Positions 1 through 64,000 of a stretch of DNA of 64,000 nucleotides are shown here, piece by piece (position 1 is the stretch's first letter; each line of letters starts with the position of its first letter). The stretch is from the NCBI RefSeq assembly GCF_000428945.1, contig NZ_AUAX01000002.1:124001-188000 (forward strand). The letters run 5' to 3'. The translations under genes and the position numbers were made by a program. The notes under the pieces are model-generated. The model was not told where the DNA came from. It made no database searches and saw nothing but the letters and a program-made list of their open reading frames with translations. This DNA is from Hamadaea tsunoensis DSM 44101. Lineage in GTDB: Bacteria; Actinomycetota; Actinomycetes; Mycobacteriales; Micromonosporaceae.

Positions 1-2
1 GC

Positions 3-944
3 CACCCCCACGTCAGGCTCGTCAACGGCTACGGCCCCACCGAGAACACCACCTTCGCCACCTGCAACACCATCACCTCTCCTGTACGCGACCACGTGCC
101 GATCGGCCGCCCCATCGCCGGTACGCGCCTCTACGTGCTCGACCCCGCCCTGCGCCCGGTCGAACCCGGCGACCGCGGCGAACTGTGGATCGCCGGAGCC
201 GGACTCAGCCGGGGCTACGTGACGGACGCGGCGGCCACCGCCGACCGGTTCCGGCCCGATCCCTTCGCCGCCGAACCGGGCGCCCGGATGTACCGCACCG
301 GCGATCTCGTCCGCGCGGTCGGTGACGGCGAGCTCGAATTCCTCGGCCGGGCCGACCGGCAGGTGAAGATCCGCGGCTTCCGGGTCGAGCCGGGCGAGAT
401 CGAACGGACGATGACGTCGCTGCCCGGCGTACGCGAAGCCGTCGTCCTCAGCGCCGGCACCGGCAGCCACGACACGCACCTGGTCGCGTACGTGTGCACA
501 CAGGACGGAGCCCCGGCCGAGCACCTGTCGACCTGGATGCGGCGGGAACTGCGCCGGCTCGTGCCGCCCTACCTGATCCCGTCGGCGTTCATCGCGGTGG
601 ACGAGCTGCCCCTGACCGCCAACGGAAAGGTCGACCGGGCCCGGCTGGCACCGCCCGAGCGCGCCGAACGCGACAGCGACGCCGATTTCGTCGCCGCGTC
701 CTCGCCCACGGAGCAGCTGGTCTGCGACATGTGGGCCGAAGCGCTGGGGATCGACCGGGTCGGCGTACTGGACGAGTTCTTCGAGCTCGGCGGCAACTCG
801 CTGCTGGCGATGGACCTGGTCAGCCGCACCGAGGCGGTCGCCGGGCTGCCGCTGCCCTACCGCGTGCTGCTGGAGAACCCCACCGTGCACGAGTTCGCCA
901 CCGCCGTCGACGCCCTCCTCGGGCAGGGAAGCGAGAAGCAGTGA
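3..944 (+). CDS. Non-ribosomal peptide synthetase, C-terminal adenylation + carrier domains (5' end outside window)
   Basis: Open from the window edge, so only the last 313 residues are visible. Adenylation core motifs appear in order: NGYGPTE (A5), GELWIAGAGLSRGY (A6), YRTGDL (A7), GRADRQVKIRGFRVEPGEIE (A8) and NGKVDR with the catalytic A10 lysine. A carrier domain follows with FFELGGNSLLAM, whose Ser takes phosphopantetheine. The protein ends about 45 residues after that Ser, so this is a terminal A-T unit with no thioesterase. Specificity residues lie partly upstream, so the substrate cannot be read. The stop overlaps the start of the following P450 gene (GTGA), which implies translational coupling. 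In known pathways such A-T proteins hold an amino acid for an oxidative partner (NovH/NovI, NikP1/NikQ); that role is inferred here. Confidence 0.93.
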   Translation, partial: HPHVRLVNGYGPTENTTFATCNTITSPVRDHVPIGRPIAGTRLYVLDPALRPVEPGDRGELWIAGAGLSRGYVTDAAATADRFRPDPFAAEPGARMYRTGDLVRAVGDGELEFLGRADRQVKIRGFRVEPGEIERTMTSLPGVREAVVLSAGTGSHDTHLVAYVCTQDGAPAEHLSTWMRRELRRLVPPYLIPSAFIAVDELPLTANGKVDRARLAPPERAERDSDADFVAASSPTEQLVCDMWAEALGIDRVGVLDEFFELGGNSLLAMDLVSRTEAVAGLPLPYRVLLENPTVHEFATAVDALLGQGSEKQ

Positions 945-2203
945 GGATCACCGCACCGGCGCCGTCGGACCGCGTGGACCCGGCCGGCATCGACCTCTAC
1001 GACCCGCGCTTGTACGCGTACGGCGATGCTCATCTGGCCTGGCAGACCCTGCGCCGCGAGGAGCCGGTGTTCTGGCAGGACCTGCCGGACGGCCGGGGCT
1101 TCTGGTCGGTGACCAAGTACGACGACGTCCGCCGGGTGCTGTCCGACCACGAGGCGTTCACCTCGCAGCGCGGCGCGATCCTGAAGATGCTCGGCACGGA
1201 GGACCCGGCCGGCGGCCACCAGATGGCGGTGACGGACCCGCCCCGCCACACGCACGTCCGCCGCCCGCTGGAGGCGATGATGACCCCGGCCGCCCTGCGG
1301 CCGTTCGTCCCGCGGATCCGGGCAGGAATCCAGGGGCTGCTGGCCGGGATGTGCGACGGTGAGCCGTGGGACCTCGGCGTCGCGATGACCGCGCTGCCGA
1401 TGATCGTGTCGGGCGCGCTGATGGGCCTGCCCGAGGAGGACTTCCCCGAACTGGTCCGCCTCGGCCTGATGACCGTCGCCCCCGACGACGAGGAGTTCCA
1501 GGTCGGCACCGGCTCCACCACGACGCTGCGGGCGGCCCACACCGGCCTGTTCTCGTACTTCGCCGAGCAGGTCCGCGCCCGCCGCCGCGCCGCGCCGCCC
1601 GACCTCGGCGATCGCGACCTCATCGGCCGCCTGATGACGATGGAGGTCGAGGGCTCGCCGATGACCGACGGCGAGATCGTGTCGAACTGCTACTCGATGC
1701 TGCTCGGCGCGAACGTCAACACCGGTCACGTGATCTCCGCGGCCGTCCTCGAACTGTTCGACGACTTCGAGCAGTACGACCGCTGGTCCCGCGACGAGGC
1801 CGGGCTCAAGACCGGGCTGACCGAGGCGCTGCGCTGGTCGTCGCCGGTCCTGCACTTCCTGCGGTACGCCGTCGACGACGTGGAGATCGGCGGCCGCAAA
1901 ATCCAGGCCCGGCAGGGCGTCGTGGCGTGGATCGCCTCGGCCAACCGGGACGAGGACGTCTTCGACGACCCGTTCCGCTTCGACACGCGGCGGCGGCCCA
2001 ACCGGGAGATCTCCTTCGGCTACGGGCCGCACCGGTGCATCGGGACGGCAGCCGCCCGGATCACGCTCGACCTGACCTTGAAGGAGATCTTCGCCCGGGT
2101 CGAGCGCTTCGAACCTGCGGGCGAGGTGGAGCACCTGTGCTCGAACTTCACCGGCGGGATCAAGCATCTTCCGGTCCTGGCCCATCCCCGGATCCAGCGC
2201 TGA
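941..2203 (+). CDS. Cytochrome P450 (P450-1), coupled to the NRPS A-T unit
   Basis: 420 residues, normal length for a bacterial P450. GTG at 941 overlaps the NRPS stop and is preceded by a GGGAA element, so I prefer it to any upstream start. Visible motifs are the K-helix ExxR (EALR), heme loop FGYGPHRCIG with the axial Cys, and an I-helix GANVNT in which Asn takes the place of the usual acid but Thr is kept. The C-terminal NFTGGIKHLPV block differs from the three other P450s in this window, so it belongs to another subfamily. Overlap with an A-T NRPS suggests it oxidises a carrier-bound aminoacyl group, for example beta-hydroxylation. That is a family analogy, not something the sequence proves. 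Confidence 0.93.
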   Translation: MRITAPAPSDRVDPAGIDLYDPRLYAYGDAHLAWQTLRREEPVFWQDLPDGRGFWSVTKYDDVRRVLSDHEAFTSQRGAILKMLGTEDPAGGHQMAVTDPPRHTHVRRPLEAMMTPAALRPFVPRIRAGIQGLLAGMCDGEPWDLGVAMTALPMIVSGALMGLPEEDFPELVRLGLMTVAPDDEEFQVGTGSTTTLRAAHTGLFSYFAEQVRARRRAAPPDLGDRDLIGRLMTMEVEGSPMTDGEIVSNCYSMLLGANVNTGHVISAAVLELFDDFEQYDRWSRDEAGLKTGLTEALRWSSPVLHFLRYAVDDVEIGGRKIQARQGVVAWIASANRDEDVFDDPFRFDTRRRPNREISFGYGPHRCIGTAAARITLDLTLKEIFARVERFEPAGEVEHLCSNFTGGIKHLPVLAHPRIQR

Positions 2204-2234
2204 CCCGGGCCGGTAAGCAGGCCTGCCGGAGGCG

Positions 2235-3434
2235 TCAGAGCGTGACGGGCAGCGCCGCGAGCCGGTGCGCCTCCGGATCGTCCACATAGGTCAGATCGGC
2301 GGGGTCGGCAGCCAGGGCGAGCTCCGGGAACCTTTGCAGGACGCGCGTCAGAGCCACGTCGATGATCACCCGGCCGAGCGCGTTGCCGGCGCAGCCGTGC
2401 GGCCCGTGCGCGAAACCCAGGTGCGGCGGCGAACCCGCCCGCAACGGCCGCGCCAGCCAGAGCCGGTCCGGCTCGGCGAAGACCCGCGGATCCCGGTTGG
2501 CGGCCGCGATGCAACCCACCACCGCACTGCCGCGCGGGATGACCACGCCGTGCACTTCGACGTCGGCGACCGCGTACCGCGGGGTGCTCAGCACGTGCAG
2601 ACCGCACCAGCGGACGAGTTCGTCGATCGCGGTCGCCGCGCCGGCCTCACCTGAGCGCAGGGCCGCGCACTGGTCCGGGTGGGTCAGCAGGGCGAGGAAC
2701 GCACTGGCCAGCAGCCCGGACACAGTGGACGACGCCATGATGTTGATCCAGACGAAGCCCTCCAGGTCCGCGGCGGCCGGCTTCGGGTCGCCGGCCAGCA
2801 GGAGCGAGAGGACGTCCTCGCCCGGATGCGCCTGCCGGTACGCGATCGCCGCCCGCGACCGGTCGAGGATGGCCGGCATGACCTCGGCGAAGCGGCCCGG
2901 GACACCGGAGCCGACCGGCTCGGGGAACCCGCGCCACTGAACGTGGTCCGCCTCCGGGATGCCGAGGAAGGCGGCGGTGGCGTCGATCGGCAGCGGGTCC
3001 GCGAAATGCCGCAGCAGGTCGACCGCACCACCCTCGGCGCGGTCCGGCAGCTCGTCGAGCAGCGCGTCGACGATCGACTCGATCCGGGGCCGGAACTCCG
3101 CGGCCCGCTGCGGGGTGAACGTCCGCGCCATCCCCGACCGCAGCCGTTTGTGACCCTCGTGGTCGACCAGGGTTGCTTGGATCTGCGCGCCGCCCTCCGG
3201 CGGGACGTCCGGGGTCACCGCGCTGTCGGCGGTGAACGCGAACCGGGGGTCGGCGAACATCGAGCGGACGTCGGCGAACCTGGTCAGCGCCCACTTGGCG
3301 GGCAGACCCAGCGCCAGTACGCGTACCAGCGGGGACTCCTCGCGCAGGCGGCCGTAGACGCCGATCGGGTCGCGGTGGACCTCCGGGTCGTGGACGACGA
3401 TCCTCGGCACCGAGGCGATCGCGGGCTGCGTCAC
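2235..3434 (-). CDS. Cytochrome P450 (P450-2), paralogue of P450-3 and P450-4
   Basis: 399 residues. GTG start at 3434, two bases after the stop of the JmjC gene, so the two are translationally coupled. Heme loop FAHGPHGCAG, ExxR as ELVR, and the conserved PRYA and AANRDPRVF blocks are present. The I-helix reads MASSTVSG, so the acid of the AGxDTT consensus is replaced by Ser. Extensive block identity with the P450s at 7972-9261 and 11901-13103 shows recent paralogy. It converges on P450-1 with a 31-base gap. Likely a tailoring oxidase of the same pathway as the JmjC oxygenase; substrate unknown. Confidence 0.92.
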   Translation of the reverse strand: MTQPAIASVPRIVVHDPEVHRDPIGVYGRLREESPLVRVLALGLPAKWALTRFADVRSMFADPRFAFTADSAVTPDVPPEGGAQIQATLVDHEGHKRLRSGMARTFTPQRAAEFRPRIESIVDALLDELPDRAEGGAVDLLRHFADPLPIDATAAFLGIPEADHVQWRGFPEPVGSGVPGRFAEVMPAILDRSRAAIAYRQAHPGEDVLSLLLAGDPKPAAADLEGFVWINIMASSTVSGLLASAFLALLTHPDQCAALRSGEAGAATAIDELVRWCGLHVLSTPRYAVADVEVHGVVIPRGSAVVGCIAAANRDPRVFAEPDRLWLARPLRAGSPPHLGFAHGPHGCAGNALGRVIIDVALTRVLQRFPELALAADPADLTYVDDPEAHRLAALPVTL

Positions 3435-3436
3435 GG

Positions 3437-4324
3437 TCAGCTCACATACGTCAGATAGGACTTGTACAAGGGGAAGATGACCTGCGGCGGTACGCGCAGC
3501 CCGACGCCGAGCAGCGACAGCAGGTTGTAGTAGCTGTTCTTCCAGGGAGCGCCGCGCGCGACGCTGACCAGCCCGTCCCGGGCGCTGTCGGCCGTGTGCC
3601 AGTCGATGTTGAACGCGACCGTCATGCTCAGGTTGGTGACGTGGTGCAGCGTGCCCGACGGCATGTACAGGGTGTCGCCGGGTTCCAGGTCGACCGTCAC
3701 CGGCGTCACGCCGGAGGCGAGCGGGAACGCCTCAGGGTCCGGCTCGATCGGGTCGTAGCGCATCCACCGCCAGCTCTTGGGGTAGCACAGGGCGCGCTGC
3801 TCGGCCGGGATGAGCACGAACCGCTTGTGCCCGGCCAGGTGGAAGAACAGGTTGTGGGTCAGCAGCGTGTCGAAGTGCAGCGGCGTCGAGCTGCCGGTCG
3901 GGCCCATGAAGAACTGCGCGTACTCCTGCCACGACTGCCAGTACCACTTCGGGAACAGCGGCAGCGGGAACGGGGACGCTTCCTCGGCCAGTTCGGGGAA
4001 GAAGCGGAAGATCGGCACGTCGTGGAGGTAGCCGGGCCCCACCGAGGGTTCGCCCGCCCGCGTACGCGCCTCGTGCTGCTCCAGCGCGTCGGCATAGTCG
4101 CCGATCGACATCGAGACGCGGCGCCCGTCGGCGACCGAACCCGTCTTCACCCCGAGCTTGGCCGAGTCGGGCAGCCGGCGGAAGCGTTCCAGGCCCCAGT
4201 CGAGGGCCTTCCACTCGGCGGTCAGGCCGCGCAGGACCACCGGTCGGCGGGGCTTGACGAAGTCGCCGTAGAAGCCGGGGCGGTCGATGCCTTCGACGAC
4301 CGGCACCGAATCCCAGCTACGCAT
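3437..4324 (-). CDS. JmjC/cupin-8 family Fe(II)/2-oxoglutarate oxygenase
   Basis: 295 residues, the usual size of bacterial cupin_8 (PF13621) hydroxylases. It starts at ATG 4324 behind AGGACA. The double-stranded beta-helix metal site is visible: HFD (first His and Asp) in TPLHFDTLLTHN, the nearby Lys of GHKRFVLIP that normally contacts 2-oxoglutarate, and the distal His in MPSGTLHHVTN. Relatives hydroxylate amino acid side chains in proteins or peptides, or tRNA bases. It is first in a two-gene operon with P450-2 (2-base gap). In this setting it is most simply a side-chain hydroxylase acting on a peptide or carrier-bound amino acid (inference). Confidence 0.88.
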   Translation of the reverse strand: MRSWDSVPVVEGIDRPGFYGDFVKPRRPVVLRGLTAEWKALDWGLERFRRLPDSAKLGVKTGSVADGRRVSMSIGDYADALEQHEARTRAGEPSVGPGYLHDVPIFRFFPELAEEASPFPLPLFPKWYWQSWQEYAQFFMGPTGSSTPLHFDTLLTHNLFFHLAGHKRFVLIPAEQRALCYPKSWRWMRYDPIEPDPEAFPLASGVTPVTVDLEPGDTLYMPSGTLHHVTNLSMTVAFNIDWHTADSARDGLVSVARGAPWKNSYYNLLSLLGVGLRVPPQVIFPLYKSYLTYVS

Positions 4325-4375
4325 ATGACTGTCCTATCGGGGAATGAAGCTGAACCGCCGATTTCGCGATCATGT

Positions 4376-4381
4376 TAACAT
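4376..4381 (+). promoter_or_regulatory. -10 element (TAACAT) of a leaderless transcript
   Basis: TAACAT lies six bases upstream of ATG 4388 and no ribosome binding site is present. Transcription would begin at or next to the start codon, as in many leaderless actinobacterial genes. Confidence 0.5.
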
Positions 4382-4387
4382 GCCTCG

Positions 4388-5083
4388 ATGGCTGACGGAA
4401 CCGCTATGAACCTGGCCCGGCGCCGCGAGCTCGCGCGACAGCTGCTCGACGGATACGTGCACGGGCCGGCGGCGTCGACCGAGGCCACGGCCCAGGCACT
4501 GACCAAAGTAGAGGACGCCGCGACGATCGTGTTCGTCGAGGGCATCAGCGATCAGATCGCGCTGGAGACCGTCGCGCTGCGATTCGAGCGGGACCTGCTC
4601 GCGGAAGGCATCGTCGTGCTGCCCATCGGCGGTGCCCACGCGCTCGCCCGCTACGCCCGCCAGTTCGGCCCGCTCGGTGCCGGCGTACGCCTCGCCGGGC
4701 TGTGCGACGCCGCCGAGGAAGAGGTCTACCGGCGCGGGCTGACCGAGGCGGAGGTCGGCGCGGCCCGCACGACGGTCGAACTGGAGCAGCTGGGCTTCTT
4801 CGTCTGCGTCGAGGACCTCGAAGACGAGTTCGTCCGCGCCATCGGACCGCAGCGCGTCGAGGAGCTGTTCGACTCCCAGGGCGACCTGGGTTCCTTCCGT
4901 ACGCTGCAGACCCAGCCGGCGTGGCGCGGCCGCGAGGTGGGCGACCAGATGCGGCGCTTCTTCGGCAGCGGGTCGCGCCGCAAGCTGCGGTACGCCCGCC
5001 TGCTCGCGGAGTCGGTCGAGATGGACAAGATGCCCTACCCGCTGGAAGGCCTGCTCGACACCCTGGAGCGACCTCCTCGATAG
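4388..5083 (+). CDS. Stand-alone TOPRIM (OLD-type) domain protein
   Basis: 231 residues. The TOPRIM metal-binding motifs are visible: the Glu of VFVEGISDQIALE near residue 50 and the acidic LAGLCDAAEEE motif near residue 110. This is the C-terminal nuclease/nucleotidyl-transferase fold of OLD-family endonucleases without their ABC-ATPase half, and there is no ATPase gene beside it. ATG 4388 fits a leaderless start; ATG 4406 is an alternative. It is divergent from the JmjC gene with a 63-base gap. The function is not known. It could be a nucleic-acid or nucleotide-processing enzyme unrelated to the metabolite locus. Confidence 0.8.
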   Translation: MADGTAMNLARRRELARQLLDGYVHGPAASTEATAQALTKVEDAATIVFVEGISDQIALETVALRFERDLLAEGIVVLPIGGAHALARYARQFGPLGAGVRLAGLCDAAEEEVYRRGLTEAEVGAARTTVELEQLGFFVCVEDLEDEFVRAIGPQRVEELFDSQGDLGSFRTLQTQPAWRGREVGDQMRRFFGSGSRRKLRYARLLAESVEMDKMPYPLEGLLDTLERPPR

Positions 5084-5096
5084 ACGGAGGTCGCTC
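5066..5096. terminator. Bidirectional stem-loop terminator
   Basis: Perfect 11-bp arms, GAGCGACCTCC (5066-5076) and GGAGGTCGCTC (5086-5096), with a 9-base loop. The loop contains the stop codon of the TOPRIM gene. It sits between two convergent genes. Confidence 0.75.
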
Positions 5097-5112
5097 GGCA
5101 CCCGTCAGGTCG

Positions 5113-5850
5113 TCACCAGGGGATGGTGCCGTCGTCGTCGAAGAACGAGCCGGTCGGGCCGCCGTCCGGCAGCAGGGCGAGCCGGATCGCGGTGGCCGCG
5201 CCCTGCTCGGGGGTACGCGGTCCGTGGAAGCCGGTGAAGTCGGTCGCGACCAGGCCCGGGCACGCGGCGTTGATCAGGATGCCCGTACCGGCGAACTGCC
5301 GGGCGTACTGCACGGTGACGGCGTTGAGGTACGTCTTGGTCGGCGCGTACGCCGCCATGACGGGTCCCATCTCGATGTCCGGATCCGCCTGCAGGGTCAG
5401 GGAGCCCACGGAGCTGGAGACGTTGACGATGCGCGGTGACGGGGAGCGCCGCAGCAGCGGCAGCATCGCGTTGGTCACCTGGATCACGCCCAGCACGTTC
5501 GTCTCCACCACGGCCCGGACCACGTCCAGGTCGAGATCGGTCGGGCCCTGGAGCCATCCCGGCCCCATCGCACCGGAGATCCCGGCGTTGTTGACCAGGA
5601 TGTCCAGCCCTCCGGCCTGCGACTCGATCAGCTCGGCCGCCTCGGTGACGCTGCGCCGGCTGGTCACGTCCAGCGGTACGCCGAACGCGTCCACCCCGTC
5701 CGCGCGCAGCTTCTCGACGGCGGTTTCGAGCCGCGCCTCGTCGCGCGCTCCCACGCCCACGCGGTGTCCCCGTGCGCCGAGACCGGCCGCGATCGCATAT
5801 CCGATGCCTTTGTTCGCGCCGGTCACCAGCGCGATCTTCACGTTGCTCAT
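5113..5850 (-). CDS. SDR-family NAD(P)-dependent oxidoreductase
   Basis: 245 residues, a classical short-chain dehydrogenase. The cofactor motif TGANKGIG is at residues 10-17, followed by NNAG, a catalytic Ser in VNVSSSVG and YxxxK as YAPTK. Divergent from the LysR regulator with a 94-base gap, a common regulator-target arrangement. The substrate cannot be inferred. It may be a local detoxification enzyme rather than part of the metabolite locus. Confidence 0.9.
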   Translation of the reverse strand: MSNVKIALVTGANKGIGYAIAAGLGARGHRVGVGARDEARLETAVEKLRADGVDAFGVPLDVTSRRSVTEAAELIESQAGGLDILVNNAGISGAMGPGWLQGPTDLDLDVVRAVVETNVLGVIQVTNAMLPLLRRSPSPRIVNVSSSVGSLTLQADPDIEMGPVMAAYAPTKTYLNAVTVQYARQFAGTGILINAACPGLVATDFTGFHGPRTPEQGAATAIRLALLPDGGPTGSFFDDDGTIPW

Positions 5851-5932
5851 GCCGATGATGCTCGCGGCCAGGCGCGCCGAGCGTCCAACACCGAAGCGGT
5901 ATTCTGCGATACCCGGCAGGTATCACCCCAGG

Positions 5933-5938
5933 TACGCT
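5933..5938 (+). promoter_or_regulatory. -10 element (TACGCT) of a leaderless transcript
   Basis: TACGCT lies six bases before ATG 5945, with no ribosome binding site. Same spacing as at 4376, 24472 and 30629. Confidence 0.45.
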
Positions 5939-5944
5939 ACGGCC

Positions 5945-6832
5945 ATGGACACCTTGGAGACCCGCGAGCTGAGGTATTTCGTCGCCGTCGCCGAGGAGCT
6001 GCACTTCGGTCGCGCCGCCGACCGGCTGGGCATGGCCCAGCCGCCGCTGTCGCGGGCCATCCAGCAACTCGAGCGGCGCCTCGGCGTCTGCCTGCTGGAG
6101 CGCGACCGCCGCGGCGTCCAGCTGACCGGCGCCGGCCAGGTGCTGCTGCGCGAGGGCCGCGTGGCACTGGACGCGACCGCGGCCGCGGCCCGCCGCACCC
6201 GTCGAGCCAGCCTCGCGGACAGCGCGGGCAGCCCCCGCGAACGGCTGGTCATCGGGGTGAAGGCCGCCGCGTCCCACGATCTGCTGCAGAGGCTGCTGGC
6301 CGCGTACGCCGCCGAGCCCGACGCCGCGGAGATCGAAGTGCTGGCGGGCGGTTTCGCCGAGCAGGAGGAGATGCTCCGCGACGGCCGCGCCGACGTCGCG
6401 CTCCTGCTGGTGCCGTTCAATTCCCTGGCCGGGTTCGACAGCGAGGAACTGCAGACCGAGGGACGCATCGCGGTCCTGCCCGCGGCGCATCCCCTCGCGA
6501 CACGCACAGCGCTCTCGATGGCCGACATCAGCGACATCCCCGATCTTCCGCTGGCCCGCTGGCCACGGCACGGCACGTACGCGCCGGGCCCCGGCCCGGA
6601 AGTCCACGACCACACGCAACTGGCCCAGCTGATCGCCCTCGGGCGCACCGTGGCGGTCGTCCCCGCCTCCGCCCGCACCTGGCTATGGCACGACCACGCC
6701 GCCGTGCCCCTGACGGACGCGGCGCCGGTCGTCACCCACATCGCCTGGCCGCCGCACAGCCGCTCCCTGGCCCTCGCCGCGCTGATCCGCACGGCCACGC
6801 GGCTGACTTCGGCCACCGCGTCGAACCGCTGA
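5945..6832 (+). CDS. LysR-family transcriptional regulator
   Basis: 295 residues. The N-terminal winged helix-turn-helix is typical (ELRYFVAVAEELHFGRAADR, then PPLSRAIQQLE), with a substrate-binding region from about residue 90. ATG 5945 is chosen because it opens directly on the LysR N-terminal consensus and has a -10 element six bases upstream. The open frame continues upstream without homology. It probably regulates the divergent SDR gene. The C-terminal half is somewhat short but complete. Confidence 0.9.
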   Translation: MDTLETRELRYFVAVAEELHFGRAADRLGMAQPPLSRAIQQLERRLGVCLLERDRRGVQLTGAGQVLLREGRVALDATAAAARRTRRASLADSAGSPRERLVIGVKAAASHDLLQRLLAAYAAEPDAAEIEVLAGGFAEQEEMLRDGRADVALLLVPFNSLAGFDSEELQTEGRIAVLPAAHPLATRTALSMADISDIPDLPLARWPRHGTYAPGPGPEVHDHTQLAQLIALGRTVAVVPASARTWLWHDHAAVPLTDAAPVVTHIAWPPHSRSLALAALIRTATRLTSATASNR

Positions 6833-6891
6833 TTCGTGCTGGTGCTGGTAGCGTCCCGGTCGCACACCCGCGACCGCCGCGACGCCTCACA

Positions 6892-7665
6892 TTACGGACG
6901 CGGTTCTCCGATGAGGTCTCGTTCGAACTCGGCGAGCAGGGTCGCCGGACCTTCGAGGAACGTGTGGTGGCCTCCGTCGAGCGTCACCTGACGGCAGTCG
7001 GCGGTCGTGTCACGCCAGCCGCTCATCGACGCGACCGGGATCTCGTGGTCGTCGGCCCAGCCGAGGGCGGTGACCCCGCAGGCGAGTGACGGTGTCTGCG
7101 CCACCTTGTACTGCCGGTTGGCCTCCAGGTCGGCGATGAGCAGGTCGAGGCCCATCTCGATCAGCTGCGGCGACGGCTGGCCGCCGAGGCTGACCGTCAG
7201 CCGCCGCAGTTCTTCGGCGAGGCCCTCGCGGTCGAGGTCCAGGAACCGCCCGGCCGGGCCGTCCTGGGGAGCGACCTGCGAGGAGATGAACAGGCGCCGG
7301 GGCATCGGGCGGCCGGCGGCGTGCAGCTGTCGGGCGAGCTCGACCCCGTAGAGCGCGCCGCCGCAGTGGCCGAACAGCCCGAACGGTACGTCGAACACGT
7401 CCGTCTCGGTCTCGATGATCGACTGCGCGAACGCCTCGTAGGTCTGAAAGTGCGGATCGCGGATGCGGCTCTCCCGGCCGGGCGGCTGGACGAAGCACAC
7501 GTCGATCGGCCCGATGCGGCGCGGCCAGCGGTGGTACATGGACGCACCGCAACCGCTGTAGGGGAAGCAGAAGAGCCGGAACTCGGCCGTCGGATCGGGG
7601 CGGCGCAACAGCCACCGAGGTTTGGCCGGAGCAGGGCTGGTCGAAGCAGAAGTGGAGGCGGTCAC
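6892..7665 (-). CDS. Type II thioesterase with Cys nucleophile
   Basis: 257 residues, alpha/beta-hydrolase of the NRPS/PKS type II thioesterase family. FCFPYSGCGASMYHRW gives the oxyanion region, and the catalytic His is in DGGHHTFLEG. The nucleophile elbow reads GHCGGA where the family normally has GHSMGA, so the nucleophile would be Cys. GTG 7665 is preceded by GGGAGG at ten bases. It is last of a run on this strand after P450-3 and the small peptide gene. Family members remove stalled acyl groups from carrier domains. Cys variants are known in some terminal thioesterases that make strained or amide products, so a biosynthetic role is possible. Confidence 0.9.
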   Translation of the reverse strand: MTASTSASTSPAPAKPRWLLRRPDPTAEFRLFCFPYSGCGASMYHRWPRRIGPIDVCFVQPPGRESRIRDPHFQTYEAFAQSIIETETDVFDVPFGLFGHCGGALYGVELARQLHAAGRPMPRRLFISSQVAPQDGPAGRFLDLDREGLAEELRRLTVSLGGQPSPQLIEMGLDLLIADLEANRQYKVAQTPSLACGVTALGWADDHEIPVASMSGWRDTTADCRQVTLDGGHHTFLEGPATLLAEFERDLIGEPRP

Positions 7666-7753
7666 TGTTTCGCAGGCCTCCCACCGTCAACGGGTGAAGG
7701 TCGCGCGAATGGTTGGTTCCCCGGCTCTAGCAGGTCGAGAAACCAACCAGACG

Positions 7754-7909
7754 TCACGCGATGGTGGACTCGGCGTACGGGTCGACGACCTCGCTGGTGC
7801 TGAACATGATCTGCTCGTCCAGCTTGAGCACCAGCTCCCGAAGCTCATCGGGGGTCAGGGCGGCGAACTCGTCAGCGTCGATGAGCTGGGACAGGACAGT
7901 CCGGTACAT
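7754..7909 (-). CDS. 51-residue putative precursor (RiPP-like) peptide
   Basis: ATG 7909 is preceded by AAAGGAGGG at an ideal distance, one of the strongest ribosome binding sites in the window, so the frame is very likely translated. The peptide is acidic. It has a helical middle, LTPDELRELVLKLDEQ, reminiscent of a recognition leader, and a Ser/Thr-rich tail ending STSEVVDPYAESTIA with one Tyr and one Phe. There is no signal peptide, carrier motif or Cys. It lies 62 bases after P450-3 and 88 before the thioesterase on the same strand. I do not recognise the family. It could be the precursor of a P450-modified peptide, or a small accessory protein for the NRPS or P450s. Confidence 0.7.
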   Translation of the reverse strand: MYRTVLSQLIDADEFAALTPDELRELVLKLDEQIMFSTSEVVDPYAESTIA

Positions 7910-7971
7910 GTTGTGTCCCTCCTTTCCACAGTGACAATTGAAGTTGATCCTCACATGGTGAACGACGAACG

Positions 7972-9261
7972 TCAACCCTTCGATGGCCCGCCTTGGTTTT
8001 CCTGTGTTTCCAGTCCATTGCGGAGGATCCACAAAGGACTTTCCGGCCGTCGGAGAGTGATGGGCAGCGACTCCAGCCGCCACGTCCCCGGGTCCTTGAT
8101 CCGGCGAAGTTCCTGCTGGTCGACACCCAGAGCCAGGTCCGGGAAGCGGCCCAGCAGCCGGGTGAGGGCGACGTCCACCAGCACCCGGGCCAGCGCCGCG
8201 CCGATGCAGATGTGCGGCCCGTGCGCGAACGTCAGCGAGCCGGGCGTCCCCGGCGGGCGGTCGAAGTCGAGCCGGTCGGGGTCGGCGAAGACACGCGGGT
8301 CGCGGTTGGCGGCGACCAGCACGGAGACCACCGGGTCGCCCGCCCGGATCGGTACGCCCAGCAGCTCGACGTCCGCGCTGGCGTACCGGGGGATGCTGAT
8401 GACGTTCAGCGAGCACCAGCGCAGCAGTTCCTCGACCGCCCGGGGCATCGGGGTCGCCCCCGAGCGCAGCGACGCCAGCTGGGCCGGGTGGGTCAGCAGC
8501 GCGAGCACGGCATTGGCGAGGAAGTCCGCCGTCGTGGACGCGGCCACCATGATGAGCCAGATCAGGCCGGTGATCTCGGTGTCGCTGAGCCGGTCGCCGT
8601 CGGCTTCCTGGACGCGTACCAGGTCGGAGATGAGGTCGTCGCCCGGCTCGGCCCGGCGGCCCTCGATCGCCCGCCGGGTGCTGTCGAGCACCCCCGGCAT
8701 CACCTCGCTCCACCGGTCGCCCTCCCCCACCGACACGGCCGCGCCGTAGGAGCGCCACAGCGGCCGGTCATCGTCGGGGATGCCCATCAGGCCGCAGAGC
8801 ACGTCCATCGGCAGCGGCCGCGCGAAGTGCTCCAGCATGTCCACCCGCCCGCCGGCCACGCGGGATTCCAGCTCGTCCAGCAACGTGTCGACGATGGCCG
8901 TCATCGGCTCGCGCAGCCGGTCGGCGTGGCGCGGCGTGAAGGCCGGCGCGACCAGCCGCCGCAGCCGCCGGTGCACGTCGCCGTCGATGAGCATCGACTC
9001 CAGGTACGCCAGGCCGCTGTCGGGCATGTCCGGCCGGATCGTGAGACTGTCCACGGTGAACTGGAACTGCGGCGAGTTCAGCATCGCGCGCGAATCCTGG
9101 TAGCGGGTCAGTGCCCACATCGGACGGACGCCGGGCGCGAGCAGCCGGGCGACCGGATGCTGTTCACGGGCGGCGCCGTAGGCGGTGAACGGGTCGCGCA
9201 GCACCGCCGGGTCGACCAGGAGCATCCGCGGAACGTCGCTCCCCGGGACAGTGACAGTCAT
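7972..9261 (-). CDS. Cytochrome P450 (P450-3), directly upstream of the peptide gene
   Basis: 429 residues from ATG 9261. That start aligns the N-terminus (DVPRMLLVDPAVLRDPF) with P450-4 and has AGGA upstream; ATG 9273 is an alternative. Heme loop FAHGPHICIG, ExxR as ELLR. The I-helix reads VAASTTADF, with Ser replacing the acid but Thr present. Compared with P450-2 and P450-4, which stop right after LPVTL, it has about 26 extra C-terminal residues. First gene of the run P450-3, peptide, thioesterase. Position makes it the best candidate to act on the peptide (inference). Confidence 0.92.
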   Translation of the reverse strand: MTVTVPGSDVPRMLLVDPAVLRDPFTAYGAAREQHPVARLLAPGVRPMWALTRYQDSRAMLNSPQFQFTVDSLTIRPDMPDSGLAYLESMLIDGDVHRRLRRLVAPAFTPRHADRLREPMTAIVDTLLDELESRVAGGRVDMLEHFARPLPMDVLCGLMGIPDDDRPLWRSYGAAVSVGEGDRWSEVMPGVLDSTRRAIEGRRAEPGDDLISDLVRVQEADGDRLSDTEITGLIWLIMVAASTTADFLANAVLALLTHPAQLASLRSGATPMPRAVEELLRWCSLNVISIPRYASADVELLGVPIRAGDPVVSVLVAANRDPRVFADPDRLDFDRPPGTPGSLTFAHGPHICIGAALARVLVDVALTRLLGRFPDLALGVDQQELRRIKDPGTWRLESLPITLRRPESPLWILRNGLETQENQGGPSKG

Positions 9262-9329
9262 GAACACATCCATCCTGCGATCGGTTCGCCCCACCGTACG
9301 CCGAACCCCGCCGGCGGCCAACGCAGTGC

Positions 9330-9358
9330 TTGCGTACCGCCAGGGCCGCCGCTAGCAT
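9330..9358 (+). promoter_or_regulatory. Promoter TTGCGT-N17-TAGCAT
   Basis: TTGCGT (9330-9335) and TAGCAT (9353-9358) are 17 bases apart, a good match to the housekeeping sigma-factor consensus. They lie in the divergent region between P450-3 and the DUF885 gene and point to the latter. The transcript would start near 9365. Confidence 0.6.
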
Positions 9359-9406
9359 CCACGAAGATAGTTGGGTGGTGCAGATGCCGGCGAACAAGAC
9401 AGTGCC

Positions 9407-11038
9407 GTGACGGACGCCGTGAACGCACGGAACCGGACGCTGGCGGTCCCCACATCCGCCGACGTCGACGCGGTCAGCCGTGAGATCCTCGACTCCCACT
9501 TCGCGATCCATCCGCATGCGGGACGCGAAGTCGGCCGGTACGAGTACGACGGCCGCTTCCCCGACATCGCCCGCCCGGACGCCGGGTACTTCACGGACTA
9601 CCGGTCCCGCGTCGCCCCGCTGGCCGTCATCGCCGATCCGGCCCGCCGCGCGGACGTCCGTACCAGCCTGGCCTGGCTCGACCGGGAGGCGTTCCGCGTC
9701 GGCGTTCTCGGCCAGCAGCTCCGCGACCCCGTCGAATGCCTCAGCGAAACCGATGTGTGGGGCTACGTCCAGCAGCCGTACGCCGACCCTGCCGCGAGAA
9801 TCGACGCGCTGCGGTCGCATCTGGACGGCGTACCCGCATTCCTGGAACGAGCCGAGCCGGCGATCGCCCCCAGCCTGCCGGTGGGACAACGGCTGCACGC
9901 GCTGGACCTGGCCCGGGCGCTCGCCGCGGACCTGCGCGACGTCGGCGGACTGCTCGCCGCCGTGCACCCGGAGATGAGCGCCCCCCACCTCGCCGGTCCC
10001 GCGGAGGCGGCGGCGATCGCGGTCGAGAAGTTCGCTGTGGCCGTGGAGAAGTCCGCCCCCATCGGCGGCATGCTGGGACCGGAGCGGCTGCGCGAGTGGA
10101 TCCGCGTCAGCGAGGGCGTCGACCGGTCGACCGGCGAGCTCATCGACGAGGCGCAGGCCGAGGTCGACGACATCGTGGCGGCGCTGGACGCGCTCGCCGC
10201 CCAGCACGGAGTGAGCCGCCGCCGCGACCTCTACGACCTGATGGAGCGCCCCGCGCAGGGGCTCGGCGCGGTCGACTGCGTGGCGGGCCTCGTCGAGCGG
10301 CTGCGGGACTTCTGGGCCGGCCGGGGCGTCGTGACCGTAGAGACCGCCAACCCCCTGCGCTACCTGCACCGGCCGCGGATGTTCGCCGCGGCCGAATTCG
10401 GCGTCACCGGCCCCTTCGCCGGCAGCGGCCAGCCGCACCACCTGTATCTGCCGCAGTGGACGGACCGGCCGCTGCCGATGATCGAGATGCTCACCGTCCA
10501 CGAGGCGTACGCCGGCCACTACCTGCACACCGAGGCGGCCTTCCGGCAGACCCACGGCGTACGCAGCAGCCTGCGGCTGTGGGCCGGATTCGTGGAAGGC
10601 TGGGCGCACTACACCGAAGAACTCGCGATCGAGCAGGGCCTGGCCGAGGACCGGCCGCTGCTGCGGGCCGCCCAGTTGCTCTCGGCGCTGGAGGCGGCCA
10701 CCCGGCTGCTGGTCTACCTGCGCGTGCACGCCGGCCGCTGGACCTTCGGGGAAGCGGTGCAGAACACGGCGGTGCTGTGCGAGTGGCCGGTCGCCCAGGC
10801 CACCCGCGACGTCCTCAGCACGACCTCCGACTGGCGGGTCGCCCTCTACACGTTCGGCAAGCTGCGCATCCGGGAATGGCGCCGCGATGCCGGCGTCGGC
10901 ACCGACCGGCAAGCCCTCACCGCGTTCCACGACCGCCTGATCGGCTGCGGCTTCGCGCCGCTGGGCGTCGTCCGGCAGTACTACCTCGACTCGGAGATGG
11001 AGGTGGCGGGTCTCGATGTCCACATCGGCGCGGAGTGA
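9407..11038 (+). CDS. DUF885 family protein, metallopeptidase-like
   Basis: 543 residues. The hallmark HEAYAGHYLH block near residue 366 gives a zinc-binding HExxxGH pattern, and EGWAHYTEELA supplies the downstream Glu. DUF885 (PF05960) proteins are predicted M32-like metallopeptidases. GTG 9407 is chosen; TTG 9371 in the same frame is an alternative because the predicted transcript starts near 9365. It overlaps the SUMF1-like gene by 23 bases. In a putative peptide pathway it is the only visible protease candidate for leader removal (inference). Confidence 0.85.
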   Translation: MTDAVNARNRTLAVPTSADVDAVSREILDSHFAIHPHAGREVGRYEYDGRFPDIARPDAGYFTDYRSRVAPLAVIADPARRADVRTSLAWLDREAFRVGVLGQQLRDPVECLSETDVWGYVQQPYADPAARIDALRSHLDGVPAFLERAEPAIAPSLPVGQRLHALDLARALAADLRDVGGLLAAVHPEMSAPHLAGPAEAAAIAVEKFAVAVEKSAPIGGMLGPERLREWIRVSEGVDRSTGELIDEAQAEVDDIVAALDALAAQHGVSRRRDLYDLMERPAQGLGAVDCVAGLVERLRDFWAGRGVVTVETANPLRYLHRPRMFAAAEFGVTGPFAGSGQPHHLYLPQWTDRPLPMIEMLTVHEAYAGHYLHTEAAFRQTHGVRSSLRLWAGFVEGWAHYTEELAIEQGLAEDRPLLRAAQLLSALEAATRLLVYLRVHAGRWTFGEAVQNTAVLCEWPVAQATRDVLSTTSDWRVALYTFGKLRIREWRRDAGVGTDRQALTAFHDRLIGCGFAPLGVVRQYYLDSEMEVAGLDVHIGAE

Positions 11039-11867
11039 GACGCAAACGCACAGCGGCGGTCCGGCCGGCGACTGGGTCACCGTGCCCGGCGGCCCGTTCA
11101 CGATGGGTGCCGACCGCACCCGGCCCGACGGCCGGCCCCGGTCGTGCTCCCCCGCGCACACCGTGGACGTGGACACCTTCCGCATCGGCCGCCGCCCTGT
11201 GTCGGTCGCCGACTTCGCCCGCTTCGTCGAGGCCACGTCCTACGTGACGGTGGCCGAGAAGAACGGCCAGAGCTACGTCTGGACCGGCCGCGAGAAGGAA
11301 GACCTCTTCCCCGGCAACGACGCGCTGTGGATCCAGACACCCGGGGCGTCCTGGCGTACGCCGCGGGGGCCGGGCTCCGACGTCACCGGTAAGGAAGACC
11401 ATCCGGTGACGCACGTGTCCCTGGCCGACTGCGACGCCTACTGCGCCTGGTCCGGCACCCGGCTGTGCACCGAAGCCGAATGGGAGAAGGCCGCCCGCGG
11501 CACCGACGGGCGTACTTACCCCTGGGGCGAGGAGCCGCCCACACCGGAGCACTGCAACTACGCGATGAACGTCGGCGACACCACGCCGATCGGCGCGTAC
11601 CCGGCCGCCCGCAGCCCGTACGGCCTGGAAGACATCACCGGCAACGTCTGGGAGTGGACCAGCACCAACTGGCACCGGTACCCGTACTCGGAGGACAAGT
11701 CGCGCGCGATCATCACGCACGGCGGCCGGGTGGAGCTGATCTCGATCCGGGGCGGCTCGTTCTTCAACGACTGCAGCGCGATGGGGCTGTCGGTGTACAG
11801 CCGGCTGTATTCACTGCCGCTGTACACCGGCTACGACATCGGCTTCCGCGTCTGCGCCGACGACTGA
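11016..11867 (+). CDS. SUMF1/FGE-like domain protein lacking the copper cysteine pair
   Basis: 283 residues. The formylglycine-generating-enzyme fold is clear: VPGGPFTMG, HPVTHVSLADCDAYCAW, RLCTEAEWEKAARG, YPWGEE, GNVWEWTS, RGGSFFNDC and IGFRVCAD. True FGE binds copper with two Cys five residues apart after the RGGS motif; here the first position is Asn and only one Cys follows. Formylglycine chemistry is therefore unlikely by the canonical route. Members of this fold also serve in natural-product pathways as oxygenases or maturation factors (PvdO, EgtB-like). Coupled to DUF885 by a 23-base overlap, it converges on P450-4. Confidence 0.87.
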   Translation: MSTSARSETQTHSGGPAGDWVTVPGGPFTMGADRTRPDGRPRSCSPAHTVDVDTFRIGRRPVSVADFARFVEATSYVTVAEKNGQSYVWTGREKEDLFPGNDALWIQTPGASWRTPRGPGSDVTGKEDHPVTHVSLADCDAYCAWSGTRLCTEAEWEKAARGTDGRTYPWGEEPPTPEHCNYAMNVGDTTPIGAYPAARSPYGLEDITGNVWEWTSTNWHRYPYSEDKSRAIITHGGRVELISIRGGSFFNDCSAMGLSVYSRLYSLPLYTGYDIGFRVCADD

Positions 11868-11900
11868 GCGAGGCCGGCTCGGTGCAGCGTCGGACGTCGC

Positions 11901-13103
11901 TCAGTGCAGCGTGACCGGAAGCGATTCGAGCCGCCACGTTCCCGGGTCGCGTACGCGGCGCAGCTCCGCCGGGTCGACGGCCAGGGCCAACCGCGGCAGG
12001 CGCTGGAACAGCCGGACGAGGGCGACGTCGCTCATCTCCCGGGCCAGCCAGTTCCCCGTGCACACATGCGGTCCGTAGCCGAAGCCCAGGTGCCCCATCG
12101 GCTTCAGCGGGCGCGTCACGTCCAGGCGGTCGGCGTGGTCGAACGCCCGCGGATCGCGGTTGGCCGACGCGTGAACGGCCACGACGGCATCCCCGGCCTG
12201 GATGACGACGCCGTGCACGTCGACGTTCTCGGTCGCGTACCGTGGATTGCCGATGACGTTCAGGCCGCTCCAGCGGATGAGCTCCTCGACCGCGTTCGGC
12301 GCCAGCCTGTCGCCGGCCAGCAGCAGCTCCAATTGGTCCACATTGGTCAGCAGGGCCACGATCGCGTTGGCGAGGAAGTGCTTCACGGGTGAGGAGGCGG
12401 CCACCGTGACCCAGATCAGCGCCTCCATCTCCAGATCGCTGAGCCGCTGCGGATCGTCGGCCTGATCGCGGATCAGCATGGAGATCGGGTCGTCGGCGGG
12501 GTGCTCGCGATGCTGCGCGATGGCGTCCTTCGTGGCCTGTAGGACGGCGTCGATGGCTCGCGCGTAGTCGTCGCTCACCCCGGAACTCATCGCGTGGGCA
12601 TGCTCGCGCCAGGGCTGCCGGTCCGACACGGGGAAGCCGAGGAACTCCACGACCACGTCGGCGTTGAACGGCTCGGTGAAGTCCGCCAGCAGGTCGACCG
12701 GGCCGTCGGCCGCCGCCGCCTCCAGATCGTCGATCAGGCTGTCGACGATCGCCTCGACCCGCGGCCGGAACGCCACCGAGCGGGCGGCGGTGAAGGCCGG
12801 CGCCCAGATCGAACGCAGGCGGTGGTGGCGTTCACCGTCCACATGCATCGCGGCCAGATACGGCTGCGCCACATCGGGGATGTCGGGCCGGATCTCGCTC
12901 TCTTCGGTCACGGCGAACCGCCGGTCGGCCAGCATCGCCTTGCAGTCGGCCAGCCGGGTGAAGCCCCAGATCGGTCGTATGCCCGGCGCCAGCAGCCGCA
13001 CCAGCGGCGCCTCCTCGCGAGCCTGACCGTAGACCGTGAACGGATCGGCCAGCACCCGGGGGTCGACGAGCAGGAGCCGCGGAACGTTCGTCGCCACAGA
13101 CAT
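11901..13103 (-). CDS. Cytochrome P450 (P450-4), paralogue of P450-2 and P450-3
   Basis: 400 residues, ATG 13103 with GGGGAG upstream. Heme loop FGYGPHVCTG and ExxR as ELIR are intact. The I-helix reads VAASSPVKHF: the acid is Ser and the oxygen-activating Thr position is Ser-Pro, the most divergent of the three paralogues. It shares the PGIRPIWGFTR, SGLNVIGNPRYA and GTWRLESLPVTL blocks with P450-3. It lies 86 bases downstream of the cyclodeaminase-family gene on the same strand. Probably a tailoring enzyme; its I-helix suggests atypical oxygen activation or a dependence on substrate groups. Confidence 0.92.
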   Translation of the reverse strand: MSVATNVPRLLLVDPRVLADPFTVYGQAREEAPLVRLLAPGIRPIWGFTRLADCKAMLADRRFAVTEESEIRPDIPDVAQPYLAAMHVDGERHHRLRSIWAPAFTAARSVAFRPRVEAIVDSLIDDLEAAAADGPVDLLADFTEPFNADVVVEFLGFPVSDRQPWREHAHAMSSGVSDDYARAIDAVLQATKDAIAQHREHPADDPISMLIRDQADDPQRLSDLEMEALIWVTVAASSPVKHFLANAIVALLTNVDQLELLLAGDRLAPNAVEELIRWSGLNVIGNPRYATENVDVHGVVIQAGDAVVAVHASANRDPRAFDHADRLDVTRPLKPMGHLGFGYGPHVCTGNWLAREMSDVALVRLFQRLPRLALAVDPAELRRVRDPGTWRLESLPVTLH

Positions 13104-13189
13104 TCAGCATTCTCCCCTTGTCGATGATCTGGCGACGGTACCACCGCCCACCAGCGCATGCCACCGATCTTCGGCGGGGCCGGCGGCGG

Positions 13190-14278
13190 CTATCGGGTCA
13201 GCCGCTGCCCGGCCGTGCCGCGACGGGCCAGCCGGTCGACCGCGGTCGCCACGGCGATGTCGTTCACGGCCATGCCGAACGGATTGACGACGACACGCTG
13301 CTCCGGCTTCGGAACGATCTCGACCGCGCCCGCGAGGATCCGGCCCAGCTCACCGGCGACCCGCTGCCGCCCGCCCGTCCCGGCGTCCACGCCCGGAGGC
13401 AGAACCGCGCCGGCGGCGATGAGCCGCCCCAGCAGCCGGTTCCTGTCATCCGCGACCAGATCCCAGCTGTCCACGACGAGATGATCCGCGCCCAGCAGCA
13501 GATCCTCGGCGCAGTCGTCCAGGCCGACGTTGACCACGATCGCCCCCGGGGCGACGTCGCCCAGCCGCAGATAGGCCTCCGTACTGGTCGTCGCCGCGAT
13601 CACGACGTCGGCCCGCCCCACCACCGAGCGCCAATCCTCGACCGCCACGACACCCTCTACGCGCCCCGCCAGCTCCACCGCCCGGGTGCCGTCCGCGTCA
13701 TACGACCAGATCGTCCCCAGCGAGGCGACGGCTCGGCCGAGCATCCGGGCATGGGCCTCGCCGATCGGCCCCGCCCCGACCACCAGCGCGCGCTCCACAA
13801 TCCGCGGCGCCAGCCGCTTCACCGCCGCGACGCTGACCGCCGCGGTCCGCATCGCCGACACCTGCGCGGCCGCCATGATCGTCGTGACCTGCGCGGTCTC
13901 GACGTCGAAAAGCAGGATCAGACCACTGGCACGCGGCACACCGCGCCCCGGATTCGCCACGTTCCCATTGATGACCTTGATTCCTGCCGCGTACGCCGGC
14001 CGGCCGAGCGCGGCCGGCAGTGTCAGGCTCCGCGCCCAGCCGTCGTCCACGTCCCAGCGGAGGTACGCCTCAGCAGGCAGCACGGTCTCGCCCACGGCGT
14101 TCATGCGTAACGCGTCTTCGACCGTCGCCACCACATCGATCTCGTCGAGCAGACCGGCCACGGAGAGGGTGTCGAGGTAGAGCAGATCGGCTGGCGTCGG
14201 AGGCTCCCGGAGTCGGTGTGCGGGCGGGGAACGGCTCAGCCGCGATCCTACGGTGGTCCACCCGCGCCGCCAAGCCAT
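13190..14278 (-). CDS. Ornithine cyclodeaminase / mu-crystallin family protein
   Basis: 362 residues from the only in-frame ATG (14278). Homology starts at LLYLDTLSVAG, so about 30 N-terminal residues are extra. Family hallmarks are GIKVI, the SAMRTAA block, a Rossmann motif VVGAGPIG and NVGLDDCAED. Members include ornithine cyclodeaminase (proline formation), lysine cyclodeaminase and SbnB-type dehydrogenases that make 2,3-diaminopropionate. It could therefore supply an unusual amino acid to the NRPS unit. The sequence alone does not separate these activities. Upstream of P450-4. Confidence 0.85.
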   Translation of the reverse strand: MAWRRGWTTVGSRLSRSPPAHRLREPPTPADLLYLDTLSVAGLLDEIDVVATVEDALRMNAVGETVLPAEAYLRWDVDDGWARSLTLPAALGRPAYAAGIKVINGNVANPGRGVPRASGLILLFDVETAQVTTIMAAAQVSAMRTAAVSVAAVKRLAPRIVERALVVGAGPIGEAHARMLGRAVASLGTIWSYDADGTRAVELAGRVEGVVAVEDWRSVVGRADVVIAATTSTEAYLRLGDVAPGAIVVNVGLDDCAEDLLLGADHLVVDSWDLVADDRNRLLGRLIAAGAVLPPGVDAGTGGRQRVAGELGRILAGAVEIVPKPEQRVVVNPFGMAVNDIAVATAVDRLARRGTAGQRLTR

Positions 14279-14366
14279 CCGCGATCATCCATCAGTCCAC
14301 GGCGGACGGCGGCGGGACCAAGCCACCGGGCCGGCGCTGCCTCGTCCCGCCGCCGCGATTCGAGGA

Positions 14367-14831
14367 TCAGGCGTCGGCGTACCGGGCGGCGACGTCGAGG
14401 ATCCACGTAATGCCGAAGCGGTCGGTCAGCATCCCGAACGCCGGCGCCCACCGCACCGGGCCGAACGCCTCGACGACGGTCGCGCCGTCGGCCAGCTTCT
14501 CCCACAGCGCGCCCACTTCTTCGGCGGTCTCGCCGCGTACCGACAGGAAGAACGGCTCGCCGGTCAGCGTCATGCCGTTCTCCCGCAGCGTCGGCGACGT
14601 GGCGGCGCCGGCTCCGGCCTGGCTGGGCACGTCGTAGGCCATGACGCGGAAGCCGTCGACGGCCGCGACCTGGCCCCAGACGACCTTGCCGGCGTCGGGC
14701 AGCTCCTTCGGCATGCCGAAGTCGCCGTACGTGACGACCATGATCTCGCCGCCGAACACCGAGTGGTAGAACTCCAGCGCCTCCCGGGCGTTGCCGCGGA
14801 AATTGAGGTGGGCGGTGGTGGTGATGCTCAT
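14367..14831 (-). CDS. VOC family protein (PhnB-like glyoxalase fold)
   Basis: 154 residues. LNFRGNAREALEFYHSVFGG at the N-terminus and FGITWILDV at the C-terminus are typical of PhnB-like VOC proteins. ATG 14831. Divergent from a WYL regulator with a perfect inverted repeat in between, the standard layout of this pair in actinobacteria. The substrate is unknown. It is not obviously part of the metabolite locus. Confidence 0.88.
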   Translation of the reverse strand: MSITTTAHLNFRGNAREALEFYHSVFGGEIMVVTYGDFGMPKELPDAGKVVWGQVAAVDGFRVMAYDVPSQAGAGAATSPTLRENGMTLTGEPFFLSVRGETAEEVGALWEKLADGATVVEAFGPVRWAPAFGMLTDRFGITWILDVAARYADA

Positions 14832-14897
14832 CGAGACTCCTGGTGAGAGTTGTTCCCGGCCGGTGTCCGGCCGGCGTCACCACCAAGGTTCGAGGAC

Positions 14898-14922
14898 GTA
14901 GGTGCCAGGATGTGGCACCTAC
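14898..14922. promoter_or_regulatory. Operator of the VOC/WYL divergent pair
   Basis: Perfect 10-bp arms GTAGGTGCCA (14898-14907) and TGGCACCTAC (14913-14922) with a 5-base spacer. It lies 20 bases upstream of the WYL start and 66 bases from the VOC start. Likely binding site of the WYL regulator. Confidence 0.7.
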
Positions 14923-14942
14923 TGCGGGGCAGAATCAAACCC

Positions 14943-15992
14943 GTGCCGAAAACGTCAGGTCGACTGCTGGCCCTGTTGTCGCTCCTGCAGACGCGCCGCG
15001 ACTGGCCGGGCGCGCTGCTGGCCGAGCGCCTGGAGATCAGCCTGCGCACCGTACGCCGGGACGTCGACCGGCTTCGCGAGCTCGGCTACCCCATCGCCGC
15101 CGTCAAGGGTCCTGACGGCGGCTACCGGCTCAGCGCCGGCACCGAACTGCCGCCGCTGCTGTTCGACGACGACCAGGCCGTCGCCCTCACCATCGCCCTG
15201 CAGACCGCGGCCACCACACTGGGCGACGGACTCGGCGAAGCGGCGGCCCGGGCACTGACCACCATCCGGCAGGTCATGCCGTCCCGGCTCCGGCACCGCA
15301 TCGGCGCGCTCCAGATCACCGCCGTCGAACGGCCCGCCACCCGACCGGCCGCCGCGATCGACCGCGGCCTGCTCCTGGCAATCAGCGCCGCCGTGCAAAC
15401 CCACGAGATCCTCCGCTTCGACTACACCCCCGAAGGCCCCGAGAACCCGGACAAACCCCCGCGCCGCGTCGAGCCCCACCACGTCGTCACCTGGGACGGC
15501 CGCTGGTACCTCGTCGCCTGGGACCTCGACCGCTCGGACTGGCGTACCTTCCGCGCCGACCGGATCACCCTGCGCATCCCCAACGGACCCCGTTTCACTC
15601 CCCGGGACCTCCCCGGCGGCGACGTGACCACCTTCGTCACCGGCAGATTCCGCGGCGCCGACGACGGCACCGCCGGCTGGCCCTGCCAGGGCACCGCGAT
15701 CCTCCACCTGCCGGCCGCCACCGTGGCCCTCTACACGCGCGACGGGATCGTCGAGGCGCTCGGCGCGGACCGCTGCCGGATCACCCTCGGCTCCTGGTCC
15801 TGGACCAGCCTCGCCGCCGCCCTCGCCCGATTCGACGCGGAGATCGAGGTGGCCGAACCCGCCGAGCTCGTCGACGCCTTCGGCCGCCTGGCCCGCCGGC
15901 TCGCCCGGACCGCGGCCGGACCAGAACCGGCGGACCGATTTCAGCCTTACCGATATCGTCACTCTGGCAGCGGGATCGCCGACGGGTCTTGA
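14943..15992 (+). CDS. YafY-type HTH + WYL domain transcriptional regulator
   Basis: 349 residues from GTG 14943. The open frame runs further upstream, but through the operator and without homology. N-terminal winged HTH (RLLALLSLLQTRRDWPG, then SLRTVRRDVDRLRELGYPI), PDGGYRL wing, and a WYL domain around residues 135-220 with GRWYLVAWD. WYL domains sense nucleotide-like or other ligands. It probably controls itself and the VOC gene through the inverted repeat at 14898. Confidence 0.9.
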   Translation: MPKTSGRLLALLSLLQTRRDWPGALLAERLEISLRTVRRDVDRLRELGYPIAAVKGPDGGYRLSAGTELPPLLFDDDQAVALTIALQTAATTLGDGLGEAAARALTTIRQVMPSRLRHRIGALQITAVERPATRPAAAIDRGLLLAISAAVQTHEILRFDYTPEGPENPDKPPRRVEPHHVVTWDGRWYLVAWDLDRSDWRTFRADRITLRIPNGPRFTPRDLPGGDVTTFVTGRFRGADDGTAGWPCQGTAILHLPAATVALYTRDGIVEALGADRCRITLGSWSWTSLAAALARFDAEIEVAEPAELVDAFGRLARRLARTAAGPEPADRFQPYRYRHSGSGIADGS

Positions 15993-16063
15993 CGGCCCGG
16001 GCGGATCTCGCTTGCGGATCCTGAGGGTGGGCTCTTGTGCGGGCGAGGTAGGGAGTCACTTGC

Positions 16064-17914
16064 ATGTCCGAGTTCCATGCGCCGACCGGGTTCAGCCCCG
16101 AGGATGTCCCGCTGGCGTACGAGGAGCTTCCTCATGCCCAGTTGCTGGATCTCGTGTATGACGCGGTGGTCGCGTTCAGCAGCTTCCCGCCTACCGTGAT
16201 CGGCATCCACGCGCCGCCGGGTCATCACGGCACATCACTGTTGTATCGCCTGCGTCATCGCCTCGACCCGGAGAGTCCATTCGAACCCGCCACTCACCAC
16301 CTCGTCGCGTACGAGCCTGTCAGCCCGATGAAGCGGTGGGCACAGGGCGGACAGGTCCGTACCCGGCTCACGAGATTCTGGTTATGGCGTCAGTCGCATC
16401 GCCCATTCCTCAATTCGCACGAACTGCCGTACAGGATGGAGCCGCTCACGGGTCGTGAGTCGGCGGCGGCAGTGACGATGATGCTGGATCCGTCGACCTA
16501 CGAGACGCCGGAGCATCTCTGGGACGGATTGACCACGGAAATCGTCGAAGGAGTCGTCCGCCGGCTCCCCGGCGGGCAGGTGCAACGGCTACGGTTCGAC
16601 CTCAACCGGCATCGCATCGACCCGCTCGCGCTGCGGCGCCGGATCCTGGCCAGCTTCCTTCCGCGTACGCTCATGGGCGCGCTGGCCTTGTGCACGGCTG
16701 TCGCACTGATCGTCATCGGCGTCGTCACCGCCAGCATGACGGCGATTCGCACCGTCAACCTGTCCACTCTCCTCGGACCCACGGCGGTCATCGTCCTGGC
16801 GGTCCTGGGATTCCTCGGCCGTTCCGCGATATCACAAGCAGGTACGCTGGGAACCTGGCTCCTCTCGCAACGCGACGGAGTCCTCGGCCCAGGAATCCGC
16901 CGACGCGACGCGACGATGCCGGCCGGGCGGGCGGAACGCCTCGAAGACGAAGTCGGCCCGCTGCTGAGTCTCGCCACCCGCGACTCATCCGTGATCATCT
17001 TCCTGCGCGGCCTCGACCGCTGCCGGCCCGAGATCGTCGCCGCGACGCTGGACTTCGTCCACGTCTTCATGAACGGCGCGCTGCCGCCATGCACCTTCGT
17101 GCTGGCCTACGACGCCCCGACCGTAGCCGCCCAGCTCGAAACCATCCACACCGGCCTGCGCGAACGAGCGCTCGCCGAGCCGCTGTCCTACGGCCACCTG
17201 CGCCACAACGGATGGGCCATCCTCGAGGACTACATCGACCTGCCCGTCCGCATCCCCAGCCTGCACGGCCGAGCCGCGGCAGACCACCTCTCCCCCTGGC
17301 TGCGCCGGCCCGGCACGAGGTCCGCGGACACGTCGCCCTACGACGTACCGCAGCCACGTCCAGGCGCCACGTCACGCCCACAACCGGAGCCCGAGAGCGA
17401 TCCCTATGATGGCCCGGCGCCGCGATCGTTCGCACAACCAGAGCTCCTCACCGACGTGCCCGAACAGCCCTGGTCGCGGATCGAGGACCTGGAAAGCGTA
17501 CGCACGGCGATGAGCCTGGCCGTCCAGGCGATACCGGATCTGTCGCCGCAACGGATCGGTGTCTTCATCAACGTCTGGCGCTTCTACGTACTACTGCAGT
17601 ACCAGCGCGGGCAGCTGTCCTTCGCTCTTGACGAGGTCGTCAAGCGCGGATGCGAGACCGCCCGGTACGCCGCCATCCTCGTAGGGTGGGCGCCGATTCT
17701 CGCCGGCCTGTCCCGACCTGCGGTGGGCAACGGTTCCGAGCTGCATCTGACCCGACTGCTTGCCGCGGCCGGGGACGACCATGCCTGGCAGACGGCCACG
17801 ACGGAGACGGGCCTCGATCCGCGCGACCCCGCCGCGGCCGCACTACGCGAACTCCTCCGCCAGCCCGACGGCGACGACACGATCCTCGCCGACCTCATCC
17901 GCCAATATCTCTGA
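16064..17914 (+). CDS. KAP-like P-loop NTPase with membrane insertion, degenerate active site
   Basis: 616 residues; ATG 16064 behind AGGGAG. KAP family (PF07693) features are an LDRC element with an xPEIV tail near residue 320 (FLRGLDRCRPEIV), FVLAYDAPTVAAQLE, and two adjacent membrane helices inserted at about residues 205-260. The Walker A region reads GIHAPPGHHGTSLL: the Lys is missing and Gly spacing is broken. The Walker B Asp pair is replaced by RG. So the fold is kept but ATP hydrolysis is doubtful. The C-terminal half has a Pro-rich linker and a helical domain. KAP NTPases are linked to membrane signalling and phage exclusion (PifA). The next gene, a zinc-protease-like protein, may work with it. 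Confidence 0.75.
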   Translation: MSEFHAPTGFSPEDVPLAYEELPHAQLLDLVYDAVVAFSSFPPTVIGIHAPPGHHGTSLLYRLRHRLDPESPFEPATHHLVAYEPVSPMKRWAQGGQVRTRLTRFWLWRQSHRPFLNSHELPYRMEPLTGRESAAAVTMMLDPSTYETPEHLWDGLTTEIVEGVVRRLPGGQVQRLRFDLNRHRIDPLALRRRILASFLPRTLMGALALCTAVALIVIGVVTASMTAIRTVNLSTLLGPTAVIVLAVLGFLGRSAISQAGTLGTWLLSQRDGVLGPGIRRRDATMPAGRAERLEDEVGPLLSLATRDSSVIIFLRGLDRCRPEIVAATLDFVHVFMNGALPPCTFVLAYDAPTVAAQLETIHTGLRERALAEPLSYGHLRHNGWAILEDYIDLPVRIPSLHGRAAADHLSPWLRRPGTRSADTSPYDVPQPRPGATSRPQPEPESDPYDGPAPRSFAQPELLTDVPEQPWSRIEDLESVRTAMSLAVQAIPDLSPQRIGVFINVWRFYVLLQYQRGQLSFALDEVVKRGCETARYAAILVGWAPILAGLSRPAVGNGSELHLTRLLAAAGDDHAWQTATTETGLDPRDPAAAALRELLRQPDGDDTILADLIRQYL

Positions 17915-17985
17915 CGCCGCCGAGCCGACCACATGGGACGTGACAGTCGCAGCACGGTCGGCCATCCGTACAGCACGAGGACGCT

Positions 17986-18486
17986 TTGACACGCTTACAA
18001 CAGGCGGCATATGACGCCCAGCTGGCGGCCGGACTGCCGATCAGCCCGCTGGCGACGGCGATCCTGGCGTTGGACGCCCGCCTGATCACTGTCGAGCACT
18101 GCGCCAGCTACATAGACACGATTCAGCAGATGCCATGGTTCCGGGCTGCGTTCCCGGCACACAGCGTGCTGCTGCACATCATCGGCGGACGCGGGATCAG
18201 CCATGCCGACGCGCGGCGCAGCCAGATCAAGGTCGGAGCCACCGACCGACAGTCCCCCGCCCGATGCGAGCATGCGTGTCTGCACGAGCTGGCCCATATC
18301 GTCAGTAGCGACTACGCGGATGACGGAGTCCTGCGCGAGCCGAAACTCGGCCGCGCCAGCAGCAAAGGCCACCACGAGGCGTGGCGCGTCAACTTCGTCT
18401 TCATCGTGAGAATGGTTCTGGGTGGGCAGGCCGCGGCCCGGCTACGGCGGGAGTTCAACCAATGGGGCCTGCCGACGCGGAAGTGA
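17986..18486 (+). CDS. Small zinc metallopeptidase-like protein (HELAH)
   Basis: 166 residues. TTG 17986 is chosen because GAGGA lies six bases upstream and no other start is in reach. The zinc motif is CLHELAHIV, with SSKGHHEAWRVNF downstream, resembling actinobacterial metallohydrolases of the TIGR04338 type. No signal peptide. It starts 72 bases after the KAP-like gene on the same strand. Its substrate is unknown, and pairing with the KAP protein is inferred from position only. Confidence 0.7.
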   Translation: MTRLQQAAYDAQLAAGLPISPLATAILALDARLITVEHCASYIDTIQQMPWFRAAFPAHSVLLHIIGGRGISHADARRSQIKVGATDRQSPARCEHACLHELAHIVSSDYADDGVLREPKLGRASSKGHHEAWRVNFVFIVRMVLGGQAAARLRREFNQWGLPTRK

Positions 18487-18490
18487 GCCG

Positions 18491-18985
18491 TCAGTTCCGC
18501 GCGATTCCTGGCGGCTTCAGGTGCCCCTGCGAGGCCAGGTGCATGAAGAGAGCCCGGTTGTACGCGTTCATTTCAGGCAGTTCGAGCGGGTCGTAGAACC
18601 CGAGATCCGTCGTCTCGGGGTCAGACGTGTCGAGCTCCCCCGACCACGACTCCGCGCGGTAGGTCAACGAGATCACATGGCACTGGTCGCCGTTGGGGTA
18701 GACCAGGAGGCATTCTGGGCCCGATCGTGCCGAGAGCAGGGTCAGCTCTCCGGCGACGAGGCCGGTTTCCTCACGAAGCTCTCGACGGGCCGCGTCCTCG
18801 AGACGCTCGCCCGGCTCCACGGCACCGCCGGGAATGCACCAAGTCCGGTCATCGAGGCGCTCCTGGAGCAGGATCCGCTGCCGGTCATCCCAGACGAGCA
18901 CACCGGCGGCGGCGACCACCAGCGGCTCCTTGCCGACCAGTGCTCGCATACGCTGTGCATAGGACTGCGTACCGTCGTCATCCAT
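18491..18985 (-). CDS. NUDIX hydrolase
   Basis: 164 residues from ATG 18985, which has TATCCT six bases upstream and no ribosome binding site (leaderless pattern). The NUDIX box is complete: [14 protein letters not shown] followed by RELREETGL. It hydrolyses a nucleoside-diphosphate-linked compound; the exact substrate cannot be told. It ends 5 bases from the convergent metallopeptidase gene. Confidence 0.9.
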
Positions 18986-19057
18986 GATCGCAGGATAGGC
19001 GAGCGGGAGAGGCTCAGGTCCAAACAGCACATGGCTTCCACTTGCGACACTGTGCGC

Positions 19058-19372
19058 ATGGGACGGTTCCTCGCCAAGACGCTCCTGTTCCTCGCGGCCG
19101 GCGCCGCAGGGGTTCTGCTGTCGATCTGGCTCTTCCGGGTCTTCAGGGATCCACGCCCCGGGATCGCGATCACCGCCATCTGGGTGCTGTTGTACGTCAG
19201 GCTCCTCTGGCGGCAGATCCCCGCCGACGTACGGAACGAGGATCCCGACGTGCCGTTCTTCGAATCACGCAGTGCCCGGCGGGAGCGGCACTGGGCCGAG
19301 ATCGAGGCGCGAGCCGAGGAGTGGCACCGCAACCGCCGCCATCGTGCTCGGGAGGCCCGCCGCCGCAAGTGA
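19058..19372 (+). CDS. Small membrane protein of unknown function
   Basis: 104 residues from ATG 19058; ATG 19031 is an in-frame alternative. Two hydrophobic helices ([17 protein letters not shown] and [16 protein letters not shown]) are followed by a highly charged Arg/Glu-rich tail probably in the cytoplasm. No family recognised. Confidence 0.6.
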
Positions 19373-19426
19373 CGCACGTGGTACGCCGAGGCTGACTCGT
19401 CGACGATCGTCGACTGAATCGTCCGA

Positions 19427-20062
19427 TCACCCCTTCGAGCGCACTATGGGCTCCGCGAGACTGAGCCGATCGGCCGGGTTCGCCGAGAGCCAGGTCTCTG
19501 CCCGCTGCCTTTCCACTCGTGGTAGCCGTATCCAGCCGCCACTCGCCTGACGTGGGTACTGCGGGAAACTCGCCAGCCTGGAAACGGAGGCGATCAGGCC
19601 GCACACGACGAGCACAAGGATCACAGCGGCCAGCGAAAGAAGGGAATCCGGCCAGGTCGACGGCCCGAAAACACCGATCGCGCAGGCCGCGATCACGGTC
19701 AACGGCAGCAACACCCAGCAGTTGAACGCGAGCAGGCGGCTGGCCAGCACGATACGGGTGCGGACGTCCCCGCCGACCAGGACCGTGACGCGGGATGCAC
19801 GTCCAGGCCAGTGCCCGGCCGCGAACACGGTGACAAGCGCGGACCCCTCGACTGCCCCGTGTATGGGTACCGAGGCGAAGTCCAGATCGTTGCGCGCGGT
19901 CGGCGAGACGAGAACGTCGACGAGGTCCGCTCCGGTAGCCGAGTCTTGGCGGCGTGGTGTGTTGGACACCGATGTCTGCCCTTTCCTGCGTTGTGCCTCA
20001 ACGTCCTGCGGAATGCGGGCGCTGAGACGCGGACTTAACGCGTTGCGGGAACGGTGCTTCAT
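19427..20062 (-). CDS. Putative membrane protein of unknown function
   Basis: 211 residues from ATG 20062 (MKHRSRNALS). The frame is open further upstream to 20206, but that part overlaps the coding region of the divergent gene. Two closely spaced membrane helices lie at about residues 125-180. They are flanked by a soluble domain before and a short basic tail after, ending in SLAEPIVRSKG. No family recognised and no strong ribosome binding site, so both start and function are uncertain. Confidence 0.5.
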   Translation of the reverse strand: MKHRSRNALSPRLSARIPQDVEAQRRKGQTSVSNTPRRQDSATGADLVDVLVSPTARNDLDFASVPIHGAVEGSALVTVFAAGHWPGRASRVTVLVGGDVRTRIVLASRLLAFNCWVLLPLTVIAACAIGVFGPSTWPDSLLSLAAVILVLVVCGLIASVSRLASFPQYPRQASGGWIRLPRVERQRAETWLSANPADRLSLAEPIVRSKG

Positions 20063-20072
20063 CGCATAGCTT
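20043..20072 (+). promoter_or_regulatory. Promoter TTGCGG-N18-TAGCTT
   Basis: TTGCGG (20043-20048) and TAGCTT (20067-20072) with 18 bases between, upstream of GTG 20094. It could also drive the RNA elements that follow that gene. Confidence 0.5.
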
Positions 20073-20093
20073 ACGGCGGTTGAAAGGGGAACG

Positions 20094-20825
20094 GTGCCCA
20101 AGCTGAACCAGATCATCGCCGTCGAAAAGGGTGTCAAGAGCCGGTCGCTGCAGGAGCTGACCGACGCGCACCGCGACGTGCAGAAGCCCGCGCTGCTGTC
20201 CGGCATCGCGCGGACGTATCAGGCCAAGGACGAGGAAGGCGAGCAGTTGCCGCCCGAGTCCACGAAGGTCCAGATCCGTACCGAGGAAGTGCTGCGGGGC
20301 GTGGCGGTCACGCTGACCCGGCTGTTCGACGTGACCGCGACCAAGGACGCGACGAACTGCGTCGCGCGCGCGGACGTCGTCGTGGACGACGACACGCTGC
20401 TGTCCGATGTGCCGGTCAGCTACCTGCTGTTCCTGGAGAAGCAGCTGACCGACCTGCACACGTTCGTCAAGAAGCTGCCGATCCTGGACGCGGCCGAGTC
20501 GTGGCAGTACAACGACTCCGCGGACAGCTGGTCGACCGAGCCGGTGCGTACGCTGCGGACGAAGAAGGTTCCGCGTAACCACGTCAAGGCCGAGGCGACC
20601 GAGAAGCATCCGGCGCAGGTCGAGGTGTACTACGAGGATGTCACGATCGGGTACTGGACGACCGTGAAGTTCTCCGGTGCGCTGCCGGCCAAGCGGGTCT
20701 CCGAGCTGCTGGAGCGTGTCGAGAAGCTGCAGAGCGCGGTGAAGTTCGCCCGCGAGGAGGCGAACGGCACGCAGGCGGTCGACCGCAAGGTCGGCGACAA
20801 GGTCTTCGGCTACCTGTTCCGATGA
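20094..20825 (+). CDS. Conserved actinobacterial protein of unknown function upstream of Y RNA-like elements
   Basis: 243 residues; GTG 20094 with AAAGGGGAAC upstream. Soluble, no signal peptide. The N-terminal LNQIIAVEKGVKSR block and the central YEDVTIGYWTTVKF look strongly conserved, and I recall this protein type from actinobacteria as an uncharacterised family. Codon use is slightly less extreme than its neighbours. It is followed after 10 bases by a hairpin and then by two tRNA-mimic RNAs and a terminator, so it may share a transcript with them. It has no TROVE fold and is not Ro/Rsr. Confidence 0.75.
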   Translation: MPKLNQIIAVEKGVKSRSLQELTDAHRDVQKPALLSGIARTYQAKDEEGEQLPPESTKVQIRTEEVLRGVAVTLTRLFDVTATKDATNCVARADVVVDDDTLLSDVPVSYLLFLEKQLTDLHTFVKKLPILDAAESWQYNDSADSWSTEPVRTLRTKKVPRNHVKAEATEKHPAQVEVYYEDVTIGYWTTVKFSGALPAKRVSELLERVEKLQSAVKFAREEANGTQAVDRKVGDKVFGYLFR

Positions 20826-20835
20826 CCCACAGACT

Positions 20836-20860
20836 CCCTCGCAACACGCAAGCGCGAGGG
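20836..20860 (+). other. Stem-loop after the 20094-20825 gene
   Basis: Perfect 7-bp arms CCCTCGC (20836-20842) and GCGAGGG (20854-20860) with an 11-base loop, starting 10 bases after the stop codon. No U-tract. It may be a weak terminator or a processing boundary before the RNA elements downstream. Confidence 0.45.
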
Positions 20861-20884
20861 TGCGCATGAGCGCAAGCTGAAGCT

Positions 20885-21001
20885 GAGGCTCAAGCTGACC
20901 AACCGCGGCCACAGTGCGGGTTCGAGCCCCGCCCCCCGCATTTCCTGTGGGGGTAGCCCAACTGGCAGAGGCAACCGCGGATCAAGTTCAGACTCTTGCT
21001 C
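20885..21001 (+). ncRNA. Permuted tRNA-like RNA A (bacterial Y RNA / YrlA-like)
   Basis: The order of parts is that of a tRNA opened at the anticodon loop. T-arm GCGGG-TTCGAGC-CCCGC (20916-20932), acceptor 3' strand CCCCCGC (20933-20939), A plus 6 bases, acceptor 5' strand GTGGGGG (20947-20953, one G-U), TA, then D-arm GCC...TGG...GGC (20956-20972). The outer strands CCGCGG (20903-20908) and CCGCGG (20975-20980) pair as an anticodon-stem equivalent. They extend through an internal loop into CTGA/TCAG, CAAG/CTTG and GAG/CTC helices with 3-base bulges on opposite strands. YrlA-type Y RNAs have exactly such a closed tRNA-like module on a Ro-binding stem. Outer ends are approximate. Confidence 0.6.
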
Positions 21002-21040
21002 CAGACTCAGCATTCGCCATTGATCGCCGGATCGACCGCC

Positions 21041-21143
21041 GGCGGGCATCAGCACCAGGTTGCGGGTTCAACTCCCGTCCGCCGCTCTTCATGCGGCGGT
21101 GGCTCAACGGCAGAGCATGGTGCCCTCAGCCCGACCCGCCAGC
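21041..21143 (+). ncRNA. Permuted tRNA-like RNA B (bacterial Y RNA / YrlA-like)
   Basis: Same architecture as RNA A. Stem strand CACCA (21053-21057), GGTT, T-arm GCGGG-TTCAACT-CCCGT (21062-21078), acceptor 3' strand CCGCCGC (21079-21085), T plus 6 bases, acceptor 5' strand GCGGCGG (21093-21099, perfect 7 bp), TG, D-arm GCTC-AACGGCA-GAGC (21102-21116), A, then TGGTG (21118-21122) pairing with CACCA. The outer helix gains a sixth pair and continues after an internal loop as CGGGC/GCCCG (or the alternative GGCGGG/CCCGCC). The anticodon-loop region has no U33, so a decoding tRNA is unlikely. Ends are approximate. Confidence 0.62.
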
Positions 21144-21180
21144 TTAAACGCCATCGGCGAGTGCAATTCAGTGGCACACC

Positions 21181-21212
21181 GAGGCCCGGGACAGGACATG
21201 TTCCCGGGCCTC
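21181..21212 (+). terminator. Strong stem-loop terminator after the RNA elements
   Basis: Perfect 11-bp arms GAGGCCCGGGA (21181-21191) and TCCCGGGCCTC (21202-21212) with a 10-base loop. This GC-rich form without long U-tract is typical downstream of actinobacterial tRNA genes and supports a stable-RNA transcript ending here. Confidence 0.75.
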
Positions 21213-21288
21213 ACCAATTCTTCGCGCGCCCCCACTCCGTTTCGGGGCGAAACATCGATGAGTGGCGCCGGCGTGGGACGCTGTGCGC

Positions 21289-21999
21289 ATGGCGCGATGG
21301 CGGACGGCCACCCTGGCGATGCTGGTGCTCCTCGCCGGCTGCTCCTTCGGCGACGACGGCTTCGAACACCGGTACGCGGCGCCGGGAACAGGCTGTGGCG
21401 ACCTGGCCGATTCCGACAGCGGCAAGTCCGACATCTGGTCGCGTTCCAGTGGGGTTCTGGTCAGCTGCGCGAAGGACCACAGCGTCCTCGCACCTCCGAA
21501 AATGCCCGGCGCGCGGGTCTACTGGACGGAGTCCGATGTGGATTACATCGATCCGCCCGACTTGAAGAAGCACGGCTACGCCGGCACCGCGATCGAGGTG
21601 ACCGCCGAGGTGCTGACGGGCGGTCCGGAGGCACGCGGCGGCATCGTCGTCGACCCTGTCCCGGCCTTGCAGCAGTATGACGCCGACCTTCCGGTCTTCT
21701 TCTTCGCCGTCGACTCCGCCGGGCGCTGGTTCATCGACCGTCACGACCACAGCGCGCAGTTCGCCGCCGATGTGGCGTCCGGCGCCGTCGCTCCCGGCCC
21801 GCACCGGATACGCGTACGCACCGATGCGTCGAAGTCGACCTCGGTCTTCGCCGTGGACGGGACCGACGTCGCGACGCAGATCCTGCCACCGGCCAAGTGG
21901 TACACGGTCGGGGTGGGGGTCGCGTGCTCGCGTACGGAGTTGAACGAGGAGTCGTGCACGGCGTCGATGAAGGACTACCAGAGCGTCTGGTGGAAGTAG
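21289..21999 (+). CDS. Secreted lipoprotein of unknown function
   Basis: 236 residues. ATG 21289 gives a short basic N-terminus, a hydrophobic stretch and a lipobox LLAGC with Cys at about residue 18. The mature part is soluble, with paired Cys and a beta-rich composition. One segment (FFFAVDSAGRWFIDRHDH) resembles concanavalin-like extracellular domains of actinomycete lipoproteins, but I do not recognise a named family. It is separated from the RNA elements by a terminator and ends in another terminator. Confidence 0.8.
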   Translation: MARWRTATLAMLVLLAGCSFGDDGFEHRYAAPGTGCGDLADSDSGKSDIWSRSSGVLVSCAKDHSVLAPPKMPGARVYWTESDVDYIDPPDLKKHGYAGTAIEVTAEVLTGGPEARGGIVVDPVPALQQYDADLPVFFFAVDSAGRWFIDRHDHSAQFAADVASGAVAPGPHRIRVRTDASKSTSVFAVDGTDVATQILPPAKWYTVGVGVACSRTELNEESCTASMKDYQSVWWK

Positions 22000-22000
22000 A

Positions 22001-22039
22001 ACGTACGCCACGGCCGACGAATCGGGCCGTGGCGTACGT
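22001..22039. terminator. Bidirectional terminator
   Basis: Perfect 15-bp arms ACGTACGCCACGGCC (22001-22015) and GGCCGTGGCGTACGT (22025-22039) with a 9-base loop, between the convergent lipoprotein and MFS genes. Confidence 0.85.
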
Positions 22040-22053
22040 GTCGCGCAGGAATC

Positions 22054-23469
22054 TCAGTGCGACGATCCGATCAGGTCCGCCGCGGTTGCCGGCTCGACGA
22101 CGGTCGGCCCGGCCAACGACGGCCGCGGCCGCAGCCCGATCCAGACGAGGACGACGCTGGCCAGCGTGACCACGACGTTCACGCTCAGCGCCAGCCGCAT
22201 CCCGTGCAGTGCCAGGGTCTGCGTGGCGGCGACCGCGCTGAGGATCGGGATCCCGATGGTGATCGCGACCTGCTGCGTCATCGACGCGAGACCCGTCGCC
22301 AGCCCCTGTTCGTGGTCCGGCAGCCCGGACGTCGCCGTCACCGTGTACGCGACCAGCGAGGTCACGTGCCCGAAGAAGCCGATGAACAGGGCCGGAAGCA
22401 GGATCGCCAGGCCGACGCGCTCGGTACCGAGCAGGACCAGCGGCAGCGTCATCACACCCTGGACCGCCATGCCGGCGGCGAGGACCTTGCGGTTGCCGTA
22501 CCTGCCGAGGAAGCGGCCGGCGATGATCCCGGCGGGCACGGAGGCGAGCCCCGGTACGCCGAACACCAGCCCGGTCACGAGCGGCGAGAAACCGAGGGTG
22601 TTCTGCAGGTACAACGTGACGAGGAAGATCATCGCGGTTTCCATCGTGGACACGATGAGCCCGGCGTAGTTGCCCCATTTGACGGTGGGCCGGGTGAGGA
22701 TGCGTACCGGGGCCAGGGGTGCGGGTGCGCGCAGCTCGATCCGCCAGAACGCGGCCAGCAGCAGCGCCCCTACCACCCCGGCGACGATGTTCTTCTCGAT
22801 GATCGCGTAGATCACCGCGAGCAGGCCGCCGGTGACGGTGACCGCGCCCGGGAGGTCGAGCCGGACCCGGTCGGGTGAGCGGCCTTCGGCGATGACGAAC
22901 GGGGTGACGATCAGGACGATCAGCGCCACGGGCACGTTGATGAAGAACGCGGACCGCCAGCCGAGCAGGCTGACGAGCGTACCGCCGACAAGTGCGCCCA
23001 CGGTGAACCCGCCGGCCAGCAGCGCGCCGTTGAGGCCGAGGACCCTGGCTCGCAGGGAGCCTTCGCTGAAGGTCGTGGTCAGCAGCGAGAGTGATGCGGG
23101 CATGGCCATGGCGGTCGCGAAGCCCTGCAGTACGCGGGCGGTGAGCAGCATCTGCGGGTTGGTGGCGAAGCCGCCGAGCAGGGACGCGCCGACGAGCAGG
23201 AGCATGCCGCCGAGGAAGATCTTGCGCCGGCCGAAGAGGTCGGCGGTGCGTCCGAACAGGAGCGCGAAGCCGGCGGCGGGCAGGGCGTAGGCGGAGGCGA
23301 TCCACGGCAGGCCGGTGACGCCGAGCCCGACGCCTTCGCCCACCCTGGGCAGGGCGACGTTGAGGATGGAGAAGTCGACGGACATGGTGAATCCGGCGCC
23401 GAGCAGCACGAACAGGATCATCCGCTGCCGGCCGGTCATGCGTTGCGAGGGCGTGCTGTCACTGGACAC
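22054..23469 (-). CDS. MFS drug-efflux transporter (DHA2/14-helix type)
   Basis: 471 residues. GTG 23469 with AAGGAAGT upstream. Hydrophobic profile of 14 helices, motif A as GRTADLFGRRK between helices 2 and 3, and a Gly-rich antiporter motif C region (NGALLAGGFTVGALVGG). Asp in TMSVDFSILNVALP of helix 1 is typical of DHA2 exporters. It exports hydrophobic compounds using the proton gradient. Behind the SRPBCC-ArsR pair on the same strand, separated by a stem-loop, so it may be expressed by read-through. Confidence 0.92.
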   Translation of the reverse strand: MSSDSTPSQRMTGRQRMILFVLLGAGFTMSVDFSILNVALPRVGEGVGLGVTGLPWIASAYALPAAGFALLFGRTADLFGRRKIFLGGMLLLVGASLLGGFATNPQMLLTARVLQGFATAMAMPASLSLLTTTFSEGSLRARVLGLNGALLAGGFTVGALVGGTLVSLLGWRSAFFINVPVALIVLIVTPFVIAEGRSPDRVRLDLPGAVTVTGGLLAVIYAIIEKNIVAGVVGALLLAAFWRIELRAPAPLAPVRILTRPTVKWGNYAGLIVSTMETAMIFLVTLYLQNTLGFSPLVTGLVFGVPGLASVPAGIIAGRFLGRYGNRKVLAAGMAVQGVMTLPLVLLGTERVGLAILLPALFIGFFGHVTSLVAYTVTATSGLPDHEQGLATGLASMTQQVAITIGIPILSAVAATQTLALHGMRLALSVNVVVTLASVVLVWIGLRPRPSLAGPTVVEPATAADLIGSSH

Positions 23470-23503
23470 GGTGCATTACTTCCTTCGAAGGGCGTGACGA
23501 AGC

Positions 23504-23537
23504 GGGGTGCCACGGACACGTGCGTCCGTGACACCCC
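23504..23537 (-). terminator. Stem-loop between ArsR and MFS genes
   Basis: 14-base arms (23504-23517 and 23524-23537) with one mismatch and a 6-base loop, in the gap after the ArsR stop and 34 bases before the MFS start. Either a terminator or an attenuator for the pump gene. Confidence 0.65.
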
Positions 23538-23557
23538 AGCGGAGAAAGGGCGGTGTT

Positions 23558-23902
23558 TTAGCGAGAGTCGCGTTCGGCCGCTTCGGCGATGCGCTTGACC
23601 GCGGCCAGGCGCCGGTCCCATTCGGTCGCCAGCGCCGTCATCCATCGGGCGGTCGCGTTCAACGCGTCGGGCCGCACGGCGTAGAGCACCTCCCGGCCTG
23701 ACTTGCGGGAGGTGGCCAGCCCCGCGGCCTCGAGGACCGCGAGGTGCTTCACGATCGCCTGCCGCGACACCGGCACCTGCTCGGCGAGAGTCGTCGCGGT
23801 CACCTCGCCGTGGGTGGCGAGGAGGTCGAGCAGGTGCCGGCGGGTCGGGTCGGCCAGCGCGCCGATGACCCCGTCGACGGTGTCGCGAATGTCGTCGGTC
23901 AC
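23558..23902 (-). CDS. ArsR-family transcriptional regulator
   Basis: 114 residues from GTG 23902. Winged HTH with TLAEQVPVSRQAIVKHLAVL as recognition helix; no metal-binding Cys. This type (SdpR-like) usually pairs with an AHSA1/SRPBCC gene, which here ends 5 bases upstream. It probably autoregulates through the repeats at 24361-24417. Confidence 0.9.
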   Translation of the reverse strand: MTDDIRDTVDGVIGALADPTRRHLLDLLATHGEVTATTLAEQVPVSRQAIVKHLAVLEAAGLATSRKSGREVLYAVRPDALNATARWMTALATEWDRRLAAVKRIAEAAERDSR

Positions 23903-23907
23903 GACGA

Positions 23908-24333
23908 CTATTGTTCGGCGCGCTTGGTGAACCCGTCGAGGACTTCGACCCAGCCGCCGGAGTTGTCCTTGTGCGCCTGGGCGCCCGCGCCCGCCGGCAG
24001 CGCGGTGAAGCCGCTCTCCACGACCCGCAGACGCGTACTGCGCTCGCCCTCCGGGATCAGGGTGAACTCGATCAGCGTCGTGTTGTCGTCGGTCAGCGGC
24101 TGCCCCGCGAACGCGCTGGCCCATCGGTACGCCACGTAGGTCTGCGGCCGCACCTTCTCCACGAGTACCGGGAAGTCGCCGTACTGCGCGTTGCTCGCCA
24201 CCGTGGACTCCCCCTCGACGGCGACGCCGCCGGGCTTGTCGGCGACCCAGAAGCCCGGTTCGGTCACCAGTGACCAGACCCGTTCCAGGGATGCCTGGAT
24301 CAGGGTCTCGCGTTCGATCCGGTCCTCGCTCAT
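23908..24333 (-). CDS. SRPBCC/AHSA1 domain protein
   Basis: 141 residues, ATG 24333 with GAGGAG upstream. RETLIQASLERVWSLVTEP is the canonical AHSA1-type N-terminus and GGWVEVLDGF the C-terminal helix. It forms a hydrophobic-ligand cavity; ligand unknown. First gene of the operon with ArsR, probably followed by the MFS pump. The set resembles a sense-and-export module. Confidence 0.9.
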   Translation of the reverse strand: MSEDRIERETLIQASLERVWSLVTEPGFWVADKPGGVAVEGESTVASNAQYGDFPVLVEKVRPQTYVAYRWASAFAGQPLTDDNTTLIEFTLIPEGERSTRLRVVESGFTALPAGAGAQAHKDNSGGWVEVLDGFTKRAEQ

Positions 24334-24360
24334 CGGTTGCTCCTCACCTCACGAAACTTC

Positions 24361-24417
24361 ATGTGCAACTCAAGGATTGCACATCGGGCAGCAAGCCGCA
24401 ACTCCAGGGTTGCACAT
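24361..24417. promoter_or_regulatory. Two related operator repeats upstream of SRPBCC-ArsR
   Basis: Site 1: ATGTGCAA (24361-24368), 8-base spacer, TTGCACAT (24377-24384), perfect arms. Site 2: GCAA (24398-24401), 8-base spacer, TTGC (24410-24413), with the same flanking CTC and ACAT bases. The two near-copies are 33 bases apart and are the likely ArsR binding sites. Confidence 0.65.
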
Positions 24418-24471
24418 TTCATCTGCCGGCAGCGGCGTTCTGGCGGGCCTCACCGCTGATGAATCCGACAC

Positions 24472-24477
24472 TATGGT
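24472..24477 (+). promoter_or_regulatory. -10 element (TATGGT) of a leaderless transcript
   Basis: TATGGT ends six bases before ATG 24484, with no ribosome binding site. Confidence 0.45.
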
Positions 24478-24483
24478 GTGGGG

Positions 24484-24954
24484 ATGACGAACACGCCCAG
24501 GGAGGCAGAGACGCGCATCGGCCCGGTCGGCGCGCTGCTGTGCCGGGTGATGTTCACCGCCGTCTGCCTACCCGGACCGGTCCTGCTGCTCGTCGCCGTA
24601 GCGCAGCGCCAGAGCCTGTCCACAGCGGACTTCTGGGGCCTGCTCGGCGGCGGCCTCCTGACGACGATCGCCGGCGGCGGCTTCGGAGTGTGGGGCCTGC
24701 GCCTGGTCACGCGCTCGCGCCGCGACATGCGGCGGCTCGCCACCAACGGCGTCGCCGCTACGGCGGAGATTCTCGCGGTCGCCGATCACACGGACGGGGA
24801 GGAGTCCGGCCGGAAACTCCGCCTGCGGATCAGCGCGGCCGGGTTCGCCGCCTTCGAGACCGAGGCGGTCCGCGCCGACGACCCGGCCCTCGTGCCCGGC
24901 GCGTTCCTGGCCGCGGTCGTGGAGCCGGAGGAACGCGTCTTCTCCTTCGTGTAG
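24484..24954 (+). CDS. Small two-helix membrane protein of unknown function
   Basis: 156 residues from ATG 24484 (GTG 24478 is possible). Two membrane helices in the first half (VMFTAVCLPGPVLLLVAVA and FWGLLGGGLLTTIAGGGFGV) are followed by a soluble domain of about 80 residues beginning ATNGVAATAEIL, as in DUF3592-like proteins. That domain presumably faces one side of the membrane. Function unknown. Confidence 0.7.
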   Translation: MTNTPREAETRIGPVGALLCRVMFTAVCLPGPVLLLVAVAQRQSLSTADFWGLLGGGLLTTIAGGGFGVWGLRLVTRSRRDMRRLATNGVAATAEILAVADHTDGEESGRKLRLRISAAGFAAFETEAVRADDPALVPGAFLAAVVEPEERVFSFV

Positions 24955-25002
24955 CCGCCCGTCCCCCGTCGGGTCGACAGACAGGGACGCCGCCCCGAGA
25001 CG

Positions 25003-25356
25003 TCAGGAGGTCTTGGCGTCCAGATACTGCAGCAGATCGTGGGCGGCCAGCTCGATGTCCTTGTGGTGGAACTCCGAAGCCCGGTAGACACAGGCGATCA
25101 GGCCGCTGCGGTGGACACGGCGCAGGTCGCCGAAGACGAACGCGTACCGGGCCTTGGTCTCGTCGGACGCTCCGACCGTGAGGCCCAGGTGCCAGGCGGC
25201 GTACTCGGCCCAGCTGTGCTTGTCCAGGTACGCGTTCTGCGCTTCGGCCTTCGGCTGGGCGTCGCCCCAGTCGCTGTCGAGGACGTACTGCCGCTTGTCG
25301 ACCAGCTGCCGCGCGTACGCCACGGCCGCCTCGTTGAGCTCGTACTTGTTCGGCAT
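25003..25356 (-). CDS. Conserved actinobacterial hypothetical protein
   Basis: 117 residues, soluble. Compact, with conserved-looking blocks YVLDSDWGDAQP, HSWAEYAAWHLGL and YAFVFGDLRRVHRSGLIAC. I recall this as a widespread uncharacterised actinobacterial protein but know no function. No clear operon partner. Confidence 0.75.
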   Translation of the reverse strand: MPNKYELNEAAVAYARQLVDKRQYVLDSDWGDAQPKAEAQNAYLDKHSWAEYAAWHLGLTVGASDETKARYAFVFGDLRRVHRSGLIACVYRASEFHHKDIELAAHDLLQYLDAKTS

Positions 25357-25419
25357 ACCAGCCGAGTACCCTGCGTGAGGCCGCCTAACCGCAGGTTCGA
25401 GATCCTCGGCCGCCTGGCG

Positions 25420-25650
25420 TCAGTCGGCGAGCCAGCCCAGCACGGTCATGCCGACGGAGGAGAAGCCGACGACGACCACGATCACCGACAACAGCATCCC
25501 GGCCACCATCGGGCGGCTCATCGGCCGGCGGCGGAAGAGGCGCTCGAAGCCGACGGGCATCAGCACCACCGCGACGAACGGCGCGAACGCCATCACGATC
25601 AGCAGCACCCAGCACAGCGTACGCACATGGCCGACGTCCGATGGCCGCAA
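25420..25650 (-). CDS. Small membrane protein
   Basis: 76 residues from TTG 25650, or 68 from GTG 25626; neither has a good ribosome binding site. Two membrane helices (CWVLLIVMAFAPFVAVVLM and MVAGMLLSVIVVVVGF) around an Arg-rich loop. The hydrophobic pattern and third-base GC suggest a real gene. Unknown function. The 227 bases between it and the next gene hold nothing I can assign. Confidence 0.55.
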   Translation of the reverse strand: MRPSDVGHVRTLCWVLLIVMAFAPFVAVVLMPVGFERLFRRRPMSRPMVAGMLLSVIVVVVGFSSVGMTVLGWLAD

Positions 25651-25877
25651 CGTCCGTCGATGTCGTCACGTGGGCAGCCTACCCGGCGCGACGTCCGGCC
25701 GTGGGTGAGCGCACCGCCCGGCGCAGACCGATATCGAGGGTCTGCGAACCGTCGCCACATGACGCCTCGACCAAGCGCCATAGGGCCTGGCGGCGCGCAA
25801 GATCATATCCAGCCTGACATGGTCAGACGGGATCTTGTAGGTCCCAGCGGACGCGGACGGCGGTCTGCAGCGTCAGT

Positions 25878-26777
25878 TCAGATGGCGATGAATCCCAGGT
25901 GGGTGTACCAGTGTCCGCCGTCGCGCAGGTGGTCGCCGATGACTCGTTCCAGCGCGGTGGTCCGCGGCAGGTCGTCCCAGTCTGCTGGTTGTTCGGTGAG
26001 GCCGAAGATGTAGCGCAGCACCGGTTTGTCGCAGAGTTCCGGCAGGTCGACGCGACCGGTGATCGGGAAGCGGTGTTGGAAGGCCGTGATATTGCTGTGG
26101 GCGGGAAGGCGTTCGGCCAGCTGAGGGTCGAGTAGCCAGGAGGTGCAGGTCATCGCGACCGGCTTCGTGTCGGGGAAATGCCGGGGAAAGAAGTCGCGGG
26201 CCGAGGCGAACGACGCGTCGCAGGCGGCGGGGCTGAGCGGGCCGAGCAGGTCGGGGATGTGGATCTCCAGAATCGGGTCGCCGGGCGAGCATGGCAGGCC
26301 GGCGCCGGTGAGCCCGGCGGCCGTGGGCTCCAGCAGGCTCGATCGTTCGAATTGCAGGCGTCCGAGCTGGTAGAGCTGGCCGCGCCAGTGCCGCCACAGC
26401 CAGTGGGCGAGGTTGAGGCCGCCGACGCCGTGGCGTTTGCGGTGCAGGGCCATGCTGCGGCCGAGGTCGGCGAGGGTCAGGCGGGAGACGTCGTCAGAGA
26501 TGCCGTGGGCGGCGTGCAGCCTGCGGGCGTGGCCCAGGGCGGCGACGAAGACGTACACGTAGAAGTATCGGCCGAGTTCGCCCAGTTCCGGGTACTGTCG
26601 GCGGAAGTCGGGCGGCGGCCCGGCGTGGCAGAGTTCGCGTACCGCGTTGTGCAGGAGCCGCCACACGTCGGCGTTCTCCGGCGAGGGCATCAGGCGTACG
26701 AGGTCGGCGATGTCGTCGTGCGGCACCGCGAGTCCGATGAGGATCGCCGGTAGGTCCTCGCGGGACGGCAGTTGCAT
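25878..26777 (-). CDS. Acyltransferase-domain protein (NAT_N + GNAT-like C-terminal domain)
   Basis: 299 residues; ATG 26777 with GGAGGTG seven bases upstream. The open frame upstream is non-homologous. The N-terminal half (MQLPSREDLPAILIGLAVP) and the C-terminal half (LEIHIPDLLGPLSPAACDAS, SWLLDPQLAERLP, HLRDGGHW) match the two-domain actinobacterial acyltransferase family (PF18082 and PF18164). These often lie beside glycoside hydrolases, but none is adjacent here. Substrate unknown. Confidence 0.8.
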   Translation of the reverse strand: MQLPSREDLPAILIGLAVPHDDIADLVRLMPSPENADVWRLLHNAVRELCHAGPPPDFRRQYPELGELGRYFYVYVFVAALGHARRLHAAHGISDDVSRLTLADLGRSMALHRKRHGVGGLNLAHWLWRHWRGQLYQLGRLQFERSSLLEPTAAGLTGAGLPCSPGDPILEIHIPDLLGPLSPAACDASFASARDFFPRHFPDTKPVAMTCTSWLLDPQLAERLPAHSNITAFQHRFPITGRVDLPELCDKPVLRYIFGLTEQPADWDDLPRTTALERVIGDHLRDGGHWYTHLGFIAI

Positions 26778-27042
26778 GTCACACCTCCGTGGCTTCGGCG
26801 TGCCGTGACGACGGGCCGTTCGATCATCATCGACGGTGGGACGGGAGCGGCCGACGTCGGCCCCTCCCTGCCGTTCCGCTCCAGCTATGCGATTCGGAGC
26901 TTGTCGAGGTCGGCGGCCGGAGGTGGTCGTCGGCGGCTTGGCGGTCGCCTGTGGACAGTTCGACCTCGGCGCGGGACGGCAGAGCCACGAAGCCCGATGG
27001 TCTCCGTGCGGTCCGGCGCGGCGTCGACGTCGCAGGCGCGTG

Positions 27043-27077
27043 GTTTCCTCCCGGCCGCACACCGGCCGGGAGGAAAC
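27043..27077. terminator. Strong stem-loop terminator
   Basis: Perfect 15-bp arms GTTTCCTCCCGGCCG (27043-27057) and CGGCCGGGAGGAAAC (27063-27077) with a 5-base loop, three bases after the quinone oxidoreductase stop. The rest of the 26778-27042 gap holds no gene that I can support. Confidence 0.85.
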
Positions 27078-27080
27078 ACC

Positions 27081-28028
27081 TCAGCGGATCTCGAGGACGA
27101 GCTTCCCCGTCACTCGGCCCGACTCCCCCACCTCGTGGGCCTGCGCCGCCTGGTCCAGCGGGAACGACGCCTGGACGACCGGGCGCAGCGCGCCGCTACG
27201 CAGCAGGTCGGCCACGGCGAGCATCCCCGCCTGGTCGGCCTCGACAAGCATCAGCCGATGGCGTACGCCGAGTGCCGCGGCCTCCTCCCGCAACGGTGTG
27301 GTCTGGGAGAGGACGAGCGAGACGAGCGTGCCGCCGGGCCGCAGCGTCCGCAGGGAGCGGGCCGTGTAGTCGCCACCGATCAGGTCCAGGACCACGTCCA
27401 CCTCGCCGGCCGCCTTCTCGAAGTCCTCGGTGTGGTAGTCGATGAGCTCGTCGGCGCCGAGCTCGCGCAGCAGTTCGTGCTTGGCCGCGCTGGCCGTGCC
27501 GATCACCGTGGCGCCCAGCGACTTGGCGATCTGCACGGCGAAGTGCCCGACGCCGCCCGCGGCCGCGTGGACCAGGACCCGCTGGCCGGGCCGGATGTGG
27601 GCGGTGTCCACCAGCGCCTGGTACGCCGTCAGCGCGGCCAGCGGCACCGAAGCGGCCTCGACGTGGCCGATCCCGGCGGGTTTCGCGACGAATGTCCGGG
27701 CCGGGGCCGTCACGTACTCAGCGAAGGAACCGTGGCCGTGGGGATAGGGAAGCATGCCGAAGACCTCGTCGCCCGGCTCGTGGATCGTCACGCCCACGCC
27801 GACGGCCTCGACCACTCCGGACACGTCCCAGCCCAGGATCAGCGGCAGCTGGTCGAGGAACCCGGGCAGCCGCCGGTGCACCCAGTCGGTCGGGCTGATA
27901 CCCGCCGCGTGTACGCGTACCAGCACCTCGGAGGGGCCGGGCACGGGCCGCTCGACCTCCACCACCTGCAGCACATCGGGGTCGCCCAGCCGGTCCTGGC
28001 TGACCGCTCGCATCGTCGCACTCGTCAT
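27081..28028 (-). CDS. NADP-dependent quinone oxidoreductase-like MDR dehydrogenase
   Basis: 315 residues from ATG 28028. MDR fold without the structural zinc Cys cluster: VHAAGISPTDW, nucleotide-binding VHAAAGGVGHFAVQIAKSLGA, and a C-terminal GRVTGKLVLEI. Family members reduce quinones or enones with NADPH. No regulator adjacent; monocistronic with its own terminator. Confidence 0.88.
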   Translation of the reverse strand: MTSATMRAVSQDRLGDPDVLQVVEVERPVPGPSEVLVRVHAAGISPTDWVHRRLPGFLDQLPLILGWDVSGVVEAVGVGVTIHEPGDEVFGMLPYPHGHGSFAEYVTAPARTFVAKPAGIGHVEAASVPLAALTAYQALVDTAHIRPGQRVLVHAAAGGVGHFAVQIAKSLGATVIGTASAAKHELLRELGADELIDYHTEDFEKAAGEVDVVLDLIGGDYTARSLRTLRPGGTLVSLVLSQTTPLREEAAALGVRHRLMLVEADQAGMLAVADLLRSGALRPVVQASFPLDQAAQAHEVGESGRVTGKLVLEIR

Positions 28029-28119
28029 GAGTCGAGCCTGCCGAACGCGGGCCGGGCCGGACAGTGGCCCGAAAGCCAATACAGGCAAGAATCGGGCCAC
28101 GCGCCGTCGCCTCGGCCGA

Positions 28120-29055
28120 TCACCGCAGAGCCTCCCGGAGCGCCTCGGTGATGTCTCCGACAGCGTTCTTCGCGTCGTCGAAGGGGTGCCGCAGGAACTC
28201 GTGGATCATCCCGTCGTATCGGCGTACCGTCGCGGGCACCCCCGCGTCCGCGAGTCGCCGCCCGTACGCCTCGCCCTCGTCGCGCAGCGCGTCATATTCG
28301 GCGGTGACGATGAAAGCGGGCGGCAATCCGGCCAGGTCGGGCTCCAGCAGCGGCGACACCCTCGGATCGAGGCGCTGCTCGGCGGTCGTCAGATAATGGT
28401 CCATGAACCACTCCTGAGCCTCCCGGCTGACGTTGCCGTACTTCCCGGCGTACTCGGTGATCGTGAAGTTGGTGCGGCGGAAGTCGAGATCCGGGTAGAT
28501 GAGCAACTGGAAGGCGATGGCCGGGCCACCGGCGTCCCGCGCCTTCAGCGCGAGCACCGCGGCCAGGTTGCCGCCCGCGCTGTCACCCGCGACGGCCAGC
28601 CGGCCTGCGTCGACGCCGAGATCGGCCGCGTTGTCCACGACCCAGCTCGTCGCGGCGAAACCCGCGTCGACGGCCGCCGGATACTTGGCCTCGGGTGAGA
28701 GCGGGTAGTCCACCGACACGACCACGCTGCCTGCGCCGTTGGCCAACGCCCTGGCCAACGCGTCGTGGGAGTCCAGGTCGCCGAGCACGAAACCGCCGCC
28801 GTGGAAGAAGACCACGACCCCAGGCACTTCCTCCCGTACGCCGAGCGGCCGGTATATGCGTACGGCCAACGGGCCCACGGCGGTTTCCGCGATCCGGTCG
28901 GTGACCTCTTCCACCCTCTCCGGTACGCCGACCGAAGCCGCCGTCAACCGGCGGGCCCCGGCCCGGGCCTGCTCGGGCGAGACGGTGTGCAGTCCGGCGA
29001 AATTGACGGCGGCGAGGCGCTCCAGGTGCGCCTGAACCTGTGGATGCAGTGCCAT
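28120..29055 (-). CDS. HSL-family alpha/beta hydrolase (esterase/lipase)
   Basis: 311 residues. Oxyanion motif FFHGGGFV, nucleophile GDSAGGN, catalytic Asp in AEYDALRDEGE and His in GMIHEFL, all in family order. ATG 29055 with AAGGAG upstream. Divergent from a MerR regulator whose likely operator (29111-29132) lies in the promoter of this gene. Hydrolyses short-chain or lactone esters; substrate unknown. Confidence 0.92.
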   Translation of the reverse strand: MALHPQVQAHLERLAAVNFAGLHTVSPEQARAGARRLTAASVGVPERVEEVTDRIAETAVGPLAVRIYRPLGVREEVPGVVVFFHGGGFVLGDLDSHDALARALANGAGSVVVSVDYPLSPEAKYPAAVDAGFAATSWVVDNAADLGVDAGRLAVAGDSAGGNLAAVLALKARDAGGPAIAFQLLIYPDLDFRRTNFTITEYAGKYGNVSREAQEWFMDHYLTTAEQRLDPRVSPLLEPDLAGLPPAFIVTAEYDALRDEGEAYGRRLADAGVPATVRRYDGMIHEFLRHPFDDAKNAVGDITEALREALR

Positions 29056-29110
29056 GCGGGTTGTTCTCCTTCATCGGATCCATCGGAACGGAGGTACGCT
29101 TCCAGCCTGC

Positions 29111-29132
29111 GACTTGAACCGTGCTTCAAGTC
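29111..29132 (-). promoter_or_regulatory. MerR operator overlapping the hydrolase promoter
   Basis: Perfect 8-bp arms GACTTGAA and TTCAAGTC with a 6-base spacer. On the minus strand TTGACT is followed after 19 bases by CAGGCT, the elongated spacer that MerR proteins correct by twisting DNA. Confidence 0.6.
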
Positions 29133-29207
29133 AAGGCACGGAATCCGCCCGCCGTGAAGGTCCGCGGCGAAGGTCTGCTGAAGGTCTGCTGTTGAGGAGG
29201 ATGTGGC

Positions 29208-29600
29208 ATGCCGCGCACCAGGGAGCTGGACATCGCCGAGGTCGCCCGACGCACCGGGCTGACCGCCTCCGCGCTGCGCTTCTACGAGCGGCGCGGGCTG
29301 ATCGAGTCCAGCGGCCGCAACGGTCTGCGCCGCACGTTCGCCGCCCGGACCGTCGACCGGCTGACGCTCATCGCATGCGCGCAGGCCGCCGGTTTCACCC
29401 TCGCGCAGATCGCCCGGTTCCTCGTCGCGAGCCCGCACGACTCGGAACTGCGCGAGCAGATGGCGCGCAAGGCGCAGGAGTTGGAGGCGGACATCGCCCG
29501 GCTGAGCCGTATGCGTGACAGCCTCCGGCACGCGGCCACCTGTGACCACACGCCACTGGTCGAATGCCCCGAGTTCAAAGCACGCATGCAAGAGCGTTAG
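29208..29600 (+). CDS. MerR-family transcriptional regulator
   Basis: 130 residues, ATG 29208 with GAGGAGGA upstream. N-terminal MerR HTH (DIAEVARRTGLTASALRFYE) and dimer helix. The C-terminal CDHTPLVECPEF with two Cys resembles MerR regulators of the SoxR-neighbour type but lacks the SoxR iron-sulfur Cys pattern. Likely activates the divergent hydrolase gene. Confidence 0.88.
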   Translation: MPRTRELDIAEVARRTGLTASALRFYERRGLIESSGRNGLRRTFAARTVDRLTLIACAQAAGFTLAQIARFLVASPHDSELREQMARKAQELEADIARLSRMRDSLRHAATCDHTPLVECPEFKARMQER

Positions 29601-29609
29601 ACGGGATCC

Positions 29610-30563
29610 TCAGCGGCGCGGGTCGAGCACGACCTTCCCCGTCGTGCGCCGGCCGCGGAGCGCGGCGTGGACGTCGCGGACGTCCGACATCGGGAAGTCC
29701 CCGCCCTCGACGATCCGCAGGCGGCCGTCGACGACCTGATCGGCCAGTTCCGCGTACGCGTGGGCGAGGAGGTCCGGCCGGGCGAAGGCGTGCATGAGCC
29801 AGAAGCCGCTGACCGTGGCCGACTGCCGTTGCAGTGCGCGCGGCGGGACCGGGTCGGGTTCGACGAGACTGGCCATGCCGTAGAAGGCCAGCCGCCCGAA
29901 CGGGGCCAGGGCGTCGATGCTCTGGCCGGTCACCCGCCCGCCGACCATCTCCAGGACGACGTCGACCGGCTTGCCGTCGTTCGCCGCCCGCAACGCGGCC
30001 GTGAGGTCCTCGGTGGACGGATCGACCGCCGCGTCGGCTCCGATGGACCGCACCAGCTCTCTTTTCTCCGGCGTACTGGCGGTGGCGATGACGCGGCCGG
30101 CTCCGGCGTTCTTCGCCAGTTGCACGGCGAGCGAGCCGACGCCACCCGCCCCGGCATGGACGACGACGCTGTCGCCGGGCGCCACTCTCGCGGTCTGGTG
30201 CACGAGCCACCACGCGGTCAGACCTTGCGCCAGCAGGGCGACGGCGGCCACGTCGCCGAGTTCGTCCGGCACGGCGAACGCGTGCTGCTGCGGGACCAGG
30301 GCCTTCTCGGCGTACCCGCCGGAGGTGAGCATCGCCGCGATCCGGCGGCCGTCGGCGGTCCGGCCGACCACCTCGCCGCCGGGAATGACCGGCAGCGCCG
30401 TGGCGCCGAGGTACGCGTTCTCGCGCAGCAGCGAGTCGGCGTAGTTGACCCCGGCCCGGCTGACGTCGACGAGAAGGTGGCCTGGCGCGGGCGACGGGTC
30501 CGGCACGTCGCGGACGACGACGACCTCGGGACCGCCGAATTCGGTGAGCTGGACAGCGCGCAT
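29610..30563 (-). CDS. Zinc-independent MDR dehydrogenase / quinone oxidoreductase
   Basis: 317 residues from ATG 30563 with AGGAG upstream. VVHAGAGGVGSLAVQLAKNAGA is the NADP-binding site and RRTTGKVVLDP the typical C-terminus. Paralogous in type to the gene at 27081 but not a close copy. Divergent from a TetR repressor with a multi-half-site operator between them, so it is probably induced by electrophiles or quinones. Confidence 0.88.
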   Translation of the reverse strand: MRAVQLTEFGGPEVVVVRDVPDPSPAPGHLLVDVSRAGVNYADSLLRENAYLGATALPVIPGGEVVGRTADGRRIAAMLTSGGYAEKALVPQQHAFAVPDELGDVAAVALLAQGLTAWWLVHQTARVAPGDSVVVHAGAGGVGSLAVQLAKNAGAGRVIATASTPEKRELVRSIGADAAVDPSTEDLTAALRAANDGKPVDVVLEMVGGRVTGQSIDALAPFGRLAFYGMASLVEPDPVPPRALQRQSATVSGFWLMHAFARPDLLAHAYAELADQVVDGRLRIVEGGDFPMSDVRDVHAALRGRRTTGKVVLDPRR

Positions 30564-30588
30564 GAGAAGCTCCTGATACTGAGAACCA

Positions 30589-30624
30589 AGTGGTACTGCG
30601 TACCATAACGGATCGCGTACCACT
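30589..30624. promoter_or_regulatory. TetR operator with three half-sites
   Basis: TGGTAC-TGC-GTACCA (30591-30605) is a perfect palindrome. A third half-site GTACCACT (30617-30624) pairs with AGTGGTAC (30589-30596) as an outer inverted repeat. The -10 TAGACT of the TetR gene follows at 30629. Confidence 0.65.
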
Positions 30625-30640
30625 CCGCTAGACTGGGCCG

Positions 30641-31222
30641 GTGTCCGAGCCGAACCTGCGCGCCCGCAAACAGCAACGCGCCCGCGACGAGATCATCGAG
30701 GCCGCGTACGCGCTGTTCGGCGAGCGCGGCTATCCGGTGGTCACGGTGGCCGACATCGCCGACCGCGCGGAGGTCGGGCGCACCACGTTCTTCCGGTACT
30801 TCGGCGACAAGCAGGAAGTCGTCTTCGCCAACGAGCAGGACTGGCTCGACGACGTGACCCGGCGGTACCGGGACGCGAGCGCCGGCCGGGCGCCCACACT
30901 CGCGCAGGCGCTCGGCTCGCTCCGGGCGGTCGCCGAGGCGGTGTGCGCGTCGGCGACTCGGGACCCCCGGCGCTATCGTGTCCGCGAGCAGCTGATCGCC
31001 GACAACCCCGAACTGACCGACCGGGCCGCCCGTAAACACCGCCGGTTCGCCGAGCTGCTCACCGCTTCCCTGCGCGAGCAGGGCGCGGACCCGCAGACGG
31101 CCGTACTGGCTCCGCAGATCACGTTGGCCTGCTTCAACGCCGGGCACCAGATCGCCGGCGCGGATCCCCGCAAACTGTGGCCGTCGGTCGCCGCCGCCTT
31201 CGACGCGCTCGACATCGCCTGA
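30641..31222 (+). CDS. TetR-family transcriptional regulator
   Basis: 193 residues, GTG 30641. HTH with VADIADRAEVGRTTFFRYFGDK. TAGACT lies six bases before the start with no ribosome binding site, so the transcript is probably leaderless. Controls itself and the divergent dehydrogenase through the operator at 30589. Confidence 0.9.
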   Translation: MSEPNLRARKQQRARDEIIEAAYALFGERGYPVVTVADIADRAEVGRTTFFRYFGDKQEVVFANEQDWLDDVTRRYRDASAGRAPTLAQALGSLRAVAEAVCASATRDPRRYRVREQLIADNPELTDRAARKHRRFAELLTASLREQGADPQTAVLAPQITLACFNAGHQIAGADPRKLWPSVAAAFDALDIA

Positions 31223-31243
31223 TCCCGCCCACCGCCACGCGGG

Positions 31244-32659
31244 TCAGACTCCTTCGAGGGCCTCCAGGCGCCCGGCGCGGATCGCCTTGACGAACTCGTC
31301 GTAGTCGCGTTCGTTCTGGTCGGCGTACCGGGCGGCGAAGTTCGCGATCGCCTTGTCGAACGCGTCGGAGTCGCCGAGGTACGCGGCGATCGCGACCGGG
31401 TCCCCGGACCGCGCGTGCGCCCGGGCGAGGGTCCAGCCGCAGATGCCGGCGTAATACGTCATTCCCGCGGGAACCATCGCCTCGACGACCGCCGACCCCT
31501 TCATGTCGCGTAGCTGCCGCCAGTAGAAGTGGTTGCGCCCGCGCGGTCCCTTCGTCCAGCCGAGGAAGATGTCGCTCGCCGCCTGCATCATCCGCTGGCC
31601 GCGCACGACACGCTCGCCGTGCGACCGGTAGCGGCTGGCGCCCACGTGCGGCTCCAGGACCGACGACATGGCCTGCTTGACCTGGAGGAACAGCGGATCC
31701 TGCGCGTCGCGGCCCTGCAGCAGGACGATGAACGCCCACGTGCCGACGCTGCCGACCCCGACGACCTTGCGGGCGACGTCGACGACCTCGAAGCGCTCCA
31801 GCAGATGGCGCCGGTCGTCCTCCAGTGTGGAGCGGTAGGTGCGGAACTGTTCGCGGATCAGGTGCTCGACCTCGTCCGCGGACAGGCCGTGAAAGGCGGC
31901 CAGATCCCGCAGCGGAACCACGATCGGGGGCTTGCTCGCGATCCGGTACCGCCCGTCGGCCAGCTCGCCGAGCTGCGACAGCGCCTGCAGGCTGTCTCGG
32001 GTACGCGCCTTGCGGATCGCCTTCAACGCCTGCTTCTCCTGGCGTTGCAGAAGTTTCCCCTCCGTACGCGCGCCGGCGGAGGCGGCGCTGCGGATGCCGG
32101 CGAGCAACTCGTCCTCGTCGAGGCGGGCGTACCAGATATCCATCGTGCCCATCCGCGCGAAGTCCGCCATGGCCGCCCGGTACGCCGCCACGCCGGCCCG
32201 CGTCACCGCACGGGCGTCGGAAGCGGCGAAGCCGTTGTTGCGGGCCGCGATCATGAAGCTCGCCGCCATCCGCTTGACGTCGTACTCGAACGGTCCCGGG
32301 AGGGTCTCGTCGAAGTCGTTCAGATCGAACAGGAGCCGCCGGTCGGGCGCCGCGAACGCGCCGAAGTTCGACAGGTGCGCGTCCCCGCACAGCTGGACGT
32401 TCAGCCCGGCGACCGGTGTCGGGGCCAGATCGGCGGCCATGATCCCGGCGCCGCCGCGGTAGAACGTGAACGGCGACACCATCATCCGGCCGTGGCGTAC
32501 CGGCACGAGGTCCTTCTCGCGGACGGCGTCCTGCTCCTCCAGCACGGTGAGCGGATCCGGGCGGTCGGCGGCGGGCTGCCACTTCTTGTGAGCCGATGCG
32601 GGCGTCCGGTCGCGCGCGGCCGTGCCCATCGCCTTGCGGTCGTCCACGCTCGCAGTCAT
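31244..32659 (-). CDS. DUF2252 family protein (kinase-like fold)
   Basis: 471 residues, normal family length. LCGDAHLSNFGAF and FDLNDFDET correspond to the catalytic-loop and metal-binding motifs of aminoglycoside-phosphotransferase-like folds, as expected for DUF2252 (PF10009). Function unknown; a small-molecule kinase is likely. Convergent with the TetR gene. Confidence 0.88.
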   Translation of the reverse strand: MTASVDDRKAMGTAARDRTPASAHKKWQPAADRPDPLTVLEEQDAVREKDLVPVRHGRMMVSPFTFYRGGAGIMAADLAPTPVAGLNVQLCGDAHLSNFGAFAAPDRRLLFDLNDFDETLPGPFEYDVKRMAASFMIAARNNGFAASDARAVTRAGVAAYRAAMADFARMGTMDIWYARLDEDELLAGIRSAASAGARTEGKLLQRQEKQALKAIRKARTRDSLQALSQLGELADGRYRIASKPPIVVPLRDLAAFHGLSADEVEHLIREQFRTYRSTLEDDRRHLLERFEVVDVARKVVGVGSVGTWAFIVLLQGRDAQDPLFLQVKQAMSSVLEPHVGASRYRSHGERVVRGQRMMQAASDIFLGWTKGPRGRNHFYWRQLRDMKGSAVVEAMVPAGMTYYAGICGWTLARAHARSGDPVAIAAYLGDSDAFDKAIANFAARYADQNERDYDEFVKAIRAGRLEALEGV

Positions 32660-32766
32660 TCGGCAGTCTCCCGCGAGGACAGGGCGCGGCCGTCCCCCAT
32701 CGCGAACTTACCGCACCCGGCCGCGACGGGCCGCCGGATCGCGAATGATTCGGCGACGATATCCAG

Positions 32767-33369
32767 GTGGCCTTCGACGACGACTTCATCCTCGCCGGTT
32801 TCGTGGCGGCACCCCGCTGGCACATACCGCCCGAGTCGCGGGCCGGCCTGCTTCCTGCGACCGTCGCGACCGTGAGCGACTGCCTGGTCGACTGCGTGCC
32901 GGCGAGCGAGGAACCCCTGACCGAGCCCTGGCATCACGACCTCGCGACCGCGCACGCCGCCGCCCGCGCCGCAGGCGTGTACGCGTTGTCGATGAACCTG
33001 GCTCCGCCCGAGACGGCGGTCCTGCTCGACCGGTTCGGCGGCTGGGGTCCCGCGGATTTCCATCCCCTCTGGCGACGGCTCACCCACCCGGTCGCGGCGC
33101 CGCCCGGAATGCCGCTGGGCTTCGAGGTGGTCGGGTTCGAGGCCGGAGACCTGCACAGCTGGCTGTGCAACGACCTGCAACGCGATGCCTGGGAACAGCT
33201 CGGCATCACCGTGAACGAACTCGGTCTCCTCGACGACCTCGATCAGGCACGGGCCGTCGCCGTGATGGCCGACCGCGATCCGGGCACCGAGGAGGTCGAC
33301 TGGATCGCGGCCCTCGTCATCGAACACCAGGTGCCTGGCGCGGCGACCGAGTCTCAGCCGACGTCGTAG
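32767..33369 (+). CDS. Hypothetical protein
   Basis: 200 residues, GTG 32767 without a clear ribosome binding site. Soluble, Trp- and acid-rich, no signal peptide. Segments such as GFEVVGFEAGDLHSWLCN and DRFGGWGPADFHPL look like an immunity-protein or uncharacterised actinobacterial fold, but I cannot name it. Divergent from DUF2252. Confidence 0.65.
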   Translation: MAFDDDFILAGFVAAPRWHIPPESRAGLLPATVATVSDCLVDCVPASEEPLTEPWHHDLATAHAAARAAGVYALSMNLAPPETAVLLDRFGGWGPADFHPLWRRLTHPVAAPPGMPLGFEVVGFEAGDLHSWLCNDLQRDAWEQLGITVNELGLLDDLDQARAVAVMADRDPGTEEVDWIAALVIEHQVPGAATESQPTS

Positions 33370-33382
33370 ATCCCGCCCTCAC

Positions 33383-34435
33383 TCATCGTTCTCCAGCCCA
33401 GCTGTCTCCGCGTACGCGTCGATCAAGAAGCCGGAGGCCGATGAGGGTGAGCGCGATGATCAGAACGAGCCCGACGCGGTCCACGCGGGTGTGGGCCATG
33501 ATGACCAGCCCGCCCACGCTGTGCGCGACGAGCGCCCCGCCGATCAGGGCGAGGGTGTGGCGCTCGCTCCAGCGGGCGGAGCGGGTGAGCCGGGACAGGA
33601 CCCGATATCCCCACGCGATCCCGGCCGCGGCGACGAGGAGCGGGACCACGACGAGCATGCCGCGGGTGAACGCCGGCTGCGCGGCCCCGAACATCGGGAA
33701 CGTCAGAGCGAAGAACACCAGGGTCGCGAGGGCTGCGCCGAGGAACAGCACCGCGGGCCGGGGCACCCGCGCATCCGTGGCCTGTACGCGAGGCACCGGC
33801 ACCACGGTCAACGCCAGCACCCCGAGAAGGAGGATCACCGCGAGACAGCCGGCCACGAACGGCAGCGGCGCCTGATATCCGGGATCTTCGACCGGCGGAA
33901 CCGAGACCCGCAGCAGCAGTACGCCGAACATCATCACCACCGCGGTGACCCCCAGCCCGAACCGCCCCACATAGGTCCGCCGCCGGTACGCCGGGAACAG
34001 CATGTCCGTCAACACGATGGGGATCGCCACGGTGAAGACCGCGTGGTAGGCCGTGTTGGCGAACCAGTACGGCAGGTTGAAGCCGAGGATCCGGGCGCCC
34101 CAGTCGGCCGCGCCGTAGAGGTGCGGGCTGGTCAGCGCCTGCAACCCGAGGCCGTCCTCGAGCAGCTCGTAGCAGACCGCGAGCAGCAGGATGCTCGGCC
34201 AGCCGCGGTGCCGCCGCACGACCAGCTCGCGGATCAGCAGGACGCCCGCGCCGTAGATCGGCACCCACAGCAGTACCAGCCACGCCATTCTGATCGGCGT
34301 GGAGCCGAGGGCGAGTTCGGCGATCAGCGGGGTCAGGACGACGAGTGTCAGCGCCGCCCCGCGGTGGCGGGACCTGGCGGGGCCGGCGCCCATGTCGCGG
34401 GCCGGCGCCGCCAGCTGCGAGCCGGGCGCGGTCAT
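33383..34435 (-). CDS. Polytopic membrane protein of unknown function
   Basis: 350 residues with about nine predicted membrane helices from residue 28 on. No transporter motif is recognisable. Conserved-looking SPHLYGAADWGARILGFNLPYW lies in a loop after helix 3. Start codon overlaps the stop of the small gene upstream (ATGA), so the two are translationally coupled. Confidence 0.75.
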   Translation of the reverse strand: MTAPGSQLAAPARDMGAGPARSRHRGAALTLVVLTPLIAELALGSTPIRMAWLVLLWVPIYGAGVLLIRELVVRRHRGWPSILLLAVCYELLEDGLGLQALTSPHLYGAADWGARILGFNLPYWFANTAYHAVFTVAIPIVLTDMLFPAYRRRTYVGRFGLGVTAVVMMFGVLLLRVSVPPVEDPGYQAPLPFVAGCLAVILLLGVLALTVVPVPRVQATDARVPRPAVLFLGAALATLVFFALTFPMFGAAQPAFTRGMLVVVPLLVAAAGIAWGYRVLSRLTRSARWSERHTLALIGGALVAHSVGGLVIMAHTRVDRVGLVLIIALTLIGLRLLDRRVRGDSWAGER

Positions 34436-34638
34436 GCCCGCCGCGGGTCGGCGCCCGCCTCCTTGACCAGGCGGTCACCGACTTCCAGGTCCTTCCACAG
34501 CGCCCGCGGCACCCGCACCTTCGACGTGGTCCCGTCCGCCAGCCGGATCGTCACGTTCCGGTAGAGGTTCGCCCCGTCGAACGCCGCCCGCGACTTCTCC
34601 TCGACGATGCCGTCCCAGGTTTCCTTGGCTGTCATCAC
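34432..34638 (-). CDS. Small conserved protein of unknown function
   Basis: 68 residues. Looks like a single beta-rich domain (VTIRLADGTTSKVRVPRAL then WKDLEVGDRLVK) known from actinobacteria as an uncharacterised family. Coupled to the polytopic membrane protein by a 4-base overlap. The ATG-ATG start leaves one codon of ambiguity. Confidence 0.7.
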   Translation of the reverse strand: MMTAKETWDGIVEEKSRAAFDGANLYRNVTIRLADGTTSKVRVPRALWKDLEVGDRLVKEAGADPRRA

Positions 34639-34691
34639 TCACCTCGCGAGGTCCCCGGGCACCCGGCCTGGCGCCCGACTCGCCCTGAAGC

Positions 34692-34704
34692 TTATCATCG
34701 ATAA
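34692..34704. promoter_or_regulatory. TetR-type operator TTATC-ATC-GATAA
   Basis: Perfect 5-bp arms around a 3-base centre, 54 bases upstream of the TetR gene at 34759 and in the divergent promoter region. AT-rich in a GC-rich genome, which favours a binding site. Confidence 0.5.
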
Positions 34705-34758
34705 ACTACGAGTACACTTGAGCCAGAAAACCGCGCGCGCCGGAAACGAGGTCGACGG

Positions 34759-35361
34759 ATGCCCCACCCACGGCGGCTGGAACGCGCCACGATCGTCGCC
34801 GCGACGATCGACGTCCTCAACGAACGGGGCCTGGACGAGCTCTCACTGCACACGATCGCCCAGCGTCTCGGCGTACGGCAGCCGGCGCTCTACCACCACT
34901 TCCCGAGCAAGTCCGCGCTGCTGGACGCCACCGCCGCCGAAGTCCTCGACCGCTGGCACACCGAACGCCTCCCCCAACCCGGCGAGGCGTGGCGCGAGTT
35001 CCTCGCCCGCAACGCGTACAGCCTGCGCCGCGCGCTGCTCACCGTCCGCGACGGCGCCCGGCTCGTCGCCGCCACCGGCCCCCGCGCGCCCGAACCCGCC
35101 AGCGCCCTCGCCCGGATCGAATTCCTGGAACACCACGGATTCACCGCCGCCGGCGCCGTCCTGGCATCCATCGCGGTCAGCCGGTATGTCCTGGGCTGCG
35201 TCCTCGAACAACAGCTCGCACCGACTCAGGCCATCACCCCTTCCGCGTACGCCGAGCAGCCGCCCGATCGCCTGCAGCGCATCTCCGAGGAGATCGTCCG
35301 GCTCGGACCGGACCACGAGTTCGATGTGGGTCTGCAGGCGCTCCTGCGAGGTCTGCTGTGA
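34759..35361 (+). CDS. TetR-family regulator (Tet-repressor C-terminal type)
   Basis: 200 residues. HTH with LHTIAQRLGVRQPALYHHFPSKSALLDA closely follows the classical Tet repressor pattern, and the C-terminal half matches TetR_C. Divergent from the small gene/membrane protein operon, which it probably controls via the palindrome at 34692. Inducer unknown. Confidence 0.9.
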   Translation: MPHPRRLERATIVAATIDVLNERGLDELSLHTIAQRLGVRQPALYHHFPSKSALLDATAAEVLDRWHTERLPQPGEAWREFLARNAYSLRRALLTVRDGARLVAATGPRAPEPASALARIEFLEHHGFTAAGAVLASIAVSRYVLGCVLEQQLAPTQAITPSAYAEQPPDRLQRISEEIVRLGPDHEFDVGLQALLRGLL

Positions 35362-35403
35362 GGACGGCCGCGACCGAGATGTTCGAGACCGCCGCCGACG
35401 CCC

Positions 35404-35430
35404 GCTGGGTACGCCTCGCGCGTACCCAGC
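35404..35430. terminator. Stem-loop terminator
   Basis: Perfect 10-bp arms GCTGGGTACG (35404-35413) and CGTACCCAGC (35421-35430) with a 7-base loop, between the convergent TetR and esterase genes. Confidence 0.75.
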
Positions 35431-35500
35431 CGGCGCAGGGCTGAAGACGGTCCGGGACAGGTTGGGGACGCCCCCGCCGACGACGGTGCAGGTCGCCGCC

Positions 35501-36640
35501 TTACCCCCCGAGTTGTTCCTGGATCGCCCGCTCCATGATCGCGCCGAACTGGCCGGATCGATCATGGTCCAGTCCGGGCACGACGTGGAGCTGCGTCGTG
35601 AATCCGTTGGCCCGGTACCACGCTTCACCGGCCTTGACGCCGTACGAGTCCGTCCAGGCCGGGTCTTGATCGCCGACGTCCCACACGAACGGCACGGCGG
35701 CCTTGTACGCGGCGGTGAACGTCGGTGTGGCGATGCAACGGCCACCGTAGGAGATCGCGACGCCCACGCCGTCGGTCATCGTCCGCACACCGTAGGCGGG
35801 TGCGAAATACTCCGTGAGCCACTGCGCCCCCGAGGAGTATCCGCCCAGCGCGACCCGTGCCGTGTCGATGTCGTAGTGGCTCTTCACGTACTCCACCAGG
35901 TTGTGCGACCAGGCCGCCTTCTGCGTCGGGGTGTAGCCCGACGACGTCTCGTACCAGCAGGTGCCGTCACCGTCGGGGCAGCCTGTGCCGGGCGCCAGGG
36001 GAGTCAGGAGGACCATGTTCCGCCGCTTCGCGACGGCGATCATGCCGTTGGTGCCCGAGAGCAGGTAGGTGGACGACGGGTTCTTCAATCCGTATTCGCC
36101 CGACCCGTCGGCGTAGACCAGCAGGCCGACCGGCTTGGTCCAGTTCAGCCCCGCCGCGTACAGGTGATACGAGGACGTGACGCCGCCGGCGCTGTACGAC
36201 AGGTTGGTCCGATCCGTGCGTGGACCGCCCGATCCGCCGGTGGAAGGAGCCGGAACCGGTGACACCCGGGCTGTCGGGGCCGCCGAGGAGGTGGCCGTCC
36301 TCGGTGACGCCGGAGCCGTCGGGGTTGCTGAGGGAGTCGGGGTCGGCGCGCTCGTGGTCCGGCCGGCGGATCGGGATGTCTCCCCCTCCGCCGCGATCAC
36401 GCGGTGCTCGCTGATGTCACTCAGCGTGGTCTCACCGGCACGGTCCGGCAAGGCCGGCGTTCCCCCCACCATGCCGAGCGAGATGACCCCTGCCAGCCCG
36501 CCGACCGCGAGGAGCCGGCGGAGGGTGACCGGCCGCCCGCTCGCCGCACGGTGGCGGGGTGCGGGCCGGGTTCCCGGCCCGGGTATCGCCGATCGATGGT
36601 GATCACCAGCAGCTTCATGGGGGGCTTCGGTGCGGCGCAT
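35501..36640 (-). CDS. Exported alpha/beta-hydrolase (PHB-depolymerase-like esterase)
   Basis: 379 residues. The N-terminal 40 basic residues precede a hydrophobic helix (LLAVGGLAGVISLGMVGG), then a Pro/Thr/Ser-rich linker to about residue 145. The catalytic domain has nucleophile GGYSSGAQ, and LDHDRSGQ supplies the likely His. Four Cys in the catalytic part suggest disulfides outside the cell. ATG 36640 has TAGCAT six bases upstream, a leaderless pattern. The long basic N-terminus suggests membrane anchoring rather than a cleaved signal. Confidence 0.78.
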   Translation of the reverse strand: MRRTEAPHEAAGDHHRSAIPGPGTRPAPRHRAASGRPVTLRRLLAVGGLAGVISLGMVGGTPALPDRAGETTLSDISEHRVIAAEGETSRSAGRTTSAPTPTPSATPTAPASPRTATSSAAPTARVSPVPAPSTGGSGGPRTDRTNLSYSAGGVTSSYHLYAAGLNWTKPVGLLVYADGSGEYGLKNPSSTYLLSGTNGMIAVAKRRNMVLLTPLAPGTGCPDGDGTCWYETSSGYTPTQKAAWSHNLVEYVKSHYDIDTARVALGGYSSGAQWLTEYFAPAYGVRTMTDGVGVAISYGGRCIATPTFTAAYKAAVPFVWDVGDQDPAWTDSYGVKAGEAWYRANGFTTQLHVVPGLDHDRSGQFGAIMERAIQEQLGG

Positions 36641-36781
36641 GGGCCGATGCTAGGCAGCGCATCCCGCGTCGCCCACCCCTCAGCAGGGAAACCCGGCCTT
36701 TTTCTCGGGCCTGTTTCGCCTGGTGGGGGCCACATTTGGGGCAGCAGTCCGGCCGCGGCCCGAGGTGACCACCAAGCTGGC

Positions 36782-36795
36782 AAATCACGTGATTT
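36782..36795. promoter_or_regulatory. Perfect 14-bp palindrome AAATCACGTGATTT
   Basis: AT-rich self-complementary site between the esterase and VOC genes, unlike the surrounding GC-rich sequence. Probably a dimeric regulator site. The regulator is not identifiable. Confidence 0.45.
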
Positions 36796-36841
36796 CAGGC
36801 ATTACCAGAAATCGGTGACGCCGAGATCCACGAGACGCTGC

Positions 36842-37282
36842 TCAGGTGAGCTCCTCGGCCAGTCCGACGATGATGCCGTCCGGCCCGCGCAGGTAGCAGA
36901 GCAGATAGCTGTCCTCGTAGCGGGTCACCTCGCCCACCAGCTCGCCGCCGTAGGGCCGCAGCCGGGCGACGGTGTCCTCGATGTCCTCGACGGTGAACAT
37001 GACCCGGTGCAGGCCGAGCGTGTTCGGCGGGATGACCGCCGGCTCCGTGACGATCGCCTTCGGGTTGTGGTACGTCGCCAGTTCGAGCCTGCCCGGGGCG
37101 CCGGGGATCCGCATCATCGCGATCTCGGTACGCATGTCGTCGAGGCCGACGACCCTGCCCGCCCAGGCTCCCTCGATCGGGGCCCGGCCTTCCAGCTCCA
37201 TGCCGAGTTCGGCGAAGAAGGCCACGGCGGCGTCCAGGTCGTCGACGACGATGCCGACGTTGTCCATACGCTTGATCGTCAT
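36842..37282 (-). CDS. VOC family protein (glyoxalase/bleomycin-resistance fold)
   Basis: 146 residues from ATG 37282, chosen because TATGCT lies seven bases upstream and homology starts at MTIKRMDNVGIVVDD. Two beta-alpha-beta-beta-beta modules; LHRVMFTVEDIEDTVARL opens the second one and GPDGIIVGLAEEL ends it. Glu and His metal ligands are in expected places. Substrate unknown. Confidence 0.85.
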   Translation of the reverse strand: MTIKRMDNVGIVVDDLDAAVAFFAELGMELEGRAPIEGAWAGRVVGLDDMRTEIAMMRIPGAPGRLELATYHNPKAIVTEPAVIPPNTLGLHRVMFTVEDIEDTVARLRPYGGELVGEVTRYEDSYLLCYLRGPDGIIVGLAEELT

Positions 37283-37339
37283 GTACCCGAGCATAGGGTC
37301 CAGATCCGACATTGTCGGCTCGGACCGCCGCCGCGCTGG

Positions 37340-37834
37340 TCAGCGCCCGGTCACGCCGTCGATGAGCTCCCGCAGGATGTCCGCGTGCCCCGCGTGGCGG
37401 ACCGTCTCGCCGGTCATGTGGGCGAGCACCCACCGCAGCGTACGCGGCTCGTCGCCGACCGGCTGGGCGGTACGCGCGTCCGGCCCCGCCGCCGCCCGGA
37501 TGTGCGCGTCGCTCTCGTCGATGGCCGCCCGGTACGCGGCCACGATCTCGTCCGCGGACCGGTCCGGGGAGACCACCATGTCGAAGTCGACGTCGGCGTA
37601 CCGGGGGTCGCCGCCGAGGGTGTAGGCGAACCAGTAGTGCTCGGCTGCGGTCAGGTGCTGGACCAGGCCCAGCAGCGTCGTGTCGGAGACGACCAGGCGG
37701 CGGCGCAGCTGCTCCTCGTCGAGCCCGGCGACCTTCTTCAGGACGCACGCGCGGCCGAAGGACAGGAAGGCGAGGCCGGTGTCCAGTTCGCCGCCGTCGT
37801 CGAGGGGTACGCGTTCGCGTTGGGTCTCCAGCAT
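37340..37834 (-). CDS. DinB/DUF664 family protein
   Basis: 164 residues from ATG 37834 (GTG 37840 possible). Four-helix bundle with the metal-binding His set of DinB-like proteins: LVQHLTAAEHYWF and ETVRHAGHADILRELID. Relatives are thiol-dependent transferases, in actinobacteria often mycothiol- or bacillithiol-linked. Substrate unknown. Confidence 0.87.
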   Translation of the reverse strand: MLETQRERVPLDDGGELDTGLAFLSFGRACVLKKVAGLDEEQLRRRLVVSDTTLLGLVQHLTAAEHYWFAYTLGGDPRYADVDFDMVVSPDRSADEIVAAYRAAIDESDAHIRAAAGPDARTAQPVGDEPRTLRWVLAHMTGETVRHAGHADILRELIDGVTGR

Positions 37835-38133
37835 GATCACAACCCTAACGCGTTGATCAGGAACCGTCTCGGTCATTAAGCGGGCCCGGGGGCGAGCCGT
37901 CCACCCGACTGCCGCGTGCCCTCCGGCCGGGCGCCCGCGATGATCCGGCGTACGCCGGACGCCGAGCGCGTGAAACACGTCCCCGATCCGGTGCGGACTC
38001 CGGCAACCTAGTCCGTCCTGGGTGGACGGACGAACAGAATCACCCCGGATCCATGGAACGCGGAGTCCCCGCCCGGTTACGTTCCGCGCACAGCGGCATC
38101 CTGTCGCGTCCGAACCGTGGGGGTAGATCGCAC
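37835..38133. other. 299-base divergent intergenic region
   Basis: Between the DinB-like gene and the large secreted protein. It contains a distant 10-bp inverted repeat, CCGTCCACCC (37897-37906) and GGGTGGACGG (38020-38029), and the palindrome CCGGCGTACGCCGG. I looked for a cyclic-di-AMP riboswitch, often found before secreted wall proteins, and could not support one. Confidence 0.4.
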
Positions 38134-41100
38134 GTGCGTTCCCGACCATTGATCATCGGGCTGATCGCGGCGTTGTGCGCCATGATCGGCATCACCGTCC
38201 TGCCGCCGTCGGCGTACGCCGATCCGCTGCCGGAGTACCTCGGCTACGGCTGGGGTCACGAGACCGGCGACGGCTCCGGCCTCCTGCGTACGGCGCCCGC
38301 CGCGCTGAGCCTGCCGGGCGGGGCGTCGTTCGCGGCCGTCTCCGGCGGGACCCATTCCAGCCTCGCCCTCGGGTCCGACGGCCAGGTGTACGGCTGGGGC
38401 GACAACTCGTACGGCGGTCTCGGCGACGCCACCGGGCTGCCGCATCACACGCCGGTCGCCATCCCGCTGCCCGGCGGGGTCTCCGCCGTCGCGGTCGCCG
38501 CCGGGAACGAGTCCTCGTACGCGATCGGCGACGACGGCCACCTGTACGCCTGGGGCTACAACAGCCAGGGCGACCTCGGCGACGGCACGACGACCGACCG
38601 CTCGACACCGGGGGTGGTGCCGCTGCCCGCCGGCGTACGCGCGGTCGCGGTGACCGCCTCCGGCGCGCACACCGCCTTCGCGATCGGTGACGACGGCCAC
38701 CTGTACGGCTGGGGCTTCAACACCTCGGGCCAGGTCGGCGACGGCAGCACGATGAACCGGACGACGCCGGTCCCGGTGACCCTGCCGGGTGGCGTGGCCG
38801 TCAAGAAGGTCTCGGCGGCCAACGACGCGACGGCGGCCCTGGGCACCGACGGCCACATCTACACGTGGGGCCTGAACTTCAACGGGATCCTCGGCAACGG
38901 CACCGGCGAGACGTTCTACACACCACACCGGATCAGCCTGCCCGACGACATCGGCGCCACCGACATCGCGATGAACTTCATCGCCGGCTTCGCGGTCGGC
39001 AGCGACGCCCACGTGTACGGCTGGGGCAGCAACGGCTACCGGCAGCTCGGCAACGACCGGCCGGGCAACTTCTTCGCCCAGTCCCCCGTCCCGGTGGACC
39101 TGCCGGGCGGGGCCCTGGCCGCCGCGGTGTCGACCGGCGAGTCCAACACCCACGCGATCGGCGTCGACGGCAGCCTCTACGGCTGGGGCGAGAACTCCGG
39201 CGGCCTGGTCGGCGACGGCACGACGACCCAGCGCACCAGCGCGGTACGCGTACCGCTGCCGGACGACGCGGCCGTCGCGGCGGTCTCCGACGGCTCGTTC
39301 GCGACGCTCGCCGTCGCCAGCGTCCAGCCGCGCCCGCCCCGCTTCGTCTCCGTCGCGCCGGACCTCGTGGTGCCGGCCGGTGCGCATTTCACCTCGACGT
39401 TCCTCGCGACCGGGCACCCGGCGCCGGTGATGAGCCTCGCCGCGGGCGCGCCCTCGTGGCTGTCCGTGGACGCGCACTCGGGCGTCGTGTCGGGCACCGT
39501 ACCGGCCGGCGTCACCGGGTTCACGTTCGCGGTGACCGCCGTCAACAGCCTCGGCAGCGTCACGACCCTGCCGTCGACCGTCGCGGTAGGACAGACGGTC
39601 GCCGTCACCGGTCACGTCACCGCCGACGGCGGCCCGGTCGCCGACGCCGCCGTCGAGGCGTGCGGCGGCGGCATCTGCACGACCGCCACCACCGACGCCG
39701 CCGGGGCGTACTCGGTCGGTGCGCTCGCCGGCGCCTCGATCCGGCTGACCGCCGCGCCGCCGCCCGCGCAGGGCCGGTTCCCGCGTACGCTCGGGCCGCT
39801 GACCGTGCCGCCGCTCGGCCTGTCCGGACAGCACATCAGCCTGCACGACCTCTATCCGATCGCCGACGGGGTCGCCTTCCCGGACCTGCCGACGAACCCG
39901 ACCGCGCAGCCGTGGATCAACTGGAGCCGGCCCACCACCGTCTCGGTGCAGGGCTGCGCCCACGGCGTCGCGATCGCGGCCGTCGTGGGCGCCGACACGT
40001 CCTCCCAGCTCGCCTTCACCCCCACCATGCTCACCGAGTCCCCCGCCGGTTCGGGCACCTACACCGGCGTCCTGCCCGCGCTCTACCCGATGCACGGCGC
40101 GGCCCGCATCCGCAGCCGCGTGATCTGCCTGCCGGACGAGGCTCTCGAACCCTCGACCGGTCCGGCCACCGGCGGCGGCGCGGTGACGCTCGGCGGCACC
40201 GGGTTCACCGGGGCCACCGCGGTCCGCTTCGGCGGCACGCCGGCGTCGTTCTCCGTGGCCGACGACAGCCTCATCCAGGCGACGGCACCGGCCGGCACCG
40301 GGACGGTCAGTGTGACGGTGACCCCCGCCGGCGGCGGCACGGACATCGTCGTCGGCAACTACACCTACGAGGCGGTGACGGCGGTCAGCCCGGCGAGCGG
40401 GGCGGGTGCCGGCGGCACCGTCGTCACGATCACGGGAACCGGTCTCGCCAACACCACCGGCGTCACGTTCGGCGGCGTACCGGCCGACTACACCCAGCTC
40501 GACGCCGAGCACGTACAGGCCGTCAGCCCGCCCGGCAGCGGAACGCAGGACATCCAGGTGGAGACGCTGGCAGGGCGTACACCGGTGACGGCGGGCGACC
40601 GGTTCGCGTACACCGGAGGCGGCGCGACGGCCCTGTCCGGCCGGCGTCCGGCACTCACCGCCGTGACCCGACCGGCCGGGAAGGCCCCGGCCGTCACGTC
40701 GGCCGCGACCCGGGCGGTGGTCCGGGCCACCGCGCTGCCGCCGCCGCTGACCCCCGGCGACAACCTCGTCAAGTACGGCCGGGGTGCGGTCTTCCTGCTC
40801 GCCGGCAAGATCATCGATATGATCTCGCAGGCGAAACTCGACGCCGTCAAGCGCGACCTGGCGGCGAACAACAACTGCGAGACACGGCTCGCGGTGAAGA
40901 AGGCCGAGACCGAGCAGTCGTACGACACGGTCACCAAGCTTGCCGCCGCGGGCCTGTCCGCCGTCATCTACACCGCGGTCACCGCGACCCTGGTGGCCGG
41001 GCCGCTCGCCCTGCTGGCCATCGCCGCCCTGATCGCGGCGGTGGTCTTCGGCGTCGGCAAGGGCATCGCCAACGCGATCGCGGACTTCGTCGCCGAGGCC

Positions 41101-42900
41101 CTCGCCGAGAAGTGCAAGGGCACCGTCACACCGGCGGACAGCAACCTGTTCATCGACCCGAGCGGCACCGTGCAGGACACGAACGGCAACCCGGTCGCCG
41201 GGGCGAGCGTGACCCTGCTCCGCGCGAGCGAGCAGACCGGTCCGTTCACGGCCGTCCCGGCGGGCGACCCCGGCATCCAGCCCGGCACCAACCCGCAGAC
41301 GACGGCCGCCGACGGCGTCTTCCACTGGGACGTCCTGTCCGGCTTCTACGAGATCCGCGCGGCCGCGCCCGGCTGCACGGATCCCGCCGATCCGGCGAAC
41401 GCGTCGGTGACGATCGGCCCGTTCGCCGTACCGCCGCCCCGGGTGGGGCTCAGCATCGTGCTCGCCTGCGCCGGCGAACCACCGGCCGCGGTGCCGGCGG
41501 TGACCGCGCTCAGCTCCGGCACGGGCACGACCGCGGGCGGCGACACGGTGACCGTCACCGGCACCGGCTTCACCCCCGCCGCCACGGTGGCCTTCGGCGG
41601 CACCCCGGCCGCATCCGTCACCTACCTGTCACCGCAGCTGCTGTCGGTCGTCACCCCGGCCGGAAGCGGGCCGGTCGACATCACCGTCCACACCGCCGGC
41701 GGCACCAGCCCGACCGGCGACGCCGACCGCTACTTCTTCGGCACGGCACCGGTCGTGGCCGGGCTGAGCAGTAGCCAGGGCATCGCCACCGGCGGCGTAC
41801 CGCTGACGGTGACCGGGTCCGGCTTCACCGGCACGACCGCGGTCACGTTCGGCGGGCAGCCCGCCACGGGTCTCGCGGTCGTCTCCGACACCGAGCTGCA
41901 CGTGACCGTCCCGCCGGGCGTACCGGGCACAGTGGACGTGACGGTGACCAACCCGGCGGGCAGCAGCGCACCGACAGCCGCTGACCGGTACGCCTACACG
42001 GGCAGCGCGCCCGTGTTCACGTCCGGATCGTCGGCCGCCTTCACGGCCGGGACCGGCGGCTCGTTCACCCCGACGGCGAGCGGGACGCCGACACCGGCCG
42101 TCACCGTGACCGGCACCCTCCCCAGTGGAGTGACCTTCACCGGCGGGGTGCTCACCGTCGGGCCTTCGGCGGTGGCGGGCACGGCGCACTTCACGTTCGT
42201 GGCCGCCAACGGGGTCGGCGGCCAGGTCGCCCAGCCGTTCACGCTGACGGTCAACCCGGCCCCGACCGGCACCGCGCCGTCGATCGACACGAAGGTCACC
42301 GGCACCGGCATGAACGTCGCCACCGCCAAGATCACACCGACCGTCGCCGGGGAGCTGCTCGTCGCGTACGTGGCGGCGGACGGGCCCAGCGCCAACAACC
42401 AGCCCCAGTCCGCGACCGTCACCAGCAACCGGGGCATCACCTGGACGCTGGTCCGGCGGACCAACACCCAGCACGGGACGGCGGAGATCTGGACGGCCCG
42501 CGCGCCGGCCACGCTCAACCAGATCACCGTCACCAGTACGCTCGGCCGGACCGTCTACAACCAGCAGGTCACGGTCGTCGCGTACACGAATGCCGGTGGA
42601 GTCGGCGCGAGTGCCGGCGCCAACGCGACCACGGGTGCGCCCACGGTCGGCCTGACCACGACGGCGGCCAAGTCGTGGGTGTTCGCGGTGGGCAACGACT
42701 GGGACCGGTCGGTCAACCGCACCCCGGCCGCCGGCCAGACCATCCAGGCCCAGGGCACCGACTCCGCCGGTGACACCTACTGGGTCCAGTCGACGGCGGC
42801 CGCCACGGCCGCCGCGGGCACGGTGGTCACCATCGGCGACACCGCACCGGCCGACGACCGCTGGAACCTCAGCGCGGTCGAGATCCTCGGCCTGCCCTGA
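38134..42900 (+). CDS. Large secreted RCC1-repeat / IPT-domain protein
   Basis: 1588 residues from GTG 38134, which directly precedes a signal peptide (LIIGLIAALCAMIGITVLPP, cleavage near PSAYA). About seven RCC1-type repeats follow (each YGWGxNxxGxLGDGTTxxRxTP), forming a propeller at residues 40-400. Next come an Ig-like domain, a carboxypeptidase-regulatory-like domain (GGPVADAAVEACGGG) and two IPT/TIG domains (GGAVTLGGTGFTGATAVRFGG). A Gly/Ala-rich hydrophobic stretch of about 50 residues lies near residues 935-985. After it come another regulatory-like domain, two more IPT domains, an Ig-like domain and a C-terminal beta domain. Likely a cell-surface or secreted adhesion/recognition protein. 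The central hydrophobic segment is odd in an exported protein. Confidence 0.85.
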   Translation: MRSRPLIIGLIAALCAMIGITVLPPSAYADPLPEYLGYGWGHETGDGSGLLRTAPAALSLPGGASFAAVSGGTHSSLALGSDGQVYGWGDNSYGGLGDATGLPHHTPVAIPLPGGVSAVAVAAGNESSYAIGDDGHLYAWGYNSQGDLGDGTTTDRSTPGVVPLPAGVRAVAVTASGAHTAFAIGDDGHLYGWGFNTSGQVGDGSTMNRTTPVPVTLPGGVAVKKVSAANDATAALGTDGHIYTWGLNFNGILGNGTGETFYTPHRISLPDDIGATDIAMNFIAGFAVGSDAHVYGWGSNGYRQLGNDRPGNFFAQSPVPVDLPGGALAAAVSTGESNTHAIGVDGSLYGWGENSGGLVGDGTTTQRTSAVRVPLPDDAAVAAVSDGSFATLAVASVQPRPPRFVSVAPDLVVPAGAHFTSTFLATGHPAPVMSLAAGAPSWLSVDAHSGVVSGTVPAGVTGFTFAVTAVNSLGSVTTLPSTVAVGQTVAVTGHVTADGGPVADAAVEACGGGICTTATTDAAGAYSVGALAGASIRLTAAPPPAQGRFPRTLGPLTVPPLGLSGQHISLHDLYPIADGVAFPDLPTNPTAQPWINWSRPTTVSVQGCAHGVAIAAVVGADTSSQLAFTPTMLTESPAGSGTYTGVLPALYPMHGAARIRSRVICLPDEALEPSTGPATGGGAVTLGGTGFTGATAVRFGGTPASFSVADDSLIQATAPAGTGTVSVTVTPAGGGTDIVVGNYTYEAVTAVSPASGAGAGGTVVTITGTGLANTTGVTFGGVPADYTQLDAEHVQAVSPPGSGTQDIQVETLAGRTPVTAGDRFAYTGGGATALSGRRPALTAVTRPAGKAPAVTSAATRAVVRATALPPPLTPGDNLVKYGRGAVFLLAGKIIDMISQAKLDAVKRDLAANNNCETRLAVKKAETEQSYDTVTKLAAAGLSAVIYTAVTATLVAGPLALLAIAALIAAVVFGVGKGIANAIADFVAEALAEKCKGTVTPADSNLFIDPSGTVQDTNGNPVAGASVTLLRASEQTGPFTAVPAGDPGIQPGTNPQTTAADGVFHWDVLSGFYEIRAAAPGCTDPADPANASVTIGPFAVPPPRVGLSIVLACAGEPPAAVPAVTALSSGTGTTAGGDTVTVTGTGFTPAATVAFGGTPAASVTYLSPQLLSVVTPAGSGPVDITVHTAGGTSPTGDADRYFFGTAPVVAGLSSSQGIATGGVPLTVTGSGFTGTTAVTFGGQPATGLAVVSDTELHVTVPPGVPGTVDVTVTNPAGSSAPTAADRYAYTGSAPVFTSGSSAAFTAGTGGSFTPTASGTPTPAVTVTGTLPSGVTFTGGVLTVGPSAVAGTAHFTFVAANGVGGQVAQPFTLTVNPAPTGTAPSIDTKVTGTGMNVATAKITPTVAGELLVAYVAADGPSANNQPQSATVTSNRGITWTLVRRTNTQHGTAEIWTARAPATLNQITVTSTLGRTVYNQQVTVVAYTNAGGVGASAGANATTGAPTVGLTTTAAKSWVFAVGNDWDRSVNRTPAAGQTIQAQGTDSAGDTYWVQSTAAATAAAGTVVTIGDTAPADDRWNLSAVEILGLP

Positions 42901-42906
42901 CCGCGA

Positions 42907-42946
42907 CCGGCCCGGGTGTCCGCGTACGCGCAGGCACCCGGGCCGG
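42907..42946. terminator. Bidirectional terminator
   Basis: Perfect 12-bp arms CCGGCCCGGGTG (42907-42918) and CACCCGGGCCGG (42935-42946) with a 16-base loop, between the convergent RCC1 and trypsin-AAA-TPR genes. Confidence 0.8.
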
Positions 42947-42970
42947 ACCGGTTTCGAGCGGACCGCCGGG

Positions 42971-45900
42971 TCAGTCGGAGGCGAGGCCGGCGAGGCCCGT
43001 ACGGGCGCGCTCGCCGACGGGGTCGTCGCCCGCGGCCGCGAGGGCGAACCAGTACGCCGCCTCCTCCGCCTGCCCCTCGGCGGCCGAGACCTCCCCGAGC
43101 AGGACGCTCAGCAGCGGCGGAAGCGAAAACTCCGACCTGGGCTCGACCGGCTGCGCCGGGAGCGGCACAGGCTTCGGCGGGAGTTGGGCCACCGGTTCGG
43201 TGATGGACGCCAGCAGCTCGATCGCCCGGGCCCGGCTCGCGCCCGCCCCGGCCGCCAGCTCCGACAGCAGCTGCAGCCCGTCGGCGAACTGCGCGGTACG
43301 CACATAGTGCTCGCCCAGCGCCAGGCTCGCGCTGACGTACGTGTCGGGATCGGTGCCGCGGGCCGCCTCGCGGGCTCTGGTCAGCCACGCGACGGCCGCG
43401 TCGGGCTGGTGCTCGTCGAGGCTCATCTTCCCGAGCAGCAGCGCGGCTTCCGCCTTCTGATCGGTGTCGGCGGCGGCGACCTCGGCGAGGATCTCCCGCG
43501 CGGCGGCGGGCTCGCCCAGCCGGGACAGGGCGCTGCCGAGATAGCGCCCGGCCCGGGGGCGTACCCCGGCGTCGCCGTTCGCGTAGGCGTAGTCGAGTTC
43601 GGTCCGGGCGCCGGCCAGATCCTCGGTCACCAGCAGGGCGATCCCGATCTCCGTGCGGACGGCGGCCAGCCGCGGCGGGTCGCCCTCGGCGTGCTCCGCG
43701 GCGACCCGCAGGAACGGCAGCGCGTCGGCGCAGCGGTCGGCGGTGATCAGATCCACGCCCTGGTCGAGGAAGACCTCGACGATCTCCGCCGGGGTGTCCT
43801 GATCGACCGAGGCGCGCAGCAGCTCGATCGCGGCCGCCGCGTCGCCGCGGTCGAGCAGCATCGCCGCCAGCTCGCCGGTGATGACCCGCTCGAAGCCGTA
43901 GTCCCGCGTACGCGGATCGGCGGCGAGCTGCCGCAGGAGCCCCTCGGCCCGGGGCAGGTCGCCGATCTGGATCACCAGACCGATCCGGAACAGCTCCCCC
44001 ACGTACGCCACGGCCTCGTCGTCGTCGCCCGCGAGCCGCTCGAAGATCGCCTCCGCCTGTTCGGTGCGGTCCTCGTTGGCGTGGACGAACGCCTGCACGA
44101 TCTCGGCGTACGCGGCGACCTTGTGCTCCGATGTGGACACGGCGTCGTCGAGCATCGCCATGGCGCGGGCCGGATCGTCGGGGTAGATGATGCCGGCGTT
44201 GTTGATCCGGGCGAGGCCGGAGTACTCCGGGTGCCCGGCGGCGATCACCTCCTGGTACGCCGACTGCGCGCCCAGGTCGTCGTCGGCCGCTTCGAGCAGC
44301 TGGCCGAGCATGTAGCCGGCGCGCGGGGACAGCTGGGCGTGCCCCAGCCGGCTGACCTCGCGCAGCAGCTGGAGCGCGGCCTCGGTGTCGCCGTGCCGGG
44401 CGTCGAGGGCGGCGAGGTCGATCATCGCCATCGGCGCCCAGTCCCGGTGGCCGTCGCGGATGGCCCGCTCGTACGCCTCCCGCGCGCCGCGGATGTCCCC
44501 GCGGCCCGACAGCACGTCGCCGAGCAGGTCGGCGGCCCGGGCGGACTGCTCGGCATCACCGGCGTCGGCGGCCTCGGACAGCAGGTCGGCGGCCTCGTCC
44601 AGGTCGCCGGCCTGGCCGAGGAACCAGGCGAGGTTGACCTTCGCCAGGGCCACGGCGTGGCTGTCGTCGCTGGCGGCGGCCGCTTCCAGCAGTTCCCGGC
44701 CGGCCGTGAGGTCGCCTTCGTAGCTCAGCAGCGTGCCGAGGTTGGCCTGGGCGAGCGGGACGACCTCGGCGACCCCGGCGGCCAGGGACTGCTCCAGCAG
44801 CTGCCGGGCGTCGCGCAGCTCGCCGCGGTCGAGCAGGATGCCGCCGAGGGCGAGCTGGCCCAGCGGCCGCATGACGTCCTGCTGGCGGCGCAGGACCGTG
44901 CCGCGGACCAGGTCCTCGGGGTCCTCCGCGGTCAGCGGCTGCTCGCCGCGGTCGGTGGAGAGCATGGCGCGCTGCTGCTGCGGGCTGGAGATCTTCAGGT
45001 TCGCCAGGTGCGCCTGCGCGACCGAGGTGACCGTGGTGTCGTCGGCGAGCAGCGCGTCGCGCAGCAGCTGCTCGGCCCGGTCCGGCGCGTCGAGGTTGAT
45101 CAGGGTCAGGCCGAAGTCCAGCCGGGCGAGTTCGGCCACCTCGGGGACCGGGGACCGCAGGGCCTCCTCGAACAGGGGGCTCGCCGCCGCGAAAGCGCCG
45201 TCGGCGAACTCCAGCTCGGCCAGGAACAGCGTCGCCCAGGCGGTGACGGCCGGGTCGGCGTCGTCGGCGGCGCGTACGCGCCCGACCGCGGCCCGGGCGG
45301 TCCCGCCGTCCCCGCGCGCCGCGGCGGCGTACGCGACGGCGAGCAGTTCCCGCGGGGCGGCGGCGTCCAGCGCGATCGGCCACGCCCGGGCCGGGATGTC
45401 GACGGCCTCCACGCCGTCCCCGCCGTCGGCCATCGAGCGGACGTAGTTGTGGACCTGGTACGCGTCGTCCCCGGCCGCCGCCAGCAGAGCCGGTGCCTCG
45501 GCCGCCTGGAGCAGCGCCGACCGCCACCGCTGCTCGTCACCGGTCCCGGGCAGGTACGCCTCGAACAGCGTACGCAGTTGGGCGACGGGCACGGAACCGT
45601 TGAGGCCCATGCGATTCCAGTCGGCGGCGGCCCGCACGAGCGCCCAGGCCGGACCGTCCTCGGCGCGGATCTCGGCGTACCTGCGGGCGAGCAGGTCGGC
45701 GGCGCGCTCCTGCTCCTCCAGCCGCTCGTTGAGCATGATCGGCTTGACCCGGGCCAGGACGCCGCGGGCGTAGCTGCGCAGGACGCCGGCGTTGCCGTGG
45801 ATCTCGCGGTACATGTCGGCGTCCATCGTGGCCACGACGGTCACCGGCGGATCGTGGCGGGCGAGGCGGTCCAGCGCCTTGACGTTGAGGCCGAGCGGGC

Positions 45901-46915
45901 CGAGGAACAGCTGGAGCTCGTCGAGCCAGACGACCGCCGGACCGTCGCCGTAGGACAGTGCGAGCCGGGTCGCCTCCTCGACGCTGGCGTCGGAGACGAG
46001 CGGGGCGATCAGGCGCGCGTCCGCCATGTGCCGGCGCAGGTTCTCGATCAGGGTACGCGACTTGCCGGCCCCGCTGCCGCCGACGAGGAGCACGAACGGC
46101 TCGGCCGACAGCGCCGCGGCGAGCAGGCCGTCGACCTCGGGACGGGGCCGGTACTCCCCGGCGGGACCGGCCTGCACGCCGATGTCGTACATGTCGGCGT
46201 CGCGTACGCGCGGCAGCGAACCGTCGTCGGCCAGCGAGATCTGCAGCAGCTTCTGCAGGCGTTCCCGGTCGGCGCGGGTCAGCACCCGTTCGACGAGCCC
46301 GGCCAGCGGCGGCCAGTAGCCGGCGAGCACGTCGGCCGGGATCGCGTACGCGGTGCGCTGGTCGACCTTGCCGGGCCGGTCCTTGCGCACGGTCATGGCG
46401 ACGACGCCTTCGAGCTCCTCGTCCCAGACCGGGCCGCCGGAGAAGCCCTCCTCGATGCCCTGGCCGACGACGTCGCGGGACTGCAACGCCAGCCACTCCG
46501 CCTCGGCGGCGCCGACCAGGGTCACCAGCGCCGGGACGGCGTCGACCGGATGGGCGAGCGGGTAGCCGAGGGCCACCGCGCGATGGCCCACCACGTCGTC
46601 GGAACGGCGCAGCGGGGCCGGGACCGCGCCCGGCGGAGCGTCGGCGAGCAGTTCGAGGACGGCGATGTCGCCGCGCAGCGACGGCCCGGGCGGCTCGGGA
46701 TGCCAGCCGTCGGCCGTCACGCGTGCCTCGATGGGCTCGTGCGCGTCCGCGTACTGGAATTCGAGCCAGACCGGTTGCGGCTCGGCGCCGGGGGAGACGA
46801 CGTGGACGCACGTGACGACGTGCGTGCGGGTGACGAGGAAGCCCGCGCCGACGACGGGCCCGCCGGGGCTGCGGCGGACCTTCACCAGCCAGCCGGGCCG
46901 GACCGGGGTGGTCAT
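42971..46915 (-). CDS. Trypsin-like protease - AAA/NACHT-like NTPase - TPR protein
   Basis: 1314 residues; ATG 46915 overlaps the stop of the trypco1 gene (ATGA). Domain 1 (residues 1-210) is a trypsin-like protease with triad His in VVTCVHVV, Asp in RGDIAVLEL and Ser in EGFSGGPVW. Domain 2 (about 260-520) is a P-loop NTPase with Walker A GGSGAGKS and Walker B AVVWLDELQ. The rest (about 560-1310) is a long array of TPR-like helical repeats. Protease-NTPase-repeat fusions beside a trypsin-co-occurring domain are described as prokaryotic conflict/programmed-death modules. The repeats would sense, the NTPase switch, and the protease act. The active site looks intact. No phage gene nearby. Confidence 0.85.
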   Translation of the reverse strand: MTTPVRPGWLVKVRRSPGGPVVGAGFLVTRTHVVTCVHVVSPGAEPQPVWLEFQYADAHEPIEARVTADGWHPEPPGPSLRGDIAVLELLADAPPGAVPAPLRRSDDVVGHRAVALGYPLAHPVDAVPALVTLVGAAEAEWLALQSRDVVGQGIEEGFSGGPVWDEELEGVVAMTVRKDRPGKVDQRTAYAIPADVLAGYWPPLAGLVERVLTRADRERLQKLLQISLADDGSLPRVRDADMYDIGVQAGPAGEYRPRPEVDGLLAAALSAEPFVLLVGGSGAGKSRTLIENLRRHMADARLIAPLVSDASVEEATRLALSYGDGPAVVWLDELQLFLGPLGLNVKALDRLARHDPPVTVVATMDADMYREIHGNAGVLRSYARGVLARVKPIMLNERLEEQERAADLLARRYAEIRAEDGPAWALVRAAADWNRMGLNGSVPVAQLRTLFEAYLPGTGDEQRWRSALLQAAEAPALLAAAGDDAYQVHNYVRSMADGGDGVEAVDIPARAWPIALDAAAPRELLAVAYAAAARGDGGTARAAVGRVRAADDADPAVTAWATLFLAELEFADGAFAAASPLFEEALRSPVPEVAELARLDFGLTLINLDAPDRAEQLLRDALLADDTTVTSVAQAHLANLKISSPQQQRAMLSTDRGEQPLTAEDPEDLVRGTVLRRQQDVMRPLGQLALGGILLDRGELRDARQLLEQSLAAGVAEVVPLAQANLGTLLSYEGDLTAGRELLEAAAASDDSHAVALAKVNLAWFLGQAGDLDEAADLLSEAADAGDAEQSARAADLLGDVLSGRGDIRGAREAYERAIRDGHRDWAPMAMIDLAALDARHGDTEAALQLLREVSRLGHAQLSPRAGYMLGQLLEAADDDLGAQSAYQEVIAAGHPEYSGLARINNAGIIYPDDPARAMAMLDDAVSTSEHKVAAYAEIVQAFVHANEDRTEQAEAIFERLAGDDDEAVAYVGELFRIGLVIQIGDLPRAEGLLRQLAADPRTRDYGFERVITGELAAMLLDRGDAAAAIELLRASVDQDTPAEIVEVFLDQGVDLITADRCADALPFLRVAAEHAEGDPPRLAAVRTEIGIALLVTEDLAGARTELDYAYANGDAGVRPRAGRYLGSALSRLGEPAAAREILAEVAAADTDQKAEAALLLGKMSLDEHQPDAAVAWLTRAREAARGTDPDTYVSASLALGEHYVRTAQFADGLQLLSELAAGAGASRARAIELLASITEPVAQLPPKPVPLPAQPVEPRSEFSLPPLLSVLLGEVSAAEGQAEEAAYWFALAAAGDDPVGERARTGLAGLASD

Positions 46916-47232
46916 CGACCGGCGCCGCGTTCCCACTGCATGCGGACCACGAAGTGGCATTCCGCCGTGGAGCGGGCGACGACCGCGCCGACCTCGCCGG
47001 ACAGCTTGAGCCCGAACTCGATCTCGTGCGAGGTCGGCGCCATGGCGGCGATCGACTCCATGACCGCCGCGAGCGACGGGCGCAGCGAGTCCAGTGCCTG
47101 CTCCAGGCGCTGGCCGGCCTCGGCGATCGCGGTGCCGTTGCGCGCGACGCGCTGCAACCCGACCGACGGCTCGTCGACCTCGACGATCAGCGCGTCGCCG
47201 TTCTCGGTGCGGAACTGCACAAGGTCTGCCAC
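46912..47232 (-). CDS. CU044_2847 family protein (trypsin-co-occurring domain 1, trypco1)
   Basis: 106 residues from GTG 47232 (MADLVQFRTENGD), with AGGTGGG six bases upstream; GTG 47241 is an alternative. The opening and the C-terminal EIEFGLKLSGEVGAVVARS are characteristic of the trypco1 family, named for its neighbourhood with trypsin-like proteases. Translationally coupled to the trypsin-AAA-TPR gene. Family knowledge: predicted adaptor linking protease/NTPase effectors in conflict systems. The role here is inferred. Confidence 0.85.
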   Translation of the reverse strand: MADLVQFRTENGDALIVEVDEPSVGLQRVARNGTAIAEAGQRLEQALDSLRPSLAAVMESIAAMAPTSHEIEFGLKLSGEVGAVVARSTAECHFVVRMQWERGAGR

Positions 47233-47406
47233 CGTGCCCACCTGACTGTCCGAGTTGGAGGGGCGCTGCCGCGCGTGGCCCGAGCGTAGCCAGCCGGGCC
47301 CCCCGGCGGCTGGCCGAAAGCCGACATCCACCCGTCCGTACAGGGAGATCCGGCCGTCCGCATTCTTCGGTACGCTCGCCGCAGGAGCCGACCGCCGCCA
47401 GGCCAC

Positions 47407-47570
47407 AGGGTCTGTTTCAGAATTGCGGTCGAGGCACGGCGTGGTCCAGGCGGTGATCCGGCAAGGCTTGATCTTCGTCGGGATACCGGTGTTGTATCTC
47501 GGCGGAGATCAAACGCCGCCGGGCGCCGGCTGGGCCCGGCGTGACCGAACGGAATGCTGAAACAGACCCT
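47407..47570. mobile_element. 164-bp miniature inverted-repeat element (MITE)
   Basis: Perfect 14-bp terminal inverted repeats, AGGGTCTGTTTCAG (47407-47420) and its complement (47557-47570). They continue imperfectly for about 11 more bases (8 matches). No open frame inside and no clear target duplication. The ends resemble those of IS5-like actinobacterial insertion sequences, so it is probably a non-autonomous derivative (inference). Its right end stops five bases before the AGGGA ribosome binding region of the next gene, so it now forms the upstream region of that operon. Confidence 0.78.
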
Positions 47571-47590
47571 AGTCCCAGGGATGGTTGCCC

Positions 47591-48655
47591 GTGCATGTCG
47601 GGTTGGACCTGAGCACGCGCCAGGCCGTGGTCCGCGACGCCGCCGGCGTGATCGTCGTCGGCGAAGGACCGCCGCCGGGCGTGTCCACTGTGGTCGCCGC
47701 TGTTCCCGACGCGTGGCTGGCCGGCGATCCGGCCGGGGCCGCCGAAGGTGAACGGGCCCGCGACCGGCTGGACCGGGTCTGGCCCGTGCCCGTCGCCCAG
47801 ATGGTCGGCCGGGCCGCGGCCGCCCTGGCGAGCGTGGAGCCGGCCGTCGACGGCGTACACACCCTCTGCGACGTGTCCGCCGAGTCGGTCAGCGTGGTCG
47901 GCTGCCGGCGGTCCGGTACGCGGATCGAGGTGGTCGGCGCGTGGACCCGGCCGGTCGGCCGGCCGGGTTCCCTCGACCGGTTCCTCGCGGCGATCGACCG
48001 TGGCGGCCCCGACGATCACCGGCGCGCCCTCGCGGTCCTGGCCGCCGCCGCGCGCGCCGACCGGTACGCCGGGACGCCGGTCTACGACGGCATTGCGGCC
48101 GGCGAACTCCTGGCCGCCTTCGCACCGCTGCGCTCGGCGCTGCACGGTCTGCCGCGGCCCGGTCTCGTCTTCGGTCCGGCGGCCGGCGCGCTGCCCGCCG
48201 GACTGCTCGACACCGCCACCGCCGACGCCGTCCTGCTGCCCGCCGACGCCGCCGCCCGGGGCGCACTGCTCATCGCCGAGGGGGCGGTACGCGTACCGCA
48301 GCCGGCGCCGGGCCGCCTGGCGCTGCCGGTGCACCGCGTGCTCGGCGGCGAACTCGTCGACGAGACGCTGACCCTGGTCGAGGCGGGACAGCCGTACCCG
48401 GCCTGGGTGGTGGCGCCGGACGGCCCGCTCACCGTCGAGGTACGCCCCGGCGATCCCCTGCGCCTGCGATGGCAGGACGAGTCGGTCACCGCCTCGGTGC
48501 CGGCCGCCGGGCTGTACCGGTTCGGATTCTGGCCGGCCCACACCGGGCCCGGCTTCGTCGTCCTGCGACCGGTCCCGGCGGGCGAACCGGTCCTCGTCGC
48601 CCTGCCCGCGATCCCCGATCCGCGGCAGCCCCAGCCCACGGCACCCCTGCCGTAG
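47591..48655 (+). CDS. Degenerate actin/Hsp70-fold ATPase-like protein
   Basis: 354 residues from GTG 47591; TTG 47585 is an alternative. VGLDLSTRQAVVRD at the N-terminus resembles the phosphate-1 loop of actin/Hsp70 ATPases, TLCDVSAESVSVVG the phosphate-2 loop, and LVFGPAAGALPAGLLD the adenosine loop, but several catalytic positions differ. The C-terminal 120 residues are beta-rich. First of two co-directional genes, 19 bases before the coiled-coil gene. Together with the intact Hsp70 downstream it suggests an Hsp70-like regulator or pseudo-ATPase. Confidence 0.65.
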   Translation: MHVGLDLSTRQAVVRDAAGVIVVGEGPPPGVSTVVAAVPDAWLAGDPAGAAEGERARDRLDRVWPVPVAQMVGRAAAALASVEPAVDGVHTLCDVSAESVSVVGCRRSGTRIEVVGAWTRPVGRPGSLDRFLAAIDRGGPDDHRRALAVLAAAARADRYAGTPVYDGIAAGELLAAFAPLRSALHGLPRPGLVFGPAAGALPAGLLDTATADAVLLPADAAARGALLIAEGAVRVPQPAPGRLALPVHRVLGGELVDETLTLVEAGQPYPAWVVAPDGPLTVEVRPGDPLRLRWQDESVTASVPAAGLYRFGFWPAHTGPGFVVLRPVPAGEPVLVALPAIPDPRQPQPTAPLP

Positions 48656-48674
48656 ACGCCCCCGGAGGCAGAGC

Positions 48675-49610
48675 ATGACCGAACAGGTGCGGGCGGACCT
48701 CGCGGCGGCCCTCGCGGACGATGCCGCCGACGCACCGCTGCGCGTCCTGCGGCTGGCCTTCGAGCTGGCCGCGCCGACGCTGTCGGCGGCCGGATCCGAC
48801 GGCGGCGTCACCGCCATCGAGGCGGTCATCGCCCTCGACGAGGCGTTCTCCGCCGCCGCGCCGGTACTGGCGGCCGCACCGGCTCTGCTCGACGCGGCGG
48901 CCGCCGGGTCCGCGGTCGACGACTACGTGCGCGGCACCGCGACGGACGTGGCGACGCTGGCCGGGCGGCTGGCCGCGACCCGCTCGGAGTGGGAGGACGT
49001 ACGCCGGTCGGAGGAGGATCTGCGCGCCCGCGCGGCCGAGCACGAGGAGCTGCTGGTACGCGTACACGAGCTGCGCCGCCTGGCCCGGCTGGTGACCGCG
49101 CTCGACGAACTGGCCGCCCAGCGGGCCCTGGTGGACGAGCGGCTGGAACTGTTGCGCGGCACGGCCGGCGTGGCCGTCGAGGGCCTCAGCGCGGCGGCCG
49201 GCGACCTGGTGACGCTGACCGGCGAGCGGCTGGATCTGCTCGCCGCGCCCGCCCGGGAGGCGCTGGCCGAGGCCGCCGAGCGGCAGGCGCGGCTGGCCGA
49301 GCTGGAAGCGCGCCTGACCACGGCGCGGGCCGGCCTGGCCGCGGCGACCGCCCGGCAGGCGGCGCTGACCGCCGAGCATGACCAGACGGTCGCGGCCCTG
49401 CGCGAGCACGAGGCCGCCGACCGGGCCGTCGCGGCGGCGCTGGCCGCGTTCGGGCCGGCCGCGGAGACCGACGCGCTGGCCCGCCTGACCACCGTCCTCG
49501 ACGAGGTACGCGGCCGGCTGACCGAAGTGGACGGTGCGCTCGGCGCCCACCTCGCGGCCGCGGCGGCCCGGCACGACGGGACCGCCGCCGGCCGGGCCCT
49601 TTCCGCCTGA
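48675..49610 (+). CDS. Ala-rich coiled-coil protein
   Basis: 311 residues, ATG 48675 with GGAGG upstream. The first 90 residues are helical and Ala-rich. Residues 95-260 form heptad-like coiled coil rich in Leu, Ala, Arg and Glu. No signal peptide or enzymatic motif. In an operon with the actin-fold gene and convergent with the Hsp70 gene. Probably a structural partner of the surrounding NTPases (inference). Confidence 0.7.
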   Translation: MTEQVRADLAAALADDAADAPLRVLRLAFELAAPTLSAAGSDGGVTAIEAVIALDEAFSAAAPVLAAAPALLDAAAAGSAVDDYVRGTATDVATLAGRLAATRSEWEDVRRSEEDLRARAAEHEELLVRVHELRRLARLVTALDELAAQRALVDERLELLRGTAGVAVEGLSAAAGDLVTLTGERLDLLAAPAREALAEAAERQARLAELEARLTTARAGLAAATARQAALTAEHDQTVAALREHEAADRAVAAALAAFGPAAETDALARLTTVLDEVRGRLTEVDGALGAHLAAAAARHDGTAAGRALSA

Positions 49611-49693
49611 ACCCACGGCAAGGCAGGGCCACTCAAGAAGAGGCGGGCCACTCAAGAAACGAGCAGCCCGCCTGAACCCTCAGCCGGCGGCGC

Positions 49694-51652
49694 TCAGGAG
49701 ATGAGCAGCTCGGCCTCGCGGGCCTGCGCCTCCAGGCGCAGCGCGAGGTCGGCCGCGATCTTGGCGCCCAGGTTCGGGCCCTCCTTCTCCAGGAACTCGT
49801 TGGCGAGTTGGAGGGCCAGCCGGCCCTCCTCGACCGAGGCGGACGACTTGAGCCGCTGCACCAGGCCCTCCTCGCTCTTCAGCTGGCGCATCCAGAGCGG
49901 CAGGTTCGAGGTCTGCGCCTTCTCCAGGGCCGCCTCCCGCCCGATCACCAGCGTCACCATCGCGGCGACGAACGCGACGACGGCGCCGACCGGCCCCATC
50001 GCCAGCACGATCGCGCCGGTGCTGGTCAGCAGCCAGGTACCGAGGATGCCGAGGACGACGGTGTTGATCGCGGTGGCCATCGTCCCGATCGCCTCCGTGC
50101 CGGGGGTGATGTTCGGGGCCAGGTCGACCTCCGTGGAACCGCTCACCTTCTGCCGCTGCAAGGCCATCGCCGCCGGCGGGATCCGCCAGCGGTTGCAGAT
50201 CGGCCGGGTCAACGCCTCCAGCGCCGGCTGCATCTCGTCCTGCCAGTCGGAGATGATCCTGTTGACCTTCGGGTTGTTGGGCCGGGTGATGTCGGCGCGC
50301 ATCTCGCTGGCGACCTGGGCGGCCATGTCCCGCAGCGTCTTGATCCGGCCCGAGCGCCACTGCTGGAACGCGGGGATGACGTACCGCTCGGTCATGCCCT
50401 CGGTCAGCCCGGCCCCCAGCCGCTGCGCGAGGTCCGGCAGCCGGTCGGCCACGAGCAGGCTGATGCCGGTGCCGGTGGTCAGGCTCGTGATGTCGGACCG
50501 GAACCCGCCGGCGCGTACGCCGATCCGGCCCGCCAGCGCCAGGCCGCGCGCGATGGCCACCTCGGGTTCCGAGCCGAGCAGGGTCCGGTCCGGGCCGAAG
50601 ACGGTCCGGGTGATCTCCTGCACGAACGTCATCCGGGAGGCGCCGCCGGTCAGCAGCACCGAGTCCGGCGGGTCGGCCAGCCCGGCGGCGACGGTCATCA
50701 GGTCGTCGCGGAACGCCTCCGGCCACGACCGCCCGCCGAGCGCCGGCTGCGGGGTGGCCAGGATCGCGGTCATCTCCTCCTCGCCGACCTCGATCGGGAA
50801 GTAGACGGCGCCGGTCCGCGTGATCAGCTTGTAGGTCTTGATGATGACCGAGTTGGGGCTGGACAGGTCGGCCGGGTCGATGAGGAAGTACTCCTCCTTG
50901 ATCCGGCGGCAGAACACCTCCAGCCGCAGCCGCTGGAACGGGCTCTCCCCGAGCGCGTCCTCGATCTCCGCCCGCTGCGGGCTGGCCTCGATCGCCCGGC
51001 GCAGCATGGTCTGCTCGATCAGGCCCGCGCCCAGCGCCGTGCCGCGGTCGCTCGGCGCCATCCGCCGCTTCACCACGCTGGTGAAGTCCGTTGTGGACGA
51101 TCCGACGTCGACGATGAGCACCGAGCCCGACAGCTGGCCGGCCGTCACCGGCACCTCGCCGGAATCCCGCGCGTAGAGCAGGGCCGCCCGCGACTCCGGC
51201 ACCACCTCGACCGTCGTATAGGGATCGTCGAGGCCGGGCACGGCCAGCAGCTTCGCGTACTCCTTCAGCAGTTCCTTGTCCCAGCCGGACGGCGCGCCGA
51301 AGACCCAGCGGCGGGCGCCGTCGCGGCGCACCGAGCCTTTGCCGGTGACGTCGGCGACGATCGTCTCGACCAGCAGCCGGGTCGGCACGTGCATCGCCGG
51401 ATCGTCCAGGTGCGGGGACTTGAACGCCAGGTACAGCTGCGTCGTGCCGTCGGTGATGGCACTCTCCCCCACCAGCACGCCACGCGTGGGATGCACCGCG
51501 ACGGCGGTGATGTGCTGGCGTCCCTTGCCCTGCGCGCCGGTCAGCGACAGCGCCCGCGGCGCCGCGTCCTCACGCGCCTGCACGACCGTCAGCGCCGTCT
51601 CGCCGTGCCCGAGATCGAACCCGATGACCTGGGTGTCCATGGTGTCGCTCAT
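49694..51652 (-). CDS. Membrane-anchored Hsp70-like ATPase
   Basis: 652 residues, ATG 51652 with GGAGGAG upstream and a one-base overlap with the preceding stop. Hsp70 ATPase loops are intact: VIGFDLGHGETALTVV, VLIVDVGSSTTDFTSV and VLLTGGASRMTFV. There is no DnaK-type substrate-binding beta domain. After residue 440 comes a helical region, then two membrane helices at about residues 530-572 (TWLLTSTGAIVLAMG and VGAVVAFVAAMVTLVI), and a final amphipathic tail. It would place an Hsp70 motor at the membrane. Last gene of a seven-gene operon with a GrpE-like protein just upstream. Confidence 0.88.
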   Translation of the reverse strand: MSDTMDTQVIGFDLGHGETALTVVQAREDAAPRALSLTGAQGKGRQHITAVAVHPTRGVLVGESAITDGTTQLYLAFKSPHLDDPAMHVPTRLLVETIVADVTGKGSVRRDGARRWVFGAPSGWDKELLKEYAKLLAVPGLDDPYTTVEVVPESRAALLYARDSGEVPVTAGQLSGSVLIVDVGSSTTDFTSVVKRRMAPSDRGTALGAGLIEQTMLRRAIEASPQRAEIEDALGESPFQRLRLEVFCRRIKEEYFLIDPADLSSPNSVIIKTYKLITRTGAVYFPIEVGEEEMTAILATPQPALGGRSWPEAFRDDLMTVAAGLADPPDSVLLTGGASRMTFVQEITRTVFGPDRTLLGSEPEVAIARGLALAGRIGVRAGGFRSDITSLTTGTGISLLVADRLPDLAQRLGAGLTEGMTERYVIPAFQQWRSGRIKTLRDMAAQVASEMRADITRPNNPKVNRIISDWQDEMQPALEALTRPICNRWRIPPAAMALQRQKVSGSTEVDLAPNITPGTEAIGTMATAINTVVLGILGTWLLTSTGAIVLAMGPVGAVVAFVAAMVTLVIGREAALEKAQTSNLPLWMRQLKSEEGLVQRLKSSASVEEGRLALQLANEFLEKEGPNLGAKIAADLALRLEAQAREAELLIS

Positions 51653-52416
51653 CAGTGCTCCTCCTCCGCGGTCCGGGTCGGCTCCAGCGCCTCGCCGCGC
51701 AACAACACCGGGTGTACGCCGACGATGGCCGGCCGCGTCGTCTGCGGCCCGGACCGGTCGGGGTCGGGATGCGGGCCGACGTTGAACAGGTCGCGGTCGG
51801 CCCCGTCGAAGTCTTTGACCTGTATGCCTTTGCGTTCGAGCTTGGCCCGGACTTCTTTGATCTTGGTGAGGGCCATCGTGTCGTCGGCGGTGAACAGCTC
51901 CTGGAAGACGCGCAGCAGCTCGACGTCGGCGCCCCACGGCAGCGGGGCGGCGGGGCGCGGGGCCGGGGTGGACAGCTCCATCAGCCGGTCGATCGCATGG
52001 AAGGCCGCGCCGAGCTGGCCGAAGTACGCCCCGCCGTCGACCCGGTCGCGGCGGTCGGTGGTGTCGCGCAGCTTTCCCTGCGGCTCCGGATCCGGCGAGG
52101 ACCCGCCGATGCGCACGCCCATGATCGTGATCCCGGACCGGCCGCTCTCCTCGGTCCGCTCGGTGCGGGCCCGGACCGGCGCTTCCCGCAGGGTCATCAG
52201 CACACCGGTCAGCGTGCCGAGCAGGGTGCGCACCTGCTCGGCCCGAGCGTCGCTGGTGGCGCCGAACGCTTCCCCGAGGACATGGTCGATGGCCAACGCA
52301 CTCCAGCCTTCGACAGTCCCACGCGGCACTCTCGACCAGTTCTGCCCTTTCGCCACGCGCTCGGCGTCCCAGCGGTCGAAGATCGGCCCGAGGGCCGGCA
52401 TCTGTCGTTCACCCAC
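51652..52416 (-). CDS. GrpE-like / unknown partner of the Hsp70
   Basis: 254 residues from GTG 52416 with GGAGT upstream; ATG 52401 is an alternative. I do not recognise the N-terminal half. The C-terminal part (TKIKEVRAKLERKGIQVKD, then TRPAIVG and VLLRGEALEPTR) has the length and pattern of the GrpE head domain, including the end resembling GrpE's RVLRPA. Its position immediately before an Hsp70 supports a nucleotide-exchange role. This is a weak-similarity inference, and an unrelated adaptor is equally possible. Confidence 0.5.
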   Translation of the reverse strand: MGERQMPALGPIFDRWDAERVAKGQNWSRVPRGTVEGWSALAIDHVLGEAFGATSDARAEQVRTLLGTLTGVLMTLREAPVRARTERTEESGRSGITIMGVRIGGSSPDPEPQGKLRDTTDRRDRVDGGAYFGQLGAAFHAIDRLMELSTPAPRPAAPLPWGADVELLRVFQELFTADDTMALTKIKEVRAKLERKGIQVKDFDGADRDLFNVGPHPDPDRSGPQTTRPAIVGVHPVLLRGEALEPTRTAEEEH

Positions 52417-52433
52417 AGCCCACTCCAAACCCC

Positions 52434-53978
52434 TTATCCGGCAACGTTTTGCTGAGATGGATCGGCTTGCCAGGCGCGGATCAGGCCGTCGCCGCCGACG
52501 CCGATGAGCCGGCCGGCCGCGTCGTGGCCGAGCGCCCGCACCGGGCCGGCGTGCTGCCCGAGCACCACCGCCTGCTCCCCCGGGCGCCGCCCCGGCCACC
52601 AGGCCACCGTTCCGCGGTCGTCCCCGGCGGCGACCGCACCGCGGCGGGGCAGGACCACCGCCCGCACGGCCGCGGTCAAGGCCCGCAACACCGCCAGTTC
52701 GGCCTGGTCGGCGGTACGCCAGAGGCGTACCGAGCCGTCGGCGCAGCCGGCCGCGACGACGGTGCCGTCCCGGTCGAAGGCCGCGCACCGGACCGGCGCG
52801 CCGGTCGGCATGGCCCCCACGACCACCCCCGTACGCGCGTCGCGCAGTTGCAGGAGGGCGTCGTCCCCGCCGACGGCGATCAGGTTCCCGCCCCGGCCCG
52901 TCGCCAGGGCGGCCGCGGCGAGCCGGCCGACGGTGATCCGCTCGGCGTACTCCTCGGCGGCGGCCGGCTGCCACGGCGCCTGCAGGATCACTCCGTCGTC
53001 GCCGACGCTGACCGCCGTCCCACCGCGTACGCACACCCCGGCGACCCAGCCGCCGTGCCGGGCGATGATCCGGGGCGGCCGGCCGGGGACGATGACGCGT
53101 ACGGTGCCGTCGATGTCCCCGGTGAGGATCGTGCCGTCGGCGGTGACCGCGAGCGCCGAGATCCGGGCGTCGGCCGCCGCAGGCCCCCGGTACGCCGACC
53201 GGCCCGACGGCAGCCGCCACACCTCGATCGCCCCGGCCCGGTCCCCGGCCACGACGGCGTCCGGCGCGACGGCCGCGGCGGTGAGCGGGCGGCCGGCCGG
53301 GATCGCCAGCGCCCACCGGCGACCGCGGCGCGTACGCACGATCCGGCTGCCCGGCCGGCGTTCGGCGAGCAGGTCGAGCGCGAGGTCGGGCACGAGCCAG
53401 CCGGGCACGTGGCAGACGAGCACGGGCTCATCCGCCACCGGGAAGGCGGCCAGTGCGTCCGTCAGAGCCGCCCGGACACGTTCGGTGGACAGCGGCCGCG
53501 TACCGGTGCCGCCGGCGAGCTGGAAACGGCGGACGTCCTCGTCTGCGTCGAGCTCCGCGATCGCCTCCGGCCAGGTGACGCTCTGACCGCCGGCGTGCAC
53601 GCCGTCCTCGTCGACCTCGATGGCCTGCGGCGGGACGGCGTACTCGTCGTCGTAGTCGTGGGCGCCCAGCCGGCGCAGGCGTTCCGCGCGCCGGTCCGCG
53701 GCGACCGGGCCGCCGCGCAGCAGCGGCGCCAGGCGGTCGAACAGGGCCTCGTCGACGCGGCCGGGATGGCCCGCGGCGCGCAGGGCGGCGTCGATGTCCA
53801 CCTCGGCGCGGGCCCGGGCCAGCTGGTCGGCGAACTCCCGGCGCGCCGCCGCGTCCGCGTGGCCGGCCCGGTAGCCGGTCCGCAGCGTCCATCCACACCG
53901 GACACACGTGTCGGCGGTCCCGGCGTCGCGGCAGACCGGGCAGGCGGTCCGGGGCGCCGTGGTCTCAGTAGAGGTCAT
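52434..53978 (-). CDS. Zinc-ribbon + WD40-like beta-propeller protein
   Basis: 514 residues. ATG 53978 overlaps the end of the upstream AAA gene by 14 bases. A rubredoxin-like zinc knuckle at the start (CPVC ... CVRCG) is followed by a helical linker to about residue 230. Six to seven WD40-type blades follow (for example VVAAGCADGSVRLWRTADQ and VGGDGLIRAWQ). The propeller probably binds a protein partner. Cytoplasmic, no signal peptide. Fourth from the end of the operon; together with CbxX and Hsp70 proteins it could be a recognition subunit. Confidence 0.82.
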   Translation of the reverse strand: MTSTETTAPRTACPVCRDAGTADTCVRCGWTLRTGYRAGHADAAARREFADQLARARAEVDIDAALRAAGHPGRVDEALFDRLAPLLRGGPVAADRRAERLRRLGAHDYDDEYAVPPQAIEVDEDGVHAGGQSVTWPEAIAELDADEDVRRFQLAGGTGTRPLSTERVRAALTDALAAFPVADEPVLVCHVPGWLVPDLALDLLAERRPGSRIVRTRRGRRWALAIPAGRPLTAAAVAPDAVVAGDRAGAIEVWRLPSGRSAYRGPAAADARISALAVTADGTILTGDIDGTVRVIVPGRPPRIIARHGGWVAGVCVRGGTAVSVGDDGVILQAPWQPAAAEEYAERITVGRLAAAALATGRGGNLIAVGGDDALLQLRDARTGVVVGAMPTGAPVRCAAFDRDGTVVAAGCADGSVRLWRTADQAELAVLRALTAAVRAVVLPRRGAVAAGDDRGTVAWWPGRRPGEQAVVLGQHAGPVRALGHDAAGRLIGVGGDGLIRAWQADPSQQNVAG

Positions 53979-56523
53979 CGGGCACGTCCTCGGCCGTGAA
54001 CGTGAACGGGTCGTCGCCGTCGTCCAGCCGCGCGGACATCCGCGCCTCCATGCGTTCCAGCAGCCGCCGCACGGCCCGGGCGTTGCCGAAGTCGTCGCGG
54101 TGCGCCGCCTGCGCCCGGGCCAGGCAGGCGGTGGCACGCGCGGCCGCCGCGTCGGTCACCGTGCAGCCGGCCGCCGCGGCCATCCGCCGCAGGATCTCCA
54201 CCAGCTCCGCCACCGTGTACGCGCTGAACTCGACCCGTTCGGTGAACCGGCTGCGCAGCCCCGGATTGCGGGCGACGAACTCGGCCATCAGATCGGGATA
54301 GCCGGCCGCGATGACGACGAGCCGCCCGCGCAGCCGCTCCATCTCGGAGTTGAGGACGCCGATCACCTCCTGCCCGAAGTCCCAGCCGGCCCCCTGCGAC
54401 AGCGTGTACGCCTCGTCGATGAACAGCACGCCGTCCAGCGCCCGCTCCACCGCCGCTTTCGTACGCTCGGTCGACCCGCCGACGTGCCCGGCCACGAGTT
54501 CGGCCCGGCTGACCTCGACGACGTGACCGCGGCGCAGCAGCCCGAGCGCGCGGAACGTCTCGCCGCACAGCCGCGCGACCGTGGTCTTGCCGGTGCCGGG
54601 CGGGCCGAGGAACAGCAGGTGCGGCGCGACCACGCCGGCGGCCTGCTGGCGCTGCTTGAGCTGCAGGCGGCCGACCAGTTCGGTGAAGACCCGGCGCACC
54701 GCGGCCAGCCCGACGAACGAGTCGAACCGGGCGAGCAGCTCCCGCGGCGACGGCACCGGCGCGGAGGCGTACGCGTCGAAGGCCGCCGGGATGTCGGCCG
54801 CGGTGACCGGCAGCGTCACGTCGCCGCCGATGCGCAGCGCCCAGGCGATCTCGATGTCGTCGGCCGCTTTCCGGGCGGTACGCGCGTTGCTGAACCCCGG
54901 GGCCTGCGCGACGTACATGCCTTGCATGACCTCGCCCAGGCGGGCCTCGAAGGCGGCGTCCCAGGTGAGCCGGCGCCCGGCGAGGACGTCCACCGCGATG
55001 GACAGCAGCTGCGGCCCGCTGAAGTCGGGGAAGTCGACGACCGCGCCGAACCGGCCGGCGAGTCCCTGGTTGGAGGCGAGGAAGGCGGCCATCTGCTCTC
55101 GGTAGCCGGCCACGACCACGACCAGGTCGCCGCGGTCGCGTTCCATCCGCTCGACCAGCTCGTCGGTCGCCTGGTTGCCGAAGCTGCCCTGCTCCAGCAG
55201 GTCGTACGCCTCGTCGATGAACAGCACGCCGCCGAGCGCCCGGTCGATGACCTCCCCGGTACGCTGCGACGTCTGCCCCAGGAAGCCGGCGACGAGATCC
55301 TTGGCGGTGGTCGCCACCAGGTGCCCCTTGCGCAGCAGGCCGAGCTCCCGGTAGATCTCGCCGATCAGCTGGGCGACCGTCGTCTTGCCGGTGCCCGGGT
55401 TGCCCTGGAACACCATGTGCAGCGACGACGCCGTGCCCAGGGTGCCGCCGTCGACGGCGGCACCGTCGCGGGCGGCCAGCTGGCGGCGGGCCAGGACCAT
55501 CGCGCGCAGGCCGGCGATGTGCTCCTTGATCGGTTCGAGCCCCGGCATCGCCGACAGCCGCGCCCAGGCGCCCGGTCCGCCCGGCAGGGCCGCCGTGAGC
55601 CAGCCGCGGCGCATGAGTTCGCCGGTGCTCAGCGGTACGCCTTCGCGCGCCAGCACCCGCAGGCAGTGGTGCCAGTCGCGCAGCCGCATGTCGTCGGCCC
55701 CGGCCAGGCTCCGCACGGTCGGCTCGACGTCGCGCCAGTCGCCGATGCGCAGCCCTTCCCGCAGCCGGACGACGTCCAGCAGCCTGCGTACCTCGCCGGC
55801 GTCGGGGGCGCCGATCCGCAGGGCGAGCGGAACGCCCCGGCGGCGCTCGGCGTCGCGCAGGAACCGCTCCAGCCGGGGCAGGCGGCGCTGACCGGCGACG
55901 AAGTCGCGCACGTCGGCCAGCCGCTCCTGGCGGAACATGAGGATGCACACGTTCTGCCCGGAGACCCGGCCGGGTTCCAGCCACTCGGCGAAGACCCCGG
56001 CGAGGTCGCGGTTGGACTCCAGGTAGGTCAGCTGCTCTTCCGCGTGCGTCACGACCACCGCGGTACGCGTACGCGACTGGCGCATCGCGTGGTCGATCAT
56101 CATGATCCAATGTGGATCGGAGAGCCCCGCGTCGGGTTCCGCGGGGGCGGCGACCGGCGACGGCGCGCCGTCCGGGGCGGTGGCGAGGATCAGGTCGCCG
56201 AACGGCCCAGCGAATCCGCCGAGCATCCGGTCGGCCGGGACCGGCTCCGGCTCCCCGGCCGGGTAGAACGCGGCCCGCGAGGCGTCGTCGCGGAAGTAGA
56301 TCGGCTCGCGGGCCGCCGTGAACACCACGCACTCGAAACCGGCCGCCCGCAGCAGTTCCAGGGTGACCTGCTGGATGTCGCGCAGGACGTAGTCCCGGCC
56401 GGCGAAGGTGTCGTCCAGGCCGGGCCCGAACAGCACGAGCAGCGGCTCGGTGCCGGCGGCGGGCAGGCCGGGCAGGCGTTCGACTCCGGCGGCCGGCGGG
56501 GTGACCGGGGCGGGCGCGGTCAC
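53965..56523 (-). CDS. Double CbxX/CfqX-type AAA+ ATPase
   Basis: 852 residues, GTG 56523. The N-terminal 340 residues lack a recognisable domain, although IMMIDHAMRQSRTRTAVVVTH looks like a P-loop-derived or helper fold. Two complete CbxX-type AAA+ modules follow: Walker A GNPGTGKT near residue 373 with [11 protein letters not shown], and GPPGTGKT near residue 641 with [11 protein letters not shown]. Both have sensor and arginine-finger regions. CbxX proteins remodel complexes (Rubisco activase, EccA of type VII secretion). Starts 5 bases after the coiled-coil gene. Likely the motor of the cluster. Confidence 0.9.
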   Translation of the reverse strand: MTAPAPVTPPAAGVERLPGLPAAGTEPLLVLFGPGLDDTFAGRDYVLRDIQQVTLELLRAAGFECVVFTAAREPIYFRDDASRAAFYPAGEPEPVPADRMLGGFAGPFGDLILATAPDGAPSPVAAPAEPDAGLSDPHWIMMIDHAMRQSRTRTAVVVTHAEEQLTYLESNRDLAGVFAEWLEPGRVSGQNVCILMFRQERLADVRDFVAGQRRLPRLERFLRDAERRRGVPLALRIGAPDAGEVRRLLDVVRLREGLRIGDWRDVEPTVRSLAGADDMRLRDWHHCLRVLAREGVPLSTGELMRRGWLTAALPGGPGAWARLSAMPGLEPIKEHIAGLRAMVLARRQLAARDGAAVDGGTLGTASSLHMVFQGNPGTGKTTVAQLIGEIYRELGLLRKGHLVATTAKDLVAGFLGQTSQRTGEVIDRALGGVLFIDEAYDLLEQGSFGNQATDELVERMERDRGDLVVVVAGYREQMAAFLASNQGLAGRFGAVVDFPDFSGPQLLSIAVDVLAGRRLTWDAAFEARLGEVMQGMYVAQAPGFSNARTARKAADDIEIAWALRIGGDVTLPVTAADIPAAFDAYASAPVPSPRELLARFDSFVGLAAVRRVFTELVGRLQLKQRQQAAGVVAPHLLFLGPPGTGKTTVARLCGETFRALGLLRRGHVVEVSRAELVAGHVGGSTERTKAAVERALDGVLFIDEAYTLSQGAGWDFGQEVIGVLNSEMERLRGRLVVIAAGYPDLMAEFVARNPGLRSRFTERVEFSAYTVAELVEILRRMAAAAGCTVTDAAAARATACLARAQAAHRDDFGNARAVRRLLERMEARMSARLDDGDDPFTFTAEDVPDDLY

Positions 56524-56528
56524 TCCGA

Positions 56529-57860
56529 TCAGCGCCCCGGCGACTGCACCGGGGGCGGCGGCACCGGCTGGCCGGCCGGCTCACCGGGAACCGCGGCCGA
56601 AGCCTTGTGCCGCAACGCCTGCAGGTCGCGTACGGCGGGGTTCGCGACATCCGCCTCGGTCTGGGGCGCCTCGGCCAGGATGCCCGCGCCGCGCAGCTCC
56701 CGCGCGATCGCGTCCGCCCGGTCCCGCAGCACGTACTCGGCGGTGGTCCGGCTGTCGTACGAGTGCAGGCGCACCACGCACGCGCCGCTGTCGTCCGGGG
56801 TCGCGGCGACGTCCACGACGATCTCGCTGCCGTCGGGGTGCCGCAGCTTCGCGAAGTACGCCTCCCGGTAGTCGTCGCCGGCGTACACCCGGTCCACCAC
56901 GACGTATCCGGCCCGCTGCTGCAGGCTGCGGGCGACCGCGTCGGCGTAGTTGGCCCGCAGCTGCGAGGCCAGCACCCGCAACCCGGAACGCTGCACGACC
57001 TCCGAGAGGCGCTGCTCCAGGGCACCGATCTCCTGCTGCACGATCCGGGTCAGGTCCGCGGCCGGCATCGGCGCCTGCTCGTCGGACGCCCGCTCGATCA
57101 GCCCGGCGACCTCGGCCTCCAGCTCGCTGAGCTGGCCGCGGGTCCAGTGGTCCACGTCGACGGTCACCGACACGGTCCGGCCGTGCGCGTCGGACGCCTC
57201 CACGGCCTGCCGCTTGTGCTCGTCCACCAGGGCCGCGACCAGGTACAGCCCGCGCAGTGCGGCCTTCCGCGCCGCCAGCCGGTCCCGGTCGGCCACCTCG
57301 ATCCGCACCCGCAGATCACTGAGATCGGCGTACGCGGCCTGGGCGGTGCTGAGCGCCGGACCGTGCAGGCCCTGCTCGACGTTGGCCTCGGCCATCGCGA
57401 TCCGGGTCGTGAGCCGGTCGACCTCGCCGGGCTGGAGCCGTTGATGCGGAAGTGTGGTGCGGATGAGCTCGCCGAGCGTCTTCGCGTCGGCGATCCAGTC
57501 ACGGGCGACCGCCTCGACGTCGGCGACCGGCGCGGCGGCCAGCGCCTCGGTCGCGGCCGCGCGGGCCTGCTCCACCCCGGCCGCCCGTTCCCCGTCGGCG
57601 CCCGCGGTCCGCCGCAACTCCTGCGTCGTGCGTTCTTCCAGTTCCCGCGTACGCGCGCTCAGCCGGCTCGCGGCGGCGTCGGCGGCGGCCAGCCGGGCGT
57701 CGGCCTCCTCGACGGCCAGCCGCAACTGCTCCTGCACCCGCTCATTGATCGCCGTGTAGTACTCGGGGGCGTTGCGCCGCACATCGCTGAGCAGCTCGGC
57801 CCGCCGGCGGATGTCGAAGAACGAGGACTCCGCCACCGGAATCCGTTTCTGGCCGCTCAC
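56529..57860 (-). CDS. Coiled-coil protein of unknown function
   Basis: 443 residues, GTG 57860 with AGGAGA upstream, overlapping the radical SAM stop by four bases. Residues 25-110 and 150-300 are predicted coiled coil. A compact C-terminal domain around residues 310-400 contains YVVVDRVYAGDDYREAYF and SEIVVDVAATPDDSG. The last 40 residues are Pro-rich. No enzymatic motif. Coupled to both neighbours, so it probably assembles with the AAA+ protein. Confidence 0.72.
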   Translation of the reverse strand: MSGQKRIPVAESSFFDIRRRAELLSDVRRNAPEYYTAINERVQEQLRLAVEEADARLAAADAAASRLSARTRELEERTTQELRRTAGADGERAAGVEQARAAATEALAAAPVADVEAVARDWIADAKTLGELIRTTLPHQRLQPGEVDRLTTRIAMAEANVEQGLHGPALSTAQAAYADLSDLRVRIEVADRDRLAARKAALRGLYLVAALVDEHKRQAVEASDAHGRTVSVTVDVDHWTRGQLSELEAEVAGLIERASDEQAPMPAADLTRIVQQEIGALEQRLSEVVQRSGLRVLASQLRANYADAVARSLQQRAGYVVVDRVYAGDDYREAYFAKLRHPDGSEIVVDVAATPDDSGACVVRLHSYDSRTTAEYVLRDRADAIARELRGAGILAEAPQTEADVANPAVRDLQALRHKASAAVPGEPAGQPVPPPPVQSPGR

Positions 57861-58498
57861 GCAGTCTCCTCCTGCGAACCGATCTCCGCGCCGGTGACGG
57901 TGCCGGTGACGTCGTCGAGGGCGGGCAGCAGCCCCCGCGGCGGTACGCCGACCATCAGCACCTCGCCACCGGAGATGTGCAGCTCCGCCTGCCGGTGCGC
58001 ACCCTCGAAGTCGAACCCGGACAGCCGCCCGGTCAGGCGGTGGATCCGCTGATTCGTGCTGCCGCGCAGGCCCCGACCGTCGTCGCGGGCGGCCACGTAG
58101 ACGCCGTCGATCAGCACATCCACCTCCCCGAGCAAGTCGGCCACCCCGGGGCTCGGCGGCCGCGTACGCAGGCGTTCGAGCGTGAACCCGGTGAAGCACA
58201 CGACGTCGACGTCACGCGTACGCCGAGCATGCCGCGCCACCGCCGCGAGCGCCTCGGCCTGAAGCATCGGCTCTCCGCCCGAGAAGGTGAGCCCGGTGAC
58301 GTCCGGATCGGACAGCAACTCAGCCGCAAGGTCGCAGCTGTCCGCCAGACGGGCGGTCCGTTGTGGAATCCATTCCGGGGCGACGCAACCTGTGCAGTCG
58401 AAGGGGCAGCCCTGCACCCACACGACCGAGCGCCGGCCGGGGCCGAGGGCGTGGGTGCCGACACAGGTGGCGGCCACGTTGAGAAGCGGGGTGGGCAC
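57857..58498 (-). CDS. Radical SAM activating-enzyme-like protein (NrdG/PflA type)
   Basis: 213 residues, GTG 58498. The cluster motif CxxxCxxC is present as CPFDCTGCV at residues 31-39, with the SAM-binding GGE motif as FSGGEP and a short TIM-barrel length typical of glycyl-radical activases. No glycyl radical enzyme or other obvious substrate is encoded nearby. Overlaps the coiled-coil gene by four bases (GTGA). Family members abstract hydrogen from a protein backbone or modify peptides. Its place inside a chaperone/AAA operon is unexplained. Confidence 0.82.
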   Translation of the reverse strand: MPTPLLNVAATCVGTHALGPGRRSVVWVQGCPFDCTGCVAPEWIPQRTARLADSCDLAAELLSDPDVTGLTFSGGEPMLQAEALAAVARHARRTRDVDVVCFTGFTLERLRTRPPSPGVADLLGEVDVLIDGVYVAARDDGRGLRGSTNQRIHRLTGRLSGFDFEGAHRQAELHISGGEVLMVGVPPRGLLPALDDVTGTVTGAEIGSQEETA

Positions 58499-58587
58499 GC
58501 TTTCATGGGATCACGCACAGGACGTCGCCGCGGTGGCGCCGTCGCGTTGCCGACTGCCGCACCACCCGTCCCGGCGAGCGGCGGTCC

Positions 58588-59925
58588 TCAGAAGTGGTCG
58601 GGGATGATCTCGGCGAGCCCCGCCACGATCTTCGCGTTCTCCTTCTCCCCCGCCTTGTAGTGCAGGACCGCCTCGTACAGGGCCTGACCGGCGTTCTCCA
58701 GCTGGTTCATGGTCTTCTGGAGGATGTTCTCGAGCATCTGGGCCGCCTCGTTGAACAGGGGCACGGAGCGCGGGAACATCGAGGACACCGACCCGGGCAC
58801 CTGCGCACCGTGGACCGCGGACACGGCGTCGTAGTACTCCCGGGCGGCGCGCGGCAGGTTGAAGTAGCCGGCCCGCGCGAGGTCCTGCAACGCGACGACC
58901 AGCTGGTCCGGCGGCTTGCCGTCGCCGTCCTGGATGTCGAGGTGGCCGAGCTCGTGCGGCGACAGGTCCACGGTCTCCAGCGTCAGGTTCTTGCTGCCGA
59001 ACCGGTCCCCGCTGGTGATGTCGGTGTCGAGGCCGCGGGCGATGGCGCCGTCCACGTTGGCAATCCACTCACGCAGGTTGTTGATGGCGTACATCGTGTT
59101 GACGATGATCTGCTGCGGGGCGTCGTTGTAGTCCACCTCGATGTAGGGCTTGTCGTCCGAGGCCAGCTTGAAGGACGAGACCACGCCGCTCACGAGCGAG
59201 GCCACACCGACGACGATCGCCGCCGCGCTCGCCGGCAGCGCGAGGCCGAACGCCGCCAGGGCGGTGGAGATGGTGCCGAGGTCCGTACGCCAGTCGCCGT
59301 CGCCCGACGCGTACATCTGATGGAAGCGCAGGGCGCTCAGGCAGCTCTTCGCGATGAACAGGATCGCGTGCTCGATGGTCTCGACCACCTTGGCGAGGAT
59401 CACCGCCGCGAGCGCCATCTCCTTGATGTACGCGCCCTGCCAGTCGGCCGCGACATGGAACGGGTACAGGAAGTGGCTGTAGAACGTGAGCGCGGCGGGG
59501 CCCGACCACTGCTTGGCGTAGATCATCCCCAGGACGGGCCGGACGTAGGTCTCGTCGGCGACGGCGACGTCGCCGAAGGCCGTTCCCGCCGAGACGGTGC
59601 TCACCAGCGGCCCCGTGCTCCCGAACGTCGGCCCGGGAACCGAGTCGCTCTGGGTCGGATTCCAGGTGTTGGGCTTGGCCTCGGACGGCGTGGACAACGC
59701 GTTCGCCGTCGTCATGAAGTCGAACGCGTCCAGCACGTAGAACTCGCGGAACCGCGTCTGGAGTTCGGCGACCGAGAAGGAGTACTCGTGGTGGGCGTCC
59801 TCCCACGCGCCGGCCTCCTGCGCGAGATCCAGATCGGGAATCGACGACAGGAGATACTGCCAGCGCTTCTCGGCTTCGACGGCGATCGCGATCACGATGG
59901 GCTCAAGGTCGTCTTGCAGGGCCAC
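58588..59925 (-). CDS. Putative membrane-active protein of unknown function
   Basis: 445 residues, GTG 59925 with GAGAGGAA upstream; the open frame further upstream is not supported. No signal peptide. Helical N-terminus (LEPIVIAIAVEAEKRWQYLL), a Gly/Ser/Thr-rich stretch near residues 85-130, and two hydrophobic segments in the middle (LAAVILAKVVETIEHAILFI and LPASAAAIVVGVASLVSGVV). The soluble C-terminal half ends in helices. First gene of the seven-gene operon. It could be the effector or target of the machine encoded downstream, but no toxin motif is recognisable. Confidence 0.6.
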   Translation of the reverse strand: MALQDDLEPIVIAIAVEAEKRWQYLLSSIPDLDLAQEAGAWEDAHHEYSFSVAELQTRFREFYVLDAFDFMTTANALSTPSEAKPNTWNPTQSDSVPGPTFGSTGPLVSTVSAGTAFGDVAVADETYVRPVLGMIYAKQWSGPAALTFYSHFLYPFHVAADWQGAYIKEMALAAVILAKVVETIEHAILFIAKSCLSALRFHQMYASGDGDWRTDLGTISTALAAFGLALPASAAAIVVGVASLVSGVVSSFKLASDDKPYIEVDYNDAPQQIIVNTMYAINNLREWIANVDGAIARGLDTDITSGDRFGSKNLTLETVDLSPHELGHLDIQDGDGKPPDQLVVALQDLARAGYFNLPRAAREYYDAVSAVHGAQVPGSVSSMFPRSVPLFNEAAQMLENILQKTMNQLENAGQALYEAVLHYKAGEKENAKIVAGLAEIIPDHF

Positions 59926-60244
59926 GGTCGTTCCTCTCGGTACCCCGCCCACCGGCACTCGATGGGTGTGGCCGCGACCGTTCGCCGTCCAGACGCGTAC
60001 ACCAACAGTCGAACATGTCCATCGCGGATTCGGCAACCCTCGGCCATGACGTTCCACAGAGGATTGAAGTGCGACTTCCGGTGACTCGGGGCTGTTTCAT
60101 CCTTGAGGAGGAGACGCGCGTACCGCGCTGGTTGGAGACGTGTCATCCCTTGCCGTCCAGCCATTGCCAGCGCGGGCAAACGGCGACGGAAAGGCGCGGA
60201 TCTACTTGCGACGGTCCGAGCCCGGCCGTGCCACAATCGTCGCC
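59926..60244. other. 319-base divergent intergenic region
   Basis: Between the two divergent parts of the chaperone/AAA cluster. No supported gene. It must contain both promoters. CACAAT (60232-60237), seven bases before ATG 60245, is a possible -10 element. No strong inverted repeat seen. Confidence 0.4.
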
Positions 60245-60814
60245 ATGTCCGAAGTCACCTGTCCCGTGTGCGGCCATTCCGAGCACGGCGACAGCGCGTA
60301 CTGCGTGAATCCGGCCTGCGGCGCACTCTTGCCGGCGCCGCCCCGCCCGGCGCCCCCGGAACCTGCCGCGGCGGCGCCCACCCCCGTGCCGCCGCCGCGC
60401 CGCGCCACCCCGCGCTGGGTGATCGCGGGCGCGCTGGTGGTCCTGGCCGGCGGCCTGGCGGTGGCCTTCATCCTGGGCAAGGCGCCGGCCCGCGCGCCGT
60501 CCGCGACCCCGGCCGCTTCGGCCGGCGGGAAGATCGCACCCCAGATCACGGGTGTACGCGACGAGCGCGTCACGGTGACGTTGACCTTCGCCGACCACAG
60601 CGGCGGCAAGGCCGCGTTCACCGTCGTCGGGGGACCGGCCGGCGCGGGCGTGACGACGCTGGCCACCGCGCCACGCGGGGCGACCGACGTACGCGTCAAC
60701 GCCGTGAACCCGGATGTCGAATACTGCTTCACCATCGTGGCGATCCTGTCGGTGGACGTGTACGACCAGTCGCCGCAGGTGTGCACGACCCGGTTCGGAA
60801 CGCCGAAGCCATGA
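60245..60814 (+). CDS. Zinc-ribbon, single-pass membrane protein with FN3-like external domain
   Basis: 189 residues from ATG 60245. The cytoplasmic zinc knuckle [11 protein letters not shown]...CVNPACG is followed by a Pro-rich linker, a membrane helix ([19 protein letters not shown], residues 60-80) and an extracellular beta domain of about 95 residues resembling a fibronectin-type fold, with two Cys. Its stop overlaps the start of the next gene (ATGA). A membrane sensor or anchor for the coupled AAA+ protein is plausible. Confidence 0.75.
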
Positions 60815-62475
60815 GCCGCACCCTGCTCGTCTCCGCGGTCCAGAGCGGCGGTTATCCCACGGTGGCCGACGCGCTCGCCGAGGCCGCCGACGGCGACCGG
60901 ATCCTCATCGGCCCCGGCGAGTACGCCGAGAACCTCGTCCTCGACGCCGGATCGGTGACGCTGGCGGCGGCCGAGCCCGGCACCGTGACCCTGTACGCCG
61001 GTGATCCGCAGCAGCCGGTCATCCGCTGCGGATCGGCGGAGGTCCACCTGCGACAGCTGCGCGTACGCGGAGCCGAGAGTGCCGCCCTGCTCGCCGTCGG
61101 CACCCGGTTGACGGCCGCCGACTGCGAACTGTCGACGGGGCCGGCCGCGGCCGTGCACCTCGGTTCCGGCTGCGAGTTCGAGCTGGACCGGTGCCGGATC
61201 ACCGGCGGGCAGTCGGGCGTGCAGCTGGACGGCTGCGCGGGCACGCTGTCGAGCTGCTCGATCACGCGGATCGTGGCGGACGGCGTCCTCATCCGGTCGG
61301 CCGACCCGGTCCTGCGCAACTGCGAGATCAGCGACGCCGGCTACCGCGGGATCTACATCTACGACTACGCCCGGCCCACGCTGGAAAACTGCACGGTCGC
61401 GCGTACGGGGGACGTGGGAGTGGCGGTCGCCCAGCACAGCAGCCCGGTCCTGCGCCGCTGCCGGGTCAGCGAGACGGGCGGGTCCGGGATCAGCATCGGC
61501 GCCGGCTGCGGCGGGGAGATCGTGGGCTGTACGACGGAGCAGACCGCCGCCCCCGGGATCCTGCTGGCCCCGGGCAGCACCGCCGAACTCGTCGACACCG
61601 GACGGGCGGTCGCGGCGCGTACGGAGCCGGTGGCCTCGGCCGGGCTGCTCGACACGGCCCGCTCGGAGGAGCTGCTCGGCCGGCTCGACCGCCTCGTGGG
61701 CCTGCCCGGCGTCAAGGCCGAGGTACGCGGCATCATCGACGAGTTGCAGGTCAACGAGTGGCGGCGCAGCGGCGGCCTGACGGTCGCCTCGTCCACCCAC
61801 CATCTGATCTTCGCCGGCTCGCCCGGCACCGGGAAGACGACCGTGGCCCGCATCTACGGTCAGCTCCTCGCGTCGCTGGGCATCCTGCCGAAGGGCGCCT
61901 TCACCGAGGTCGCCCGCCGGGACCTGGTCGGCCAGTACCTGGGGCACACCGCGGAGAAGACCGCCGCGGCGTTCGAGGCGGCCCTGGGCGGGGTGCTGTT
62001 CATCGACGAGGCGTACACGCTGTCGCGGTCGTTCGGATCCGGTTCGGACTTCGGCCAGGAGGCCATCGACACCCTCGTCAAGCTCATGGAGGACCACCGG
62101 CACGAGGTCGCCGTCATCGCCGCCGGATACACCGGCGAGATGCGGGAGTTCCTCGACGCGAACCCGGGTCTCGCATCGCGGTTCAACAAGACGATCGTGT
62201 TCGAGGACTACACGCCCGACGAGCTGGTCGGCATCCTCGCGACGCTGGCCGAGCAGCATGAATACCACCTGGACGGCGAGCTGTACGCGGCTCTGGGCGG
62301 CTACTTCGCGGCGATCTCCGGCGACCGCAACTTCGGCAACGCGCGGGAGGCCCGCAAGCTGTTCGACGGCGCCCGCAAGGCCCAGGCGCAGCGGCTGCGG
62401 CAGTTGCGCCGGATGCCGACCGCCGAGGAGCTCCAGCTGCTGGTCCTGGAGGACCTGACCGGCCTGCTGCCCTGA
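60811..62475 (+). CDS. Right-handed beta-helix - CbxX AAA+ fusion protein
   Basis: 554 residues, ATG 60811. Residues 1-265 are a pectate-lyase/NosD-like beta helix with repeats such as [16 protein letters not shown] and [16 protein letters not shown]. Residues 285-550 form a complete CbxX AAA+ domain: Walker [21 protein letters not shown], and [15 protein letters not shown]. There is no signal peptide, so the beta helix is inside the cell and serves recognition rather than secretion. Coupled to the zinc-ribbon membrane protein. EccA-like ATPases of type VII secretion share the AAA module, but no ESX gene is present. Confidence 0.88.
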
Positions 62476-62511
62476 GCCGCCGCGGCCGCTTGCCGCCGGG
62501 CGGACGACCGG

Positions 62512-63144
62512 TCAGCCGGCGGTCCCGGCGTGGACCGCGGCGCCCGCGATGACCACGTCCAGGCATTCGCGGAACAGGTCGTCGACGGTGCGGCCGGGGC
62601 CGAAGTACTCGGAGATCGCGGCCACGACGGTCGGGTGCCGCTCGGCGAACGCGGTCATGTCGAAGTCTTTCAGCGCCTCCGCGTCCGGGCGGGGGGCCTG
62701 TTCTTCGAGGACGTGGCCGACCGTGAAGCGTTCGACGGTCAGCACGATCACGCGGGCCTGCCGCAACGGGACGCCCCGCGCCACCAGGGCGCTCATCGCC
62801 AGTTCCGAGAGCGCGGCCATCGCCCGGGAGAGCTGAGCGGCGGAGACGACCCGGGCGCCGTCCGGATGGGCGAGCAGCGCCCGGCGCAGCCGCTCGGCCA
62901 GCCCGCGCAACCAGTCCTGCCAGTGCTGATCCGGCTCGGGCGGGCCGACGTCGGCGAACTGCTGGTCGAGGATCGCGTCGGCGATCGCGGTGACCAGCGC
63001 CGCCTTGTTGGGCACGTGCCAGTAGAGGGTCGGCGACTGCACGCCGAGCCGCGCCGCGAGTTTGCGGGTCGTGACCCCGTCGAGCCCTTCGGCGTCCAGC
63101 AGGGCGACGGCCTCGGCGACGATCCGCTGTCGGTCCAACGTCAC
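62512..63144 (-). CDS. Tet-repressor-type TetR regulator
   Basis: 210 residues, GTG 63144. The HTH region LTTRK-like GVTTRKLAARLGVQSPTLYWHVPNKAALVTA follows the classical Tn10 Tet repressor almost position by position, and the C-terminal half is TetR_C. The divergent region contains two palindromes nearly identical to tetO. No tetracycline pump is adjacent; the downstream divergent genes are a small unknown gene and a decayed quinone oxidoreductase. Confidence 0.92.
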   Translation of the reverse strand: MTLDRQRIVAEAVALLDAEGLDGVTTRKLAARLGVQSPTLYWHVPNKAALVTAIADAILDQQFADVGPPEPDQHWQDWLRGLAERLRRALLAHPDGARVVSAAQLSRAMAALSELAMSALVARGVPLRQARVIVLTVERFTVGHVLEEQAPRPDAEALKDFDMTAFAERHPTVVAAISEYFGPGRTVDDLFRECLDVVIAGAAVHAGTAG

Positions 63145-63166
63145 ATCGACACCTCCCCACCGGACT

Positions 63167-63205
63167 CTATCAGTGATAGGTTCTCTCTATCACTGATAGA
63201 GAGAA
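63167..63205. promoter_or_regulatory. Two tetO-like operators
   Basis: Site 1: CTATCA-G-TGATAG (63167-63179). Site 2: perfect 12-bp arms TTCTCTCTATCA and TGATAGAGAGAA around a central C (63181-63205). Both keep the TATCA/TGATA core of tetO. Located between the TetR start and ATG 63216. Confidence 0.85.
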
Positions 63206-63215
63206 GGGGATAACC

Positions 63216-63458
63216 ATGACAATCAAGTCCTCGCTGCGCAACCTGCTGCACCAGGCGACGCATCGCCTTCCCGGCGTCCCCGTGCACGTCGACCAGCCAC
63301 CCGCCCACCAGGGCACGACGGCCCACGGCCGGGCCCGGCACGGCAGCACCCCGCACACTTCGCCGAACCACGGCTGGAACCACTCGCCCGCGCGCCCGCC
63401 CCGGTTCCTGCCGGCCTGGCAGCGGCGGGTCGCGGCCCTCTTCGGCCGGGAGCTGTGA
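63216..63458 (+). CDS. Small His/Pro-rich protein of unknown function
   Basis: 80 residues, ATG 63216 with AAGGGG upstream and directly behind the tetO-like operators, so it is TetR-controlled if real. Basic and rich in His, Pro and Arg (about ten His), ending WQRRVAALFGREL. No membrane helix. Could be a metal-binding peptide or a degenerate remnant. One-base overlap with the pseudogene start. Confidence 0.55.
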   Translation: MTIKSSLRNLLHQATHRLPGVPVHVDQPPAHQGTTAHGRARHGSTPHTSPNHGWNHSPARPPRFLPAWQRRVAALFGREL

Positions 63459-63605
63459 TGAAGGCGGCGGTGCTGCACGAGATCGGCGGCATCCCCGCTA
63501 CGAGGACTTCCCCGATCCCGTGGCGGTGACGACGAACTGGTCATCGACGTGAAGGCGGTCGCGGTCGAGAACGTCGACAAGCGCATCGCCCAGCACGCTC
63601 GCTGA
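63458..63605 (+). pseudogene. Remnant of an MDR quinone oxidoreductase
   Basis: Starts MKAAVLHEIGGIP, the usual N-terminus of TetR-linked zinc-type alcohol dehydrogenase/quinone oxidoreductases. A frame change follows, then YEDFPDPVA in a second frame and DDELVIDVKAVAVENVDKRI in a third before a stop at 63603. Only the first 45 or so codons of a 330-codon gene remain, with at least two frameshifts. The Rossmann and catalytic parts are gone. Confidence 0.8.
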
Positions 63606-63627
63606 GATGACCGTGGTGCCGTAGCGG

Positions 63628-64000
63628 CTATGCGCTTCGCCGCTCCCCCAGCGGCCGGTCCCCGCGAAGCGGGTGGTCGCCGTCGGCCGCGGCCGCGGGT
63701 GGCGTCTCGACGGTCGCGGCGACCGGCTCCGGGGCGTCGGCCGGGCGGTCGCCGCGCCGGACGGCCCGGGACCGCAGCACGTCACGGTCGGTCGGCCGGC
63801 GCGCTGCCGCCTCCGCCGCGCGGGCGACGGCGGATCCGGCCGGTGGGCGGCCGGTGATCGGCCCTGCTTCCCCGAGCGGCGGAACCGCCAGGTCCCGCAG
63901 CGGATCGTCATCCTGTGCCGTCACACCGGTTCTGCGGGCCGACCGGCCGCCGACGAGACCGCCCTCGATCAGCGTGCCCCCGGCCGCCGCACGTCGCGTG
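63628..64000 (-). CDS. Partial hypothetical protein (5' end outside window)
   Basis: The frame is open from the window edge (minus strand) to the stop at 63628. It reads through TLIEGGLVGGRSARRTG and DDDPLRDLAVPPLGEAG to a Pro/Ala/Arg-rich end. The GTG at 63924 would give a 98-residue protein, but no ribosome binding site precedes it, so the longer form is more likely. Low-complexity composition; no family recognised. Confidence 0.4.
   Translation of the reverse strand, partial: TRRAAAGGTLIEGGLVGGRSARRTGVTAQDDDPLRDLAVPPLGEAGPITGRPPAGSAVARAAEAAARRPTDRDVLRSRAVRRGDRPADAPEPVAATVETPPAAAADGDHPLRGDRPLGERRSA

What the first reader, a model, noticed from the sequence alone, without database searches (positions are those of the whole stretch)
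20885..21143. Two tandem circularly permuted tRNA-like RNAs resembling YrlA-type Y RNAs
In both elements the T-arm and 3' acceptor strand come first. A 7-base hairpin loop (discriminator plus 6 bases) follows, then the 5' acceptor strand and D-arm. Acceptor strands pair 7 of 7 in each (one G-U in A). The strands flanking the module pair as an anticodon stem and extend into a longer bulged helix. T-loops (TTCGAGC, TTCAACT) and D-loops with GG are canonical. Read as normal tRNAs, the acceptor ends do not match. YrlA Y RNAs, which tether Ro to RNases, show this closed tRNA mimicry. Two in tandem, with opposed 3-base bulges in the stem of A, is striking.
Basis: partly seen in the sequence, partly recalled or inferred. 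Interest (0 to 1): 0.86.

Follow-up and report, generated by a model that had tools for sequence, protein, structure and literature searches.

The report
Two-headed tRNA-mimic RNA with DUF7873
Right behind a conserved gene of unknown function, this bacterium encodes what looks like one structured RNA carrying two inside-out copies of the tRNA top half, and the same gene-plus-RNA pair recurs in other actinobacteria and in phages of distant hosts, so it may be an undescribed RNA-protein machine that imitates tRNA.

Summary
Two permuted tRNA-like heads (T-arm, 3' acceptor strand, loop, 5' acceptor strand, D-arm) sit on long helices at 20.88-21.16 kb. They are not chance: a covariance model of the second element finds it 3' of the neighbouring gene DUF7873 (PF25283) in 86 of 86 bacterial loci examined and, at 49 bits or more, in 50 of 59 viral contigs. 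34 of its 38 pairs show compensatory change. In 148 genomes of the class, the nine with DUF7873 are exactly the nine with a strong match. Related pairs lie in actinophages and cyanophages; weaker, more divergent ones in Rhizobium, Klebsiella and Vibrio phages.

"YrlA Y RNA" is half right. The heads have YrlA architecture, but this genome has no Ro/TROVE match, Rfam's YrlA cut-off is not reached, and Ro-linked YrlA-like RNAs lie elsewhere in several genomes that have the pair. I read it as a second, Ro-independent tRNA-mimic RNP with its own protein. Head A copies a tRNA-Leu D-arm (85 of 85). The acceptor loop often begins with NCCA, spans 4 to 84 nt and once holds a whole tRNA gene; excision by tRNA-processing enzymes is plausible, unproven. 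Expression, binding and function are untested.

The parts
20094..20825 (+). DUF7873 (PF25283) coding sequence, GTG start, 243 aa, TGA stop; the proposed protein partner
   Evidence: Pfam 389 bits, E 1.2e-116; only match in the genome; no NCBIfam, PHROGs or PADLOC match
20836..20874 (+). two short hairpins right after the stop codon (CCCTCGC..GCGAGGG and TGCGC ATGA GCGCA), possible 5' edge of the RNA
   Evidence: single-sequence fold; similar hairpins in the consensus of 60 bacterial sequences
20876..21012 (+). element A: rod (CTGA/TCAG-rich helix) carrying head A
   Evidence: conserved flanks CAAGCTGAAACTGA... and CTCAGACTCTCGCTCCAGNCTCAGC; pairing of the rod of A not scored separately
20903..20980 (+). 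head A: permuted head with tRNA-Leu-like D-arm; loop ATTTCCT at 20940-20946 closes the acceptor stem
   Evidence: (36.8 bits with the model of B)
21024..21161 (+). element B: closing helix, rod and head B; conserved TTAAACG at 21144-21150 opposite GATCGACCG
   Evidence: R1 127.3 bits, E 7.4e-33; this copy (as L001) is one of the 38 training sequences; covariation
21052..21123 (+). head B: permuted tRNA-like head, U73, short D-loop; loop TCTTCAT at 21086-21092
   Evidence: (YrlA 29.5 bits)
21181..21212 (+). GC-rich hairpin GAGGCCCGGGA...TCCCGGGCCTC without T-run; possible 3' end or terminator of the RNA
   Evidence: single-sequence fold; CCCGGGA-type stretch in most bacterial rows of the alignment; no T-run terminator by consensus scan

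Best explanation
The window carries a two-gene RNP module: the protein DUF7873 and, directly 3' of it, one structured RNA (core about 290 nt, about 380 nt with flanking hairpins; ends not mapped) made of two long helices ('rods'), each capped by a permuted tRNA-like head. SHOWN by sequence: the heads, the rod and closing helix of B, their covariation, the tight linkage to DUF7873 in bacteria and phages, and independence from Ro. INFERRED: the RNA is transcribed with or just after the DUF7873 mRNA; DUF7873 binds the conserved rod and internal-loop elements (CTCAGACTCTCGCTCCAG, GATCGACCG/TTAAACG); the heads, which keep the T-loop/D-loop elbow and a 7-bp acceptor stem but have no anticodon loop, are recognised by enzymes that read the tRNA elbow (RNase P, CCA-adding or modifying enzymes, or a nuclease as PNPase is by YrlA). 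The RNP thus presents two tRNA decoys or docking arms to the tRNA machinery, a Ro-independent analogue of the Ro/Y RNA particle. In part of the members the acceptor loop may be cut out by RNase P and 3' processing, leaving tRNA-like ends as in permuted two-piece tmRNA; this step is the least certain.
For: Co-inheritance: of 148 genomes of the class, 9 have DUF7873 and the same 9 alone have an R1 match of 58.8 bits or more, each within 0.5 kb of the gene on its strand; the next-best match, 47.7 bits, is a tandem pair of tRNA-Asn genes (the copies of G000 and G107 were in the training set of R1). R1 hits B in 86 of 86 bacterial loci at 58.8-142.7 bits (80 of these are the best 80 of 567 relatives found by a capped scan; 27 of the 86 were in training) and at 49 bits or more in 50 of 59 viral loci (10 in training; several of these contigs are duplicates of one another). 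Named phages not in training: Mimi 107, NiceHouse 100, Ziko 78, Pam2 53 bits. Covariation: RNAalifold with no preset structure returned the whole permuted head plus rod and closing helix of B; 34 of 38 pairs have double changes, 310 cells against 84.6 in shuffles, 94.8% of cells paired against 37-48% when slid; head A 13 of 16 pairs, 99.4% paired. The anticodon-like stem, not required by the descriptor, pairs on average 5.59 of 6 in 151 bacterial heads against 4.54 with flanks swapped between heads, and 5.14 against 4.08 in 64 phage/viral heads. tRNA-Leu likeness: D-arm of head A best matched by tRNA-Leu in 85 of 85 loci with two heads; in the host genome the D-arm pattern occurs 3 times in 9.48 Mb: head A and two places that by coordinates fall in tRNA-Leu genes of a tRNA array. 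Processing signs: among distinct acceptor loops NCCA begins 15 of 39 (bacterial A), 5 of 46 (bacterial B), 1 of 15 (bacterial single heads), 7 of 18 (phage/viral A), 8 of 17 (phage/viral B), 13 of 21 (phage/viral single heads); all 17 phage/viral B loops end in U before position 1; one loop holds a complete tRNA-Thr gene. No other neighbouring gene family is shared across lineages in 71 loci.
Against: No transcript, binding data or phenotype were available; DUF7873 as RNA-binding protein is guilt by linkage. The AF2 model (pLDDT 91, pTM 0.67) has no convincing fold match, so no biochemical hint. Head A is not found by R1 in 15 of 86 bacterial loci; in the five of them that I read, a short hairpin or unrelated sequence stands in its place, so two heads are not essential. 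6 of 29 distinct long acceptor loops pair their own ends completely, which would hide an NCCA end; most bacterial B loops begin TCT rather than NCCA, and only 12 of 39 bacterial A loops end in U: processing cannot be universal as described. 9 of 59 viral loci lack a match of 49 bits; three of these are cut or partial, four have weak matches in place, and L109/L110 (identical in the 420 nt printed) show no head there and no R1 match. In the Klebsiella, Vibrio and Rhizobium phage loci R1 gives only 25-37 bits near the gene, and in the Microcoleus phage locus none within 1.8 kb.
Confidence: 0.6

Rival explanations
1. Canonical Y RNAs: a diverged YrlA pair that binds a Ro/Rsr protein acting from elsewhere.
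For: Same permuted head and sub-threshold YrlA scores; 6 of the 9 DUF7873 genomes in the class sample also have a TROVE match.
Against: No TROVE match in this genome nor in G171 and G328, which keep the element; in the seven TROVE-linked cases read, TROVE has its own YrlA-like RNA about 0.9 kb away, with TACTTC before the head, which 214 of 215 DUF7873-linked heads lack.
Confidence: 0.08
2. tmRNA-like translation factor: heads are released from the permuted precursor by RNase P and 3' processing, head A is leucylated (that LeuRS does not need the anticodon is recalled), and the rod takes the place of the anticodon arm with DUF7873 as an SmpB-like helper acting on ribosomes.
For: tRNA-Leu-like D-arm, A73, NCCA loops, G1-C72 in 65 of 66 (A) and 64 of 66 (B) bacterial pairs; a whole tRNA gene inside a loop; two-piece tmRNA genes are permuted and probably processed by RNase P and tRNase Z (PMC3985003, passages read).
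Against: No tag-coding stretch was recognised (by eye only); head B has no clear isoacceptor match; some loops are sealed hairpins; 15 of 86 bacterial loci give no head-A match.
Confidence: 0.12
3. Decoy or inhibitor of tRNA-attacking toxins or defence nucleases, spread by phages and kept by bacteria as immunity or counter-immunity.
For: DUF7873 homologues in 73 phage records, with annotated tRNA genes within 3 kb in seven of the ten phage loci that I fetched (L087-L090, L092, L186, L187); for YrlA a role as competitive inhibitor of an anticodon nuclease has been suggested (PMC7790460, passage read).
Against: No anticodon loop, so anticodon nucleases would not find their cut site; bacterial proteins are 76-88% identical to the window's in the 80 best loci, which is steadier than I expect of conflict genes; no PADLOC match.
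Confidence: 0.15
4. A cis-acting 3' UTR of the DUF7873 mRNA (self-regulation or mRNA processing signal) without function of its own.
For: Always found 3' of the gene; where both heads are seen, head A starts 51-216 nt after the stop.
Against: Two full tRNA-like heads are more than a 3' UTR stabiliser needs (judgement); in L129-L132 element B lies about 550-730 nt from the gene.
Confidence: 0.1

Closest known systems
YrlA bacterial Y RNA (Rfam RF02553) of the Ro60/Rsr RNP
   Same: Permuted tRNA-like head closed by a loop, anticodon-like stem continued into a long basal helix; two such heads in tandem were also seen in two TROVE-linked loci (L183, L185).
   Different: Protein partner is DUF7873, not Ro/TROVE; two heads with conserved linker and closing helix in one unit; head A has a tRNA-Leu D-arm, loop often NCCA; lacks the TACTTC of the TROVE-linked RNAs read here; spread in phages with DUF7873.
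Circularly permuted (two-piece) tmRNA
   Same: Gene order 3' half, spacer, 5' half of a tRNA-like domain; long helix in place of the anticodon arm (recalled); protein partner.
   Different: Two heads, D-arm intact, no recognised tag frame, spacer excision unproven, different protein.
Circularly permuted tRNA genes of primitive eukaryotes and archaea
   Same: 3' half precedes 5' half with a short spacer.
   Different: No anticodon loop; the flanks form rods instead of tRNA halves to be joined, so no decoding tRNA can result.
GOLLD / ROOL / OLE large ornate RNAs
   Same: Large structured RNAs, some of them in phages near tRNAs (recalled).
   Different: No Rfam match to them here (window at gathering scores; 20800-21260 up to E 10).

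Membership tests
YrlA / bacterial Y RNA | tRNA-like domain with T, acceptor and D arms in permuted order | tested here: met
YrlA / bacterial Y RNA | Rfam RF02553 gathering score (69 bits) | tested here: not met
   29.5 and 19.8 bits; TROVE-linked YrlA-like RNAs of this class also stay below it (best 56.2)
YrlA / bacterial Y RNA | Ro/Rsr (TROVE) partner in the genome, usually adjacent | tested here: not met
   0 matches in own genome; 6 of 9 DUF7873 genomes have TROVE, at other places
YrlA / bacterial Y RNA | basal stem binds Ro; head binds PNPase | not testable with these tools
   needs binding assay
tmRNA | tRNA-like domain charged with alanine plus tag reading frame | tested here: inconclusive
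   no tmRNA among Rfam matches up to E 10, no tmRNA by ARAGORN; tag frame looked for by eye only; charging not testable
permuted tRNA gene | complete tRNA, with anticodon arm, after joining the halves | tested here: not met
   no anticodon loop; flanks continue into rods. With an artificial 7-nt loop added, 14 of 14 heads of seven bacterial loci are called tRNA by ARAGORN (no negative control was run)
tandem ordinary tRNA genes (artefact) | two complete linear tRNAs | tested here: not met
   ARAGORN finds none in the window; the tandem tRNA-Asn pair of L170 scores 47.7 bits with R1 against 127.3 for B here; note that head A alone scores only 36.8
DUF7873 (PF25283) | Pfam model over its gathering score | tested here: met
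   389.1 bits against 27, residues 1-242

The most novel reading that the evidence does not exclude
A third kind of tRNA-mimicking RNP beside tmRNA-SmpB and Ro-Y RNA, carried by phages and actinobacteria: the RNA is made as a double permuted precursor, its acceptor loops are excised by the tRNA-processing machinery, and the resulting two-headed particle with DUF7873, one head a tRNA-Leu mimic that can be leucylated, acts on translation or tRNA turnover during infection and stress.
Probability: 0.15. Interest if true: 0.95.

Novelty: new variant of a known kind. Interest (0 to 1): 0.85.

Why it matters
Bacterial tRNA mimicry by a stable RNA with a dedicated protein is known from tmRNA and Y RNA. 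Here the Y-RNA head architecture recurs without Ro, doubled, with a different and widespread protein, in actinobacteria and in phages whose hosts belong to three bacterial phyla. It gives an uncharacterised protein family a concrete partner and test, suggests that permuted tRNA heads are reusable modules, and gives a covariance model for an RNA that Rfam 15 does not recognise at its thresholds.

Tried and rejected
Rfam at gathering threshold: nothing in the window. PHROGs, NCBIfam, PADLOC: nothing for DUF7873. Foldseek against PDB and BFVD: no match at E 0.001 or better; in BFVD small phage proteins such as A0A2H5BQ40 (Vibrio phage Vp_R1, probability 0.97, TMq 0.41) were not followed. The VIA second look gave 3kdq at Z 9.3 with rmsd 8.0 over 147 residues, an unknown-function protein, not used. 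PDB sequence profile: best E 0.051. Conserved gene neighbourhood: over 71 loci the only cluster shared by all is the antisense frame of DUF7873 itself; other shared neighbours follow groups of at most 12 loci. Sigma-70 promoter and T-run terminator scans: none, uninformative for actinobacteria. Idea that head B mimics tRNA-Gly: not supported, best matches scatter over many isoacceptors. Tandem-tRNA artefact: considered because tandem tRNA-Asn genes do match the model, rejected by score and by ARAGORN. Literature: nine full-text searches, for YrlA; DUF7873 (0 papers); circularly permuted with tRNA-like and Streptomyces; Y RNA with Ro60 and Rsr; permuted tRNA with bacteriophage; GOLLD/ROOL; tRNA-like with small RNA, Streptomyces and Y RNA (0 papers); actinobacteriophage ncRNA; Y RNA with phage and Actinobacteria. 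From the listings I saw no paper on this RNA; I opened passages of five papers. The library holds only open-licence papers, so absence there proves little. Two Y RNA reviews and two primary Y RNA papers were not held.

Rows dropped: L128 (gene without stop in the locus) was left out and later descriptor counts; L115 was left out of the protein alignment because its frame holds a stop; the training set of R1 was the 41 non-redundant two-head loci less L013, L079 and L153; A6 took 33 of the 52 head-A stretches listed. L085 first counted as 'no element' because its gene lies on the minus strand of that locus; R1 finds its element. Of the 39 long-loop rows, L066 and L114 look spurious, L138 holds a tRNA gene and seven are repeats, which leaves the 29; the reverse-strand control gave 1 hit in 0.94 Mb. 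Of the 148-genome R1 search, 33 genomes pass E 0.001; only 9 are the DUF7873 type; one of the remaining places was checked and is a tandem tRNA, several others coincide with YrlA hits near TROVE, the rest were not examined. In the wider phylum sample DUF7873 was found in 6 of 246 genomes.

Full report
What is there. The gene at 20094-20825 encodes DUF7873 (PF25283, 389 bits), the only match to this family in the genome. After its stop codon lie two short hairpins, then element A (20876-21012) and element B (21024-21161), then a GC-rich hairpin at 21181-21212. Each element is a long helix capped by a head that contains a T-arm, the 3' acceptor strand, a 7-nt loop, the 5' acceptor strand and a D-arm, in that order. 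Both acceptor stems pair 7 of 7. ARAGORN reads no tRNA here.

Not chance. A scan of the genome collection found 567 DUF7873 relatives among capped candidates and returned the best 80 with flanks. A descriptor of the permuted head hits 215 times within 600 nt 3' of DUF7873 over 152 bacterial, phage and viral loci, against 25 times in 1.75 million strand-bases elsewhere in the same loci. RNAalifold on 38 aligned B regions, with no structure given, returns the closing helix, rod, anticodon-like stem, T-arm, acceptor stem and D-arm. Of the 38 pairs, 34 have double compensatory changes; 94.8% of cells pair against 37-48% when slid by 1-3 columns, and the covariation score is 0.641 against 0.213 in shuffles. 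Head A, in 33 sequences that include a cyanophage and a Klebsiella phage, pairs in 99.4% of cells with 13 of 16 pairs covarying. The rows of A5 and A6 were chosen by the descriptor, which required most T, acceptor and D pairs; rod, closing helix and anticodon-like stem of B were not required and covary too. The rod of A was not scored.

One module with one protein. A covariance model of element B (R1) finds it in 86 of 86 bacterial DUF7873 loci at 58.8-142.7 bits and head A in 71 of them, and at 49 bits or more in 50 of 59 IMG/VR loci. It was trained on 38 sequences: 27 of the 86 bacterial loci, 10 of the 59 viral ones and phage locus L088. In a sample of 148 genomes of the class DUF7873 occurs in 9, and R1 matches of 58.8 bits or more in exactly those 9; weaker R1 matches elsewhere include a tandem tRNA-Asn pair and places that coincide with YrlA-like hits near TROVE. 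No other gene is a neighbour conserved across lineages. Of 73 phage records with DUF7873 I fetched ten loci. R1 or the descriptor finds a head within about 0.9 kb 3' of the gene in nine: Arthrobacter, Gordonia (two), Rhodococcus, Pseudanabaena, Rhizobium (two), Klebsiella and Vibrio phages; in the Rhizobium, Klebsiella and Vibrio loci R1 scores are only 25-37 bits. In the tenth (Microcoleus, L094) the only R1 matches lie 1.8 kb or more away.

Not a Y RNA in the strict sense. Rfam's YrlA model recognises the heads only weakly (29.5 and 19.8 bits, cut-off 69). The genome has no TROVE match. In the class sample TROVE occurs in 17 of 148 genomes, six of them among the nine with DUF7873. Of eight YrlA hits read (L178-L185), seven (42-56 bits) lie about 0.9 kb from a TROVE match and have TACTTC 19-25 nt before the T-stem, against 1 of 215 DUF7873-linked heads with TACTTC within 60 nt; the eighth, L182, is a tRNA-Asn tandem. 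So Ro-YrlA and DUF7873-RNA are separate loci that can coexist in one genome. YrlA is described as a basal stem tethering Rsr and a tRNA-like domain binding PNPase and accepted by DusA and TruB (PMC8394870, passages read).

What the heads imitate. The D-arm of head A is matched best by tRNA-Leu in 85 of 85 loci with two heads, using 227 tRNAs called by ARAGORN in the same loci minus 14 calls inside the RNA region; this reference set is mostly phage tRNAs. In the host genome the D-arm pattern occurs only in head A and at two places that by coordinates lie in tRNA-Leu genes of a tRNA array on contig C15. Head B has no clear isoacceptor. Position 73 is A in 35 of 39 distinct bacterial A loops and U in 39 of 46 distinct bacterial B loops.

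Is the loop cut out? For: NCCA at the start of 15 of 39, 5 of 46, 7 of 18 and 8 of 17 distinct loops (bacterial A, bacterial B, phage/viral A, phage/viral B), and of 1 of 15 bacterial and 13 of 21 phage/viral loops of single heads, where 1 in 64 would be random (the loops are related by descent, so this is no test); U before G1 in 17 of 17 phage/viral B loops; loop length from 4 to 84 nt, the longest (L138) containing a complete tRNA-Thr gene. Against: most bacterial B loops begin TCT; only 12 of 39 bacterial A loops end in U; 6 of 29 long loops pair their ends into a sealed hairpin; T- and D-loops of L138 are degenerate. I rate excision in many members as about even odds. Permuted two-piece tmRNA, probably processed by RNase P and tRNase Z, is the precedent (PMC3985003, passages read).

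Mechanism. The most economical reading is an RNP: DUF7873 holds the rods and the two heads engage proteins that read the tRNA elbow. AF2 gives a confident model (pLDDT 91, pTM 0.67; helices around a beta region) without a convincing relative. Linkage and covariation are shown; binding, processing, charging and the cellular role are inferred.

Novelty. The RNA is not recognised by Rfam 15 at its thresholds, and the searches named under Tried and rejected listed no paper on it or on DUF7873. The head type is known from YrlA; the doubled RNA, the protein, the Ro independence and the phage spread with DUF7873 are, as far as these searches reach, new. I therefore call it a new variant of a known kind.

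Noticed in passing
own genome G000 contig C15 around 70.8-72.1 kb (L158): Array of 12 tRNA genes called within 3.1 kb of a bacterial chromosome, including two tRNA-Leu with the D-arm that head A copies; perhaps a mobile or prophage-derived tRNA array.
   Followed up: partly
L138:3337-3480: A complete tRNA-Thr (TGT) gene (3368-3440) sits inside the acceptor loop of head A of a viral contig.
   Followed up: partly
L010, L021, L030, L049, L086 (3' of DUF7873): Head A is replaced by a short hairpin or unrelated sequence while flanking core sequences are kept.
   Followed up: partly
L115:2501-3220: The DUF7873 frame of this viral contig contains an internal stop codon; possibly a phage with a reassigned stop.
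   Followed up: no
L178-L181, L183-L185: YrlA-like RNAs about 0.9 kb from TROVE matches score 42-56 bits, below Rfam's cut-off of 69, and share TACTTC 19-25 nt before the T-stem; the Rfam model seems too narrow for this class.
   Followed up: partly
window 16064-18486: KAP-family P-loop NTPase gene followed by a short protein with a HELAH stretch (metallopeptidase-like by eye, no Pfam match), an uncharacterised pair.
   Followed up: no
control genome Deinobacterium chartae: The only one of 14 control genomes with a DUF7873 match is also the only one with a TROVE match.
   Followed up: no
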